Source: Trachythela sp. YZ-2020
Lineage: Eukaryota > Cnidaria > Anthozoa > Malacalcyonacea > Clavulariidae
Length of the DNA: 64,000 nucleotides
Reading direction: 5' to 3'
NCBI GenBank assembly: GCA_016169945.1
Contig: JADLSH010000216.1
Span: 464,501-528,500, forward strand
Part shown: positions 1-64,000 of the stretch, in pieces
How the letters are laid out: every line of letters starts with the position of its first letter
Position numbering within the stretch: position 1 is the first letter of the stretch
Notes under the pieces: model-generated
Database searches by the model: none
Seen by the model: the letters and a program-made list of their open reading frames with translations, nothing else
Told to the model about the DNA's origin: nothing
Position numbers and translations under genes: made by a program

Positions 1-1243
1 TCTTTGAAGGTTAGTATTTCAGTTCGCCGTTTTCACTTGAGTTACTTTAAAACAAATTTAATACTGTAACTTTCCAAAACGGTCTGGGCACCGGGCTTGG
101 TGTGATTCTCGTGAGGGGGAGGGGTTGCTTTTTGTAAATTTTGAACAATGAAACAAAGAAATAGTAACATAAACTTCCAGGCCAGTTAATATATTGGATC
201 ATTACACTTGTGTTTCTTTGTTGTGAGGGATATTTTTTGCAAGGGTGCCATTATAGGTTTCTTCCTCTTAAAAGAAGATGATTATTGGGGCATCATCTCT
301 AGCTTTCCTTTGCCTGCGTCCTTGTACGTGTTACTTCAAAACTAGAACGGTTTTGGCCCAGGCCTGGGAGGGGGGGGCGGTTGCTTTGTCTAAATTGGAT
401 CATTACACACGTGTTTCTTTGTCGTTAGGGGATTATTGGAGATGGGTTCCTTTATAATATAAAAAGAGGGGACTTATTGGGGAGGGGGATATTTGAGAGG
501 GGAGGATTGAAACTGTAAATGTTATGTACGATATCCAAATAATTTTATTCACAGAACACTCCGTTCTTGGAGATTGCGGTTCGAAGATAATAAGTCCCTT
601 GGTCGCATGTGTTTACCCACTGTCAGCGGATGGCAAGTGTCCTCATGGGATGTTGAGGATTGATTCTGATGAAACGGTAGGGACTCCAATATGATGATAT
701 GTTAAATTGATAGAGCTTGTTATTTGAAACCTTTTGGTGTCTTCATCAAAATCGGTCCACGTTATTTAAGGCAGTTTAAAGTTCTGAAATTTTGCCAAAT
801 ACAATGTGGCTCTGGATTTTCAACATATTATTGCACGTTTATGGCCATATCTTGTAAGGATTTCCTCGAATCACCATAAACTTTACTGAGTAACCTACCG
901 ACACATTAGACGCGTATTTTAATCACTTTAATCATTTTACTTTGATCACTGTGCTCGTTTTACAATTATAGTCATGTGAATTTTAATTTTTTTTTGTCTA
1001 TATTTTATAATGGCTACCTATATATTGAATGTAACATTTTTTTCTATATAACATGTGCGAATAAAGTTGAATGGCGTCAAGTTGAATGAAAAAAGTTTAA
1101 TGGCGTCATAATTGACAAAATTTCGCCATATTCGTGGCGGCTTTATATAACTTTTTTTATATTATAAGCACTAGGGCGTCAAAATTATATGATTATTTGA
1201 TATATTTAGATATATGCTTCATCTATAAACACAGAAAGCTTAA
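1..1243 (+). repeat. Dispersed gene-unit repeat, upstream half
   Basis: This block is one copy of a unit that recurs at about 21600-22700 (+), 44760-45900 (+), 15200-16400 (-) and 37690-38850 (-). About 60-200 and 340-490 are local near-copies of each other, with a shared G-rich run followed by a GATCATTACAC motif. The block contains the putative exon at 555-676. Its continuation lies after the transposon, from 5335. Nothing else coding is seen. Confidence 0.7.
555..676 (+). CDS. Putative internal exon of an unidentified cysteine-containing gene family (GKCP exon, copy 1)
   Basis: The stretch is preceded by a good acceptor (TTATTCACAG) and followed by a GTAGGG donor. Two bases complete a codon and 40 codons are open, including HSVLGDC, SPLVAC and DGKCPHGM, so three cysteines are present. 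Six copies of this exon occur in the window (also 15843-15958 -, 21976-22088 +, 38305-38420 -, 45198-45313 +) or are paired with a second exon. Every copy keeps the frame although lengths differ by whole codons, which argues for a real exon. It ends in phase 0, matching the phase-0 exon at 5404-5547. The intron between them is about 4.7 kb, of which 4.08 kb is a transposon. I do not recognise the family; an extracellular or secreted product is only a guess from the cysteines. Confidence 0.5.
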
Positions 1244-1523
1244 AGTGCCTATCACCCATTTTTTTTTATTTGATAAATAGAAAGCATAGTAACTACAAAT
1301 AAGTTTTCGGCATACTTTTTTTGAATATTGATTTTTATTTTCATATTATTTCGTGATATAAAGTGCAGTATATAATTTTGACCGAGCGCGCCGTGGACTG
1401 GTACCTGAGATCAGCTGTGACGTAGGCGAGGAACTCGTGTTGTTTATACAAAGATAAAATATAGTGGGATTCAACTGTATTTCAAGCAAATTGTGACTTC
1501 TTTTGAGTCTTTTACGGTCCAAA

Positions 1524-2919
1524 ATGTCTTCAAAGTCTTCTGACTCTGATCAGTGGTCGGTTTCTGATGATGACTCAGAATTTAACTATATTCCGGGCAA
1601 TTATACGCTCATTGAAACGGAGATTATGCAAGCTTCTGACAGTGAAAATGGCGATTGCGAAGATGATCAACAGACTAGCTGTGATGTTGAACCGTATTCT
1701 ACCGAACCTATGGCGGATGAATAATGGATTTCAGAGTACAGGCAACGACAAGCGGAGAAAGAACAAAAGCTAGCAAGTTTAAAAGATCGTCTAGCGGGAA
1801 AGGAAAGCCTTAGTAATTGGTGAGTATTAAAGCTCGAAGCTTCTATGACAAATAATTTGTTCTAAATCTATGTATAAATGTAAAGAGTAATTACTGCCAA
1901 TTGCAATCAAACGCGCCGCGCGCCGAATTTTATGAGTTGTTTGCCTCAGTCAACGTTACGTTGTCCTTATATAAACGTTACCTTTAATAAATTCGATATT
2001 TTTCACGAATAACAGTTCTCTATTCGCTTGCAAATGATCGTAGGTTATTGTATAAAATCACTATTATTGTTATCTCATTTTAGGTGCTCTTGTGGAAATT
2101 GCTCTGTAGCCTTGCTTCAAAATGCTAACGAGTGTTTGTGTTGTCAAGACATGGAGAAATGCGTAGAGTCCTTATCAGATGAATGGGTGCTTCAAGATAT
2201 GGAAACTGCTCCACAATGCATAACACTACATCCAGCATTTAACACGGTATGCCTCGAAAGATGGTCATTGCGCCATTGCGGTTGGCAGTGGGAAAATACA
2301 GAACCATTGATAAAAAAAATTATCAGCAAATTGGTGCAGAGGAGGCGTAAGTTAAATCATAGGTGGATTTTCAGATTTTGCTCTGGGGGGGTGCCAAAAA
2401 TTTAGGGAGGAGGTGAGCGACAGGGTGCGTAGTGCCGTTGAGCAAGCTGCAGCAGGGGTCTGGGGGCACAGTTAGCAAGAAAATTTTGAGATTTTTGGTC
2501 TTACTAAGTTCCCCCCAGAAAATCCGCCTATGAGTTAAATTCAATTCAGAATATTCAACCTTGTATTTTTTATTGTGATTGTTAACACTTGGTTGAAATG
2601 GTTTCTGAAAGCCAACTAATAAACATCAACTGTATGTGTTTAGTTGTGTCTTTGCAATTGTATTATAAATTGATAGGTCACTTAGAATAGACTCGTCCTA
2701 CCATATATCATAACTTCAAATTGATAATGTCAAAATTTCATTGATAGGTTCATGAGAAGTCTGGCATATCGGCAGTTTATACACCTTGTGTATGACCGTG
2801 TAGGTAAAAATAGAATCCCTCTTCCAGCATGTGCCTACCATGCAATAAGAAGCAAGTTCCAACTAAAAGACAACAATGAAGGCTTTGTTGGCTTTGAAGA
2901 TGAGGAAATGGATGACTAA
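1524..2919 (+). pseudogene. P2X7 C-terminal ballast-domain-like gene, three exons, broken
   Basis: Exons are 1524-1819, 2084-2346 and 2748-2919, with consensus splice sites and matching phases. Exon 1 is serine- and acid-rich and ends in a charged helix. Exon 2 carries the cysteine cluster CSCGNC, CLCCQDMEKC and VCLERWSLR. Exon 3 carries MRSLAYRQF and RIPLPACAYHAIRSKF, then a short acidic tail and TAA. This order is that of the zinc-binding ballast domain at the C-terminus of vertebrate P2X7, here without any channel part. Two lesions are seen. There is an in-frame TAA at 1722-1724 in exon 1, before codons that continue the same reading frame to the splice site. There is also an 8-bp near-tandem duplication (CATTGCGC/CATTGCGG, 2266-2281) that shifts the frame in exon 2; the shifted frame resumes the family pattern. 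Intended length is about 240 aa. Confidence 0.75.
2358..2532. mobile_element. MITE with 8-bp target duplication, hAT-like
   Basis: The termini CATAGGTGGATTTTC and GAAAATCCGCCTATG are inverted with one mismatch. The flanking 8-mer AGTTAAAT is repeated exactly at 2350-2357 and 2533-2540. It sits in intron 2 of the ballast-like gene, so it is a younger insertion nested in the transposon. It has no coding capacity. The 8-bp duplication is typical of hAT-type elements. Confidence 0.8.
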
Positions 2920-2967
2920 GAAATACAAAACAAACTATCCATAGAAGAACTGGGAACATTGTGGGCT

Positions 2968-3136
2968 ATACGCCTTTTCGGGGCTCACGATGCCATCTGT
3001 CCAAGTGGGGCAAACATAATGGTAAAGCCATTATCTCGTTCCAATGGGAATGCTTGTCCCTAGAGTCATGCTATTGTTGCTCTATTATGTTTGCCCCACT
3101 TGGCAAGATGGCATCGCAAACCCCGAAAAGGCGTAT
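2968..3136. mobile_element. Foldback MITE, ATACGCC family, copy 1
   Basis: Nearly the whole 169 bp folds on itself: the left arm starts ATACGCCTTTTCGGGG and the right arm ends CCCCGAAAAGGCGTAT, with CAAGTGGGGCAAAC and its complement inside. A second copy of 167 bp lies at 58771-58937. It sits between the two convergent genes of the larger transposon. No target duplication could be settled. Confidence 0.8.
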
Positions 3137-3683
3137 CTGAGTAAAAAATTATGAACAAAATATATTGTTGAATCTAATCTGTAGATACTGCATAAAAGTT
3201 CCTCATCCCTCAATTTGTTTAGCAAAATCACTGTATTAACTAAACCATTAGCTGGCAATGTGCCCAGATGCACCCTACCTTAGTATTTTACTTTGTCTAA
3301 GGCCAGACGATTTAACTGTTAGTGGTAGACTACTGCCAGTTAATGGGTTAACAAAACTATATACCAATGTCTCAGGACCCTTTTTGAAATACAGTTGTTA
3401 CCATCACTGATTAGGCTTCCTGTATAATTATTAAATATTATTTGGTTGACCCAGTAGCCAGCATGCAGATGCACCCTACTTTAGTATTTTACTCTTTCTA
3501 AATTCTAACACCAGGCAATTTTACTCGATGATGGTAGGGTACTGTCAGTTAATGAGTTAATCTCTAAATAGCTTCCCAGCTATGAGACTAATTATGAGAA
3601 TTTAGTTTTTATCAAGACTATACACTTCCTCCAATCACACAGTTGATTTACAGTCCCTGATGATAACCTTTAGGCATATTCAA

Positions 3684-5038
3684 CTATGCCTGCATATTTT
3701 TTGGGCAGTCCTTCACATTCTTGTGCCCTTTCATGGGATTCTTGCATGATCTGCAAAGTCTTTTTCTTTTTGGAGCAACAGTTGTTGAAAGGGGCTCAGT
3801 CACTAAAATACAAGAAATGTAATTCATTAAATGAACCAACAGAAATTATGTCCACAATGTGAATGTTGCAATTAACCCATTAATTAGCAAGACCCTCCCC
3901 TTGACAAGCAAAATTATCAGCCAAGCATATTGCAGTTCAATAGATTAATGCAACTACAAGTATTTCTTTAGTGTACCTTGCATAGTCCGAGGGACCTCTT
4001 GCACAACCATAGCCTTTCTCCACATTTCTGTTGCTTCCTTTCTTGGTTGCTTTACCAGCATGGTGTTCATGTGAGCAGGTGTCATGCTCACAAGCTCTTC
4101 TCTTGCTGCCTTTCTTCGACATAATCTAGTGGACATAATGTAGTCATTTTTAGTATTTAATTAAGAGGGACTACTTGGTGGATCCTAAACTGATTTTCTT
4201 ACCATAATTTGGCTTCACTTTGACATTTTGCACAGTAGCCTCCCCATCTTTAAATTTAGGGTAAACTACTTTAATTTGTTCACTGCCATCTTTATTTTTT
4301 TTGTCTTTCCGATGCAGATTGTTGTTGAAGTGAATAGCTGCAATTATGTGTCTGAAAAACAATAATGGCATGATATGGATAAGCACAGTTAATTTAGTGT
4401 TATTGGTTGTAACAGTACTAGTTCTAGTACAGTGTCCTGATCAATGAGCTACCAAATCCTGAGTTTCCAAGGACTGCAGTAACCACAAATTAAGTATATT
4501 TGGCAAGCGCAAATTATTATAACTAGCATGAGCCTAATATATGTGTATATATGAACTTGTGGTTACATAACTCAGTCGTGAACGTGCTGAAAACATCAGG
4601 ATTGCAGAACTGACTGTTGTCAAATACTGTATGTATATATAATTTTCATGATGTAGTTTACCTGCAGTATAGTCCTTGATATGAGTAGGCTATCATTTTG
4701 GGGATGCTCTCTCGAGGAGGCGCAGACGGCAGTGTCATGACTTTCGACGCGTGGTTCGCCGCAATCGCTGCATCCCTTCTCAATACCGCACGACTAACGA
4801 AAGTCGTTCTAGGGATCGATATAAATGGAGTTTCAAAATCCTCGGCCTTAGAATGCTGTGAACAAAGCCGAGAGCTTGCAGTTGGCGACCATTTCGCCCG
4901 TTTTGTTCGCACAAATGCAACCCAACATCGCCGTCTTTTCTTGTCTAAATCGTTTTCTTCTGGAAACGTATGAAGACCAATACTCTTGGAAGGGTCAGGA
5001 AGGTTCGAACAACCGCCAGCTACACATCTATTGGGCAT
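3684..5038 (-). pseudogene. THAP-domain gene with C-terminal zinc knuckle, four exons, one frameshift
   Basis: Exons in transcript order are 5038-4662, 4351-4203, 4125-3977 and 3802-3684, all with GT/AG borders. Exon 1 begins MPNRCVAGGCSN and holds a THAP zinc finger (C-x4-C, the conserved tryptophan in CWVAF, then LCSQH and DFETPF), a DNA-binding fold. Exon 2 contains a HIIAAIHFNNNLHRK segment followed by YPKFKDGE. Exon 3 encodes REELVSMTPAHMNTML. Exon 4 ends with a C-x2-C-x6-H-x5-C knuckle (CRSCKNPMKGHKNVKDC) and TAG. Summed exon length is 794 nt, one short of a multiple of three. The break is near 4105-4115, where YVEE is followed by a frame that works only if one base is restored in an A-run; this could be mutation or sequencing error. 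No DDE nuclease follows the THAP domain. Confidence 0.75.
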
Positions 5039-5403
5039 GTTTTCGTTGAAAATGCAGTGAAAATACGAAGCTCAATAGTGGAGAATAGCGGAGAAGATGT
5101 AAATATGAGATTAGGTTACTCGCGCTACGTCACTAGGCCCAATCCCTCGAGATATAATCGCGCTCGGCCAAAAGAGAAATCATGCAAAAAATGCGTTGTT
5201 TTGGTACTTTTAAGGCTCAGAAAAACACACAAAAATACGTTAAAATGGAAATATTTTTTTTAAATGCCACTATTTAAGGGTTCTACTGTACATTTATGAT
5301 ATAAAAAAAATTGGGTGATAGGCACTAAGCTTAATAATCCTGTAGTTTTTACATTTATATAATAGACTATTTTACTTTACTTTCTGCCATTCTAACACTG
5401 TAG

Positions 5404-5547
5404 ACCTATGACATTGATGGATATAGGAAAAAAGGGAAAAATGCGTGCGATCCAACTACTGGGATATTCACCACAGGTGACGAGAAGACCCGCAAAGTTA
5501 TTAACAGGATGTGCTGTCTTCTCACTAGCAGTGCTGTTAATATCAAG
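5404..5547 (+). CDS. Putative exon of the cysteine-containing gene family (CCLL exon, copy 1)
   Basis: The acceptor is CTAACACTGTAG and the donor AAG|GTAGCA. The exon is 144 nt, 48 open codons, phase 0 at both ends, with NACDP near the middle and RMCCLLTSSAVNIK at the end. Copies of exactly the same length and phase lie at 17728-17871 and 45757-45900; others are at 15225-15374 (-), 22540-22679, 37688-37836 (-) and 40035-40172. It follows the GKCP exon in every complete unit, so the two should be spliced together. Function is not recognised. Confidence 0.5.
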
Positions 5548-7119
5548 GTAGCAAAACTTTCGCGTGTTAAATTGTCTTCTCAGTATTTTCATTGCATGGT
5601 CAGACGATTTTTCTCTCATCTGAAGAATTATTGTCTCAGCGTTTTGATTGGCTGGTGTTGCACGAAACTACTACTGATCTAAATTATTCGAATACCGGAG
5701 AGAAGTGATTTGTGGAAAGAATATAGTTCTGAACTTCTCTAAAGAAATTACAATTATCAACAAGTCCACATTACCATTAAGAATATGAAAACTTTAATTC
5801 CATCGCTACTCTCTGACCCTTTCGACAACATATCCTCCCGGCACAGGCAAGAAATAATCGTGCAATTAATGTAGATAGAAAAAGCAATTTATGCAGATAT
5901 ATTATTCTATATTTGAGCAACCGCGACATTTTTAATATTTTAGAAGCCTTTTTGACAGTATTTTGTGAGCGTATTACTTTGAAGCGTTAGCCCAACATGG
6001 ATGTGGTTTTTAACCTCCTCAATACATTCACCATCCTAAAACAAAGTAGGATGTTTAAGAGAAAATATTTGTTAAATCATCATATAAATGTTTTGCGCAA
6101 ACATCCCCATCTTGAGCAGTTGCATAAAAAGTAGTTAAACGGATGGACTGAATGACTTATGTTGTCACGAAACGTTGTTTAAAAGTTTAAAACAAAGTAC
6201 AAATATAACCAAATATATCCAAAAGGACAAAATGCAAATATGGTTTGAAAAACGCACATCCGCCCATCAGCCATTCACCCGTCCGTCCGTCTGCATCCGC
6301 GTTTTATCCTTACCCTCTCTTGTAGTGTAAATGATATGTTGGCGTGTTATTTAATAAAGGCGTCTATTAAAAACCATGTAAAGTCCATTTTTCGCATGTG
6401 CTATGGGGGGTCCCGCGATGTAAACAATGCCCAAATTTCGCGTTGTTTCGACTAAAATTCGACATCTTCTAAATCAGAAACTCGAATCTGTATTTATTTA
6501 AAGCATAGCGAACCAGAACACATCATTTAAATATAGCGTGTTTAAAATGTAAACAAACGGACGTTGCCGGTTTGTTTATATCGGGACTTTACATCACCTT
6601 TAAAGAGTGACTTTTATTCTTACTTATACTTTCAAGTAAAATTATTTAATCTTTTTGCTATATATCCTGTGAATAATATTTTCTAAATTTTAGGTCCAAG
6701 GATCTCCGTGCACTGGTGGGGCTTGTAAAAAGATTTTTTAAAACCAAGACTGCATGCGTCATGCGTTGTATCGTGGGAGTCCTGTCTCAGTATGAACAGA
6801 AAATATATGTTTGTGAAATAATTGTTAAAAGAAATAATTAATAAAGAACATGCAGTTAAAATTGCTTTGGTTTATATGTGAGCTTTTACGACTTTATGCA
6901 TATGCATATAGTAACTTTAAATTCTTTAGCACTGCTTGCTCCCAGCTTGTTGACAAGTTGTCATCGGCTTGTTGGCAACTTAAAACAAGGTTGTCGACAT
7001 TGTTCCAACAACTTGTTATCGTCCTGCAATTCAACAAGTTGTGAACAAGTTGTGAGTGACAACCTTGTTGCAACTGGACAAAATAACAGCATTATGTTAC
7101 AACTGTTGACGAGCTTTAA
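5548..7119. other. Non-coding stretch with repeat fragments
   Basis: Up to about 5900 the sequence is the downstream flank of the gene unit, also found near 22690-23530 and 45910-46200. At 6375-6595 short inverted ends (ATGTAAAGTCC and GGACTTTACAT) suggest a small MITE. 6660-6900 resembles 46950-47200. 6930-7115 is rich in CAAGTTGT/ACAACTTG words and matches 29860-30160 in the opposite direction. No gene is supported. Confidence 0.5.
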
Positions 7120-9179
7120 ATTCTTTATTCGTTAGGGCCTAAGCTCGAAACGCCGAAGTTCTTGTTGAACTTTTCTTCAGGTAGTGACCCGCAGCTTATC
7201 AAACATATGTAAAATAGTATATAGCTCAAAGCAAAAATTTTAAACAGCATTGTTTTCATTATGAGCCAATCACGAGAGCGCGATGGATCATGCGACTTCC
7301 GTTTGACACACGAAATTGGTTCTACGGATAAATCGATTTTAATGTGAGATTTATTCACTTCTAGGCCGTCAAACTATTGTTCGCTGCCATCAACTTCGCC
7401 ACGAACGGCATCAAACGAAAGGGAAATCCATCTTTGTTTGTGCCAAGTTTCAGAGTCATGTGAAGCGAACTTCTAGGGGAAATCCTCCTCGGAATGTTGG
7501 CAGGTCACCGCCCTTTTCTTTCTTCCTTCTTATATAGAGCACAAACACGTTGTATGGGCTCCCTGTGGTCAGTTGTTTTATTTTTTTATTTTAACAACTT
7601 TATTGGATAACAAGAACCCATGCGGAAAGAGTGCGAAACGGGACCCAAAGACCCATGCGAGGCACTCTCCCGTAACTAATAGTAATATAAGTGAACATAG
7701 ACATAAACATAAACGAATTCTCCAACTTATAATGCATGCTACCTTGCACGTGCAGGGATTAATAAGTTTTAAACTCAATGATTCACCTCTCAAAAATTCA
7801 TTATAGAAGCATTTGAATATCACAGATAAGTTGCGCATTTGAAATTTTGACTGTATTTGACTCTTCATGTAAAACAGGTGTATGTTTTGACCTTTGTTTC
7901 TATTTCTGATAGATGAAGCTAAATGAGTAGATGTGTGTCAATGCCAAAGGCCGCGGAAGCATCTCAAAAGTAGGGGGCACCGCCTAAAAGGGGCACCTAT
8001 CAGTGGTATACCCTGTGTCATTTTTGGGGGGGTGTTAAATAATCCTGATGGTACAATATATAAGGAACAAGCATTGTAGGTGGGTCGGATCGGATTCCCT
8101 TGGATGAAATGTGGATTTCTAAGGTCCCTGCAACACCATTTCCTACATTCTGAGGCAACGTTTTTACCTAAACAGTTATAAGCACATGGATTTTGCCCAT
8201 TGATTGGAATGGGGGACTTTCAAACCAGAAAAAACGGCACTTTCATTTCAGAAAAGGGGCACATTTTTCATTTTATAAAAAAGTAGGGGAGCACATGACC
8301 CCAATGCTCCCGACCCGCGGCATCTGATCAATGCCCTGGAGGAGTTGGAAAATATTTGAGTTTCTAGTGGGGTTTCCAGTTGATATATCCTAATACAAGC
8401 TAGACCACGGCTAGACACAGGCCTCAGGGTACGTTGGAGAACGCCAGCCGAGGCTAGGCCATCCTACGAAGAACACGCATGTGTGGCTTGTAAAAATGTT
8501 TCATTCCCAAAGCCCGAGACATTTACTTCATATTTCTTGCATGGCCTTTAGTACTGGGATGCAACTAACGTCAAGTTATCGATAAAATATATATCTTATT
8601 CTATGGAGGCAAGACTATTAAGTGACTGTCAGAAAGTCATTATTAGCTTCCATCAGTACTGTTTCCAATGAATGTTGTTATTGTGTTATGAATATATAAT
8701 TTTATTGATCTACAGTTAGACTATTGTGTTGGACTTAAATAGTCACTTATGCTTCATATTTTTATTGAAATATATTATATATAGTGTAGGATATTTTGCA
8801 TTGAACATGGGTATTCTGGGTATTTTGCCTCCTATACCTGCGCCTCTCATCGGACATAAATATACCCAATTAATGTCCTATGTCACCTGGGGGTGGGGAG
8901 AATGGGGATTAGTAGAGGAGATTTCCAAAAAAGCAGAAAAATTATCTTAGATCGTATTATCCCCTCAGATTCGCCTGCCGACAATTCATACTTAATCGCT
9001 TGAAATTGCCTTAAGCCGCGCGCTTTAAATCTCTTTAAGGTTGCTCCCCACAATTTTTGAAATGTGGAAAATTTACGATTTAGATCAAACTTTTGAAATA
9101 ATTTTTACTTGTTACAAAACAAAAATTTTATGACTTATATTGAGCAACATTCTAAGATTGCATACAAACTTGATTCCTA
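7120..9179. other. Duplicated intergenic flank upstream of the LINE
   Basis: This matches 27317-28900. Short open frames here carry no recognisable domain and differ between copies by frame-breaking indels (for example 7480-7560 is shortened in the second copy). The last part, about 9045-9155, is one arm of a foldback element whose complete form is at 28776-29372. No gene is supported. Confidence 0.5.
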
Positions 9180-9362
9180 GTGGATCTCTATAATGAGAAC
9201 ATTTCAGACAAATTTATAGAGCTGCATGTCCATCACAAATTCGCGCAAAAGAAATGTATGTGGTATTTTCTCGAAAGTAAAGACAATCCAAAACAGTGCA
9301 AGTTGTACAGGTCAGGAAGGATAAAATTGAAGGATTTTTTAAGGACTTTCCAGGCCATATGT

Positions 9363-9629
9363 AGGCCTGCTCTGGGACCTCAACTCGCCTTAAATCGCCT
9401 TAAATCGCATCGGTTAAAAGTCCCAATTTTCCTTAAATCGCCTTAAATCGCCTTAACTCGCCTTAACTCGCAATATCGCCTTAAATCGCCTTAAATCGCC
9501 TTAAATCGCCTTAACTCGCATTGCTTAAAGTCGCAATTTTTCCTTAAATCGCCTTAAATCGCCTTAACTCGCCTTAACTCGCATTATCTCGCGGCGAGTT
9601 AAGGCGAGTTACCGTCCCAGAGCAGGCCT
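9363..9629. mobile_element. Short element with 6-bp target duplication and a 10-bp internal minisatellite
   Basis: Inverted ends are AGGCCTGCTCTGGGAC and GTCCCAGAGCAGGCCT. The 6-mer ATATGT flanks both sides (9357-9362, 9630-9635). Copy B has the empty site at about 30960-30966. The interior is an array of TTAAATCGCC / TTAACTCGCC words with one shorter inverted stretch. Fragments of the same family occur at 29370-29513 and 63555-63602. Confidence 0.9.
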
Positions 9630-9903
9630 ATATGTCAGGAAATTCAAGGATCGAATATCTTTAGCGCTGAAGAGAAGGCGTTAGAAAGCTCACAAACTCG
9701 CGGATAGTCGCTAATGGATAGTCGCTAATGCTCGCAACGGATAGTCACTAATGCTTACAAACTCGCATTATATATCACTAATGTGATAGGTGCCGTAGTG
9801 CTATCATCTAAAGTGCTATTTAAAGTACATTCCAAGCAAGTTACAGTTATATTGAAGTAAATATATCTAAATTGAGAATCGTCGAATATTGACGAATTTG
9901 GTT

Positions 9904-11049
9904 ATGTTAAATTTGGCTTGGACTGGCGATTTTGAATCGCTAAAGCTGTTTGTAAACGAATCTTTTAATCTCGAAGGAAGTTGGTCTAATCCTGGAGGTG
10001 ATAAAAAAGTATTTAAGTACGAAGATTCGGTAATCTCGTGGAGGAAAAATACAGGTTTGCTCAGTTTTGAAGGAGCAAGAGCGAAAGAATTTAAAAAAGT
10101 GATATGTAAACAAATATGTGAGGGCGACCTGATGTCTGTTGAAGCGTCCACTTTAGAAAATGGTCATTCAAGCAAATCGTCCGAGCTATTTGAGGACATA
10201 GAGAGTATTAAACTCGGCCAGTCTATAAACGGAGAAGCAATTCAAGCAATGTCGGAGTCTTTGTTACAAATTACATCTGTTTTATCACAATTTCAAAATT
10301 TTATGAGGGAAAACCAAGTCAATAAAGTCAATTCCGACGAATCTATCTCAGTGAAGTCAACAGTGGACATGAATATGAATGGTGCCGATGATAATCATAC
10401 CATTGTGCTAGAACAATCAATTGATTCAACTAAAGAAAACCTTGGGGACAGTTTGTCACAGCTAATTGCCATGCAGGATAATAGATCAACACCAAGTATG
10501 AATGCATAATGTATTCATCAGGAAATTGAAGAAAACGAGATTGCATTTAATTTAAGTCAACCTTGTGGCGAGAAATCTCAAAGATCCTATTCTCAGGTGG
10601 TATCATCTCAAACCAAAGCAAACAAATTTGGAGAAAAGTCTAACATCTGTAAAGGTCCAAACGTCGCTGCCTCTCAACTAGGCGGGTCTAGAGAGTCACC
10701 AGATAATGTTACAGACGGTTTTGTTGGGGTGGAGAGAAAGCGTAACAAGATTAAAAAACTTTTCTTATCCGGAATTAATGAGAATGTAAAGGAATATCAA
10801 ATTCAGTCTTATTTAATTGAACGAAATATAACCCCTACCTACATCTCTGTTTTCCCTAGTCGACGTAAAGGAACATGTTCGGCAAAAGTTCATATTCCAT
10901 CTACTGTAAGCTCATTAGTACAAGAGGATAATTTTTGGCCAGATTTTGTAAAGTGTACACTATGGCAACCAAAAAAGAAAGATGACAGTGAAACCACTGA
11001 GCGTAGAATTAAGATGACCCATGGGGGAAGTTATTCCACGTACGTTTAA
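9904..11049 (+). pseudogene. LINE ORF1 protein (RNA-binding, RRM-like), copy A, one in-frame stop
   Basis: The first ATG of the frame is at 9904. The N-terminal half (FVNESFNLEGSW..PGGDKKVFKYED..LLSFEG) is a small domain seen in LINE ORF1 proteins. The C-terminal half from about codon 275 (GFVGVERKRNKIKKLFLSGI, then FWPDFVKCTLWQPK) looks like the RRM-type RNA-binding part of such proteins. A TAA at 10507-10509 interrupts the frame, and the frame then continues open to TAA 11047-11049. Copy B has the same stop at the same place, so it predates the segmental duplication. The product would coat the LINE RNA. Confidence 0.7.
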
Positions 11050-13984
11050 TGGCCCAAATTCCTGTTAGAATTACTTCACGAATATTCCGATCAAGGAAGA
11101 ACAAACAGAACAAAAGTAATTTGTTGAAAATTCCGGTAACTAAATGCCAAATGCCTATTATAAATACGAGATTTGTTAAGGCTAATAATTTGATCAAAAT
11201 CTCCACATCAGGCAATAAAAATGTAGTAAAACGGGTGTTGCCAAACATATTACTTTTAATGCTAGATCACTTCTCAATAAAATAGATGAAATGACGATTA
11301 TTATTAATCAACAAAATGCGGACGTAATCATGGTGACCGAAACTTGGTTGACGGATGCTATTCCCGATGAAGCCGTACATCTTCCCAATTTCACCGTAAT
11401 TAGGAAAGATAGGCCAACTCGAAGAGGTGGGGGCGTAGCCATATACATAAGAGAATCACTTCCGTTTAAAATTCGTTCAGATTTGAACAGTTCGGACTAC
11501 GAATGTCTGTGGATTACCCTACGACCGAAATGGCTTCCAAGAAAAATCTCAAAACTAGCACTTGCGTGTGTATACTTGCCACCGTCGATAAATACCGAAG
11601 CAGTTGAAAGGTTTTATGAATATTTTTGCTGCTGTTACGATGCTCTTATTAGCGAGAGTCCAAATACATCAATTACTATTACTGGCGATTTTAATCCAAA
11701 AAGTAATGGGTTCCAGGAAAGAGTTCTTATAAATCACTGTAAGTTAAAACAAGTAATCAAATCACCAACTAGAGGATCAGCAATTCTAGACTTAATCTTG
11801 ACGAATGCCCATTCTTATTATGAGAAACCAATATTTCTGGCACCGATTGGCTGTTCAGACCACTGCGTTATTATATGGAAATCTAAAGAACAAGCCCAAG
11901 ATAAAAATAAGACAAGAAAGATAACAGTTAGACCCATCAAATAAACAAGGTTGCGCTTGTTTGAAGAATGTATCGGACTGGAGACATGGTCAGCGGTTTA
12001 TGATGCTCCGTGTATTAACACCAAAGTGGACGCCTTTTTATCGATTACTAATGCAATGATTGATAACTGTTTTCCAACAAAAACTGTCAAGGTCCATAAA
12101 GATGATAAACCTTTTATGACTGGGAGGATAAAACAAATGATATCTAACAGAAATAAAATGTATCAACGTGGGAGAATGGATGAATACAGGTCGCTTCGTA
12201 ATAAAATTATCTTAGAGATTCGGAAAGAGAAGCAGAAGTATTACAGAGAAAAAATCAAACCTGCCAGATGTTCTAATTCGAAGCAGTGGTGGAAATATAT
12301 AAAAAATATTGTCGGGAAGAGTAAACAAGATTTTATTCTAAGTAACCCAGAGTCTGATACCCCATTAAATTCGAAAGATACTGCTAATCTTATGAATGAT
12401 TATTTTACCAATCTTACTAGTAATTACCCGGAAGTACGTGATGGGTGGTTTAATGTTGGAATTGAAGGGCAACTACCGCACATCACTGCAGACAGTGTAA
12501 CCAAAAAGCTAAGTAAACTTAACCCGAATAAAGCAAGTGGCCTGTTCGACCCAAATGTGAAGTTAATAAAAATTTTCGCAAAGTATTTCGCCGAGCCGTT
12601 AAGTTACATTTTCAATGAATCATTTACTCGTAGACTATTCCCAGATATTTGGAAAATTTCGAAGGTATGTGGAATTCCAAAGAGTAAGCCCTGTTCTACG
12701 GTGGACCTCTTAAGACCAATTTCATTAACGAGTACTCTATCGAAGGTACAAGAATCGTATGCCACCGAATGGATTTACGAAGATGTTCATGATAAGATCA
12801 GTAACAGTCAATTTGGCGGACTACCTAGAACATCGGCAATACATGCATTAATCTACCTGTTACATAAATGGCATATGGCAATGGATAGCCCAGGAAAGAT
12901 TGCTCGTATTATGTTTCTTGATTTTAGGAAAGCCTTCGATCTAATCGATCATAACATGTTGCTAGATAACTTTATTCAAATTGGGGTTCGTCCGGCTGTA
13001 GTTGGTTGGCTTGCATCATACTTTTACAATAGATCGCAAGTAACGTCTTTTCAAGGAGAACAATCCGATTTTAAAAGAATCAAGGGAGGCGTTCCCCAGG
13101 GGAGTAAGCTGGGTCCAATTGCTTTCATAATTAAAATAAATCAATTACCAATGTCTATCGTACCCAAAGACCAAAATCAAATAAGTAATGCTGTTGAAGA
13201 TCAAGATACAGTTATGTTTATGGATGACACAACATTGCATGAAGTAATTAATATCGCTAATCATTTAGATGGTAACCCCATTGGTAATACTCAAATGAAT
13301 GTAGATAAAGTGATACAGTTTGCAAAGGATGAAGGAATGGAATTGAACGGCAAAAAGTGTATGGAGATGATTATTGATTTTAGGAAAAATAGATCGACGA
13401 TACCCCCAATTCATATTGGCGGTTGCAATGTATCTCGTACAAAATCATATAAATTATTGGGAATATGGTTAGACGATGATCTAAAATGGAAATCTAATAC
13501 TGAATATGTCACAAAGAAAGCGGCAAAGCGTCTGTATTTATTAAAGATTTTGAAGAGTTATGGCGCCCCCACGGGTGATTTGTTATCATTCTACTGTACA
13601 GTAATTCGTCCCATTCTAGAATATGGTGCAGAGATTTGGAGCGGAGGTCTAACACAAGAACAGAAGAATAGTATTGAACGAATTCAAAAACGATCACTTA
13701 GAATAATTTGCCCAAAGCAAGATTATGATCAAGCATTAATCGAGACCAAATTACAAACTTTGGAGGAACGTAGGGATGATTTATGCGTATCCTTAATTAA
13801 GAAAATGGTAGAGCCAAATCATAAACTTCATAGCTTATTACCAATGAAACTAGAATATGTTAGACAAAAGAAAACAAGAGCTAATACTCAAAGGATATAT
13901 AATTTCTCTTGTAAAACTGAACGTTTTAAACATAGTACATTGGTTTATTCTATAGACTTGTATAATTCTAAATTAGTTGATTAG
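11049..13984 (+). pseudogene. LINE ORF2: AP-like endonuclease plus reverse transcriptase, copy A
   Basis: ORF2 starts within TAATG, overlapping the ORF1 stop by one base. The endonuclease has TETW, RRGGGVAIYI, ITGDFN and GCSDHC. The reverse transcriptase has MFLDFRKAFDLIDHNML, GGVPQGSKLGP, FMDDTTLHEV (in place of the usual FADD) and KLLGIWLDDDLKW, then a C-terminal region ending SLRII..LETLEERR. Two breaks are seen. A T-run at about 11253 is one base shorter than in copy B and shifts the frame before the endonuclease. An in-frame TAA at 11942-11944 separates endonuclease and reverse transcriptase and is shared with copy B. The 677-codon reverse transcriptase part is otherwise uninterrupted. 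Confidence 0.85.
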
Positions 13985-14199
13985 AATGACCTTTTTTATT
14001 TAAATTTTTAATGCACGATGTAAATAGATAGAATGGGTATAGATTAGTAAGTTTTCATGTATTTAATGGACGATGTAAATAGATAAAATAGATATAGATT
14101 AGTAAGTTTTTTACATTTGTATTGTAAACACATTGTAAATTAGCGTAACTGCTACTAAATGTGTCAATAAACCATTACCATTACCATTACCATTACCAT

Positions 14200-15224
14200 A
14201 TAGACTAAAGCAAAGTTAACTGCATGTTATATAGCTATTTATTGTTTATTTCAATAATTATTTCACAAACATATATTCTTTTCGCAGACGGAACTCTCGA
14301 TATATGCAGTTTTAAATATCTTAACTTTTAACAAGCTCCACCAGTACACGGCGATGATTTGACCTAAAATTTAGAAAAATATTATCGAAGAGAAACAGCA
14401 AAAAGTATGTAAAAATAAGCGCCCCTCTCTAATAGACTCCCCTTATCTAATCAACACCGCCCTTAAAGTTGGAAAATTTGATAAACGCCCCGGGCGTACA
14501 TTAGTTCATTTACGGTACACAAGGGAAGTCGTTTGTATCAACGGGGACAACTGCCCCGCCCCCACTCCCCCTTTACGGAAAATATAGAATTTGTCGAAAA
14601 TTAATTTTGACATAAAAGGGCTAAAATCAGCCTGTTAAAGGTGGAGTTGGTCGGAAATTTGAAGGTTTGTCGGAACTTTAGGATGCTTTGCCCCCCCCTT
14701 GAATTTCCGCCATTGTACTAAAGATTGTATGTTTGGAAATTAGATGATAAACGGCTATAACTTCTCAATGAATCATTTTAATAGGAATGCGGGTCCTAAA
14801 GTTGGCTTAATTTATAAGCGCCCAGAAACCATTTTTAAAACTGGCCCACCCCCCAAATCATACGGCCCACCGCCTACCTCCCTCCTAAATAATGAACGGT
14901 CACTAAATAACTTGTTTATTATATTGTTTGTTAATTTAATACATGCAGGCTCACAGCGACCAGCACGCGGAATCGAAAAAATGTATTTTTTCAAAACAGA
15001 TTTTTTAATTACCGTATATTTTTTCATTTTTTGCCAGAATTCCAAACAAATTGGTTCATTTTTAGTATAATATTTTAACTAGTCCCTTTATTAACGGGCG
15101 CCATTCGCGATCTGTCATGTTTAAAATTTTGTGAGCGAAAACACAAGCCAATCAATAATTTTCATAATCGTCTGACTAATGAAAGCGCTGAGAAGACAAT
15201 TTGAACACGTGAAAGTTTTCCTAC
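14200..15224. other. Duplicated non-coding stretch after the LINE
   Basis: This matches 36613-37687. At about 14405-14510 there is an AAGCGCCCCTCTCTAATAG / AAACGCCCCGGGCG motif of the kind seen again at 63610-63720, probably a MITE relic. A polypyrimidine-rich open frame at 14744-15070 is shifted between copies and is not supported as a gene. Confidence 0.45.
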
Positions 15225-15374
15225 CTTCATATCAACGTTAACACTGAGAAGACAACACATCCTTTCATCCCATATGAGGTCGTACGGGTTGCTCACTGAG
15301 CCGTAATTCGGGCCACGATCAGGACGACCACCGCACGCTTTTTCCTTTCTTGTTTCCTGCCTATTAGCCTTAAC
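15225..15374 (-). CDS. Putative CCLL exon, inverted copy in unit 1
   Basis: On the minus strand the acceptor is CCAATGCTATAG and the donor AAG|GTAGGA. Fifty codons are open and contain EKACGG and MCCLLSVNVDMK, in phase 0 at both ends. It lies 468 bp downstream of its GKCP partner exon at 15843-15958. The copy at 37688-37836 has lost one base and is out of frame. Confidence 0.5.
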
Positions 15375-15842
15375 CTATAGCATTGGAATGGCAGAATTTC
15401 GTAAGCAGAATAGCAGATTTTCACGCCAAGATAAAAAAAGTAAAAATAATGCGATTCTAAAATTTTCTGTGTTAATATAATTTTGACACCCTATAGTGTT
15501 GTATAATAAAGAAGTTATAAGCCACCGAATATTGCGAAATTTTGTGAAATAAGACGCCATGCATTAATGAATTACGATGTGTCGCAAGAATAAAATTTTA
15601 TGTTGATTTATTCGATGAACCCATAAAAGATATGGCCATCAACGTGCAATAATATGTTGAAAACCCAGAGCCACATTCGATTTGAAAAATTTCAGAACTA
15701 CAAACCGCCGTAACAATGACATAAAGCGATTCTGATGAACCAACCACCAAAATGTTTCAAATGCATGACAAGCTCTATCAATTGAACATGTCACCATATT
15801 GGAGATCCCTTGTTTATTTGAAATTTTGACTGCAGTTCTCAC

Positions 15843-15958
15843 CGATTTATCCGAATCAAGCCTCAACATCCCATAAGGACACTTGCCATTCACTGGGTAA
15901 AGACAGGCGACCAAGGGACTTATTATCTTCGACTCGCAATCTCCAAATACGGAGTGAT
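15843..15958 (-). CDS. Putative GKCP exon, inverted copy in unit 1
   Basis: The minus-strand acceptor is CTATTTACAG and the donor TCG|GTGAGA. Two bases plus 38 codons are open, including HSVFGDC, SPLVAC and NGKCPYGM. It pairs with the CCLL exon at 15225-15374, and both end in phase 0. Confidence 0.5.
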
Positions 15959-16534
15959 CTGTAAATAGAATTATATGGACATTGTATATAACTTTTACTG
16001 TTTTAATCCTCCCTTCTCAACTAACCCCTTCCCCAATAAGATCCCTCTTTTTAGATTAAGAAATTTATATATTATAAAGGCATGCACCCATCTCCATGCA
16101 ATAATCCCCTAGCAACAAAGAAGCACATCAGTAATGATTCAATTTACTGATTGCCCTGGAAGTTCATACTACCATGTCATTCAAAATTTAACAAAGGAAA
16201 TCCCCCCACGGACAGTAACACCAAGCCTGGGCCCAAACCGTTTTAGAAGGTCATAGTATTAAGTACATTCTGTACATAGTTTTAAAGTATAACTCATTGA
16301 CAAGTTACACCGGCAAAGAGAAAGGACAGATAAAGCATCTGATTTTCTTTGGAGCCAAGAGTAAATACTAACCTTCGAAGATAACAACGCACAAAATAGC
16401 AAAGGGAGTAAAAACTTTAACAAAGAAAATCATTTCTTTTCTTTCTTGGCCTATTAGGATAAATTAAGAGGAAAGATTATGATTCACACTTTTAAATCGT
16501 TCTATATTTACCCAAATCAAATGTCTAAATAACA

Positions 16535-16745
16535 TATAGTGGAACCTCATATAACGGACGTTTGACGGACACCTTGAAACTGAAACTTCCTGGCCCTGTT
16601 TAGAGGTGTCCGCTGTCTAGAAAGGTGTTATCTACTTATCCAGACACACCATGAAAGTTTTAGAATAGAACGCGTGCCGTTCTTCTATCGACTTATGCAC
16701 GCCCTCGGGAAGTGTCCGTTAGGCTTTTGTAGAGGTTTCACTGTA
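16535..16745. mobile_element. Tigger/pogo-like MITE
   Basis: The left end TATAGTGGAACCTCATATAA and right end AGAGGTTTCACTGTA are imperfect inverted repeats with TA at the borders, as in pogo-group MITEs. Interior copies of GGACACC/GGTGTCC recur. Related copies: 21279-21397 (shortened), 38996-39206, 44361-44572, and a fragment near 29520-29612. Confidence 0.65.
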
Positions 16746-17249
16746 ATTCGATAATAGAATTTCCAAAAGATTTACCTTTTTGAACTTCACTGGCTTGCTT
16801 AGTAAATGCTCGTTCTTGCACATGCATAAACTGAAATGATTTTACTATGAAAGTTCATGTGCCTTTTATGCTCAGGTAAACGCATCGGTGATTATTGAAA
16901 GATGTTTAACTGATGAGCACATTTTGCTAAAAAATATCATGCAGCTTTCACCAGTTGAAGAATCCATTGGACACGTTATGTGATCAAATCTTCTTTCTTT
17001 AAGTCTGGTTGTAAATTGTTTCATTGGAACAATACACGACATGGATTTGAAATGAAACAATGAGCTGTCATGCTGGGGTTCTGAACTACCTGAAAAAGGC
17101 CTTCATGCATGGGGTTAATCGACACTCCAAAATTTCTTTGACAAACTTCATTTCAAGAGAGAGTGTTCAAAATTGGTATTCGATAGAGAAAAAGAAATAT
17201 ATATATTCTATCAAGTTTCTTACCACAGGATTTGGCACTCGTCAGATAA

Positions 17250-17727
17250 ATTAGCTTAATCAGATAAATGAGGTAAATTAGGCCAATTTTTCTGATGAGT
17301 GCATGTCACATCTTGTGGTACGAAACTAAATGGTAATAAAGATGCCTAATCAAATTGTTGAGTCGTTGTACTTCAATGTATATCCGAGTCGTAGCGTATC
17401 TTTCGTTTCCTGAGCACTTGGGTAAAACTAATGACTTCAACATGAAAGTAAATGCTGGGGTACGTCACGATATCTTTATATTTTTAGTATATTATTGCAT
17501 GTTTATTATGGGCATATCTTTTAAGGAGTTGGTCGGAGTATAGCCAACCGACTGCCTACGAAATTTTCGCCATGTTCGGCGGCTTATAACCTCTTTATTA
17601 TTAATATAATTTTAGATTAGATGTATGCTTTATCTATAAATCCTATGGCTTTGACATTTCTGTTATCTTGCCGTGAAAAGGTAGGCTATTTTACTTACGA
17701 AATTCTTCCATTCCAATACTACTGTAG
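17250..17727. other. Flank with a degenerate exon-like segment
   Basis: At 17380-17459 a stretch reading roughly YLSFPEHLGKTNDFNMKVNAG sits before a GT. Related segments occur at 17880-17950, 26360-26440, 40190-40262 and 48525-48598. Their frames disagree between copies, so I treat them as relics related to the GKCP exon and not as a gene. Confidence 0.35.
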
Positions 17728-17871
17728 TTCTATGACAGACGAGGGGATAAAATACGCTTATGGCAAAAAGCGTGCGATTCGACTACAACGACATACGACG
17801 CAAAGGGCAGGTCGACCCAAATTATGAATCCAAGGGCGTGTTGTCTTCTCAATAGCCGTGTTGATATCAAG
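17728..17871 (+). CDS. Putative CCLL exon, additional copy in unit 1
   Basis: The acceptor is TACTACTGTAG and the donor AAG|GTATAT. The exon has 48 open codons including KACDST and RACCLLNSRVDIK, identical in length and phase to the exon at 5404-5547. No intact GKCP exon precedes it; only a degenerate segment near 17415 does. The unit 2 counterpart is 40035-40172. Confidence 0.45.
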
Positions 17872-18042
17872 GTATATAAAAACTTTCGAATCGTTGCGTA
17901 TCTTTTGTTTACTGAGCACTCGGGTGGAACCAATGACTTCGACACAAAAGAAAATGCTAGGGTATTCCACGATAAGGCCTTTATAAAAGGCCTTTACGCT
18001 CTGAATATCCATTGAGCACACCGCCGAAACCTAATCTTATAT

Positions 18043-18477
18043 ACAGGGTGTATAAAAAAAAACGCAACCTTAATATTCTAAGATATTCACTTTGTTTTCA
18101 AGCACAATAGATTTTAGACCCCTGGGAATTCAGCGGCAATGTTTTCCTCCGATCGTGCTGTTCTTCGCCTGCCAGAATTACCTTTGTTGAGATTAAGGCT
18201 CGTTCCTTCACTCGAATATTTCCTGACGTTCCTCAAGATTGTCGCTTTGTGAGGAGGGTCCCGATCAGGAAATCCTGCTCGAAAAAGGTTTTGCACTTCA
18301 GTTGTGTTTTGATTTCGGTTGTACTGTAAACCTATGAAAATTCGTTGTTCGGTTGTTAGCTGATTTGTGCGATTAGAAGCCATTTTAAATTCCCAGGGGC
18401 CTAAAATCTATTGTGCTTAAAAACAAAGTGAATATCTTAGAATATTAAGTGGTTGCGTTTTTTTTTATACACCTGTA
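18043..18477. mobile_element. Mariner/IS630-type mini-element with a transposase 5' fragment
   Basis: The ends ACAGGGTGTATAAAAAAAAA and its complement face inward, with about 90 bp of near-perfect inverted repeat and TA at the borders. Inside is the N-terminal part of a transposase on the minus strand (18114-18383). The catalytic domain is missing, so it can only be mobilised in trans. Confidence 0.8.
18114..18383 (-). pseudogene. IS630/mariner-type transposase, N-terminal helix-turn-helix fragment
   Basis: The ORF starts MASNRTNQLTTEQRIFIGLQ and continues with FPDRDPPHKATILRNVRKY and NSGRRRTARSEENI. This is the pattern of the DUF4817-type helix-turn-helix at the start of IS630-like transposases. 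It ends inside the right repeat of the mini-element without any DDD/E catalytic motif. Close relatives of the first residues (QLTTEQRVFVV) occur at 20000 and 43038. Confidence 0.75.
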
Positions 18478-18480
18478 CTG

Positions 18481-18712
18481 TACAGTGTGTCTCAAAAAAA
18501 ACTGAACCCTTTCAAATTCAAATTAGCCATAACCTATTGTAGTCATTTGACAGCTCTAATTGCTTTGAATTAATGGTGCGCAAAAACACAAGGTCTTATA
18601 CACATGGGAAATTAATTACGCACCATTAATTCGAAGCAATTAGAGCTGTCAAATTACTACAATAGGTTATGGCTAATTTGAATTTGAAAGGGTTCAGTTT
18701 TTGTGACTTAAT
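18481..18712. mobile_element. Foldback MITE of the ACAGTGTGTCTC type
   Basis: The left arm runs from TACAGTGTGTCTCAAAAAAA through CTGAACCCTTTCAAATTC. The right arm is its complement ending GGGTTCAGTTTTTGTGAC. The arms are about 95 bp with a 35-bp loop containing TTAATTACGCACC. It has no coding capacity and stands directly beside the previous mini-element. Confidence 0.7.
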
Positions 18713-18937
18713 GTAAATCCATTGTATTTTTAATGGATAATAAATTCAAATTCATTTGGCCATTTTTGATCGCAATGATATACAAAAAAGAAGTCATTTG
18801 ACAGCTAAAGATCGGATCGTTATTTGTATGAAAAAAGTAAATATATATAAACTAAATAATAAACGCACGATAACATACTAGAGTTGGATTACCTTTTTTT
18901 ATACACCCTCTATAAAGAGTACTCAGTACTCAGTATA

Positions 18938-19312
18938 TACAGGGTGTCCCCAAAAAAAGTGACACTATAGAAATGATCTCATTGTTCTTAAACCGCTCTT
19001 AAACGCGCGTGATTACACACCTTGGAATTTAATGAAATTGTATTTACATTTAAGCATTTTAAAACGTTTTCGCTTCGTCCAAATATGATATGTTACAACA
19101 AATACTTGTTGCTCTGTAGTCAATTGAACCATTATTGCTACTCCAACTGAGCGTATGATTTACATGTAATTTGATTTTTATGGTAATAGGAGTTATTTTA
19201 AATTCCAGAAGCAGAAGTTTATGCACTTGTGGGTTTAGCATAGTGCTCAGGCATTCAAATTATAACAATAGGATAATTTCTATAGTGTCACTTTTTTTTG
19301 GGACACCCTGTA
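18938..19312. mobile_element. Mariner/IS630-type MITE, ACAGGGTGTCCC family (inverted relative to its neighbour)
   Basis: The ends are ACAGGGTGTCCCC..AAAGTGACACTATAG and the complement. Its left and right halves correspond to the right and left ends of the element at 19825-20446 in reverse order, so it is the same family with a larger internal deletion. A minus-strand remnant reads MVQLTTEQQVFVV. Confidence 0.75.
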
Positions 19313-19744
19313 GACCAAATCACATGTAAGGCAAACAAGAGATTATATACCATCTTAGACAGTGTAGGAAATCCCAACTACCAACAGAGGTCGGATTGAC
19401 AACTTACAAATAAAAAATTCGACCAGTATTAGAGTACATGCATCACCTGTATGGGCTGGATTCCAGATTATTTACAACAAGAAATTGAACATGTACAGAC
19501 AAGAAGTCTGAGAATTCTTGCTTTGGACAGAGACTGCTTGCCATCTTTAAGAAGCAGACGTGAATTAGCAACTATCCGAGAGATCAGAAGGATTCAAGCG
19601 GAACCAAACCATCCCTGCCATACCCTACTGCCTGGTCCTAGAGGTTACCCATATGAACTTAGACAAAATAATTCTTATACAGTTCTATCTAGAACCGAGA
19701 GACACAAACAATCTTTCATTGCAAGATCTAGTAAATATATATAA
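19313..19744 (+). pseudogene. LINE reverse transcriptase C-terminal fragment
   Basis: The open frame from 19451 reads IPDYLQQEIEHVQTRSLRIL, then RELATIREIRR and HPCHTLLP, the pattern of the thumb/C-terminal region of CR1/L2-type reverse transcriptases. Upstream, frame-broken text (ANKRLYTI, then IRPVLEY in another frame) extends the homology to about 19320. It lies between two MITEs and is a decayed fragment unrelated to the full LINEs at 9180 and 30784. Confidence 0.65.
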
Positions 19745-19824
19745 ATCTGATAACATTCAACTTTGTCTTTTTAACTTAGTCTTTTTAATCTTAGTCTTTT
19801 TAACTGTAATTATTGATCTTATTC

Positions 19825-20446
19825 TACAGGGTGTCCCAAAAAAAAGTGACACTATAGAAATTATCCTATTGTTATAATTTGAATGCCTGAGCACTATGCT
19901 AAACCCACAAGTGCATAAACTTCTGCTTCTGGAATTTAAAATAACTCCTATTACCATACAAATTACATGTAAATCATACGACCAGTTGGAGTAACAATAA
20001 TGGTTCAATTGACTACAGAGCAACGAGTATTTGTTGTAACACAATTTACCCTAATACCGAATGTAACCGCAGTGCAATAATCGAGGAATTCAACGCTTTA
20101 CGGCAGCAGCCTGAAATGATTCGAAATGTGATGCGCGGAATGCACAGGCGAACCATGCTTTGTCTCGAAAGAAATGGGGGACATGTTGACGGGCACGGCC
20201 CATAGCTTAAACATTAATTTAATCAATTGTTGTTACGTGTAAAATAAAAAGCAAACCGTTTATTAGTGTAATCGTTTTGCTTGACTCGGGCGTTAAAATA
20301 TTTGGACGAAGCGAAATCGTTTTAAAATGCTTAAATATAAATACAATTTCATTAAATTCCCAGGTGTGTAATCACGCGCGTTTAAGAGCGGTTTAAGAAC
20401 AATGAGATAATTTCTATAGTGTCACTTTTTTTTGGGACACCCTGTA
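19825..20446. mobile_element. Mariner/IS630-type element with internally deleted transposase
   Basis: The ends are ACAGGGTGTCCCAAAAAAAA..GTGACACTATAG and the complement, bordered by TA. Internal arms are distinct from the neighbour at 18938-19312, which carries the same ends inverted. A coding remnant lies at 20000-20205. Confidence 0.8.
20000..20205 (+). pseudogene. IS630/mariner-type transposase with the middle deleted
   Basis: It begins MVQLTTEQRVFVVTQF, an N-terminal helix. After a frame break it ends with RNVMRGMHRRTMLCLERNGG followed by HVDG and a stop, the typical last residues of IS630-like transposases. The catalytic core is absent, so start and end were joined by an internal deletion. 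This is the usual way a MITE arises. Confidence 0.65.
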
Positions 20447-21975
20447 CATGCGATACGATTAAAAATTACCTAAAGAGTGCAAAGCTATATTGTCTGCCTA
20501 TTCAAATTATTCTCATTTCGGATTCAAATTTAAGAATTTTAATAAGATGGCGTAACCCATATTGGCTATTTATCAAGTCTTGGTAAATTTGAAGAAGGTG
20601 CAAATGGCGATTTAACAGCGAAATTTGGTGGTTGAAATATTTTACGAAATACATATACGCAACTATCATTTAGGCAAATGGTCGACTATGAAATTCGAAA
20701 TATGTGATTTCGGCCACTCTTTTCATCGGATTGTGTTGGGCCATTATTGATCGCAGTGATACAAAACACGCGCATCATTTGATAGCTAAAAGCCAGATCT
20801 TTATTTGTGTGAAAAATTTAATTCTGTAAACTAAATATTACGTGCGCGCGATGGCATACACCCTGTAGTATATATACTACGGACAACAAAAATTTGGGTA
20901 AATATATACGAGTGCATGCAGATGCTTTTATTAACGAAATTTTGGAGAGTGTCAAATAACTCCATGCATTAAGGTCATTTTCAGGTAGTTCAGAACCCAA
21001 CCATGGCAGCTCATTGTTTCATATCAAATCCCTGTGGTGCATTGTTGCAACGAAACAATTTACAACCTGGCGAAACTGCATGATATCTTTTTAGCAAAAT
21101 GTGCTCATCAGTTAAACATCTTTCAATAACCACTGATGCGTTTACCTAAGCATAAAGGGCACATGAACTTCATAGTAAAATAGAATCATTACAGTTTGCG
21201 CAGTTGAAAGGACGAGCTGTTAAGTAAGCCAGTGAAGTTTAAATTAAAAGGTAAATCGTTTGGAAATTTTACAACAATTACAGTGGAACCTCTCCAAACG
21301 CCTACAACGGACACTTCCCGCGGGCGTGCATATTAAAGTCGATAGAAGAACGGGACGCGTTTTGTGTCGAATGTCCGTCATATGGAGATTCCACTATAAT
21401 ATGTTCTAAATTAGACAAATTCTTATATTTGAGTAAGTTTAAAACAATTTAAAAATGTGACTGTAATCCTAATATATTTTTCTCTATATATAATAGGCCA
21501 AGAAAGATAAAAATGAATTTCTATTCTATCGCATTACTCTGGCTCCAAACAGAATCAGAGGTTTTTAAACCAGAGGTTTTTATCTTAAAAAATGGGAATT
21601 ATCTGCTTTTTCTTCGTCGGTGTTGTCACTTAAGTTACTTTAAAACTAATTTAATACTATGTATATAACTTTCCAAAACGGTCTGGACCCTAGGCTTGGT
21701 GTGATTCTCGTGGGGGTGGGGCGGTTTCTTTGTTTAAATTTTGAACTACGAGACAAAGAGACATGTTATTATGAACTTCCAGGACAATTATAATAGATTG
21801 AATCATTACACATGCGTTTCTTGTTAGGGGATTATTGGAGAGGAGCGCTTTTATACGTTTCTTGCTCTAAAAAGAGGGGGGTTTTTATGGGGGAGTGTTA
21901 AAAGAACATTTATGAAATTATGGTAAAACTTTAACAAAATGATTTTACACGATGTCCATACAATTTTATTCACAG
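20447..21975. other. Upstream flank of the forward gene unit (unit 1)
   Basis: This matches 43480-45197 in unit 2 and, from 20930, is the inverted counterpart of 15960-17250. It contains a shortened Tigger-like MITE at 21279-21397 and a G-rich run near 21700. No gene is supported apart from the exon that follows. Confidence 0.5.
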
Positions 21976-22088
21976 AACACTCCGTTCTTGGAGATTGCGG
22001 CAAGATAAGAAGTCCCTTGGCCGCCTGTGTTTACTCAGCGAATGGCAAGTGTCCTCATGGAATGTTGAGGCTTGATACGGATAAAGTG
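21976..22088 (+). CDS. Putative GKCP exon, forward copy in unit 1
   Basis: The acceptor is TTTATTCACAG and the donor GTG|GTAACG. Two bases plus 37 codons are open, with HSVLGDC, SPLAAC and NGKCPHGM. It pairs with the CCLL exon at 22540-22679 across a 451-bp intron. Confidence 0.5.
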
Positions 22089-22539
22089 GTAACGATTGCA
22101 GTCAAAATTTCAAATAAACAAGGGGTCTCGAATATGTCGATACGTTAAATTTATAGAGCTTGTCATTTGAAACATTTTGGTGGTTGCTTTCATCAAAATC
22201 GATTTATGTCATTGTTACGGCAGTTTGAAGTTCTAAAATTTTGCAAATAGAATGTGGCTCTGGATTTTCAGTATATTATTGCATGTTTACTATGCATGGG
22301 CATATCTTTTAAGGGTTTCGAATCATCATAAAATTTTAAGGGTATATACAGCCTAGTATACCGACATCCTACAAAATTTTCGCCATATTCGGCGGCTTAT
22401 AACTTCTTTATTGTTAATATAATTTTAGATTAGATCTATGCATGGTTTATCTATAAATTCTATGGCTTTTACATTTCTGTTATCTTGCCGTGAAAATATA
22501 GGCTATTTTACTTACGAAATTCTTCCATTCCAATACTAG

Positions 22540-22679
22540 TTCTATGCCAAGCACGGGGTCAAAACACTAGAGCACAAAGCGTGCGGTTCGACTGAGTACT
22601 CATACGACGCAAAGGGCAAGAGGACCGAAATTGTGGTCCAAGGGCGTGTTGTCTTCTCAATAGCCGTGTTGATATCAAG
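22540..22679 (+). pseudogene. CCLL exon, forward copy in unit 1, one-base deletion
   Basis: It is the counterpart of 45757-45900, with one codon fewer near the start and one base missing at about 22635 (GTGGTCC against GTGGATCC). This shifts the frame before the CCLL motif. Splice borders TACTAG and AAG|GTAGGA are kept. The paralogue in unit 2 is intact. Confidence 0.55.
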
Positions 22680-22751
22680 GTAGGAAAACTTTCACATGTG
22701 AAAATTATCTTCTCAGTGTTTTCATTGGTCAAACGATTTTTGTCACGTGTA

Positions 22752-23260
22752 CACAGGGTGCAGAGGAGTCAATTTCGATTAGAAAAATAACCCATTACCT
22801 TGTCGATTATAATCTTTGATAGTCGTCATAAAATTAGTGAAATATAATACAATTATCATATAAAAACACATAAAATATACACTTGTCGTCGAAATGGTAA
22901 ATCGTACTTAATGTTACTTCATGTAACATCAACCAAAATTAATGTACTCCGCTGTCTTGCATTACTGTGGACTCGCGCTTCCCGGAATGATTGGCTTACA
23001 ATAAATATTTTATATTCGTCGCCCTTCGGGCGATGTTCGTTACTTTCGGAGAATACGAGTCTGCAGTAATGCGGGCAGCGGAGTATTTATATATTTTGGA
23101 AATATTTTTTATTATTTTGGTTTGTTTTTGTTGATTTTCCTGACTTTAAGACATGTTTACTGTATGTATTGGAATTTTATCGTACTCTGCTATCAAAGAT
23201 TATAATCAACAAGGTAATAGGTTATTTTTCTAATCGAAATTGACTCCTCTGCACCCTGTG
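22752..23260. mobile_element. Foldback element with 6-bp target duplication, CACAGGGTGCAGAGG ends
   Basis: The 71-bp inverted repeats differ at about two positions. The 6-mer CGTGTA flanks both ends (22746-22751, 23261-23266). The unit 2 copy near 45965 lacks the element, so insertion followed the tandem duplication. The interior contains a CGCCCTTCGGGCG hairpin and no open frame of note. Confidence 0.9.
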
Positions 23261-23266
23261 CGTGTA

Positions 23267-23958
23267 GAGAAAGATCGTCTCAGTGTTTTGATTGGCTGGT
23301 GTTGCACAAACTATTATTGATTAAAAAGTCATTATTGACAAACATCTAAATTATTCGAATACCTAAGAGAAGTGATTTGTGGAAAGGATATAGTTCTGAA
23401 CTTCCCCAAAAAAATTACGATTATCTACACAAGTCCTCATTACCATTACGAATATAGAACTTTCATTCCATCGCTCTTTTCCGACCATCTAGCTTCCACC
23501 ACATACTTGCTGGGAGAGCTCGAGGCAAGAAACAATTAACAATTATTGAATGAGGTTGAGCGTGATATGCATGAAGAATTGAGCTGAAGTTGTGTTGCCT
23601 AGCTGCCGAAGCCGTGTGAGCTAATTCTTTATATCATGAGAAAACTGAATAAATTCAAAAATTGTTTTATTATTTAAAAGATATAAAGACATCAAGAAAG
23701 ATCATAAAGAAATCTTGAGTGAGAGACTCTTTCAAAATAATGAGTGACGAGTTCAATCTTTTCAAGTGTGTGTCTGTGTGATGGTAAAAAAAATATTTCA
23801 GAGCCTTTCGTCGCTGTTTTGGTTTCTTTTTATTGTCTATTCTTCATTCCATTGATCAATGGTCGAAGGAAAAATAATTGTCTAAATCTCAATGCTCGAC
23901 ATGAAAAGGAGCAAATATTTTCGCATATATATAAACATAATCACGTATTTTAGAGTTA
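23267..23958. other. Downstream flank with an exon-1-like segment
   Basis: 23640-23770 resembles the region before the secreted-peptide ORF at 63440 (shared ATTGTTTTATTATTTAAAAG and AATAATGA start context). A matching segment lies at 46300-46430. The reading frame after this ATG (MSDEFNLFKCVSV) stops at once, so it is at best a relic. Confidence 0.4.
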
Positions 23959-24385
23959 TTATTATTATTATTATTATTTCATCTTATTTACATACAAGCA
24001 ACGGTAGCCCTTCAGCAAAATAATTAGCTGATTTCCAAGGGGCCGTTAACTAATGAAACTACTAATAAAAATATATATATAAAAATTTTACACACTAACA
24101 ATAACATGCAAATATACTTATTTAAGCAAGCAATAATCCCACCCAAACCCATATTGTACAATATTAAAAAAAGTTAATTAAGTTTCACTGTCTCGAAGCA
24201 GAGTCTTAAATCTTGGTAGTGATATACCATTTTATTATTTTTTTGCGGTCCTAATTCATATTCTAGGGTTTCCTACAATCTGATTGGCTACGCGAGCGGT
24301 CCGTATGAGGCCGTATGGACCGCGCGAGATTTAAATCCATAGAGCCAATGTTTTTGTTTTTAAAATTATATTTAAAAAAATAAAA

Positions 24386-24450
24386 ATATTATTTACCGGC
24401 TTGGTCGGTCCGTATAGGTATTTCCCTATACGGACCTTGGTAAATAACAT
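24386..24450. repeat. Nested hairpin in the truncated LINE
   Basis: TTATTTACC..CGGTCCGTATAGG is followed by TATTTCCC and the complement CCTATACGGACC..GGTAAATAA. A related CGGTCCGTATGAGGCCGTATGGACCG palindrome lies just to the left at about 24297-24322. It is probably part of one small foldback insertion. Confidence 0.6.
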
Positions 24451-24604
24451 ATATATATTTAAGTTCCGTCGGTAATTCGTTCCAAATCTTTGCGCCTGAA
24501 TAGCCAATGCTTTTTTTAAGAAAATTAGTTTTAGGTTTTTCAAGAGAATAATCACAATTATTATTGCATAAATTATAATTTTGATTATTTTTCACTTTAA
24601 ACAT
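24389..24604 (-). pseudogene. LINE reverse transcriptase C-terminal end fragment
   Basis: The frame reads YSLEKPKTNFLKKSIGYSGA then KIWNELPTELK, the classic end of L2/CR1-type ORF2 proteins (R/K-T-x-F-K-K-S-x-x-Y-x-G-A-x-x-W-N-x-L-P). It is cut by the nested insertion of the CGGTCCGTAT hairpin. Confidence 0.7.
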
Positions 24605-24663
24605 ATTTTACTTTCCATTCCACTAGTTCTTTCCATTTAATACTAGTTATTTAATACGAGTTA

Positions 24664-25305
24664 ATACTATCTGACTGCAAAACAGATAGTTAGAAGGTAT
24701 ATATAGACAAGTTAAGACTTTTACACAACATGCCCCTGGACAATTTTCCCACTAACTTCCAGACGAAGGGTCTTCGCTCGAAACGTCGAAGTTCTCATTG
24801 TATTTTTCAGGTAGTTTTACACAACAGTCAACCGCCGTATTTGCTATACTCTACCCACACTGGCACCGCACGTCCGAGATATTTTCCTAAAATTGTAAGT
24901 TTAAAGTCGCATCATATTATTTTTGGACATTTTGCCTAAATATCTTTACATCAAATTTCTACCAATAAATATTCAACTTTGTCGACTATATCTTGAAATA
25001 ATTCAGCATTTCGTCTCATCAATATTCAGCACACATCACTGAGCAAGTATACAATTTAAGCATGCATGTTCGGTTAAGATGGCCGCAATTTCCGATCGTA
25101 TATCAGAGTGAGAGAATATAAGTTAATTATTTTCATTATATGTAGTGTCCTATATTTCGTGGTAAATAAACAAAATTGAGGGATGTAGTTTTATTTGCTC
25201 ATTGCTCCAATACATATAATTGGCTACACTTCTGAATTTGACCACTATATCGGCTGCCCCTTAAGTTCTCAAATGAAACCCGCCAATAAAGTCGCTGGCG
25301 ATACT
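24664..25305. other. Duplicated non-coding stretch with one arm of a hairpin repeat
   Basis: This matches 47790-48385. 24775-24850 is one arm of the GAAACGTCGAAGTTCTCATT hairpin that is complete at 47710-47880 in unit 2. No gene is seen. Confidence 0.5.
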
Positions 25306-25314
25306 CAAGAAACG

Positions 25315-26219
25315 GGGTGTGATTAAAAGGAGAGTTAAAATTGGAGAGTTAAATCGGAGAGTTAAGATTTCGGAGAGTTAAGTTCGAGCCACGCCCACTT
25401 TTGTGAACGACCACGCCCACTTTCTTAACTCTCCCGATGGTATATTTGAACTAACGTCAGAGAGTTAATTTTGATTTAACTCTATTGCTTAAAAAAATAA
25501 AAAGGAAGAGAGAGTTAACTTTGTCGTAACTCTCAAAATGCCAAAAAATGCTAAGCGAGAGAGTTAAGTTAGTTTTTCGAATAAAATAGTGATATACTGA
25601 TGTGACAATAGTGATAAAATACTAATAGGCAACATCCGAGTCAAACAAAGAGAGCATAGTATATATAAACAATTTGGCTACCCATTAATCTTTGCAGACC
25701 GCCCGTAAAAATTCCCGACCTCTTTCTCGGCTCGTATCTCAATAAATATTTACAATTATAAAACATGCTATACCTCTTTTGAAAGCCTATCGAATTACCT
25801 TTCAGTATTATATTCGACTTTTCAACAAACAGGCATGCAGCAGGGCATTGCCGCAAATAAAACATGTCAAAGTAAAACTTGCTCATGTTTAACTGCTTTG
25901 TTTGACTTTGCGGAAGAATGTGAGAGCCGGCACTGCCACAGGCACATGAAACTTGACAATAACTTGTACATAGTCATACTCATAGTCCTAGAATATAACA
26001 GATGTATATCACAGCCGTATATAATAACCGACTATACTATAGAAGCCCTTCCAGTGCGACAACGCAAATAATTTAGGACATATTGCCTAACGGACATTCA
26101 AAACTAGGCAATATTTTATCGTCGTTAGATAAGTTATGTGTCGTCGTTAGATAAGTTATGACAATTATGAATCGTTTGTGATCATCCTGACAATTTTAAC
26201 TCTCCTTTTAGTCGTTCCC
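25315..26219. mobile_element. Mutator-like non-autonomous element with 9-bp target duplication
   Basis: The left end GGGTGTGATTAAAAGGAGAG and right end CTCTCCTTTTAGTCGTTCCC are imperfect inverted repeats. The flanking 9-mer CAAGAAACG occurs at 25306-25314 and 26220-26228. Unit 2 has the empty site near 48382. A 9-bp duplication with G-starting ends is typical of Mutator-like elements. Next to the left end the word GGAGAGTTAA is repeated about four times, then ACGCCCACTTTC words follow. Open frames inside carry no transposase. Confidence 0.85.
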
Positions 26220-26228
26220 CAAGAAACG

Positions 26229-27107
26229 TTGCAAGGGCACAATAAGATACAAATAAACAAACAAATTCGACAGACGGATCGATGATAAATAAAGAACAAA
26301 TGAAAATTTGGAATATTATTTAATGGTGCTTAAGGCTGTTTTTCATTTAAATCGTATTGCACCGGAACGTAGCGTATCTCTTTGTTTCCTGAGCACTTAC
26401 GCTAGAACTTATAACTTTGACATGAAAGAAAATGCTACGGTAGGTTGCGATACATTTAATTTGAATAATGTAAACAGCCATTGCAGTTACAAATTCCAAT
26501 TTTAGATTATCAGTCTTTTTTACACACAAGTCTCAGTACTCCCCTTAAGGTTAATATCTACTAATTAAGAAATAGAAAACATTTTCCGTGTTTCTATACA
26601 CTTATAGAAACACGCGTATGAGTTTGGGAGAACGAGAAATAATTCAGTGGGAAAACGAGCCCGTAGGGTGAGTTTTTCCACGTTATTTCGAGTTCTCCCA
26701 CAAGTGTTTCTATAAGTGTATAGAAACACATGAAAAAATGTTTTCTATTTCTTTTATAATATAACTCAAACGACATTTTTAAACTCGATTAATTTACAAA
26801 TTCTCATTACGTACGCATGCTGACCTTTGCTCGTCAATTTCGCTGCAAGAAAACAACTCTGTTTGAAAATTAACAGTCAAAAATGTGCAAAAGCATTAAA
26901 ATTGTTTTTAAATAACATTCAAAGTTTTATAATTCGCATTGAATTTGTTTTTTTTATGATTTTAAATTTTGGCGGGAAAATTTCCGTGTTTCTATACAGT
27001 TACAGAAACACGCTTCTCGCCCAATCAGCACGCGCGTACTATAAATGTTATATTATAAATACCTATAGTTTCTTAAGAAAACTAGCTATTTTCGGCTCGT
27101 GCAAGTG
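26229..27107. other. Duplicated stretch with a foldback MITE and the empty target site of the Polinton-like element
   Basis: 26568-26755 is a foldback around CGTGTTTCTATACACTTATA and its complement. In unit 2 the 3986-bp element at 49117-53102 is inserted in the middle of this MITE, and here the site GGGAAAACGAGCCCGTAGGG near 26650 is empty. 26980-27025 carries another CCGTGTTTCTATACAGTTAC hairpin. Confidence 0.7.
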
Positions 27108-27316
27108 ATGTCACAACTCGTAATTGTTTTGCTTTTGCCAATTTGGGTTGCAAAAACCTAGACGATTTACCTCGGGAGCTCACCAACTACAACAACTGCT
27201 ACGTCTCGGATGACACAATGGTGAGGCATTTGCTGAACTTCTGTAAGTTATTGTACCCTGATCTCCTCGAGGGAAAATGTATTTTCCAAGTTAATGATCT
27301 TGGCGATTCATCGAAT
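27108..27316 (+). pseudogene. Putative secreted-protein gene start, truncated at the tandem-duplication junction
   Basis: The ATG at 27108 opens a hydrophobic signal-like stretch (MSQLVIVLLLPIWVAKT) that stops at TAG. A one-base frame change in the A-run gives a continuation (NLDDLPRELTNYNNCYVSDD, then NFCKLLYPDLLEGKCIFQV). The unit 2 copy (53564-53871) has the same break and runs on to 53871. Here the sequence switches at about 27317 to the start of unit 2, so the 3' part is lost. The family is unrecognised. Confidence 0.4.
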
Positions 27317-28775
27317 AAATTCTTCGTTAGGGCCTAAGCTCGAAACGCCGAAGTTCTTGTTGAACTTTTCTACAGATAGTGACCCGCAGCTTATCAAACA
27401 TATGTAAAATAGTATATAGCTCAAAGCAAAAATTTTAAAAAGCATTGTTTTCATTATGAGCCAATCATGAGAGAGCGATGGATCATGCGACTTCCGTTTG
27501 ACACACGAAATTGGTTCTACGGATAAATCGATTTTAAAGTGAGATTTATTCACTTCTAGACCGTCAAACTATGGCTTGCTGCCATCAACTTCGCCACGAA
27601 TGGCATCAAACGAAAGGGAAATCTATCTTTGTTTGTGCCAAGTTTCAGAGTCATTTGTGTTTTTTTGTATGGGCTACATGTGGTCATTTGTGGTTTTTAT
27701 TTTAACAACTTTATTGGAAAACAAGAACCCATGCGGCAAGAGTGCGAAGCGGGACCCAAAGACCCATGCGAGGCACTCTCCCGTAACTAATAGTAATATA
27801 AGTGAACATAGACATAAACATTCTCCAACTTACAATGCATGCTACCTTGCACGTGCAGGGATTAATAAGTTTCAAACTCAATGATTCACCTCTCAAAAAT
27901 TCATTATAGAAGCATTTGAATATCAGAGATAAGTTGCGCATTTGAAATTTTGACTGTATTTGACTCTGCATGTAAAACAGGTGTATGTTTTGGCCTTTGT
28001 TTCTATTTCTGATAGATGAAGCTAAATGAGTAGATGTGTGTCAATGCCAAAGGCAGCGGAAGCATCTCAAAAGTAGGGGGCACCGCCTAAAAGGGGCACC
28101 TATTAGTGGTATACCCTGTGTCATTTTGGGGGGGGTGTTAAATAATCCTGATGGTACAATATATAAGGAACAAGCATTGTAGGTGGGTCGGACGGGATTC
28201 CCTTGGTGAAATGTGGATTTCTAGTTGAGGCAACGTTTTTACCTAAACAGTTATAAGCACATGGATTTTGCCCATTGATTGGAATGGCCTTTAGTACTGG
28301 GATGCAACTAACGTCAAGTTATCGATAAAATTTATATCTTATTCTATGGAGGCAAGACTATTAAGTGACTGTCAGAAAGTCATTAGCTTCCATCAGTACT
28401 GTTTCCAATGAATGTTGTTATTGTGTTATGAATATAGAATATTATTGATCTACAGTTAGACTATTGTGTTGGATTTAAATAGTCACTTATGCTTCATATT
28501 TTTATTGAAATATATTATATATAGTGTAGGATATTTTGCATTGAACATGGGTATTCTGGGTATTTTGCCTCCTATACCTGCGCCTCTCATCGGACATAAA
28601 TATACCCAATGTCCTATGTCACCTGGGGGTGGGGAGAATGGGGATTAGTAGAGGAGATTTCCAAAAAAGCAGAAAAATTATCTTAGATCGTATTATCCCC
28701 TCAGATTCGCCTGCCGACAATTCATACTTAGTCGCTTGAAATTGCCTTAAGCCGCGCGCCTTAAATCTCTTGAAG

Positions 28776-29372
28776 GTTGCTCCCCACAATTTTTGAAATG
28801 TGGAAAATTTACGATTTAGATCAAACTTTTGAAATAATTTTTACTTGTTACAAAACAAAAATTGTATGACTTATGTTGAGCAACATTCTAAGAGCTGAAA
28901 ATTGTTTACAAAAATGACGTCATCACCGTTGCTATAGTAACAATGACGCTACAATATGGCCGATATTTTGTCTTTTGTCGCACTTTACTTTAAAAGAATT
29001 CTGTAGAGCCAAAAAATATTTATAACGAAAAATTATGTTTATTAATTTTTTAAAAATTTGGCTGTACAGATTTTTTTTTAAACTTGTTGACATGATCTAT
29101 TGTACTAGACAAAAATGTTTTATAAAATAAAAAATAGAGATAACCAGGCGATTTTTCGAGTAAAATGCGTTAAAACCTAAAATGTCGGCCATATTGAAAC
29201 GTCGTTGTTACCATAGCAACGATAATGACGTCATATTTGTGAACAATTTCCGACTCTTAGAATGTTGCTCAATATATGTAGTACAATTTTTGTTTGGTAA
29301 CAAGTAACAGTTCTTAAAAAAAATCAATCTAAATCATAAATTTACCATATTTCAAAAATTGTAGGGAGCCAT
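28776..29372. mobile_element. Foldback element with about 180-bp arms (complete copy)
   Basis: GGTTGCTCCCCACAATTTTT at the left is mirrored by AAAAATTGTAGGGAGCC at the right. Inside, GAGCAACATTCTAAGA, ATGACGTCAT and GTTGCTATAGTAAC are mirrored as well. Unit 1 has only the left arm (about 9045-9155), cut where its sequence jumps to the LINE flank, so unit 1 lost the rest by deletion. Confidence 0.75.
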
Positions 29373-30783
29373 CTTAAATCGCCTTAAGTCGCCTTAAATT
29401 GCCCTAAATCGTCTTAGCCAATTACAGCTAATAAGTCGAAGCCAATTTCATTCCTCAAAATTTCTTAAGTCTCTTAAAGTCCCAGCGACTTTAGGACCCG
29501 GAGTAGGCCTATAATACCTTACCTCCATAGCCAGCGGGCACCTCCAAACAGAGGTCAGCAAGTTTCAGTTCCAAGGTGTCCGTAGAATGTCCGTTATATG
29601 GAGGTTCGACTATATGTTGTTTAGTGTGAATAATCCTAATTTAATTTCTTCTTCAATCTATTCTATAATAGGCCAAGAAAGCATTTCCTAAACGAAATGC
29701 ACTCTTCTATTTTGTATGTGGTATATAAAAATATACTTGAGTATAAAAATTGATTAAACGAACACTAGTTTTATTGTGCTTTTTATAAGTTAAACGTGCA
29801 TGCATATGATTTAAAAATCCAATAGGCAATACTTTGGCTATACACACGTAAAAATCTCACATCTTGTCAACAAGATGTGTTCGCAACATGTATAGGCTTG
29901 CAGCAAGCTTGTCAACAATTGTAACATAATGCTGTTATTTTGTCCAGTTGCAACAAGGTTGTCACTCACAACTTGTTCACAACTTGTTGAATTGCAGGAC
30001 GATAACAAGTTGTTGGAACAATGTCGACAACCTTGTTTCAAGTTGCCAACAAGCCGATGACAATTTGTCAACAAGCTGGGAGCAAGCAGTGCAAACACAT
30101 CCTGATAAAAAGTTGTTGAAACAGCTTTGGTACGAAACTGCTGCAGATTTGTTATAACTTGTGCGTTTTTACGTCTGTATGTGGTGATCGCGACCAGAAT
30201 GTATCATTTTAAAGCGCAGACCTACAGTTCAAGGTCCGAACCTACTTGTTGACAATTTTACATGACAAGAATGGGGATTTGTACAAATATTATTGAACTA
30301 TGTGTAATTGGCACTTTAAAGTGCATATGAAGCGCATATCATTTTCTCATTTTATTTACTGTTAAAACTGAAAAGTAACGTCTTTTGAAGATTTTTGTTT
30401 GCGTGCTTCGTTGTCGAGATATTTCGACTTTTGATGAGAGATTACCTTTTTTGATACACCCTGTAGATATAATATGGAAGTATCTATGAAAGTATCGATC
30501 ATTTCCATAGCATTAGGTCGTTGGCGGTGGTCGAAAATTATTTCATTTCGTGGCACCACTATCGGCTCTGGGGAGTGGATCTTCTCTGTTTCGATGCGCA
30601 GTGCTATATGGGTGCTCATTACTCATTAGTTACCAAAACATACCGCTCTAGAAATATTCTTGCCAGTTCGCGAGAAATTTCACGTTAAAAATATTGGCGA
30701 CGTTGAATGCGAGTGTAAGAAATAGATAAGTGTACTGTCAGCCACCCCAAACCCACAACCCATGCATACAAACTTGATTCCTA
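29373..30783. other. Segment present only in unit 2
   Basis: 29373-29513 carries TTAAATCGCC words and an end AGTAGGCCT of the short AGGCCTGC family. 29520-29612 is a Tigger-like MITE fragment. 29860-30160 is the CAAGTTGT-rich repeat, inverted relative to 6930-7115. 30437-30463 is a lone mariner-type end (TTTTTTGATACACCCTGTA). No gene is seen. Confidence 0.5.
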
Positions 30784-31235
30784 GTGGATCTCTATAATGA
30801 GAACATTTCAGACAAATTTATAGAGCTGCATGTCCATCATAAATTCGCGCAAAAGAAATGTATGTGGTATTTTCTCGAAAGTAAAGACAATCCAAAACAG
30901 TGCAAGTTGTACAGGTCAGGAAGGATAAAATTGAAGGATTTTTTAAGGACTTTCCAGGCCATATGTCAGGAAATTCAAGGATCGAATATCTTTAGCGCTG
31001 AAGAGAAGGCGTTAGAAAGCTCACAAACTCGCGGATAGTCGCTAATGGATAGTCGCTAATGCTCGCAACGGATAGTCGCTAATGCTTACAAACTCGCATT
31101 ATATATCACTAATGTGATAGGTGCTCGTAGTGCTATCATCTAAAGTGCTATTTAAAGTACATTCCAAGCAAGTTACAGTTATATTGAAGTAAATATATCT
31201 AAATTGAGAATCGTCGAATATTGACGAATTTGGTT

Positions 31236-32361
31236 ATGTTAAATTTGGCTTGGACTGGCGATTTTGAATCGCTAAAGCTGTTTGTAAACGAATCTTTTAA
31301 TCTCGAAGGAAGTTGGTCTCATCCTGGAGGTGATAAAAAAGTATTTAAGTACGAAGATTCGGTAATCTCGTGGAGGAAAAATACAGGTTTGCTCAGTTTT
31401 GAAGGAGCAAGAGCGAAAGAATTTAAAAAAGTGATATGTAAACAAATATGTGAGGGCGACCTGATGTCTGTTGAAGCGTCCAAGCAAATCGTCCGAGCTA
31501 TTTGAGGACATAGAGAATATTAAACTCGGCCAGTCTATAAACGGAGAAGCAATTCAAGCAATGTCGGAGTCTTTGTTACAAATTACATCTGTTTTATCAC
31601 AATTTCAAGATTTTATGAGGGAAAACCAAGTCAATAAAGTCAATTCCGACGAATCTATCTCAGTGAAGTCAACAGTGGACATGAATATGAATGGTGCCGA
31701 TGATAATCATACCATTGTGCTAGAACAATCAATTGATTCAACTAAAGAAAACCTTGGGGACAGTTTGTCACAGCTAATTGCCATGCAGGATAATAGATCA
31801 ACACCAAGTATGAATGCATAATGTATTCATCAGGAAATTGAAGAAAACGAGATTGCATTTAATTTAAGTCAACCTTGTGGCGAGAAATCTCAAAGATCCT
31901 ATTCTCAGGTGGTATCATCTCAAACCAAAGCAAACAAATTTGGAGAAAAGTCTAACATCTGTAAAGGTCCAAACGTCGCTGCCTCTCAACTAGGCGGGTC
32001 TAGAGAGTCACCAGATAATGTTACAGACGGTTTTGTTGGGGTGGAGAGAAAGCGTAACAAGATTAAAAAACTTTTCTTATCCGGAATTAATGAGAATGTA
32101 AAGGAATATCAAATTCAGTCTTATTTAATTGAACGAAATATAACCCCTACCTACATCTCTGTTTTCCCTAGTCGACGTAAAGGAACATGTTCGGCAAAAG
32201 TTCATATTCCATCTACTGTAAGCTCATTAGTACAAGAGGATAATTTTTGGCCAGATTTTGTAAAGTGTACACTATGGCAACCAAAAAAGAAAGATGACAG
32301 TGAAACCACTGAGCGTAGAATTAAGATGACCCATGGGGGAAGTTATTCCACGTACGTTTAA
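31236..32361 (+). pseudogene. LINE ORF1, copy B, frameshift and in-frame stop
   Basis: It starts at ATG 31236. A deletion of 20 bases relative to copy A at about 31482 (short repeats flank the lost piece) shifts the frame. The TAA at 31819-31821 is the same as in copy A. The RRM-like C-terminal part (31909-32361) is unchanged from copy A and ends in the TAATG overlap with ORF2. Confidence 0.7.
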
Positions 32362-35300
32362 TGGCCCAAATTCCTGTTAGAATTACTTCACGAATATTCC
32401 GATCAAGGAAGAACAAACAGAACAAAAGTAATTTGTTGAAAATTCCGGTAACTAAATGCCAAATGCCTATTATAAATACGAGATTTGTTAAGGCTAATAA
32501 TTTGATCAAAATCTCCACATCAGGCAATAAAAATGTAGTAAAACGGGTGTTGCCAAACATATTACTTTTTAATGCTAGATCACTTCTCAATAAAATAGAT
32601 GAAATGACGATTATTATTAATCAACAAAATGCGGACGTAATCATGGTGACCGAAACTTGGTTGACGGATGCTATTCCCGATGAAGCCGTACATCTTCCCA
32701 ATTTCACCGTAATTAGGAAAGATAGGCCAACTCGAAGAGGTGGGGGCGTAGCCATATACATAAGAGAATCACTTCCGTTTAAAATTCGTTCAGATTTGAA
32801 CAGTTCGGACTACGAATGTCTGTGGATTACCCTACGACCGAAATGGCTTCCAAGAAAAATCTCAAAACTAGCACTTGCGTGTGTATACTTGCCACCGTCG
32901 ATAAATACCGAAGCAGTTGAAAGGTTTTATGAATATTTTTGCTGCTGTTACGATGCTCTTATTAGCGAGAGTCCAAATACATCAATTACTATTACTGGCG
33001 ATTTTAATCCAAAAAGTAATGGGTTCCAGGAAAGAGTTCTTATAAATCACTGTAAGTTAAAACAAGTAATCAAATCACCAACTAGAGGATCAGCAATTCT
33101 AGACTTAATCTTGACGAATGCCCATTCTTATTATGAGAAACCAATATTTCTGGCACCGATTGGCTGTTCAGACCACTGCGTTATTATATGGAAATCTAAA
33201 GAACAAGCCCAAGATAAAAATAAGACAAGAAAGATAACAGTTAGACCCATCAAATAAACAAGGTTGCGCTTGTTTGAAGAATGTATCGGACTGGAGACAT
33301 GGTCAGCGGTTTATGATGCTCCGTGTATTAACACCAAAGTGGACGCCTTTTTATCGATTACTAATGCAATGATTGATAACTGTTTTCCAACAAAAACTGT
33401 CAAGGTCCATAAAGATGATAAACCTTTTATGACTGGGAGGATAAAACAAATGATATCTAACAGAAATAAAATGTATCAACGTGGGAGAATGGATGAATAC
33501 AGGTCGCTTCGTAATAAAATTATCTTAGAGATTCGGAAAGAGAAGCAGAAGTATTACAGAGAAAAAATCAAACCTGCCAGATGTTCTAATTCGAAGCAGT
33601 GGTGGAAATATATAAAAAATATTGTCGGGAAGAGTAAACAAGATTTTATTCTAAGTAACCCAGAGTCTGATACCCCATTAAATTCGAAAGATACTGCTAA
33701 TCTTATGAATGATTATTTTACCAATCTTACTAGTAATTACCCGGAAGTACGTGATGGGTGGTTTAATGTTGGAATTGAAGAGCAACTACCGCACATCACT
33801 GCAGACAGTGTAACCAAAAAGCTAAGTAAACTTAACCCGAATAAAGCAAGTGGCCTGTTCGACCCAAATGTGAAGTTAATAAAAATTTTCGCAAAGTATT
33901 TCGCCGAGCCGTTAAGTTACATTTTCAATGAATCATTTACTCGTAGACTATTCCCAGATATTTGGAAAATTTCGAAGGTATGTGGAATTCCAAAGAGTAA
34001 GCCCTGTTCTACGGTGGATCTCTTAAGACCAATTTCATTAACGAGTACTCTATCGAAGGTACAAGATCAGTAATAAGATCAATATCATGATAAGATCAGT
34101 AACAGTCAATTTGGCGGACTACCTAGAACATCGGCAATACATGCATTAATCTATCTGTTACATAAATGGCATATGGCAATGGATAGCCCAGGAAAGATTG
34201 CTCGTATTATGTTTCTTGATTTTAGGAAAGCCTTCGATCTAAACATGTTGCTAGATAACTTTATTCAAATTGGGGTTCGTCCGGCTGTAGTTGGTTGGCT
34301 TGCATCATACTTTTACAATAGATCGCAAGTAACGTCTTTTCAAGGAGAACAATCCGATTTTAAAAGAATCAAGGGAGGCGTTCCCCAGGGGAGTAAGCTG
34401 GGTCCAATTGCTTTCATAATTAAAATAAATCAATTACCAATGTCTATCGTACCCAAAGACCAAAATCAAATAAGTAATGCTGTTGAAGATCAAGATACAG
34501 TTATGTTTATGGATGACACAACATTGCATGAAGTAATTAATATCGCTAATCATTTAGATGGTAACCCCATTGGTAATACTCAAATGAATGTAGATAAAGT
34601 GATACAGTTTGCAAAGGATGAAGGAATGGAATTGAACGGCAAAAAGTGTATGGAGATGATTATTGATTTTAGGAAAAATAGATCGACGATACCCCCAATT
34701 CATATTGGCGGTTGCAATGTATCTCGTACAAAATCATATAAATTATTGGGAATATGGTTAGACGATGATCTAAAATGGAAATCTAATACTGAATATGTCA
34801 CAAAGAAAGCGGCAAAGCGTCTGTATTTATCCCCGAGCCGGCGCGAAGCGCCGTGCGAGGGTACTAATTCCGCTCGGATATTTACACCCGGAAAAACAGG
34901 AAAGCAATGGGAAATCCAAAGTTCATAAAGTTTTGCGGGCGCATGGCTATGTTTCATGGGTGTGATGGGAGTGATGGGTGGTCATCTCACTAATCTTTGT
35001 TAGGAGTGGAATGAGCGAATTATAAAAAAACATGAGTAAGTCATATCAGTAAGTCTGAATTATAACTTATAAATAGCTTTTTGGGACTTCAGGAAAAGCT
35101 GCGGAACAAATTTATCGTTTATACTTTATAAAAAAGGATAAATATAGATAGATGGTCGAAAAAATATGGCAAGTTTCTTATATTAAATTGTTGATATAGC
35201 CGTAAGAATGTTGTTTTATTTACATAGATTTTCATTTTTTTACAATTAAATATCCTATATTTTATGCTATCAAAAAGTTCCAACTTAAAAGGAAAGCGAA

Positions 35301-36378
35301 ATCGTTTCACACGAGAGAATTTGTATATTTTCAACTGATTTCATTTAAAAAACTAATTTATAAGTAAAAGGCAGTTTAGTTTTATAAACTTTTGGCAACG
35401 TTTTAGTAAACGGAAGGTTGCATTTAAACATTAATTTGAAGCTTATAGAATGCATAAGAACATACCTACACCATATATCTCAGATTTGTATGGCTAAAAC
35501 AACTAATATTTTAATTATATTTGTAGTTTTTGTAACCTGTTGTTTTGTACTCCAGAAAAGAAGTTTATTTTATCGTGTTGCCATGGCTATTGTGCTTCCT
35601 CTTCTTGAAACAAAATTTCCATTTTTTATTCTTTCAAAATAAATTTCCCAAAATAATATTGTTTCCTTCCACTCTTCTTTCCAAACTATTAGAGTAATGA
35701 TCAAAATTTTAATGGCAAATTTAAAAGAAAGGAAGCCACAGTGATTACGTCAGGTAAAACATTTCATTTGGCGATAGCCTTTGATTGCGTCGTGAAGAGG
35801 GGTGTGAGCCAAGGATCCAATTCTGTTTTCTATGCCAAAAATTTGTTTTGAACGCAGATATCCGACTCGCCTACAACCTTTGCATGGCAGATTTTTTGAT
35901 AAAAAAGATAGCAATAGTAATGTTTTGGAATGTAATGTCTGGCAATGTTCAGCTGGGGCGAGGGGTTACTGCAAGCATGTATTTCTAGTTAAAGATTTTG
36001 AAGAGTTATGGCGCCCCCACGGGTGATTTGTTATCATTCTACTGTACAGTAATTCGTCCCATTCTAGAATATGGTGCAGAGATTTGGAGCGGAGGTCTAA
36101 CACAAGAACAGAAGAAGAATATTGAACGAATTCAAAAACGATCACTTAGAATAATTTGCCCAAAGCAAGATTATGATCAAGCATTAATCGAGACCAAATT
36201 ACAAACTTTGGAGGAACGTAGGGATGATTTATGCGTATCCTTAATTAAGAAAATGCTAGAGCCAAATCATAAACTTCATAGCTTATTACCAATGAAACTA
36301 GAATATGTTAGACAAAAGAAAACAAGAGCTAATACTCAAAGGATATATAATTTCTCTTGTAAAACTGAACGTTTTTAA
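32361..36378 (+). pseudogene. LINE ORF2 endonuclease/reverse transcriptase, copy B, interrupted
   Basis: The 298-codon first part (32361-33257) is an intact AP-like endonuclease with NARSLLNKIDE, TETWLT, ITGDFN and GCSDHC. It therefore supplies the frame that copy A lost. TAA 33255-33257 is shared with copy A. The reverse transcriptase then runs to 34073, where copy-A sequence is replaced by short repeats of AAGATCA-type filler. It resumes from 34173 with a 9-base deletion inside the first catalytic motif (FDLNML in place of FDLIDHNML). The frame is finally split by the Helitron-like element, and the C-terminal part continues at 35989-36378. Confidence 0.8.
34830..35988 (+). mobile_element. 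Non-autonomous Helitron-like element
   Basis: Compared with copy A, exactly TCCCCGAGCC...TTTCTAG is added between GTATTTA and TTAAAG, with no target duplication. A 5' TC, a 3' CTAG and insertion between A and T are the hallmarks of Helitrons. Just inside the 5' end lies the GGCGCGAAGCGCC hairpin. The usual GC-rich hairpin about 10 bp before CTAG is not obvious. No Rep/helicase coding is present in its 1159 bp; the open frames at 35418 and 35785 show no known domain. Confidence 0.75.
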
Positions 36379-36612
36379 CATAGTACATTGGTTTATTCTA
36401 AATTAGTTGATTAGAATGACCTTTTTTATTTAAATTTTTAATGCACGATGTAAATAGATAGAATGGGTATAGATTAGTAAGTTTTCATATATTTAATGGA
36501 CGATGTAAATAGATAAAATAGATATAGATTAGTAAGTTTTTTACATTTGTATTGTAAACACATTGTAAATTAGCGTAACTGCTACTAAATGTGTCAATAA
36601 ACCATTACCATT

Positions 36613-37687
36613 ACCATTACCATATAGACTAAAGCAAAGTTAACTGCATGTTATATAGCTATTTATTGTTTATTTCAATAATTATTTCACAAACATATAT
36701 TCTTTTCGCAGACGGAACTCTCGATATATGCAGTTTTAAATATCTTAACTTTTAACAAGCTCCACCAGTACACGGCGATGATTTGACCTAAAATTTAGAA
36801 AAATATTATCGAAGAGAAACAGCAAAAAGTATGTAAAAATAAGCGCCCCTCTCTAATAGACTCCCCTTATCTAATCAACACCGCCCTTAAAGTTGGAAAA
36901 TTTGATAAACGCCCCGGGCGTACATTAGTTCATTTACGGTACATAGGGGAAGTCGTTTGTATCAACGGGGACAACTGCCCCGCCCCCACTCTCCCTTTAC
37001 GGAAAATATAGAATTTGTCGAAAATTAATTTTGACATAAAAGGGCTAAAATCAGCCTGTTAAAGGTGGAGTTGGTCGGAAATTTGAAGGTTTGTCGGAAC
37101 TTTAGGATGCTTTGCTCCCCCCCCTGAATTTCCGCCATTGTACTAAAGATTGTATGTTTGGAAATTAGATGATAAACGGCTATAACTTCTCAATGAATCA
37201 TTTTAATAGGAATGCGGGTCCTAAAGTTGGCTTAATTTATAAGCGCCCAGAAACCATTTTTAAAACTGGCCCACCCCCCAAATCATCCGGCCCACCGCCT
37301 ACCCCACTCCTAAATAATGAACGGTCACTAAATAACTTGTTTATTATATTGTTTGTTAATTTAATACATGCAGGCTCACAGCCAGCACGCGGAATCGAAA
37401 AAATGTATTTTTTCAAAACAGATTTTTTAATTACCGTATATTTTTTCATTTTTTGCCAGAATTCCAAACAAATTGGTTCATTTTTAGTATAATATTTTAA
37501 CCTTAATTGTGTGTTTTCATGATGACATTATAGTCCCTTTATTAACGGGCGCCATCCGCGATCGGTCATGTTTAAAATTTTGGAGCGGAAACACAAGCCA
37601 ATCAAAACACTGAGACGATAATTTTCATAATCGTCTGACTAATGAAAGCGCTGAGAAGACAATTTGAACACGTGAAAGTTTTCCTAC
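36613..37687. other. Duplicated non-coding stretch after LINE copy B
   Basis: This matches 14200-15224, including the AAGCGCCCC/CCCCGGGCG MITE relic at about 36840-36945. No gene is seen. Confidence 0.45.
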
Positions 37688-37836
37688 CTTCATATCAACG
37701 TTAACACTGAGAAGACAACACACCTTTCATCCCATATGAGGTCGTACGGGTTGCTCTTTGAGCCGAAATTCGGGCCACGATCAGGACCACTACCGCACGC
37801 TTTTTCCTTTCTTGTTTCGTGCCCATTAGCCTTAAC
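37688..37836 (-). pseudogene. CCLL exon, inverted copy in unit 2, one base lost
   Basis: It is the counterpart of 15225-15374. Splice borders are kept, but one base is missing near 37730, so the frame fails before the CCLL motif. Its GKCP partner at 38305-38420 remains open. Confidence 0.5.
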
Positions 37837-38304
37837 CTATAGCATTGGAATGGCAGAATTTCGTAAGCAGAATAGCAGATTTTCACGCCAAGATAAAATA
37901 AGTAAAAACAATGCGATTCTAAAATTTTCTGTGTTAATATAATTTTGACACCCTATAGTGTTGTATAATAAAGAAGTTATAAGCCACCGAATATTGCGAA
38001 ATTTTGTGAAATAAGACGCCATGCATTAATGAATTACGATGTGTCGCTAGAATAAAATGTTATGGTGATTTATTCGATGAACCCATAAAAGATATGGCCA
38101 TCAACGTGCAATAATATGTTGAAAATCCAGAGCCACATTCGATTTGAAAAATTTCAGAACTACAAACTGCCGTAACAATGACATAAAGCGATTCTGATGA
38201 ACCAACCACCAAAATGTTTCAAATGCATGACAAGCTCTATCAATTGAACATGTCACCATATTGGAGATCCCTTGTTTATTTGAAATTTTGACTGCAGTTC
38301 TCAC

Positions 38305-38420
38305 CGATTTATCCGAATCAAGCCTCGACATCCCATAAGGACACTTGCCATTCACTGGGTAAAGACAGGCGACCAAGGGACTTATTATCTTCGACTCGCA
38401 ATCTCCAAATACGGAGTGAT
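38305..38420 (-). CDS. Putative GKCP exon, inverted copy in unit 2
   Basis: It has the same borders and 38-codon frame as 15843-15958, including HSVFGDC, SPLVAC and NGKCPYGM. The acceptor is CTATTTACAG and the donor TCG|GTGAGA. Confidence 0.5.
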
Positions 38421-40034
38421 CTGTAAATAGAATTATATGGACATCGTATATAACTTTTACTGTTTTAAATCTCCTTCTCAACTAACCCCTTCCCCAATAA
38501 GATCCCTCTTTTTAGATCAAGAAATTTATATATTATAAAGGCATGCACCCATCTCCATGCAATAATCCCCTAGCAACAAAGAAGCACATCAGTAATGATT
38601 CAATTTACTGATTGCCCTGGAAGTTCATACTACCATGTCATTCAAAATTTAACAAAGGAAATCCCCCCACGGACAGTAACACCAAGCCTGGGCCCAAACC
38701 GTTTTAGAAGGTCATAGTATTAAGTACATTCTGTACATAGTTTTAAAGTATAACTCATTGACAAGTTACACCGGCAAAGAGAAAGGACAGATAAAGCATC
38801 TGATTTTCTTTGGAGCCAAGAGTAAATACTAATCTTCGAAGATAACAACGCACAAAATAGCAAAGGCAGCAAAAACTTTAACAAAGAAAATCATTTATTT
38901 TCTTTCTTGGCCTATTAGGATAAATTAAGAGGAAAGATTATGATTCACACTTTTATATCGTTCTATATTTACCCAAATCAAATGTCTAAATAACATATAG
39001 TGGAACCTCATATAACGGACGTTTGACGGACACCTTGAAACTGAAACTTCCTGGCCCTATTTAGAGGTGTCCGCTGTCTAGAAAGGTGTTATCTACTTAT
39101 CCAGACACACCATGAAAGTTTTAGAATAGAACGCGTTCCGTTCTTCTATCGACTTATGTACGCCCTCGAGAACTGTCCGTTAGGCTTTTGTAGAGGTTTC
39201 ACTGTAATTCGATAATAGAATTTCCAAAAGATTTACCTTTTTGAACTTCACTGGCTTGCTTAGTAAATGCTCGTTCTTGCACATGCATAAACTGAAATGA
39301 TTTTACTATGAAAGTTCATGCGCCTTTTACGCTCAGGTAAACGCATCGGTGATTATTGAAAGATGTTTAACTGATGAGCACATTTTGCCAAAAAATATCA
39401 TGCAGCTTTCACCAGTTGAAAAATCCATTTGACACGGTATGTTATCAAATCTTCTTTCTTTAAGTCTGGTTGTAAATTGTTTCATTGGAACAATACACGA
39501 CAGGGATTTGAAATGAAACAATGAGCTGTCATGGTGGGGTTCTGAACTACCTGAAAAAGGCCTTCATGCATGGGGTTGATCGACACTCCAAAATTTCGTT
39601 AACAAACTCATATATTTTCCCATTTTTTTCGTTGTCCGTATAGTGGAACAGAGAGTGCTCAAAATTAGTATTCGATAGAGAAAAAGAAATATATATATTC
39701 TATCAAGTTTCTTACCACAGGATTTGGCACTCGTCAGATAAATTAGCTTAATCAGATAAATGAGGTAAATTAGGCCGATTTTTCTGATGAGTGCATGTCA
39801 CATCTTGTGGTACGAAACTAAATGGTAATAAAGATGCCTAATCAAATGGTAATAAAGATGCCTAATCAAATTGCGAAATTTTCGCCATGTTCGGCGGCTT
39901 ATAACCTCTTTATTATTAATATAATTTTAGATTAGATGTATGCTTTATCTATAAATCCTGACATTTCTGTTATCTTGTCGTGAAAAGATAGGTTATTTTA
40001 TTTACGAAATTCTTCCATTCCAATACTGCTGTAG
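38421..40034. other. Arm of the inverted duplication in unit 2
   Basis: This matches 15959-17727 and mirrors 43920-45190. It contains a Tigger-like MITE at 38996-39206. The open frame at 39333-39521 is not conserved in frame and is not supported. Confidence 0.5.
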
Positions 40035-40172
40035 TTCAGACGAGGGGATAAAATACGCTTATGGCAAAAAGCGTGCGGTTCGACTACAACGACATACGAC
40101 GAAAAGGGCAGGTCGACCCAAATTGTGAATCCAAGGGCGTGTTGTCTTCTCAATAGCCGGGTTGATATCAAG
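40035..40172 (+). CDS. Putative CCLL exon, additional copy in unit 2
   Basis: It is the counterpart of 17728-17871 with two codons deleted near the start, leaving 46 open codons in phase 0 and the RACCLLNSRVDIK end. An in-frame deletion is mild evidence for constraint or for recent origin. Confidence 0.4.
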
Positions 40173-40613
40173 GTATATAAAAACTTTCGAATCGTTGCGT
40201 ATCTTTTGTTTACTGAGCACTCGGGTGGAACCAATGACTTCGACACAAAAGAAAATGCTAGGTTAATCTTCGATAAGCTTAAAGTGAAAAAGGCCTTTAT
40301 GCTCTGAATATCCATTGAGCACCCCGCAGAAAGTTTCTATAATCAACGAAACCTAATCTTATATACTGTACAGGGTGTCCCAAAAAAAAGTCCCCCTATA
40401 GAAATCACTCTTTTGTTGTTATACCTCTGGGAACTTAAAATAGCTTCTGAAACGTACAGCAACACAAAAATGTCAAATTACAAATTCGTCTTACCGTCAG
40501 TTCAAGTAGTTGACCTGCATCTAAGGACGAAAGCGTACTTATATTCATTTATGCAATGTTCTTTCGTCAAAATCCAAGATCTGATTGGTTATGTTGGAGA
40601 ATATATGCTAATA

Positions 40614-43029
40614 GTTGACCTGCATCTAAGGACGAAAGCGGACTGATAGCCTCATTAATATCATTATCGAGACGTAAACATAAGCAAAATCGCTGATTCC
40701 TACTGGTTGTCGCTTCTGAATTTGCATGCTTAGGCAACATACTTGGTTGTTATTGGTTGTGACTAAATCCTGAATAAATTGAATGTCGAACATGCATGTC
40801 TGTTGTGCATCATGTTAAAGCGGGTCTTTCAAACTTATAGCTCGATCGATCGTAGTTAATAGTTATACTCATATACGCAAATATTTCTCGTGGCAAGATT
40901 CGAAGAGAAGATGCGTTCCCCATGCTCTTCTCAGATATAGAATGAAGTGTGACTGAATGACTTTGTGTATACAGTTTATTAGTTTATGTTTTGCAGACCT
41001 CGATTAGTAATCAGGTCACAAGGGAATTCATACATATCGTAAATCCGCAATATTCTTTACATGAATAGCCAGAATAGGGCAATGTACATTGTACAATGAA
41101 GTGGAAATATTTCATCTATGAAAATCATTTGCATTTAATAATTGCTTTACTGGCTATAATACTGCCATTAGATTGCATAGTTAATATACTGACAATGTCA
41201 TTGCATATAATATTTAAAGGCACAAGGACGGTGTAATATTTGTAGACTAGCTAGCTGGCAATAATACAATTTGGCTTAAAATATCTGTCAATAGGAGATT
41301 TTTGCACTTAAACGACTCTAAAAGGAAACGCAGTTGTGTTTCGGTTATTTTCTGTTTGGTTGCAAATGCACGCAATTTACCGTTATGTAGTCGCTCATAC
41401 GTCTTTGACAGGCTACCAATGTAGGCATAACTCTTCAATACATGCATGTAAAGTTGTGTTTCCCCATGTATAACACTTAGTGAAACCCACCTACAATAAC
41501 AGATTGTGCATTTGGATGCATAAACAGCCATGCCGTACCGAAAATGCATGGCACACACAATCCGGGCAAAACACTACTGTTCCAAGTTATTATATATTTA
41601 CTATATATAGTTATACTCCGGCCAACCTCGTTCCCAGCTAGATACTCGCTTTCTGTGCGCCTATAATACCGACCCGGGAATGGAATTTGCAGAGGCAAGC
41701 AATAATTTGATTTTCGTCCATATCATAACAAATACTCTGCATACACATTTTAGGTCGCTTTAGGTCGTATTAGCATATATTCTCTAACATAACCAATCAG
41801 ATCTTGGATTTTGACGAAAGAACATTGCATAAATGAATATAAGTCCGCTTTCGTCCTTAGATGCAGGTCAACTAATACGACCTAAAGCGACCTAAAAGCA
41901 ACTTATGTATGCAGAGTTTTGTTATGATATGGACGAAAATCAAATTATTGCTTGCCTCTGCAAATTCCATTCCCGGGTCGGTATTATAGATGCACAGAAA
42001 GCGAGTATCTAGCTGGGAACGAGGTTGGCCGGAGTATAACAATATATATAGTAAATATATAATAACTTGGAACCGTAGTGTTTTGCCCGGATTGTGTGTG
42101 CCATGCATTTTCGGTACGGCATGGCTGTTTATGCATCCAAATGTACAATCTGCTATTGTAGGTGGGTTTCACTAAGTGTTATACATGGGGAAACACAACT
42201 TTACATGCATGTATATTGAAGAGTTATATATGCCTACATTGCATGGCAGCCTGTCAAAGCCGTATGAGCGACTACATAACGGTAAATTGCGTGCATTTGC
42301 AACCAAACAGAAAATAACCGAAACACAACTGCCTTTCCTTTTAGAGTCGTTTAAGTGCAAAAATCTCCTATCGACAGATATTTTAAGCCAAATTGTATTA
42401 TTGCCAGCTAGTCTACAAATATTACACCGTTCTTGTGCCTTTAAATATTATATGCAATGACATTGTCAGTATATTAACTATGCAATCTAATGGCAGTATT
42501 ATAGCCAGTAAAGCAATTATTAAATGCAAATGATTTTCATAGATGAAATATTTCCACTTCATTGTACAATGTACATTGCCCTTATTCATGTAAAGAATAT
42601 TGCGGATTTACGATATGTATGAATTCCCTTGTGACCTGATCACTGATCGAGGCCTGCAAAACATAAACTAATAAACTGTATACACAAAGTCATTCAGTCA
42701 CACTCATTCTATATCTGAGAAGAGCGTGGGGAACGCATCTTCTCTTCGATACGAGAAATATTTGCGTACACGAGTATAACTATTCTCTACGATCGATCGA
42801 GCTATAAGTTTGAAAGACCCGCTTTAACATGATGCACAACAGACATGCATGTTCGACATTCAATTTATTCAGGATTTAGTCCCGTTAAGTCACAACCAAT
42901 AACAACCAAGTATTTTGCCTAAGCATGCAAATTCAGAAGCGACAACCAGTAGGAATCAGCGATTTTGCTTATGTTTACGTCTCGATAATGATATTAATGA
43001 GGCTATTTCGTCCTTAGATGCAGGTCAAC
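40614..43029. mobile_element. Large foldback element with about 1.15-kb arms and 5-bp target duplication
   Basis: The ends are GTTGACCTGCATCTAAGGAC and its complement, flanked by TAATA (40609-40613, 43030-43034). The arms 40614-41771 and 41872-43029 are near-perfect complements. The roughly 100-bp spacer is itself an inverted copy of the sequence just outside the left end (40507-40610). Both arms carry a matching open frame reading outward-in (minus 41247-41558, plus 42176-42460; shared YERLHNGKLRAFATKQKITE) of unknown meaning. It has no recognisable transposase. Confidence 0.8.
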
Positions 43030-43073
43030 TAATAAGAATGGTTCAACTGACTACAGAGCAACGAGTATTTGTC

Positions 43074-43147
43074 GTAAAACCATTTGTTGGTGAAATCGTT
43101 TTGCTTGCTTAAGCAAGCAAAACGATTTCACCAACAAATGGTTTTAC
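43074..43147. repeat. 74-bp perfect palindrome without spacer
   Basis: The arms of 37 bp meet at GCTTGCTT|AAGCAAGC; every base from 43074 to 43110 pairs with 43111 to 43147. It begins inside the transposase remnant after RVFVV, so it probably arose by a local fold-back copying event during the internal deletion of the mariner-type element. Confidence 0.95.
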
Positions 43148-43289
43148 TTTCGATCGTCGCGTTAAATTATTTGGACGAAGGGAAGTTGTAAATACTTCTG
43201 CCGTTCATGTAGAATTCAATTAAATTCCCAAAGGTATAATAACGCACAAGAGTGATTTGTAAAGGGGGACTTTTTTGGGACACCCTGTA

Positions 43290-45197
43290 TACTGAGTACT
43301 GAGTACCCTTTACAGAGGATGTGTAAAAAAGGTAATCCAACTCTAGTATGTTATCGTGCGTTTATTATTTAGTTTATATATATTTACTTTTTTCATATAC
43401 AAATAACGATCCGATCTTTAGCTGTCAAATGACTTCTTTTTTGTATATCATTGCGATCAAAACTATGGCCAAATGCGATACGATTAAAAATTACCTAAAG
43501 AGTGCAAAGCTATATTGTCTGCCTATTCAAATTATTCTCATTTCGGATTCAAATTTAAGAATTTTAATAAGATGACGTAACCCATATAGGCTATTTAACA
43601 AGTCTTGGTAAATTTGAAGAAGGTGCAAATGGCGATTTAACAGATAAATTTGGTTGTTGATCATGAAATATTTTATGAAATACATATACGCAACTATCAT
43701 TTAGGCAAATGGTTGACTATGAAATTCGAAAGATGTGATTTCGGACACTCGTTTTTCATCGGATTGTGTTGTGCCATTATTGATCGCAGTGATACAAAAC
43801 ACGCGCATCATTTGACAGCTAAAGCCAGATCTTTATTTGTGTGAAAAAGGTAAATCTGTAAACTAAATATTACGTGCGCGCGATGGCATACACCCTGTAG
43901 TATATATACTACGGACAACAAAAATTTGGGTAAATATACGAGTGCATGGAGGTGATTTATTAACGAAATTTTGGAGAGTGTCAATTAACTCCATGCATTA
44001 AGGTCATTTCAGGTAGTTCAGAACCCAACCATGACAGCTCATTGTTTCATTTCAAATCCCTGTAGTGCATTGTTGTAACGAAACAATTTACAACCAGGCT
44101 GAAAGAAAGATTATTTGATCACATACCGTGTTAAATGGATTATTTAACTGGTGAAAGCTGCATGATATCTTTTTAGCAAAATGTGCTCATCAGTTAAACA
44201 TCTTTAAATAATCACTGATGCGTTTACCTAAGCATAAAAGGCACATGAACTTCATAGTAAAATAGAATCATTTCAGTTTGTGCAGTGGAAAGGACGAGCT
44301 GTTAAATAAGCCAGTGTAGTTTAAATTAAAAGGTAAATCTTTTGGAAATTTTACAACAATTACAGTGGAACCTCTACAAACGCCTAACGGACACTTCCCG
44401 CGGGCGTGCATAAGTCGATAGAAGAACGGAACGCGTTTTGTTCTAAAACTTTCACATTATGTCAAAGGTAGATAAGGCCTCTATATAGACAGCCGATACC
44501 TCCAAACTGGGGACAGCAAGTTTCAGTTCCATGGTGTCCGTCGAATGTCCGTCTTATGGAGATTCCACTATAATATGTTGTTTAGACAAATTCTTATGTT
44601 TGAGTAAATTTAAAACAATTTAAAAATGTGACTATAATCTTAATATATTTTTCTCTATATATAATAGGCCAAGAAAGATAAAAATGAATTTGTATTGCAA
44701 CGTTTGTACTCTCTTTGTTATTTTGAGCATTGTTATTTTGCCAGGTTAGTACTTACTCTGGCTCCAAACAGGATCAGAGGTATAAAATGGGAATTATCTG
44801 CTTTTTCTTCGCCGGTGTTGTCACTTAAGTTATTTTAAAACTAATTTAATACTATGTACATAACTTTCTAAAACGGTCTGGACCTAAGCTTGGTGTGATT
44901 CTCGTGGGGGGGGGGGGCGTTTGATTCTCGTGGGGGGCGGTTGCTTTGTTTAAATTTTGAACTACGAGATGAAGAGACATGTTATTATGAACTTCCAGGG
45001 CAATTATAATAGATTGAATCATTACACATGCGTTTTTTGTTGTTAGGGGATTATTGGAGAGGAGCGCTTTAATAAGTTTCTTGCTCTAAAAAGAGGGGTT
45101 CTTTATATATGGGGGAGTGTTAAAAGAAAATTTATGAAATTATGGTAAAACTTTAACAAAATGATTTTACACGATGTCTATACAATTTTATTCACAG
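43290..45197. other. Upstream flank of the forward gene unit (unit 2)
   Basis: This matches 20447-21975; the part 43290-43475 is inverted relative to unit 1 (18770-18940). It contains a full Tigger-like MITE at 44361-44572 (TACAGTGGAACCTC ... GAGATTCCACTATA). G-runs lie near 44905. No gene is supported. Confidence 0.5.
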
Positions 45198-45313
45198 AAC
45201 ATTCCGTTCTTGGAGATTGCGGCATAAAGGTAAAAAGTCCCTTGGCCGCCTGTGTTTACTCAGCGAATGGCAAGTGTCCTCATGGAATGTTGAGGCTTGA
45301 TACGGATAAAAAG
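45198..45313 (+). CDS. Putative GKCP exon, forward copy in unit 2
   Basis: The acceptor is TTTATTCACAG and the donor AAG|GTAATG. Two bases plus 38 codons are open: HSVLGDC, SPLAAC, NGKCPHGM. It pairs across 443 bp with the intact CCLL exon at 45757-45900, so this is the best-preserved complete pair in the window. Confidence 0.55.
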
Positions 45314-45756
45314 GTAATGACTGCAGTCAAAATTTCAAATAAACAAGGGGTCTCGAATATGTCGATATGTTAAATTTATAGAGCTTGTCGTTAAGTTTGA
45401 AACATTTTGGTGGTTGCTTTCATCAAAATCGGTTTATGTCATTGTTACGGCAGTTTGAAGTTCTAAAATTTTGCAAATAGAATGTGGCTCTGGATTTTCA
45501 GTATATTATTGCATGTTTACGGTTTCGAATCATCATAATTAAAATTTTAAGGGTATATACAGCCTAGTATACCGACAACCTACGAAATTTTCGCCATATT
45601 CGGCGGCTTATAACTTATTTATTGTTAATATATATATAATTTTAGATTAGATCTATGCATGGTTTATCTATAAATTATATGGCTTTTACATTTTTGTTAT
45701 CTTGCCGTGCAAATATAGGCTATTTTACTTACGAAATTCTTCCATTCCAATACTAG

Positions 45757-45900
45757 TTCTATGTCGACGAATACGGGAATCAAGACCTATATCACAAAGC
45801 TTGCGGTTCGACTAGGTACTCATTCGACGCAAAGGGCAAGAAGACCGAAATTGTGGATCCAAGGGCGTGTTGTCTTCTCAATAGCCGTGTTGATATCAAG
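45757..45900 (+). CDS. Putative CCLL exon, forward copy in unit 2
   Basis: 48 open codons, phase 0 at both ends, acceptor CCAATACTAG, donor AAG|GTAGGA. It contains HKACGSTRYSFDAKGKK and PRACCLLNSRVDIK. Joined to 45198-45313 it would give an in-frame product with six cysteines. No start or terminal exon could be assigned. Confidence 0.55.
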
Positions 45901-46641
45901 GTAGGAAAACTTCCACGTGTGAAAATTATCTTCTCAGCGTTTTCATTGGTCAAATGATTTTTGTCACGTGTGGAGAAAGATTGTCTCAGTGTTTTGAATG
46001 TCTGGTGTTGCACAAACTATTATTGACAAACATCTAAATTATTCGAATACCGAAGAGAGGTGATTTGTGGAAAGGATATAGTTCTGAACTTTCCCGAAGA
46101 AATTACGATTATCTACAAATAACTTATAAGTCCTCATTACTATTTTCCGACCATCTAGCTTCGCCCACATACCTGCTGGGAGAGCTCGAGGCAAGAAACA
46201 ATTAACAATTATTGAATGAGGTTGAGCGTGATATGCATCAGTGAAGAATTGAGCTGCCGAAGCCGTGTGAGCTAATTCTTTATATCATGAGAAAACTGAA
46301 TAAATTCAATAATTGTTTTATTTTTTAAAAGATATAAAGACATCAAGAAAGATCATAAAGAAATCTTGAGTGAGAGACTCTTCAAAATAATGAGCAATGA
46401 GTTCAATCTTTTCAAGTGTGTCATCGTAAAAAAAATATTTCAGAGCCTTTCGTCGCTGTTTCGGTTTCTTTTTATTGTCTAGTCTTCATTCCATAGATCA
46501 ATGGTCGAACGAAAAATAATTGTCTAAATCTCAATGCTCGACATGAAAAGGAGCAAATATTTTCGCATATCTAAGCATAATCACGTATTTTAGAGTTAAT
46601 ACTATCTGACTGCAAAACAAATAGTTAGAAGGTAGACAATT

Positions 46642-46768
46642 TTCTTACCATAGTATTATCCAGATCTGCTGTAATATCATTTATTGTAGATAAAAGGGGT
46701 CCAAGGATAGATCCTTGTGGAATACCACATGCACTTGATTCCGGCCCATTCAAATGAATGACCTTAAT
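46642..46768 (-). pseudogene. Reverse transcriptase fragment
   Basis: The minus strand reads HLNGPESSACGIPQGSILGP followed by LL and a frame that fades. The C-G-[IV]-P-Q-G-S-x-L-G-P motif is diagnostic of a LINE reverse transcriptase. Only about 40 residues remain. Confidence 0.75.
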
Positions 46769-48769
46769 CAATTATATAACACATCAGTGCTTTCGTCTTT
46801 AAGATAACTTTCACACTGTTTGCAGGAAATCAGATAATAGACGACTTCTCGTGTAGCGTAAATTCATTATCTAGTGGCCCTATATTTAGATAAGGAGCGG
46901 CGTCTATAAAAGAGGCCAGATACTTCCAAGAAAATTGTTAATCTTATTGCTGTATCCTTTTAATATCCGATTTCTTAAATTTTAGGTTAATAAATCGCCG
47001 TGTACTGGTGGAGCTTGTAGTAAGATATTTAAAAACTAATACCATGCATCCAGTATCATGCGTTGTATCGCGAGTACCGTATGCAGCGAACAGAATATAT
47101 ACATGTTTGTGAAATCATTGGATTGTTGAAAGAAAAAATAATAAAAAAGATTAAAAATTGCTTTGGTTTCCATGTGAGCTTTTATGACTTTTATGCATGC
47201 ATCATGTATATACTCGTTTAAAAAGTCAGTCCGTTTTGGATTGTAAACGCGGGTATTATATAGATTTAATGTCCAGCATATATAGAGCACGCATAAAAGC
47301 CATATACAGACAGAAAAATATTTATAAAGTTTTATTAGGGTTCGTACAAAACTTGAAAAATATCAAGGCTTTGAAAGTCCTTGAATTTATAAAGAATATA
47401 TTTGCTTTAGTTTTTAGATACTGTATTTTCTGCAATTTGTCAGTATGTGGCACAATTGTACAGTTTAACAGCACTTTTACCGACTTCTAACGCCTTTTCT
47501 TCAGGCATCAACATTCCTAACTCCAACCCTAACCCAAATCCTAACCTTATAGGGCTACAAAGAGAACCATCCGAAATTGCACGGGAAAATGGCGCAGAGC
47601 ATTCATTGCATGGCATCGTGGGCTCAGTTAAGAGTTTTCGTGCGCTTTTTGTTTTGCTTTACTTTTACTTATTTATAACAAAATTAGGCTCAAAGTCCTA
47701 AAATTGTAAATACGGCGGTTGACTGTTGTGTAAAACTACCTGAAAAATACAATGAGAACTTCGACGTTTCGAAGGAAGGCCCTTCGTTCCTACTAACTTC
47801 CAGACGAAGGGCCTTCGCTCGAAACGTCGAAGTTCTCATTGTATTTTTCAGGTAGTTTTACACAACAGTCAACCGCCGTATTTGCTACACTCTACCCACA
47901 CTGGCACCGCACGTTCGAGATATTTTCCTAAAATTGTAAGTTTAAAGTGTTTTAAATTATGCCTGAGTCGCATCATATTATTTTTGGGCATTTTGCCTAA
48001 ATATCTTTACCTCAAATTTCTAGCAATAAATATACAACTTTGTCGACTATATCTTGAAATATATAATTCAGCATTTCGTCTCATCAATATTCAGCACACA
48101 TCAGCAACTATACAATCTAAGCATGCATGTTCAGTTAAGATGGACGCAATTTCCGAACGTATATCAGAGTGAGAGAATATAAGTTAATTATTTTCATTAT
48201 ATGTAGTGTCCTTTAATTTCGAGGTAAATAAACAAAATTGAGGGATGTAGTTTTATTTGCTCATTGCTCCAATACATATAATTGGCTATAAGTGTCAACA
48301 CTTCTGAATTTGACCACTATATCGGCTGCCCCTTAAGTCCTCTAATGAAACCCACCAATACAGTCGCTGGCGATACTCAAGAAACGTTGCAAGGGCACAA
48401 TAAGATACAAATAAACAAACAAATTCGACAGACGGATCGATGATAAACAAAGAACAAATGAAAATTTGGAATATTATTTAATGGTGCTTAAGGCTGTTTT
48501 TCATTTAAATCGTATTGCACCGGAACGTAGCGTATCTCTTTGTTTCCTGAGCACTTACGCTAGAACTTATAACTTTGACATGAAAGAAAATGCTACGGTA
48601 GGTTGCGATACATTTAATTTGAATAATGTAAACAGCCATTGCAGTTACAAATTCCAATTTTAAATTATCAGTCTTTTTACACACAAGTCTCAGTACTCCC
48701 CTTATAGGTTAATATCTACTAATTAACAAATAGAAAACATTTTCCGTGTTTCCATACACTTTTAGTAGA
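46769..48769. other. Mosaic non-coding stretch
   Basis: 46950-47200 matches 6660-6900. 47515-47560 has degenerate CCTAAC words. 47710-47880 is a hairpin with about 62-bp arms (CTGAAAAATACAATGAGAAC and complement); unit 1 holds only one arm. 48385-48745 matches 26229-26600. No gene is supported. Confidence 0.5.
47710..47880. repeat. Long hairpin repeat
   Basis: TACGGCGGTTGACTGTTGTG at the left is mirrored at 47861-47880, and the complementarity continues inward through AACTTCGACGTTTCGA. The loop holds GGCCCTTCGTTCCTACTAAC and GACGAAGGGCC. The single-armed form in unit 1 is at about 24775-24850. Confidence 0.85.
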
Positions 48770-49058
48770 ATCATACTAGTATACTATTGCAAATGCTGTA
48801 ATTTGATTGGCTACGCTACTCGCTATCTAATTGTCGATAGATAGCGAGTAGCGAAACAGCCATCTCCTCGGCGCGATTTTTAACGAATTTATTTCAATAA
48901 ATTATGAAAAACGTTTTGAAATACTGTTTTCTTGCTGGTTTCTACTAAAACAATTAGATTATTCGCTCTCGATTTCTATGAGATGATAGTTCATTCGGGC
49001 TTCGCCCTCATCAACTATCACCTCATAGAAATCTTGAGCTCATAATCAAATTGTTAAA
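48770..49058. mobile_element. Hairpin-rich MITE private to unit 2
   Basis: Unit 1 lacks this block at about 26602. It contains two nested hairpins: CTACTCGCTATCTA with its complement, and TTTCTATGAG..AACTATC with a CGGGCTTCGCCC loop. Possible borders are TA on both sides. It has no coding capacity. Confidence 0.65.
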
Positions 49059-50151
49059 TAGAAACACGCGTGCATGTGAGTTTGGGAGAACGAGAAATAA
49101 TCAGTGGGAAAACGAGAGTAGATAAGACCCCCCATCCAGCAAAATTTTCCCGCCATATGACGTCAGCATTTTGAGGATCCCGCCATATGACGTCATTTGC
49201 GTAGATACGCGTAGATACATGTAGATACATGTGGATATGCGTAGATACGCGTAGATACACGTGTTTCCGCGTATCTAGGCGTAGATACGCGTATCTACAT
49301 GTATCTACTTATGTTTCCGCGTATCTATACGCGTGTTTCCGCGTATCTACGCGTAGATATATGTAGATGCATGCGGATATGCGTAAATACGCGTAGATAC
49401 GCGTAGATACATGTAGATGCATACGGATATGCGTAGGTAGTAGTAGGAGAGTGGGGGTTCTAAGACGGGTGGAGCGGGTGGAGCGCCTTGCTCCACCCAT
49501 GACGTCATCATTTCTTAAGTATTTTAATTTATTCACGCCCACGTTAATTTATTTTAGCTTACTACAGTGCCAATGGCTTTTCTTAACATTTTTGAACCGC
49601 TCCGTTTGTTTATCTACAGTTTTAAGGATTGGTCCTCTGGGATTGGTCTGTCGAGTACAACATAGAACCTTTGAAAAATATTTGAAATTTACTAAAATTT
49701 TCAGCTTATATGCAACTAAAATGCTCCTACCGCATGCGATGCATCGATAACGCAAATCATACCCATGTATACGCATGCGCAGTAGTAATAACGTTTAAAA
49801 TTTACTAAAATGTTCAGATTATATGCAACTGAAATGCACCTACCGCATGTGGTGCATCGATTACACAAATCATACACAATTATACGCATGCGCAGTGGTG
49901 GTTTTTTATTAGGGTCGATGCGGGGTCGATGTGAGGTCGATGTAGGTCGATGTGAGGTCGATGTGAGGTCGATGTGAGGTCGATGTAGGGTCAATGTAGG
50001 GTCGATGTAGGGTCGATGGCCAAACAAGCCAAACAAGCCAAACAGGCCAAACAGGTCAAAAAGGCCAAACAGGCAGGAGCAGGAATGACAAGAAACCATT
50101 TTATTTGTAATATGGTCGTGTAAGTATGCCTTGTACGTACGCAATGGGATT

Positions 50152-50247
50152 TTATAGCAGTTGTCTGGAAATTCTCTTGAACTTGTTTTGAATCTGATAT
50201 CCGTCCATATCAATTACCGCAACAATCTCCGATATTTTGCAAGCCAT
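50152..50247 (-). CDS. Short ORF in the left inverted repeat, possible relic of a larger Polinton gene
   Basis: 31 codons: MACKISEIVAVIDMDGYQIQ then NKFKRISRQLL. A TATAAAAG box lies about 32 bp upstream of the ATG. The VIDMDG start reminds me of the first residues of larger cnidarian element proteins, but I cannot confirm it. The identical ORF is at 51980-52075 (+). Confidence 0.4.
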   Translation of the reverse strand: MACKISEIVAVIDMDGYQIQNKFKRISRQLL

Positions 50248-50539
50248 GGTGATCATATGTGAATGTGTTGTTGGCCTGCTTTTATATAGAATTTTAGCAT
50301 TGCTAAACGTATCTATATGTACTTACATGTATATACATATCCAGGTGTATCTACGCGTATCTACGCAAACGACACCATATTGAATACTAATTACTTACGC
50401 CGTGGGTAAATTACACGGAGATACATGTATCTACGAGTATTTACGCATATCCAGGTGTATCTACGCACATTATCACGTGCGTTTCACGTGCGACCTTGGC
50501 CATTGACCTTAATCATAAAAGCGCGCGAATCTCTTTACA

Positions 50540-50547
50540 TATATAAG
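50540..50547 (+). promoter_or_regulatory. TATA box of the plus-strand core gene
   Basis: TATATAAG lies 32 bp before the ATG at 50579. It is inside the inverted repeat, so the minus-strand core gene has the same box at about 51669-51676. Both genes therefore share one promoter sequence, including AAAAGCGCGCGAATCTC upstream. Confidence 0.65.
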
Positions 50548-50578
50548 GTTGACCTTTCTACATAGTTTGACATCCGTC

Positions 50579-51108
50579 ATGGATCAACCTAAATTTATGC
50601 GCGCACGGCTCAACGAACACAGAATGCCAAAGTAAACATCAGTAAGCATCTACAGTAAACATCGCTATAGCACGTCAAAAATCAGCAATAAGTACCTCAC
50701 AAACATGTCCACATTTTTATCGCAACAGGAGAGAGGGACGATTGCGTAATGTCATAATAAAAAGGTCTTATCAGTGCTAACGATGTGTATATTTTGAGGA
50801 TGAGTTTCTGACTAACAAAATATGTGTGCATAGATCAAAATGTTTTACTTAGACTCCAAAGATGTGTATCATACGGGTTGGAGGCCATAGAACGAGTAAT
50901 CGAAAGAGGAATAGTTTGGAAACAGTTTATCGAGGCTGTCCGTGTGCTGAAGTTGGACTACTACGAACACGCTGCAGAGCATTTTAAAGATTTGGGAAAA
51001 GATCATGAAGTGACTCTTAGTTTCTTGATGAACTTGAGACAGAGTTCGGACTTTTCTGATTACCAAGCAATCTTGGGGTATCTTTCTTACTGGATTGACG
51101 ATCAATGA
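50579..51108 (+). CDS. Core gene 1 of the Polinton-like element, small helical protein (about 102 aa)
   Basis: Proposed exons are 50579-50631 and 50853-51108. Exon 1 is MDQPKFMRARLNEHRMPK and ends at GTAAAC. A GACTAAC branch-point-like word and a TTTTACTTAG acceptor precede exon 2, and the phase fits (309 nt in all). Exon 2 encodes an acidic, helix-rich protein (GLEAIERVIERGIVWKQFIE, then HFKDLGKDHEVTLSFLMNL, ending YWIDDQ). No ATG begins the exon 2 frame, which supports splicing. AATAAA lies at 51199. No family is recognised. The first seven bases of coding sequence are shared with core gene 2 through the repeat. Confidence 0.6.
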
Positions 51109-51338
51109 ACATTTTTATAAGACGATACGATAGTTGTTCAGCTAAACATTTATAAAGTTATTTAGCGAAGTAATAGTTATACGGTATTCACGTAAGAAAT
51201 AAATTGTTTGAGTACAAACCCATTTTAAACTTTTTTCTTCTTATGTGGAACTTTGATTATCGAGACAATGTGCAAGAGACACTATTATAAGTTCATGTGT
51301 AAAAAAAAAAGTATGTTAACATGAATAAATCGAATTTC

Positions 51339-51378
51339 GTTATAATCTTTCGTGATTGTGGTGGCTCTGAAAAGAGCC
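51339..51378 (-). terminator. Replication-dependent histone-type mRNA 3' end (stem-loop plus downstream element)
   Basis: The minus strand reads GGCTCT-TTTC-AGAGCC, then ACCACAATCACGAAAGATT. The first part is the canonical 6-bp stem and 4-nt loop bound by SLBP. The ACCA that follows is the usual cleavage context. The purine-rich CGAAAGA about 10 nt further matches the element that pairs with U7 snRNA. It lies 13 nt after the stop codon of the 81-aa ORF. Confidence 0.8.
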
Positions 51379-51391
51379 GGTTTTTTTAGTC

Positions 51392-51637
51392 TCAAGGAAG
51401 AGACGAGTCCAGTTCCGGGAGAGACGGGCCAAGATCCGGGAGATCGTCCATCCACTGTGTATCGTCTTCTAGGAAGTCGATACCTGCACCGTCTTTATAC
51501 TCCTCCTCGAATTTGAGAAGTAATTGTGGGGCCTCGCGCTGGAAAAATTCGTTGAGGGTCTTCGCCTTGGCTGCCTCTTCTTTCTTCTTGTAATAATTTT
51601 TCTTTGCCCGTGCGGCCTCTCGCTGTTTTCGATCCAT
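51392..51637 (-). CDS. Core gene 2 of the Polinton-like element, basic/acidic 81-aa protein with histone-type 3' end
   Basis: The ORF begins MDRKQREAARAKKNYYKKKE, a lysine/arginine-rich helix. It continues with LNEFFQREAPQLLLKFEEE and ends in an acidic, proline- and leucine-containing tail (DFLEDDTQWMDDLPDLGP..). A basic N-terminus with an acidic C-terminus would fit a small nucleic-acid-binding or activator protein, but that is inference. It is intronless. The TATA box is about 32 bp upstream inside the repeat. The stop is followed 13 nt later by a perfect histone-type stem-loop (51363-51378) in place of a poly(A) signal. It is not a histone by sequence. Confidence 0.7.
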   Translation of the reverse strand: MDRKQREAARAKKNYYKKKEEAAKAKTLNEFFQREAPQLLLKFEEEYKDGAGIDFLEDDTQWMDDLPDLGPSLPELDSSLP

Positions 51638-53102
51638 GACGGATGTCAAACTATGTAGAAAGGTCAACCTTATATATGTAAAGAGATTCGCGCGCTTTTA
51701 TGATTAAGGTCAATGGCCAAGGTCGCACGTGAAACGCACGTGAAACGCACGTGATAATGTGCGTAGATACACCTGGATATGCGTAAATACTCGTAGATAC
51801 ATGTATCTCCGTGTAATTTCCCCACGGCGTAAGTAATTAGTATTCAATATGGTGTCGTTTGCGTAGATACGCGTAGATACACCTGGATATGTATATACAT
51901 GTAAGTACATATAGATACGTTTAGCAATGCTAAAATTCTATATAAAAGCAGGCCAACAACACATTCACATATGATCACCATGGCTTGCAAAATATCGGAG
52001 ATTGTTGCGGTAATTGATATGGACGGATATCAGATTCAAAACAAGTTCAAGAGAATTTCCAGACAACTGCTATAAAATCCCATTGCGTACGTACAAGGCA
52101 TACTTACACGACCATATTACAAATAAAATGGTTTCTTGTCATTCCTGCTCCTGCCTGTTTGGCCTTTTTGACCTGTTTGGCCTGTTTGGCTTGTTTGGCT
52201 TGTTTGGCCATCGACCCTACATCGACCCTACATTGACCCTACATCGACCCTACATCGACCTCACATCGACCTCACATCGACCTACATCGACCTCACATCG
52301 ACCCCGCATCGACCCTAATAAAAAACCACCACTGCGCATGCGTATAATTGTGTATGATTTGTGTAATCGATGCACCACATGCGGTAGGTGCATTTCAGTT
52401 GCATATAATCTGAACATTTTAGTAAATTTTAAACGTTATTACTACTGCGCATGCGTATACATGGGTATGATTTGCGTTATCGATGCACCGCATGCGGTAG
52501 GAGCATTTTAGTTGCATATAAGCTGAAAATTTTAGTAAATTTCAACAAAGGTTCTATGTTGTACTCGACAGACCAATCCCAGAGGACCAATCCTTAAAAC
52601 TGTAGATAAACAAACGGAGCGGTTCAAAAATGTTAAGAAAAGCCATTGGCACTGTAGTAAGCTAAAATAAATTAACGTGGGCGTGAATAAATTAAAATAC
52701 TTAAGAAATGATGACGTCATGGGTGGAGCAAGGCGCTCCACCCGCTCCACCCGTCTTAGAACCCCCACTCTCCTACTACTATCTACGCATATCCGTATGC
52801 ATCTACATGTATCTACGCGTATCTACGCGTATCTACGCATATCCGCATGCATCTACATATATCTACGCGTAGATACGCGGAAACACGCGTATAGATACGC
52901 GGAAACATAAGTAGATACATGTAGATACGCGTATCTACGCCTAGATACGCGGAAACACGCGTATCTACGCGTATCTACGCATATCCACATGTATCTACAT
53001 GTATCTACGCGTATCTACGCAAATGACGTCATATGGCGGGATCCTCAAAATGCTGACGTCATATGGCGGGAAAATTTTGCTGGATGGGGGGTCTTATCTA
53101 CT
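51631..53102 (-). repeat. Right terminal inverted repeat of the Polinton-like element
   Basis: This is the mirror of 49117-50585, differing only by a few bases and small indels by eye (for example one extra ACGCACGTGAA unit near 51725). Such near-identity means recent insertion or gene conversion between the arms. Confidence 0.9.
51980..52075 (+). CDS. Short ORF in the right inverted repeat (copy of 50152-50247)
   Basis: Same 31 codons, beginning MACKISEIVAVIDMDG, with TATAAAAG at 51941-51948. It reads outward, away from the core. Downstream frames contain the CTTGTTTGG and CATCGACC arrays, so a longer product would be low-complexity. Confidence 0.4.
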   Translation: MACKISEIVAVIDMDGYQIQNKFKRISRQLL

Positions 53103-53563
53103 AACGAGCCCGTAGGGTGAGTTTTTCCACGTTATTTCGAGTTCTCCCAAACTCCCACAAGTGTTTCTATAAGTGTATAGAAACACAGGAAAAAATGTTT
53201 TCTATTTCTTTTATAATATAACTCAAACGACATTTTTAAACTCGATTAATTTACAAATTCTCATTACGTACGCATGCTGACCTTTGCTCGTCAATTTCGC
53301 TGCAAGAAAACAACTCTGTTTGAAAATTAACAGTCAAAAATGTGCAAAAGCATTAAAATTTGTTTAAATATCATTCAAAGTTTTATAATTCGCATTGAAT
53401 TTGTTTTTTTTATGATTTTAAATTTTGGCGGGAAAATTTCCGTGTTTCTATACAGTTACAGAAACACGCTTCTCGACCAATCAGCACGCGCGTACTATAA
53501 ATGTTATATTATAAATGCCTATAGTTTCTTAAGAAAACTAGCTATTTTCGGCTCGTGCAAGTG

Positions 53564-53871
53564 ATGTCACAACTCGTAATTGTTTTGCTTTTGCCAATTT
53601 GGGTTGCAAAAACCTAGACGATTTACCTCGGGAGCTCACCAACTACAACAACTGCTACGTCTCGGATGACACAATGGTGAGACATTTGCTGAACTTCTGT
53701 AAGTTATTGTTCCCTGATCTCCTCGAGGGAAAATGTATTTTCCAAGTTAATGATCTTGACGATTCATCGAACGAGTTCGTAGAGCTTTCGTCCGCCAAGG
53801 CCACAATGGTTGCCACTTCCAGTGTCATGATGGCTGGCAGGAATGTTCAAGTTGCGAAAATCATGTTATAA
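53564..53871 (+). pseudogene. Putative secreted-protein gene, frame-broken, unit 2 copy
   Basis: The ATG at 53564 opens a signal-like stretch (MSQLVIVLLLPIWVAKT, then TAG). One base further the frame is open from before 53599 to TAA 53871: DDLPRELTNYNNCYVSDDTM, LLNFCKLLFPDLLEGKCIF, DDSSNEFVELSS and AGRNVQVAKIML. TATAAATG words precede it. Unit 1 has the same break and is truncated at 27316. It could also be a spliced exon with acceptor AAAACCTAG|A. The family is unknown. Confidence 0.45.
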
Positions 53872-56800
53872 TTGTACAAGCCAATATGGCGAAGTAATAA
53901 TTATGATCAACCAATGGCGGAGTTAAGTTAACCTTTAGTCTTGTCTCGCGACCAGCACTCATTTCTGGGCGTTCCAGCAGAAATGTGCGGAGCACTAGTT
54001 GTATTTTGTTGTAAACGTTTCATGTTCTGTGAATGTTTTATTGATGGGTGAACGGATGTGAGCGTGTTAAACAGCCGATATTAGCAATAATGATGTATAA
54101 TATGTCAGATATCTATGTATAATAAATTTTGTTAGTAGTGATTTTTGAGCAACTGCCGAGAGTTAGAAGTAGATTATAACAATTCGGATCAATATTACGT
54201 CTTGCTAAATATTCCGTTATTTTGGGTGGCATTATCGCGGGTTTCATCGAAGTGCCGTTTTCGCATTTTTCTTGCAAAATACTGGGAGTTATAGGGCAAG
54301 CTATAGAATCCTTCAACGACGAGTAGTATTTTGGTATAGTTTGTTGTTTTAACCTCTCTAGAACTCGAGTTATTAAGGAAAGTTGACGTACGTTTATTGT
54401 CAGCCACATTGGATTTCATTTTAATTAGTATGAAGGGGAGGACTTGCAAGAATGTAGGGGGGTCATCAAAATATATTCACGTAAAAGGTGGAGACCACCT
54501 AAAAGCATCGGTTCAATGGGGCGTCTGTATATATTATGTTATTGTCGATCAATGTCAATTTACCCATTTATACTGTAAAGTGTTCTTTACGGACGCTCAG
54601 ATTGGCTGGGCACTATGCATATCAGCATATATAAGATAACTGAAATCATAAATTACATAAAATGACGTAGAATCGAATAGCATGCATCATTTCGCAAAAT
54701 CCATTCATCATCCATGAACTTTATTTTTTTCCTATTCTACAAAATATTTAAACAATTAATATATAACGTTTCTGCTTTGTGTAAAAGTACTCTAAACATG
54801 ATGCATAGTGTATGCTGAGCATTACGAGAGGGGGGGTCTGCATTTTTAAGATAATGTTTTAGGGGTCCTGGGATTTTGTTTTTGTAAGAAGGTAGGGCCA
54901 GGACATTTTGTTCAAATTGCTAATGAATCTTACCAGCCCCTCCCCCCGGCATAAATAAGGAATGGTCCCTAATAATATCACGAAATGTAGCGGGGGGCAT
55001 TCTTTTGGTATATTATATATAACAATATATTCAGTATAACTTAAAACTAGCTATTAACAGCTAGCCTGTTGACATAATGACATTATGTGAGATCGTTCAG
55101 AGGTAGCCAATCAAGGATTTGATAATTATGTGACTGACTGATACCATTGCCTTAATTCGAAGAAATCCAAATCCTGGAAAATATAGTGCAACTGAAACAA
55201 AGCTTCCGGCTTTGTAAACTTCCTTCAACAAAACAATTAAAATAACTATCCAACTAAATCGTTACTCACACATAAGGGGCTTATATATAATCCTTTGACA
55301 GTCTATGGTTTGCTAAGAATAATTTATTATGCAAGACAAACTATTTGTTTTAGCAATTAAAGATGAAAGGTTGTGTGCCATTGTACAGGACTTACAGGAA
55401 CACTCCCGGCGTTTAAAGTACATTTTGAATTCATTTATTTGACTTTTCTTGAAGCTTCAGTATCTGAAGTAAAGCATGGCTGATTCAAACACCCTTTGAT
55501 TTAACAGTTCATTCGAAACGTTTGGGAAAGCACATCACCTAGCCTAGTTCCTGCATGGCCGTTCACTTCCGCAATGCGTGGCTTTCGGGGAGTGGCTCGA
55601 AGCGAGAAGGTCCAGCACAATTTGCAATTTTGCCCTTCTAGAAACCATTTTTGTCCTTTTATGAATAGGACGTAAACAGGTCAAATGCACTTAAATTATA
55701 ACTTACCATACAATATAGATGAATTATCTTTCATTGATATTTAATTTTTCGAACGCTATGATGGAAATATGGAATGCATGGCATGAAATCAAGCGTTAAA
55801 GATTTGCGAAATGTGCTAGGCCTTCTAGCGCGCATCAGTTCGCCCGTAAATATCACGCTCGCGTCTGGAAGACCAGAAATTTCGCCAAACAAGCGTGCAA
55901 TTTTTCATTAATACTTCTCGATCCGTGCTATTTCCTATACTAATTTTGCATGCTTGCATATGCATAATAACACAAAAGCTTTCGTAAGATTCACAGCAAA
56001 CTTCATGTTCTTTGAAGTTAAGGAATTCAAGTCAATTAATGCTTGTATTAAGAGCCAATCCGGAAGATTCTATTGTACGGGCCAAACCAATCATAGCTCG
56101 TTAAAAATAAAGCCATTAGTCTAAATAGCAATAATTAAGAGGGCGAGGAATCTAATTTGCGAGGCAAATTTTGAAACTCAAATTTAGCCATGTGGTCAAA
56201 ACTCAAAAGATAGAAAATAGGAGCTCAGTTTAAGTTATAGTGAAATGGCTATGCCGTGCTAAGGTAGGGATAAATAGATGTCAAATATATATATATATAT
56301 TTATATTATAAGTACTATCTAACGAGCAATTTGATTGGCTAATTCGCGTGCTTTATGACGCAATAAAGCACGGCCACCGTTTTGATTTTTTTTCCCTTTG
56401 TCCCCGCTTGTTAAATTTTCCTCGGAATTGTCAATACAATATGAACAAAATTATAATAGTTTTAAATCCAAAGTCTGTCAGAAAGCAAGAAAAAGTAGAC
56501 CTAAACGAGATGGAAAAAGCCAGCCAACAAATAACAACGGGATCCATAAACGGCGAATAAAGATTCGTATAGCTGTTTCTGAGTTTGAAATATACTTTTT
56601 TGCTTGAAAGTTCGCATTCAACGGCGACAAGAAACGCGAAAATCTGTGCTATTTTGACATTTAAAGGTACAAAAACTGTATTTAAACACAAACCAAACCA
56701 AATTTATCCACAGTTCTAGGTGCAAAAAATTAAAATTAACCATTTTGGCATTGATTTAGATAACACTATGTGTACAGTTTTTAAGCTGTCAAGATGCAAC

Positions 56801-57682
56801 GACAAAAACCTACACAAATACGACATGTTTATGCATTTCTTGACAGTTTGTCTGAGAAAATTTTTAACCACCAACCACTGAATTAGCAAAAAAAACACAA
56901 AAAATATTCAAACAGTACCTTCAAACAAAAACTGCCCGATATATTTGGTTCAAGATGAAAAATCAACTTGACAGCCAATGTCGTCAAAGCAGCTTGACAA
57001 AAACCCTTCGCTTTTATACCGAATCCAGGACAAAAGTGAAGCAGAACAACGAAAAACCAATCTGTCTATCATTGTGCACCATATTTGAAAATTTTCAACA
57101 GTTTTTGTGCCTTTTTAATCCCTAATTTTTGTTGAGTTGCAAGTTTTTCGCTCCTTCGCCGGCCAGAATTCAAGCGTAGTTGTTGCCAAGCAATGAAAAC
57201 ATTGAAAAGCTTGCGAGTGACGTCAGTGATTACATGTTAGGAGAATATCAATATTGATATTTGAACAAAATTGTTTACTGTGCTTATCTACCACTTCTCC
57301 CAACATTCCCCCCTCGTGCATTATTACACCATAACGGCACGCGATTCGTTTTTTAATTCTTAAATATTATTGGTTATATTTAGCTTAAAATGCTTTGTTG
57401 TAAATGTATTTAGCTCTTGCTTTTTAATTGAGTAGAAGCGAGTTTAGATTTTTTAACAATTCGATCATAGCTGCCGCTAGTCAGCTTGTGTTTGCTTTAT
57501 ATATATGCTTGTTCTTTGATATTTCTGCCGAATTTTCTGTGATAATGTTTCAAAGCACACACAGTTTGATTTGTGTAACTCATATTTTCTTTATCTTCAA
57601 TTTTAGCTCGTAAAATTCGACGAGAAAGTGAGCTGTCCACGGGTGCACGGCACGCACCGGTAAGCATGTCGTCTATTTAAGC
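53872..57682. other. Single-copy stretch without recognisable genes
   Basis: Open frames at 54113-54449, 54397-54639, 56348-56691 and 57428-57613 show no known domain and overlap each other in different frames. 54830-55000 has G- and C-runs. 56287-56420 shares an AATTTGATTGGCTA motif with the MITE at 48770. ATATAT repeats lie at 56288. Confidence 0.45.
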
Positions 57683-58071
57683 CTCTTACAGACGAGCAAG
57701 TTTTCTATGACAAGTTTTTATATGACAAGTTTTATTTTCTCGTCTGTATACGCAACTTTGGCAATTTTTTCTATGACAAGTACACTTGTTCAAAAGCTAA
57801 CATGCTAGCTTTTGAACAAGTGTACTTGTCATAGAAAAAATTGCCAAAGTACAAATTTTGCTCGTCTGTATGGGTCAACAAGGAAAACTTGTCAAAGTAA
57901 TTTGAGCACTTAGGTGCGGTTGGTCAGCAATCTATTGTTGTATTAGCTATCATTGCGGTGAGAAAACCACAAACTGGTCATAGAAAATTTGTTGTACGTA
58001 CACACGTGCAATTGGCAAATAAAACTTGTCATATAAAAACTTGTCATAGAAAACTTGCTCGTCTGTAAGAG
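57683..58071. mobile_element. MITE with CTCTTACAGACG ends and an internal long palindrome
   Basis: The outer inverted ends are CTCTTACAGACGAGCAAGTT and its complement, continuing through TTCTATGACAAGTTTTTATA. Inside, 57755-57850 is a hairpin with 45-bp perfect arms and a 6-nt loop (ACATGC). CTATGACAAGT words are repeated throughout. No target duplication is clear. Confidence 0.8.
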
Positions 58072-58770
58072 ACTTTAAATGCCTTGTTGTTTGTTGTTTG
58101 CAGCTTCGTTTTGAGCTTCGGCGAGAAAGTGAGCCTAGTAGAGTATTCTAGGGCATTGTCCAAGTTTCAGAAACATTTTGAGATAGTTTTAGTTGAGTTT
58201 TGGTCGAGAATTTTCTCCATAGTCAGCGAAAATCAACCTTGGCCTCGCGTAATTATATATATTGACTTCGCATATATATTTTTGTAGTGTAAACAAACTT
58301 TGATCTAGCCTATAGTCCTAAGTATGCCCTAGGTCAGAATATCCGGGCCTATTGCAATCGTGGTCTATATTAAACCTGACCTAAATAAACAGGGCGGCAC
58401 AGAGATATTTGGAGGCCCGGGGCAAAAAATAACTTTGCGGCCCTACCTATTTTCCATTCTCAAGATCTTTGAGGTCAAGTGCTTGTTTAGAAAACTGCTT
58501 TCTATACCCTTGAACTTCTGGATTACGTCATGTAGTCATTAACATTTTAAATAACGTTTTCAGTTTGCATTCAGTGCTAAAGGAATGAGTCGAAGCAAGT
58601 TTAGGGGTCTCAGGAAAGGCAAATTCCTGCATTCTGAGAGACTATTTACAGTAATAAATATGCATATTTCACTTCATTTCTATTTGTGGGCCCCTTTAGT
58701 TGGGGGCCCGAGGTAAATTGCCTCCTTTGCCCCCTCATCTGGGCGGCCATGTAAATAAAGTCTTGTGGTA
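58072..58770. other. Non-coding stretch with GGGCGGC motifs
   Basis: 58391-58750 is bounded by CAGGGCGGCA and TGGGCGGCC and holds GGGGCCCG-type words on both sides. It may be a degraded MITE. No gene is seen. Confidence 0.4.
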
Positions 58771-58937
58771 ATACGCTTTTTCGGGGTTCGCGACGCCATT
58801 TTGTCAAGTGGGGCAAACACAATAGAGCAACAATAGCATGACCCTAGGGACAACTATTCCCATGGGACGAGGTAATATTATTACCATTGTATTTTTCCCA
58901 CTTGGCAAGATGGTGTCGCGAACCCCGAAAAGGCGTA
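58771..58937. mobile_element. Foldback MITE, ATACGCC family, copy 2
   Basis: The 167-bp copy of 2968-3136 starts ATACGCTTTTTCGGGGTTCG and ends CGAACCCCGAAAAGGCGTAT. It has the same CAAGTGGGGCAAAC arms and the same middle (CATGACCCTAGGGAC). Confidence 0.8.
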
Positions 58938-59160
58938 TGCTGAGAAAAATCTTGATATTTACCTATACCTTATACTGGCATCACTCCCATCGTATACAGC
59001 TATTTCAATTAAGGTTGTCATAGACAATAGTCAAATGTACACTAAATATGAGCGCTAAAAGAATGATGGGAATAATCGTAGTTTTAAATAAGTTTAACAC
59101 ATCAGTAGCCTCGTGGGAATACAAATATATAGTATCTCCGTAACCTCGTGGGAATACAAA

Positions 59161-59638
59161 TACAGGGTGTATCAAAAAAACTGCAAATACCATAATTTGT
59201 ATGCACGAGATCATACATTAGAATTTCAATGGCTGTGCAAATAATTACGCTTCTGGGATTTGAAAATACGTTTCCCAGGGGTATCAAAACAAGCACACAA
59301 AGTGAATTAAACTTATGAGTTCGATTACGAATGGCTCAGTTAAGAACAGAACTAAGAGAATTTCTTGTTTTAAACGTATACGAGCAAACTCGACGTCCGT
59401 CTAAAATCGTGTTTATTGGAAAAGCACATAACCCTAGGGTACGCAAAACACAATGGTTAGGGAGCGTTAGTAAACATGATCGACCGTAGGCAAAGCAAAT
59501 TGTGTCTAACAAACAAATTGAAGTACAACGTATTTTCAAATCCCAGAAGCGTAATTATTTGCACAGCCATTGAAATTCTAATGTATGATCTCGTGCATAC
59601 AAATTATGGTATTTGCAGTTTTTTTGATACACCCTGTA
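59161..59638. mobile_element. Mariner/IS630-type MITE with 115-bp inverted repeats
   Basis: The ends TACAGGGTGTATCAAAAAAA and complement continue through CTGCAAATACCATAATTTG to ATTTGAAAATACG. A remnant starting MAQLRTELREFLVLNVYEQT at 59332 looks like the first helix of such a transposase, broken afterwards. The flanks on both sides contain CCTCGTGGGAATACAAAT in inverted order, as if inserted in an older hairpin. Confidence 0.75.
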
Positions 59639-59813
59639 TAGTATCTCAGTAGCCATTTGTATTCCCACGAGGCTACTGATGTGTTAAACTTATTTAAAAC
59701 TATGATTATTCCCATCATTCATTTAGCGCTCATATTGTACATTTGTCTATTGTCTGTGACAACCTTAATTGAAATAGCTGTGTACACGAATTTGCGGTTA
59801 ATGCTCAGTAACT

Positions 59814-59935
59814 GGACTCTGTAGCTCAGTTGGTTAGAGCGCTGCACCGGAATCGTAGGGCCGCAGGTTCTATTCCTGCCAGAGGGCCTAAAGTTGCATT
59901 TTTCGCAACTGCTCCTGGCTAGGTTTAAAAATGTA
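59814..59935 (+). ncRNA. tRNA-derived SINE (or degenerate tRNA)
   Basis: It contains GTAGCTCAGTTGGTTAGAGC (A box and D arm), GCACCGGAATCG in the anticodon region and GCAGGTTCTATTCCTGC (T arm with a degenerate B box). The acceptor ends pair poorly, the anticodon loop lacks U33, and the T arm is followed by an AAGTTGCATTTTTCGCAACT hairpin. A real tRNA would have none of these, so this is most likely a SINE head. Confidence 0.65.
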
Positions 59936-61250
59936 TATAAATTTTCGTTCGTATATTCCATCTACAAACACCTTCTACTATTGGTCCACTCAACGAGATG
60001 CCGAGAAAAATCATGATATTTACACAACTATATACCTTGACCTTGGTTTGCAGGCCAAGGCTCGCAGTGTAAATAATGTCAGCACTTTAAAGAATAAAGT
60101 TCATAAATCATGAATCATGATTGTTCGAGAGTCGACAACTATTATTGGGGCTCAAAGAACAAACAGGTTTTTGCCATGTTCCATAAAATTCGCATTGCAA
60201 ACAAGGAAAATCCTTTGTCATATTCATCCAACATGGCGGCGATGACGTCAGGTGAAACTACCTATATGACTGAGCCGTGTGACTCTCAAGTACAAGATTA
60301 CTGTTTAGTTTCATTGCAACATTGTTAAAGACTAAAAAACGAGATGGGAGATGGACGTGGGCGTGGTTGAAAATAGGAGTACTCTATGTACGCATGCGCA
60401 AATGTTGAATATTATGGACGACCCCTTAAACGCCTGTTTGGAGCATCATTTTTTCACCATGCAATTAAGTTTGATATACATTGTGACAATTCATGAAAAT
60501 TATTTTCAAAAGCAGTAACTGGTAGCCATCATCACATGATTTAGTCCATTTTAAACATAGCGAATTCTTACCCTTCAACTATCCCTAATTCTTCAATAAT
60601 CGTAATGAGTAATGTCCTAACCCCTTCAAAAATACATAATTTGTAATTCGAACATCGAGATCGAAAGTTTCATCATAGTTAAGTATAACCAATCAGAACC
60701 TAATATATAATCAACTATGACCAATCAGAATCTAATACTCCTATCTGAGTAGCGTTGGAGGGGGGTGGGGGGGGGAGCTTGTCACAATTAACAAGCTTTC
60801 GTATAAGGTTTCACAGACTGCATTACAGGCATAACACAATCTGTGCGCAGGTAACCGCCTGTTTTACAAACCTAATTGTAACTCAATTCGCGTGTCAGTC
60901 AGTTCAGAGTAAATGAACTGTGTCTGTGACCCAGTCTAGTTTTATACTCAAGCAATTGCAGAAACATCAACAAAATGTACATGCAGTTTCTCAACCCGCT
61001 CCTAATCTTCCATTCTTCAGCCTACGGGAAATTCCATATTTTCTTGGGGGAAATATTCAAATCCTACTAAAGAGCAATTGTTGAACTTACTAATGGCCAT
61101 GTAACACCAGGCAATTTTTGCTGCAACGTTAACTGGCAACGCATTTTAGGACACAGCGATGTTAGGTAAAAATACATTAATGCATCCCGTTCTATTTTGA
61201 CCATATCAGTTTTTCTTGCTAAACATGGCCCAGAAGGCAACCAAGAAATA
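59936..61250. other. Intergenic stretch
   Basis: A short frame at 60110-60328 has no domain. Near-copies of AACCAATCAGAA(C/T)CTAATA occur at 60689 and 60721. A G-run lies at 60753-60777. Sequence from 60960 leads to the small secreted ORF at 61251. Confidence 0.45.
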
Positions 61251-61370
61251 ATGAAAACGTGTACCGTGTTCACAGTTTTTCTGTGCGTGCAATTCTACAT
61301 TGCATGGCTCTGTGCCGAAATTGCGTTGCAAGTTGCAGCAAAAATTGCCTCGTGTAACATATGCTCTTAA
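61251..61370 (+). CDS. Small secreted-peptide-like ORF (39 aa)
   Basis: MKTCTVFTVFLCVQFYIAWL is followed by CAEIALQV and CNICS, a hydrophobic signal-like start with several cysteines. The nucleotides around AATAATGA..TTTTTCTGTG..CATGGCTCTGTGC..GAAATTG match the ORF at 63440, so the two are paralogues. It may be exon 1 of a longer gene. Function unknown. Confidence 0.35.
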   Translation: MKTCTVFTVFLCVQFYIAWLCAEIALQVAAKIASCNICS

Positions 61371-61461
61371 TTATATGGTGTTTTAAATTCATAGGATTAT
61401 TTGAACAGCGTAAACCAATTTTGGAGCCTCAAGGACGACTTATATAATATGTAAGTGTCAG

Positions 61462-62400
61462 TTACGGAAATTTACCGAGCATTTCCGCAGAATTTAGAAT
61501 TCCTTCAAATGTCAGACCCTCCGGGTCTCTGTCCATGTCATCAGCTTCTGCAATCCCTTTCTTCATATGTTCTTGCGATGTTTGCAGTGCCATTCTTTCC
61601 AGTTGTTTCGTAATTTCATTTAAACTTCTCTTCATTTCGATATTGTCCGCTTCAAGCCGACGGTTGCTTTCTTCCTGCTTGTTGAGTTGTTCTTCCTGGC
61701 TGTTGAGTTGTTCTTCCTGCTTGTTGAGTTGTTCTTCCTGGCTGTTGAGTTGTTCTTCCTGCTTGTTGAGTTGTTCTTGAACAAGTTCAACTTTTGCAAC
61801 CACATTTCCCACCTCTGCCTTTAAGGTCTCCTCATTTCTGTCCAACTTTTTCTCATTTTTGTCCAACTTCACATTCATCGATGCCAAATTAACTTTTACT
61901 ATGTCTATTTCTCGGCTGATTTCGTTGCAACTATGACATTTAACTCTTCGTAGTTCACACACGATCGTTTCATGGTGAAGTTTATCCTGTCTATTTACTT
62001 CTTGTCCACATCCTTCGTTAGAGCAGACTGCTGGGGCGAATCCACACTCTGTAAGATGCCTTTCAAGATCTCCCAGCTCGAGAAACTTTCCACATCCACG
62101 ATCAAAGAATTCACATCGTATTTTTAATTCAGACAGTAAGTTAGTTACGGTTCGTGGTGCCTGACGCAACGTGTCGACAGTGAGTTCTTCCATACACGAA
62201 GGACATGTCTGAAAGTTCATGAGATGTGGAATGATGCAAGATCGACAAAGCAAATGCTCATTTTGTCGACACATGACGGGATCCTTCAAAACATTCGTAC
62301 AAATGCTACAATGCAAAGTGTGGCCAACGGGATGTTGAAATCGTTCATCTTCATAACCAGTGTCGTATGACGCCATTTTCTCTTTACAACAAGAATACAA
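61462..62400 (-). CDS. RING finger / TRAF-type zinc finger protein with coiled coil (312 aa), likely E3 ubiquitin ligase
   Basis: The frame is intact and intronless. Residues about 31-70 form a RING finger (CSIC..DPVMC..EHLLCRSC..CPSC), which in this family recruits E2 enzymes. Residues about 95-165 hold two TRAF-type zinc fingers (CEFFDRGCGKFLELGDLERH, then CGFAP..CSNEGCG, CELRRVKCHSC). The rest is a long coiled coil with a tandem 7-residue repeat alternating NKQEEQL and NSQEEQL (about 207-245), then an acidic tail ending LGKFP. There is no MATH domain. A second ATG nine codons in (62376, context AAAATGG) is the likelier start. The repeat is encoded by 21-bp tandem units that could vary in number. 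Confidence 0.85.
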   Translation of the reverse strand: MYSCCKEKMASYDTGYEDERFQHPVGHTLHCSICTNVLKDPVMCRQNEHLLCRSCIIPHLMNFQTCPSCMEELTVDTLRQAPRTVTNLLSELKIRCEFFDRGCGKFLELGDLERHLTECGFAPAVCSNEGCGQEVNRQDKLHHETIVCELRRVKCHSCNEISREIDIVKVNLASMNVKLDKNEKKLDRNEETLKAEVGNVVAKVELVQEQLNKQEEQLNSQEEQLNKQEEQLNSQEEQLNKQEESNRRLEADNIEMKRSLNEITKQLERMALQTSQEHMKKGIAEADDMDRDPEGLTFEGILNSAEMLGKFP

Positions 62401-63439
62401 TGATCAATGTTGAATCAATTTCTTGTGGTCAAAGGCGTTTGCATCCATGACATGTATTTCTTAAAAATCAGCAACTTGAGAAATAGTTGATAAAAGAAAA
62501 GATGTTAGATATCGTCATAAACTTAACTGAGACGAAACGGCACAGTGTGAGTTTCAAACACTAGTAGTTAAAATTCAGATATTCATGACTTTGCACAGCC
62601 GTTCTGCATCAACAAATATGTATTAAAGGCAAGCATAGAAAAGAGGTCTAATCTGTGGATTGTTGAACCAAAATCAGCTCAAACAGTCAAGAAGACGTCT
62701 AAATTCTAAAAGTAAGAATCTTGCTAAGCTTCTAATATCTATTGACCATTTCTTTCGTGGTCTCTTCAGAAATTCATTGTGTGGTTAATAGTCGACGTTA
62801 AAGCGCCGCTGTCGCTTCGATATGCCTATTTAAACTTCCTTGTATATATAATTTCATTACCTTGTATTTACTTCATTTTTGTCGTTTATTTACATCGTTA
62901 AAGTTTGAAACACCGTCCTCGAGGCTTTATTTGATGAAAATAATGAACCGTCGTTTGGAAGAAAAGGCAAAATCGTTTGAGATAAAATGTCTGTGTTTAG
63001 TTTCAGTTTGACTTGAAGACATCTCAACGTAATTTCATACATATTCAATTACATTGAAATTGCGACATTGTGCAAATCAATCTTAATTGTGACTAAAGTT
63101 CATGACCCCATAGGCTACTTTGACTTGAAATTTGCTAAGCAGAATGCAATCTTTCCTTGTGATGATTATAACACCGGAATTTCCATCGACATTGTACTGT
63201 GTTACCCAAAATTCTGAGTCAGCTTATTTTCAGTTTACAATGTATTAATAGTCTTGAGTTTATGTAGGTGTCAGTATTTATCAATAATTGAATTCGGTTT
63301 TCGAATGATATGAAGAAGTTTGTGTTATCTGAGGCGAATAACACAAACAGAGACCTGGAATCTAGATAAATCAATAAATTGTTTTATTATTAAAAAAGAT
63401 ATAAAAGACACCGCACCTGTGGGTTAAATTCTTAAAATA
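62401..63439. other. Upstream region of the RING/TRAF gene
   Basis: Contains the presumed promoter of the minus-strand gene; no clear TATA box. 63360-63439 resembles 23640-23740 and 46300-46400 and leads into the ORF at 63440. Nothing else is recognised. Confidence 0.4.
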
Positions 63440-63628
63440 ATGACCAAACTTTTCATTCAACTTTCCTGTGAAACGTGGGCCATTTTGATTATTTTTCTGT
63501 GTGTGCATTTATACAAACGTACATGGCTCTGTGCAGAAATTGGGTTGCAAGTTGAGGCCTGCTCTGGGACGGTAACTCGCCTTAACTCGCCGCGAGATAA
63601 TGCGAGTTACCGTATTTATTCTAATTAA
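63440..63628 (+). CDS. Secreted-peptide-like exon, interrupted by a MITE fragment
   Basis: It starts MTKLFIQLSCETWAILIIFL, a hydrophobic leader, then RTWLCAEIGLQV as in the ORF at 61251. From 63555 the frame enters the AGGCCTGCTCTGGGAC repeat, so the last 24 codons are not native. The original 3' part is not found. Confidence 0.35.
   Translation: MTKLFIQLSCETWAILIIFLCVHLYKRTWLCAEIGLQVEACSGTVTRLNSPRDNASYRIYSN
63555..63602 (+). mobile_element. Fragment of the AGGCCTGC short element
   Basis: The left end AGGCCTGCTCTGGGAC and the first TAACTCGCC words match 9363-9629. A direct jump to CGCGAGATAATGCGAGTTAC follows, so most of the interior is missing. The right end is replaced by a TTAACGCCCTGGGCGTTTAT motif (63625-63650). 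Confidence 0.7.
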
Positions 63629-63740
63629 CGCCCTGGGCGTTTATTAAAAAAATGACTTCGGAAGGGGGCGTTTATGAGAGAGAGGCGTTTAATACAGAGA
63701 GGCGTCTATTTCACAAGTTCATAAAAAAAAAACTAGATTA

Positions 63741-63980
63741 GTGGCAACATTTCTTAATGCTTCGCAAGGAAACATCGTTGAAGTAGAAGTTTGTGGGAAA
63801 AGGAAGCGAGAGGTGGGCCTAATAGTACCAGGTATCTTCCGAGCTAGGACCAAGTCAAAAACTTGTGCAAGGATTCTCCAAGAAGAACTGACCCGCATTA
63901 AAGATAAATATACTCATTTTGAATTCGAGTACGAACAGTCATTGCTCTACAAAAAACCTCATGTTGTCAAGTTAATGTGA
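63741..63980 (+). CDS. Unidentified ORF or terminal exon near the window edge
   Basis: The frame is preceded by an acceptor-like AACTAGATTAG and has no ATG, so it may be a last exon. It encodes GNIVEVEVCGKRKREVGLIV, FRARTKSKTCARILQEEL and HFEFEYEQSLLYKKP, then TGA and AATAAAA six bases later. The protein is basic and of good composition, but I do not recognise it. It directly follows CGTTTATT-type repeat sequence and could belong to a transposon. Confidence 0.35.
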   Translation: MATFLNASQGNIVEVEVCGKRKREVGLIVPGIFRARTKSKTCARILQEELTRIKDKYTHFEFEYEQSLLYKKPHVVKLM

Positions 63981-64000
63981 ATGAAATAAAACGTTGAAAT

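Follow-up and report, generated by a model that had tools for sequence, protein, structure and literature searches.

Small genes of Maverick/Polinton elements in the genome of the anthozoan Trachythela sp. carry a histone-type 3' signal and thereby likely enter the host SLBP/U7 histone-processing pathway, a reading to which we assign a probability of roughly 0.78. As far as is known, the histone stem-loop hardly occurs outside histone genes. The mRNAs of the histone 3'-end pathway are cut a few nucleotides past the stem-loop, lack a poly(A) tail and build up during S phase. The element genes share this ending with the host histone genes, and their messages are therefore likely to lack poly(A) and to be made mainly during host DNA copying. 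The copy described first lies in a stretch of 64,000 nucleotides that was analysed as a whole and is called the window below.

The stem-loop and gene A in the window

Gene A (51392..51637, minus strand) consists of 81 codons and a TGA. The stem-loop GGCTCTTTTCAGAGCC (51378..51363, minus strand) starts 13 nucleotides after this TGA and is followed by ACCACAATCACGAAAGATTATAACGAA, in agreement with the preliminary description, which had placed it, on the minus strand, 13 nt 3' of the stop of an 81-codon ORF. The stem-loop was identified by sequence, mismatch scan, the Rfam Histone3 model (RF00032) and folding. The block downstream of it (51336..51362, minus strand) resembles a histone downstream element, with the purine element CGAAAGA (51352..51346) and AACGAA; it is kept in other copies and is similar to host histone 3' ends. 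The free-energy z-score of the hairpin is -3.67. RF00032 matched it with 32.9 bits (E 2.1e-7, 1,115 bases searched), slightly below the curated cut-off of 34 bits, and it was therefore missing from the matches of a whole-window Rfam search at that cut-off. The window stem-loop is real and not a chance hairpin. Nothing except the shortness of the hairpin speaks for chance, which is exceedingly improbable: with up to two mismatches allowed, the site is the sole match to GGCTCTTTTCAGAGCC in the window (0.01 expected); the 578-Mb genome contains 139 exact copies of the 16-mer and none of its reversed control; and the signal recurs after unrelated genes.

The right inverted repeat of the element includes, at its inner edge, the first 7 nt of the gene A ORF and a TATA box (51670..51676, minus strand), and three CACGTG repeats (51726..51753, minus strand) are found upstream of the gene; the TATA box and the repeats were recognised as sequence motifs only. 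The gene A protein contains 14 K+R and 19 D+E. Its earlier characterisation as a basic protein applies to the N-terminal half (residues 1-47, pI 9.5) but not to the whole protein, which is acidic (pI 4.74), residues 48-81 having a pI of 4.1. The ORF, its homologues and a structure model of moderate confidence (mean pLDDT 66.5) indicate a predicted basic helix (residues 3-48, pLDDT about 70-84) followed by an acidic, disordered tail modelled with low confidence, and this predicted form suits a small regulator.

In the public protein set, 31 gene A homologues were found among the matches listed at E <= 1. Ten of them read through the signal region in other frames, and in seven of these ten the peptide is compatible with the exact 16-mer; the peptides of P0025 and P0026 are incompatible with it, and P0031 fits a relaxed form only. 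Relaxed-form peptides number nine among all 151 proteins fetched, where shuffles predict 0.25; the ninth, which belongs to a gene B homologue, is likely due to chance. A query with gene A found nothing in GTDB contigs, and single-query searches of IMG/VR, which reach close relatives only, found no relatives of gene A, P0031 or the element ATPase. The exact 18-mer had 0 matches in IMG/VR. A degenerate stem-loop pattern picked out three IMG/VR contigs (L002-L004), which were rejected, their ORFs looking phage-like and RF00032 giving no match up to E 1; one contig (L001) picked by a 20-mer of the inverted repeat was also set aside, as blastn at 1e-5 found nothing in it that resembles the element.

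A Maverick/Polinton derivative

Gene A belongs to an element of 3,986 bp (49117..53102) that starts with AGTAGATAAG and ends with CTTATCTACT (AGTAGA...TCTACT), with AACGAG on either flank (49111..49116 and 53103..53108). These target site duplications were delimited by boundary comparison and, for the left copy, by a paralogous empty insertion site, GGGAAAACGAGCCCGTAGGG (26649..26668, plus strand), where another copy of the target repeat contains a single AACGAG. The 6-bp target duplication, evident from AACGAG and the empty site, and the inverted repeats with AG/AGT ends are Maverick/Polinton traits; in PMC8097293, 6-bp duplications and (AGT)2-type ends are given for vertebrate Mavericks. The target is a short palindromic repeat of the host; a second copy of this repeat, which carries no insertion, lies in the window (26577-26743, compared to the flanks in 49000-53200). 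The left terminal inverted repeat (49117..50585, plus strand), which begins AGTAGATAAGACCCCCC, and the right one (51631..53102, minus strand) were defined by inverted-repeat search and arm comparison. Only 7 substitutions and two indels, of 8 and 11 nt, separate the arms of ~1.47 kb, and the insertion is therefore likely young.

Between and within the arms, several remnants accompany gene A. Its start region is duplicated in the left repeat (50579..50635, plus strand), with a stop after 18 codons. A truncated remnant of a second gene, gene B (31 aa; 51980..52075, plus strand), recognised by comparison to the full gene in L014 and L021, lies in the right repeat without its stem-loop and has a mirror copy in the left repeat (50152..50247, minus strand). 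ORF2 (50824..51108, plus strand), convergent with gene A and lacking a stem-loop, is the 3' part of another Maverick gene and belongs to a 17-member ORF cluster.

PolB (PF03175) was detected in the relatives L013 (E 4.5e-25) and L021 (E 2.9e-14), and the window copy lacks it. Since the same A region lies upstream of PolB in L013 and L021 and the window element is 96.3% identical to L021 over 1.2 kb (window 50857-52048), the window element is, as judged from homology, a Maverick/Polinton deletion derivative without PolB. It is also non-autonomous, because its gene B is truncated, and gene A alone keeps the signal there. The PolB assignment rests on L013 and L021 and not on P0031, which had no significant match in Pfam, PHROG or phage sets and whose C-terminal part is similar by eye to the PolB N-terminus of L021. 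A putative packaging ATPase gave weak, A32/FtsK-like matches to Pox_A32 below the cut-offs (E 0.0047 and 0.00095). An ORF in L031, presumably MCP-like (capsid), had no Pfam or NCBIfam match. No retroviral-type integrase stood out among the ORFs listed. The 6-bp duplication, the long inverted repeats with AGT ends and the PolB of the relatives, and tentatively the weak ATPase match, are shared with Maverick/Polinton elements of the adintovirus type (Eupolintoviridae), from which the elements described here differ by the histone-type 3' ends on some genes and the window copy by being a 4-kb derivative without PolB.

Two further Pfam matches, Bcl-2-like (L025, E 0.013) and HU-like (ORF2 family, E 0.0022), were below cut-off and were dropped. 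An element carrying gene C, the third gene with the signal (L025:1-9991), has inverted arms of >4.5 kb, both of which contain RING-like, GRF zinc-finger (E 1.2e-16), weakly LRRNT-like and weakly Bcl-2-like ORFs. Elsewhere in the window, two LINE-like retroelement copies were seen (9871-13984 and 31822-36378, the second broken), whose ORFs we take to be endonuclease-like and reverse-transcriptase-like, as well as an ORF (61462-62403, minus strand) that is presumably RING/TRAF-zinc-finger-like and contains an internal 42-bp tandem repeat.

Recurrence, likeness to host histone ends and conservation

Twenty stretches of up to 10 kb, picked among the 16-mer matches listed (100 of 139), were read for the genes that precede the signal. 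They contain 41 exact 16-mers. For 34 of these, the preceding ORF belongs to gene A, B or C and is 45 aa or longer, in some cases truncated; the other seven have no preceding ORF of that length. Seven histone peptides scanned in these stretches gave no match, and Pfam scans of A, B and C indicate that none encodes a histone. Gene A copies encode 81-122 aa, with the signal at +13 in intact copies. Gene B (178 aa), oriented divergently from A, has it at +13 in both intact copies read. Gene C (150 aa) is RING-like, with a zf-RING_2 match (E 1.5e-4) that misses the cut-off; its intact copies with a single stem-loop have the signal at +19 or +20. Gene D (L032), a diverged A-like gene with 31% identity to A, ends in GGTTCTTTTAAGAACC at +19, its stem showing a compensatory C-G to T-A pair under a TTTA loop; compensatory changes in other copies had been proposed as a check, and this is the one pair found. 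Overall, the signal is located 13-20 nt past the stop in intact copies of A, B, C and diverged A-like genes, as a 6-bp GC-closed stem with a 4-nt U-rich loop. RF00032 scores were above 34 bits for C (38.1), D (34.8) and distant A (38.9), and below this cut-off for A and B (28.3-32.9). The earlier proposal, a canonical 3' signal of the histone type at the end of a transposon gene, is supported by the recurrence of the signal after unrelated genes of the same element class and by its preservation in diverged copies.

No stem-loop was detected by 3' scans, RF00032 or a model of host histone ends (R1, below) downstream of the ATPase, MCP-like, GRF and ORF2 genes; the histone-type ending is therefore not a strategy of the whole element. 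A structure model of gene B (pLDDT 89) resembles the 3'-5' exonucleases DexA, RNase AS, REXO2 and arenavirus NP, and also the Maelstrom MAEL domain. The public protein set contains, at E <= 0.001, 221 homologues of the gene B family (L014:4390-4923, minus strand). Some C genes (L017, L020, L030) have two tandem same-strand stem-loops, 90 or about 208 nt apart.

As the elements have long inverted repeats, the hairpin might be thought to act on DNA, as an origin, a cruciform or a recombination site, rather than on RNA. This is very improbable in view of the intact copies, in which the hairpin is on the sense strand just past the stop and the host histone downstream element follows it in register, and of the RNA-type loop variants TTTC, TTTA and TCTA.

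The host histone genes provide the comparison. The genome has 59 histone-family matches, and 24 histone 3' ends were read, seven on contig C261 and 17 elsewhere. A scan found the signal in 13 of the 17 loci outside C261, as GGCTCTTTTAAGAGCC (8 loci), GGTTCTTTTAAGAACC (4) or GGCTCTTATAAGAGCC (1), followed by forms such as ACCACTTTCACAAAAGAATACAAACGAA; it found none in the remaining four, L062 (one nucleotide short), L063, L068 and L071. With RF00032, 5 of 11 host histone matches outside C261 also fell just below the curated cut-off. A covariance model, R1, was trained on the 13 host histone 3' ends alone and applied to 158,759 bases from 20 sources (the window plus 16 of the 40 stretches from elements and three from C261). 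It recovered all 20 stem-loop-bearing element ends supplied, with 42.2-52.9 bits for A, 49.7-52.2 for B, 52.5-56.7 for C, 62.3 for D and 46.0-56.7 for distant A, and found nothing in four distant A-like stretches without a stem-loop. The window match (51319..51388, minus strand) scored 50.3 bits (E 2.1e-7), and the single other match was a C261 histone with 22.5 bits. The 34 nt past the stem-loop in A, B, C, D and distant A also resemble the host histones (z 5.1-6.4, 0 of 500 shuffles each). The purine element, which the preliminary description had counted as part of the signal, accordingly matches the host's own histone 3' ends both in R1 and in this downstream comparison.

Contig C261 (200 kb) contains a tandem histone cluster whose stem-loop regions differ from what is seen in the remaining histone genes. 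It fits R1 poorly, the 22.5-bit match coming from one of the three stretches and the other two giving none up to E 1. Its H2B looks arthropod to us, and the contig may come from another organism, as a contaminant or an epibiont.

A protein search of the genome with gene A, blind to the stem-loop, gave 48 matches, resolved into 31 close and 7 distant loci. The exact 16-mer is kept in 28 of the 31 close loci, six of the 28 being judged from the coordinates of the 16-mer list alone; L040 and L051 each have one substitution in the stem, and the block is deleted in L041. Among the seven distant A-like loci, two have GGCTCTTCTAAGAGCC 15 nt past the stop, one has the same with a mismatch, and four (C31, C368:1056339, C280, C111) have no stem-loop, with AATAAA in two of them. 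A TCTA loop occurs in two distant A-like genes. Loss of the stem from copies that keep the ORF had been proposed as evidence against the signal, and on this point the close copies speak mostly for it and the four distant loci without it speak against it. The A-like subfamily without a stem-loop (L033, L034, L035, L039) includes members with DLNLDMDL-type acidic-hydrophobic tails, and AATAAA is present near L035 and L039.

Twenty-four A copies were aligned, seven of the 31 being left out (six known by coordinates only, one deleted). Minor alleles made up 2 of 384 cells in the stem-loop and 2 of 648 in the next 27 nt, compared to 75 of 1666 in the following 73 nt and 269 of 2760 over the final 120 nt of coding sequence. 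The block is thus conserved about ten times better than its flank. Variable columns numbered 4 of 43 in the stem-loop plus 27 nt and 36 of 73 just downstream (Fisher p 6.6e-6, a guide only, since the copies are not independent). The drop in conservation, after AACGAA, is near the point where the similarity to histone genes fades. In 29 C copies there was no excess conservation (1.5% in the stem-loop, 1.5% in the next 27 nt, 0.8% downstream), a test that is uninformative; these copies are young and had been selected through the signal. Gene B is represented by five copies only.

These data bear on the possibility that the 3' block is a passenger, acquired in a single capture from a histone gene and multiplied along with the element, with no present function. 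Such a capture is suggested by the resemblance to host histone ends over about 34 nt, by the many very similar copies and the C copies without excess conservation, and by an AATAAA in A copy L043 that could serve instead. We nevertheless consider it unlikely: the A copies keep the block far better than the flank, up to near the end of the histone similarity; it stands 13-20 nt from the stop in A, B and C, which are unrelated to one another, as well as in A-like genes with 31-34% identity to A; and D has its compensatory pair.

Probable use of the host 3'-end pathway and its implications

Poly(A) signals were considered as a further indication. No AATAAA or ATTAAA was found within 600 nt past A or B (five gene copies) or D (one copy). 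Gene C has an AATAAA at about 429 nt, and that of L043 is 132 nt past the stop. ORF2 has AATAAA 92 nt past the last sense codon (at 51198 in the window) and no stem-loop, in all four copies. AATAAA is likewise missing from the 600 nt that follow three element ORFs with no stem-loop, and its absence is therefore not diagnostic. Given these ORFs, the AATAAA of L043 and the AATAAA downstream in seven of the 13 histones behind R1, the poly(A)-signal evidence from the sequences is suggestive only.

Use of the host histone 3'-end pathway appears to be the least strained reading of these sequences. The element genes share with metazoan replication-dependent histone mRNAs (RF00032 plus the histone downstream element, SLBP/U7) the 6-bp stem, the 4-nt loop, the ACCA-type flank and the purine element, as well as the proximity to the stop and the match to the histone ends of this host. 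Unlike metazoan histone genes, they encode no histones and belong to a mobile, virus-like element. The host machinery would cut the pre-mRNA a few nucleotides past the stem-loop, and the mRNAs of A, B and C would have no poly(A) tail and would be stable and translated mainly in S phase. Gene A, with its basic helix and acidic tail, might act as an early regulator and gene B, with its exonuclease-like fold, as an accessory nuclease, both being made when host replication factors are on hand to copy the element.

A more specific proposal is that an endogenous Maverick lineage took over the histone 3'-end code as a cell-cycle switch. The regulatory genes close to the terminal inverted repeats would be expressed as poly(A)-less, SLBP-bound S-phase mRNAs and the other genes with ordinary 3' ends, so that early and late expression would be split by the 3'-end machinery. 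We hold this proposal tentatively, at slightly less than even odds. Somewhat less probable, although still a serious possibility, is that the poly(A)-less ends are real and that the gain lies in expression in the oocyte or early embryo, or where polyadenylation is limiting, rather than in S-phase timing. According to PMC12803260, histone mRNAs are stored in oocytes under special control, and for a genomic parasite it is presumably germline expression that counts; however, none of the present observations separates such a gain from S-phase timing.

The timing of a genomic parasite to its host by a histone ending is apparently unreported. Term searches found no mention of stem-loops or polyadenylation in PMC11071296 and PMC8097293, on Mavericks and adintoviruses, and no match for stem-loop, SLBP, polyadenyl or replication-dependent in PMC9145170. 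The latter describes virus-encoded histones, which share with the present case a link between DNA viruses and histone biology, there through histone proteins and here through the mRNA ending only. Searches of the literature on the histone stem-loop, SLBP, Maverick/Polinton/adintovirus elements, transposons and viruses, mostly outside subscription journals, listed no transposon or Maverick gene with a histone 3' end.

If use of the host histone pathway is confirmed, the element genes, which keep the complete 3'-end signal of the host histones together with the part expected to pair with U7, would be a natural second user of it. The timing of the expression and copying of integrated Mavericks becomes directly testable through RNA 3' ends. 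Poly(A)-selected RNA-seq would miss such transcripts, and 'silent' Mavericks may therefore not be silent.
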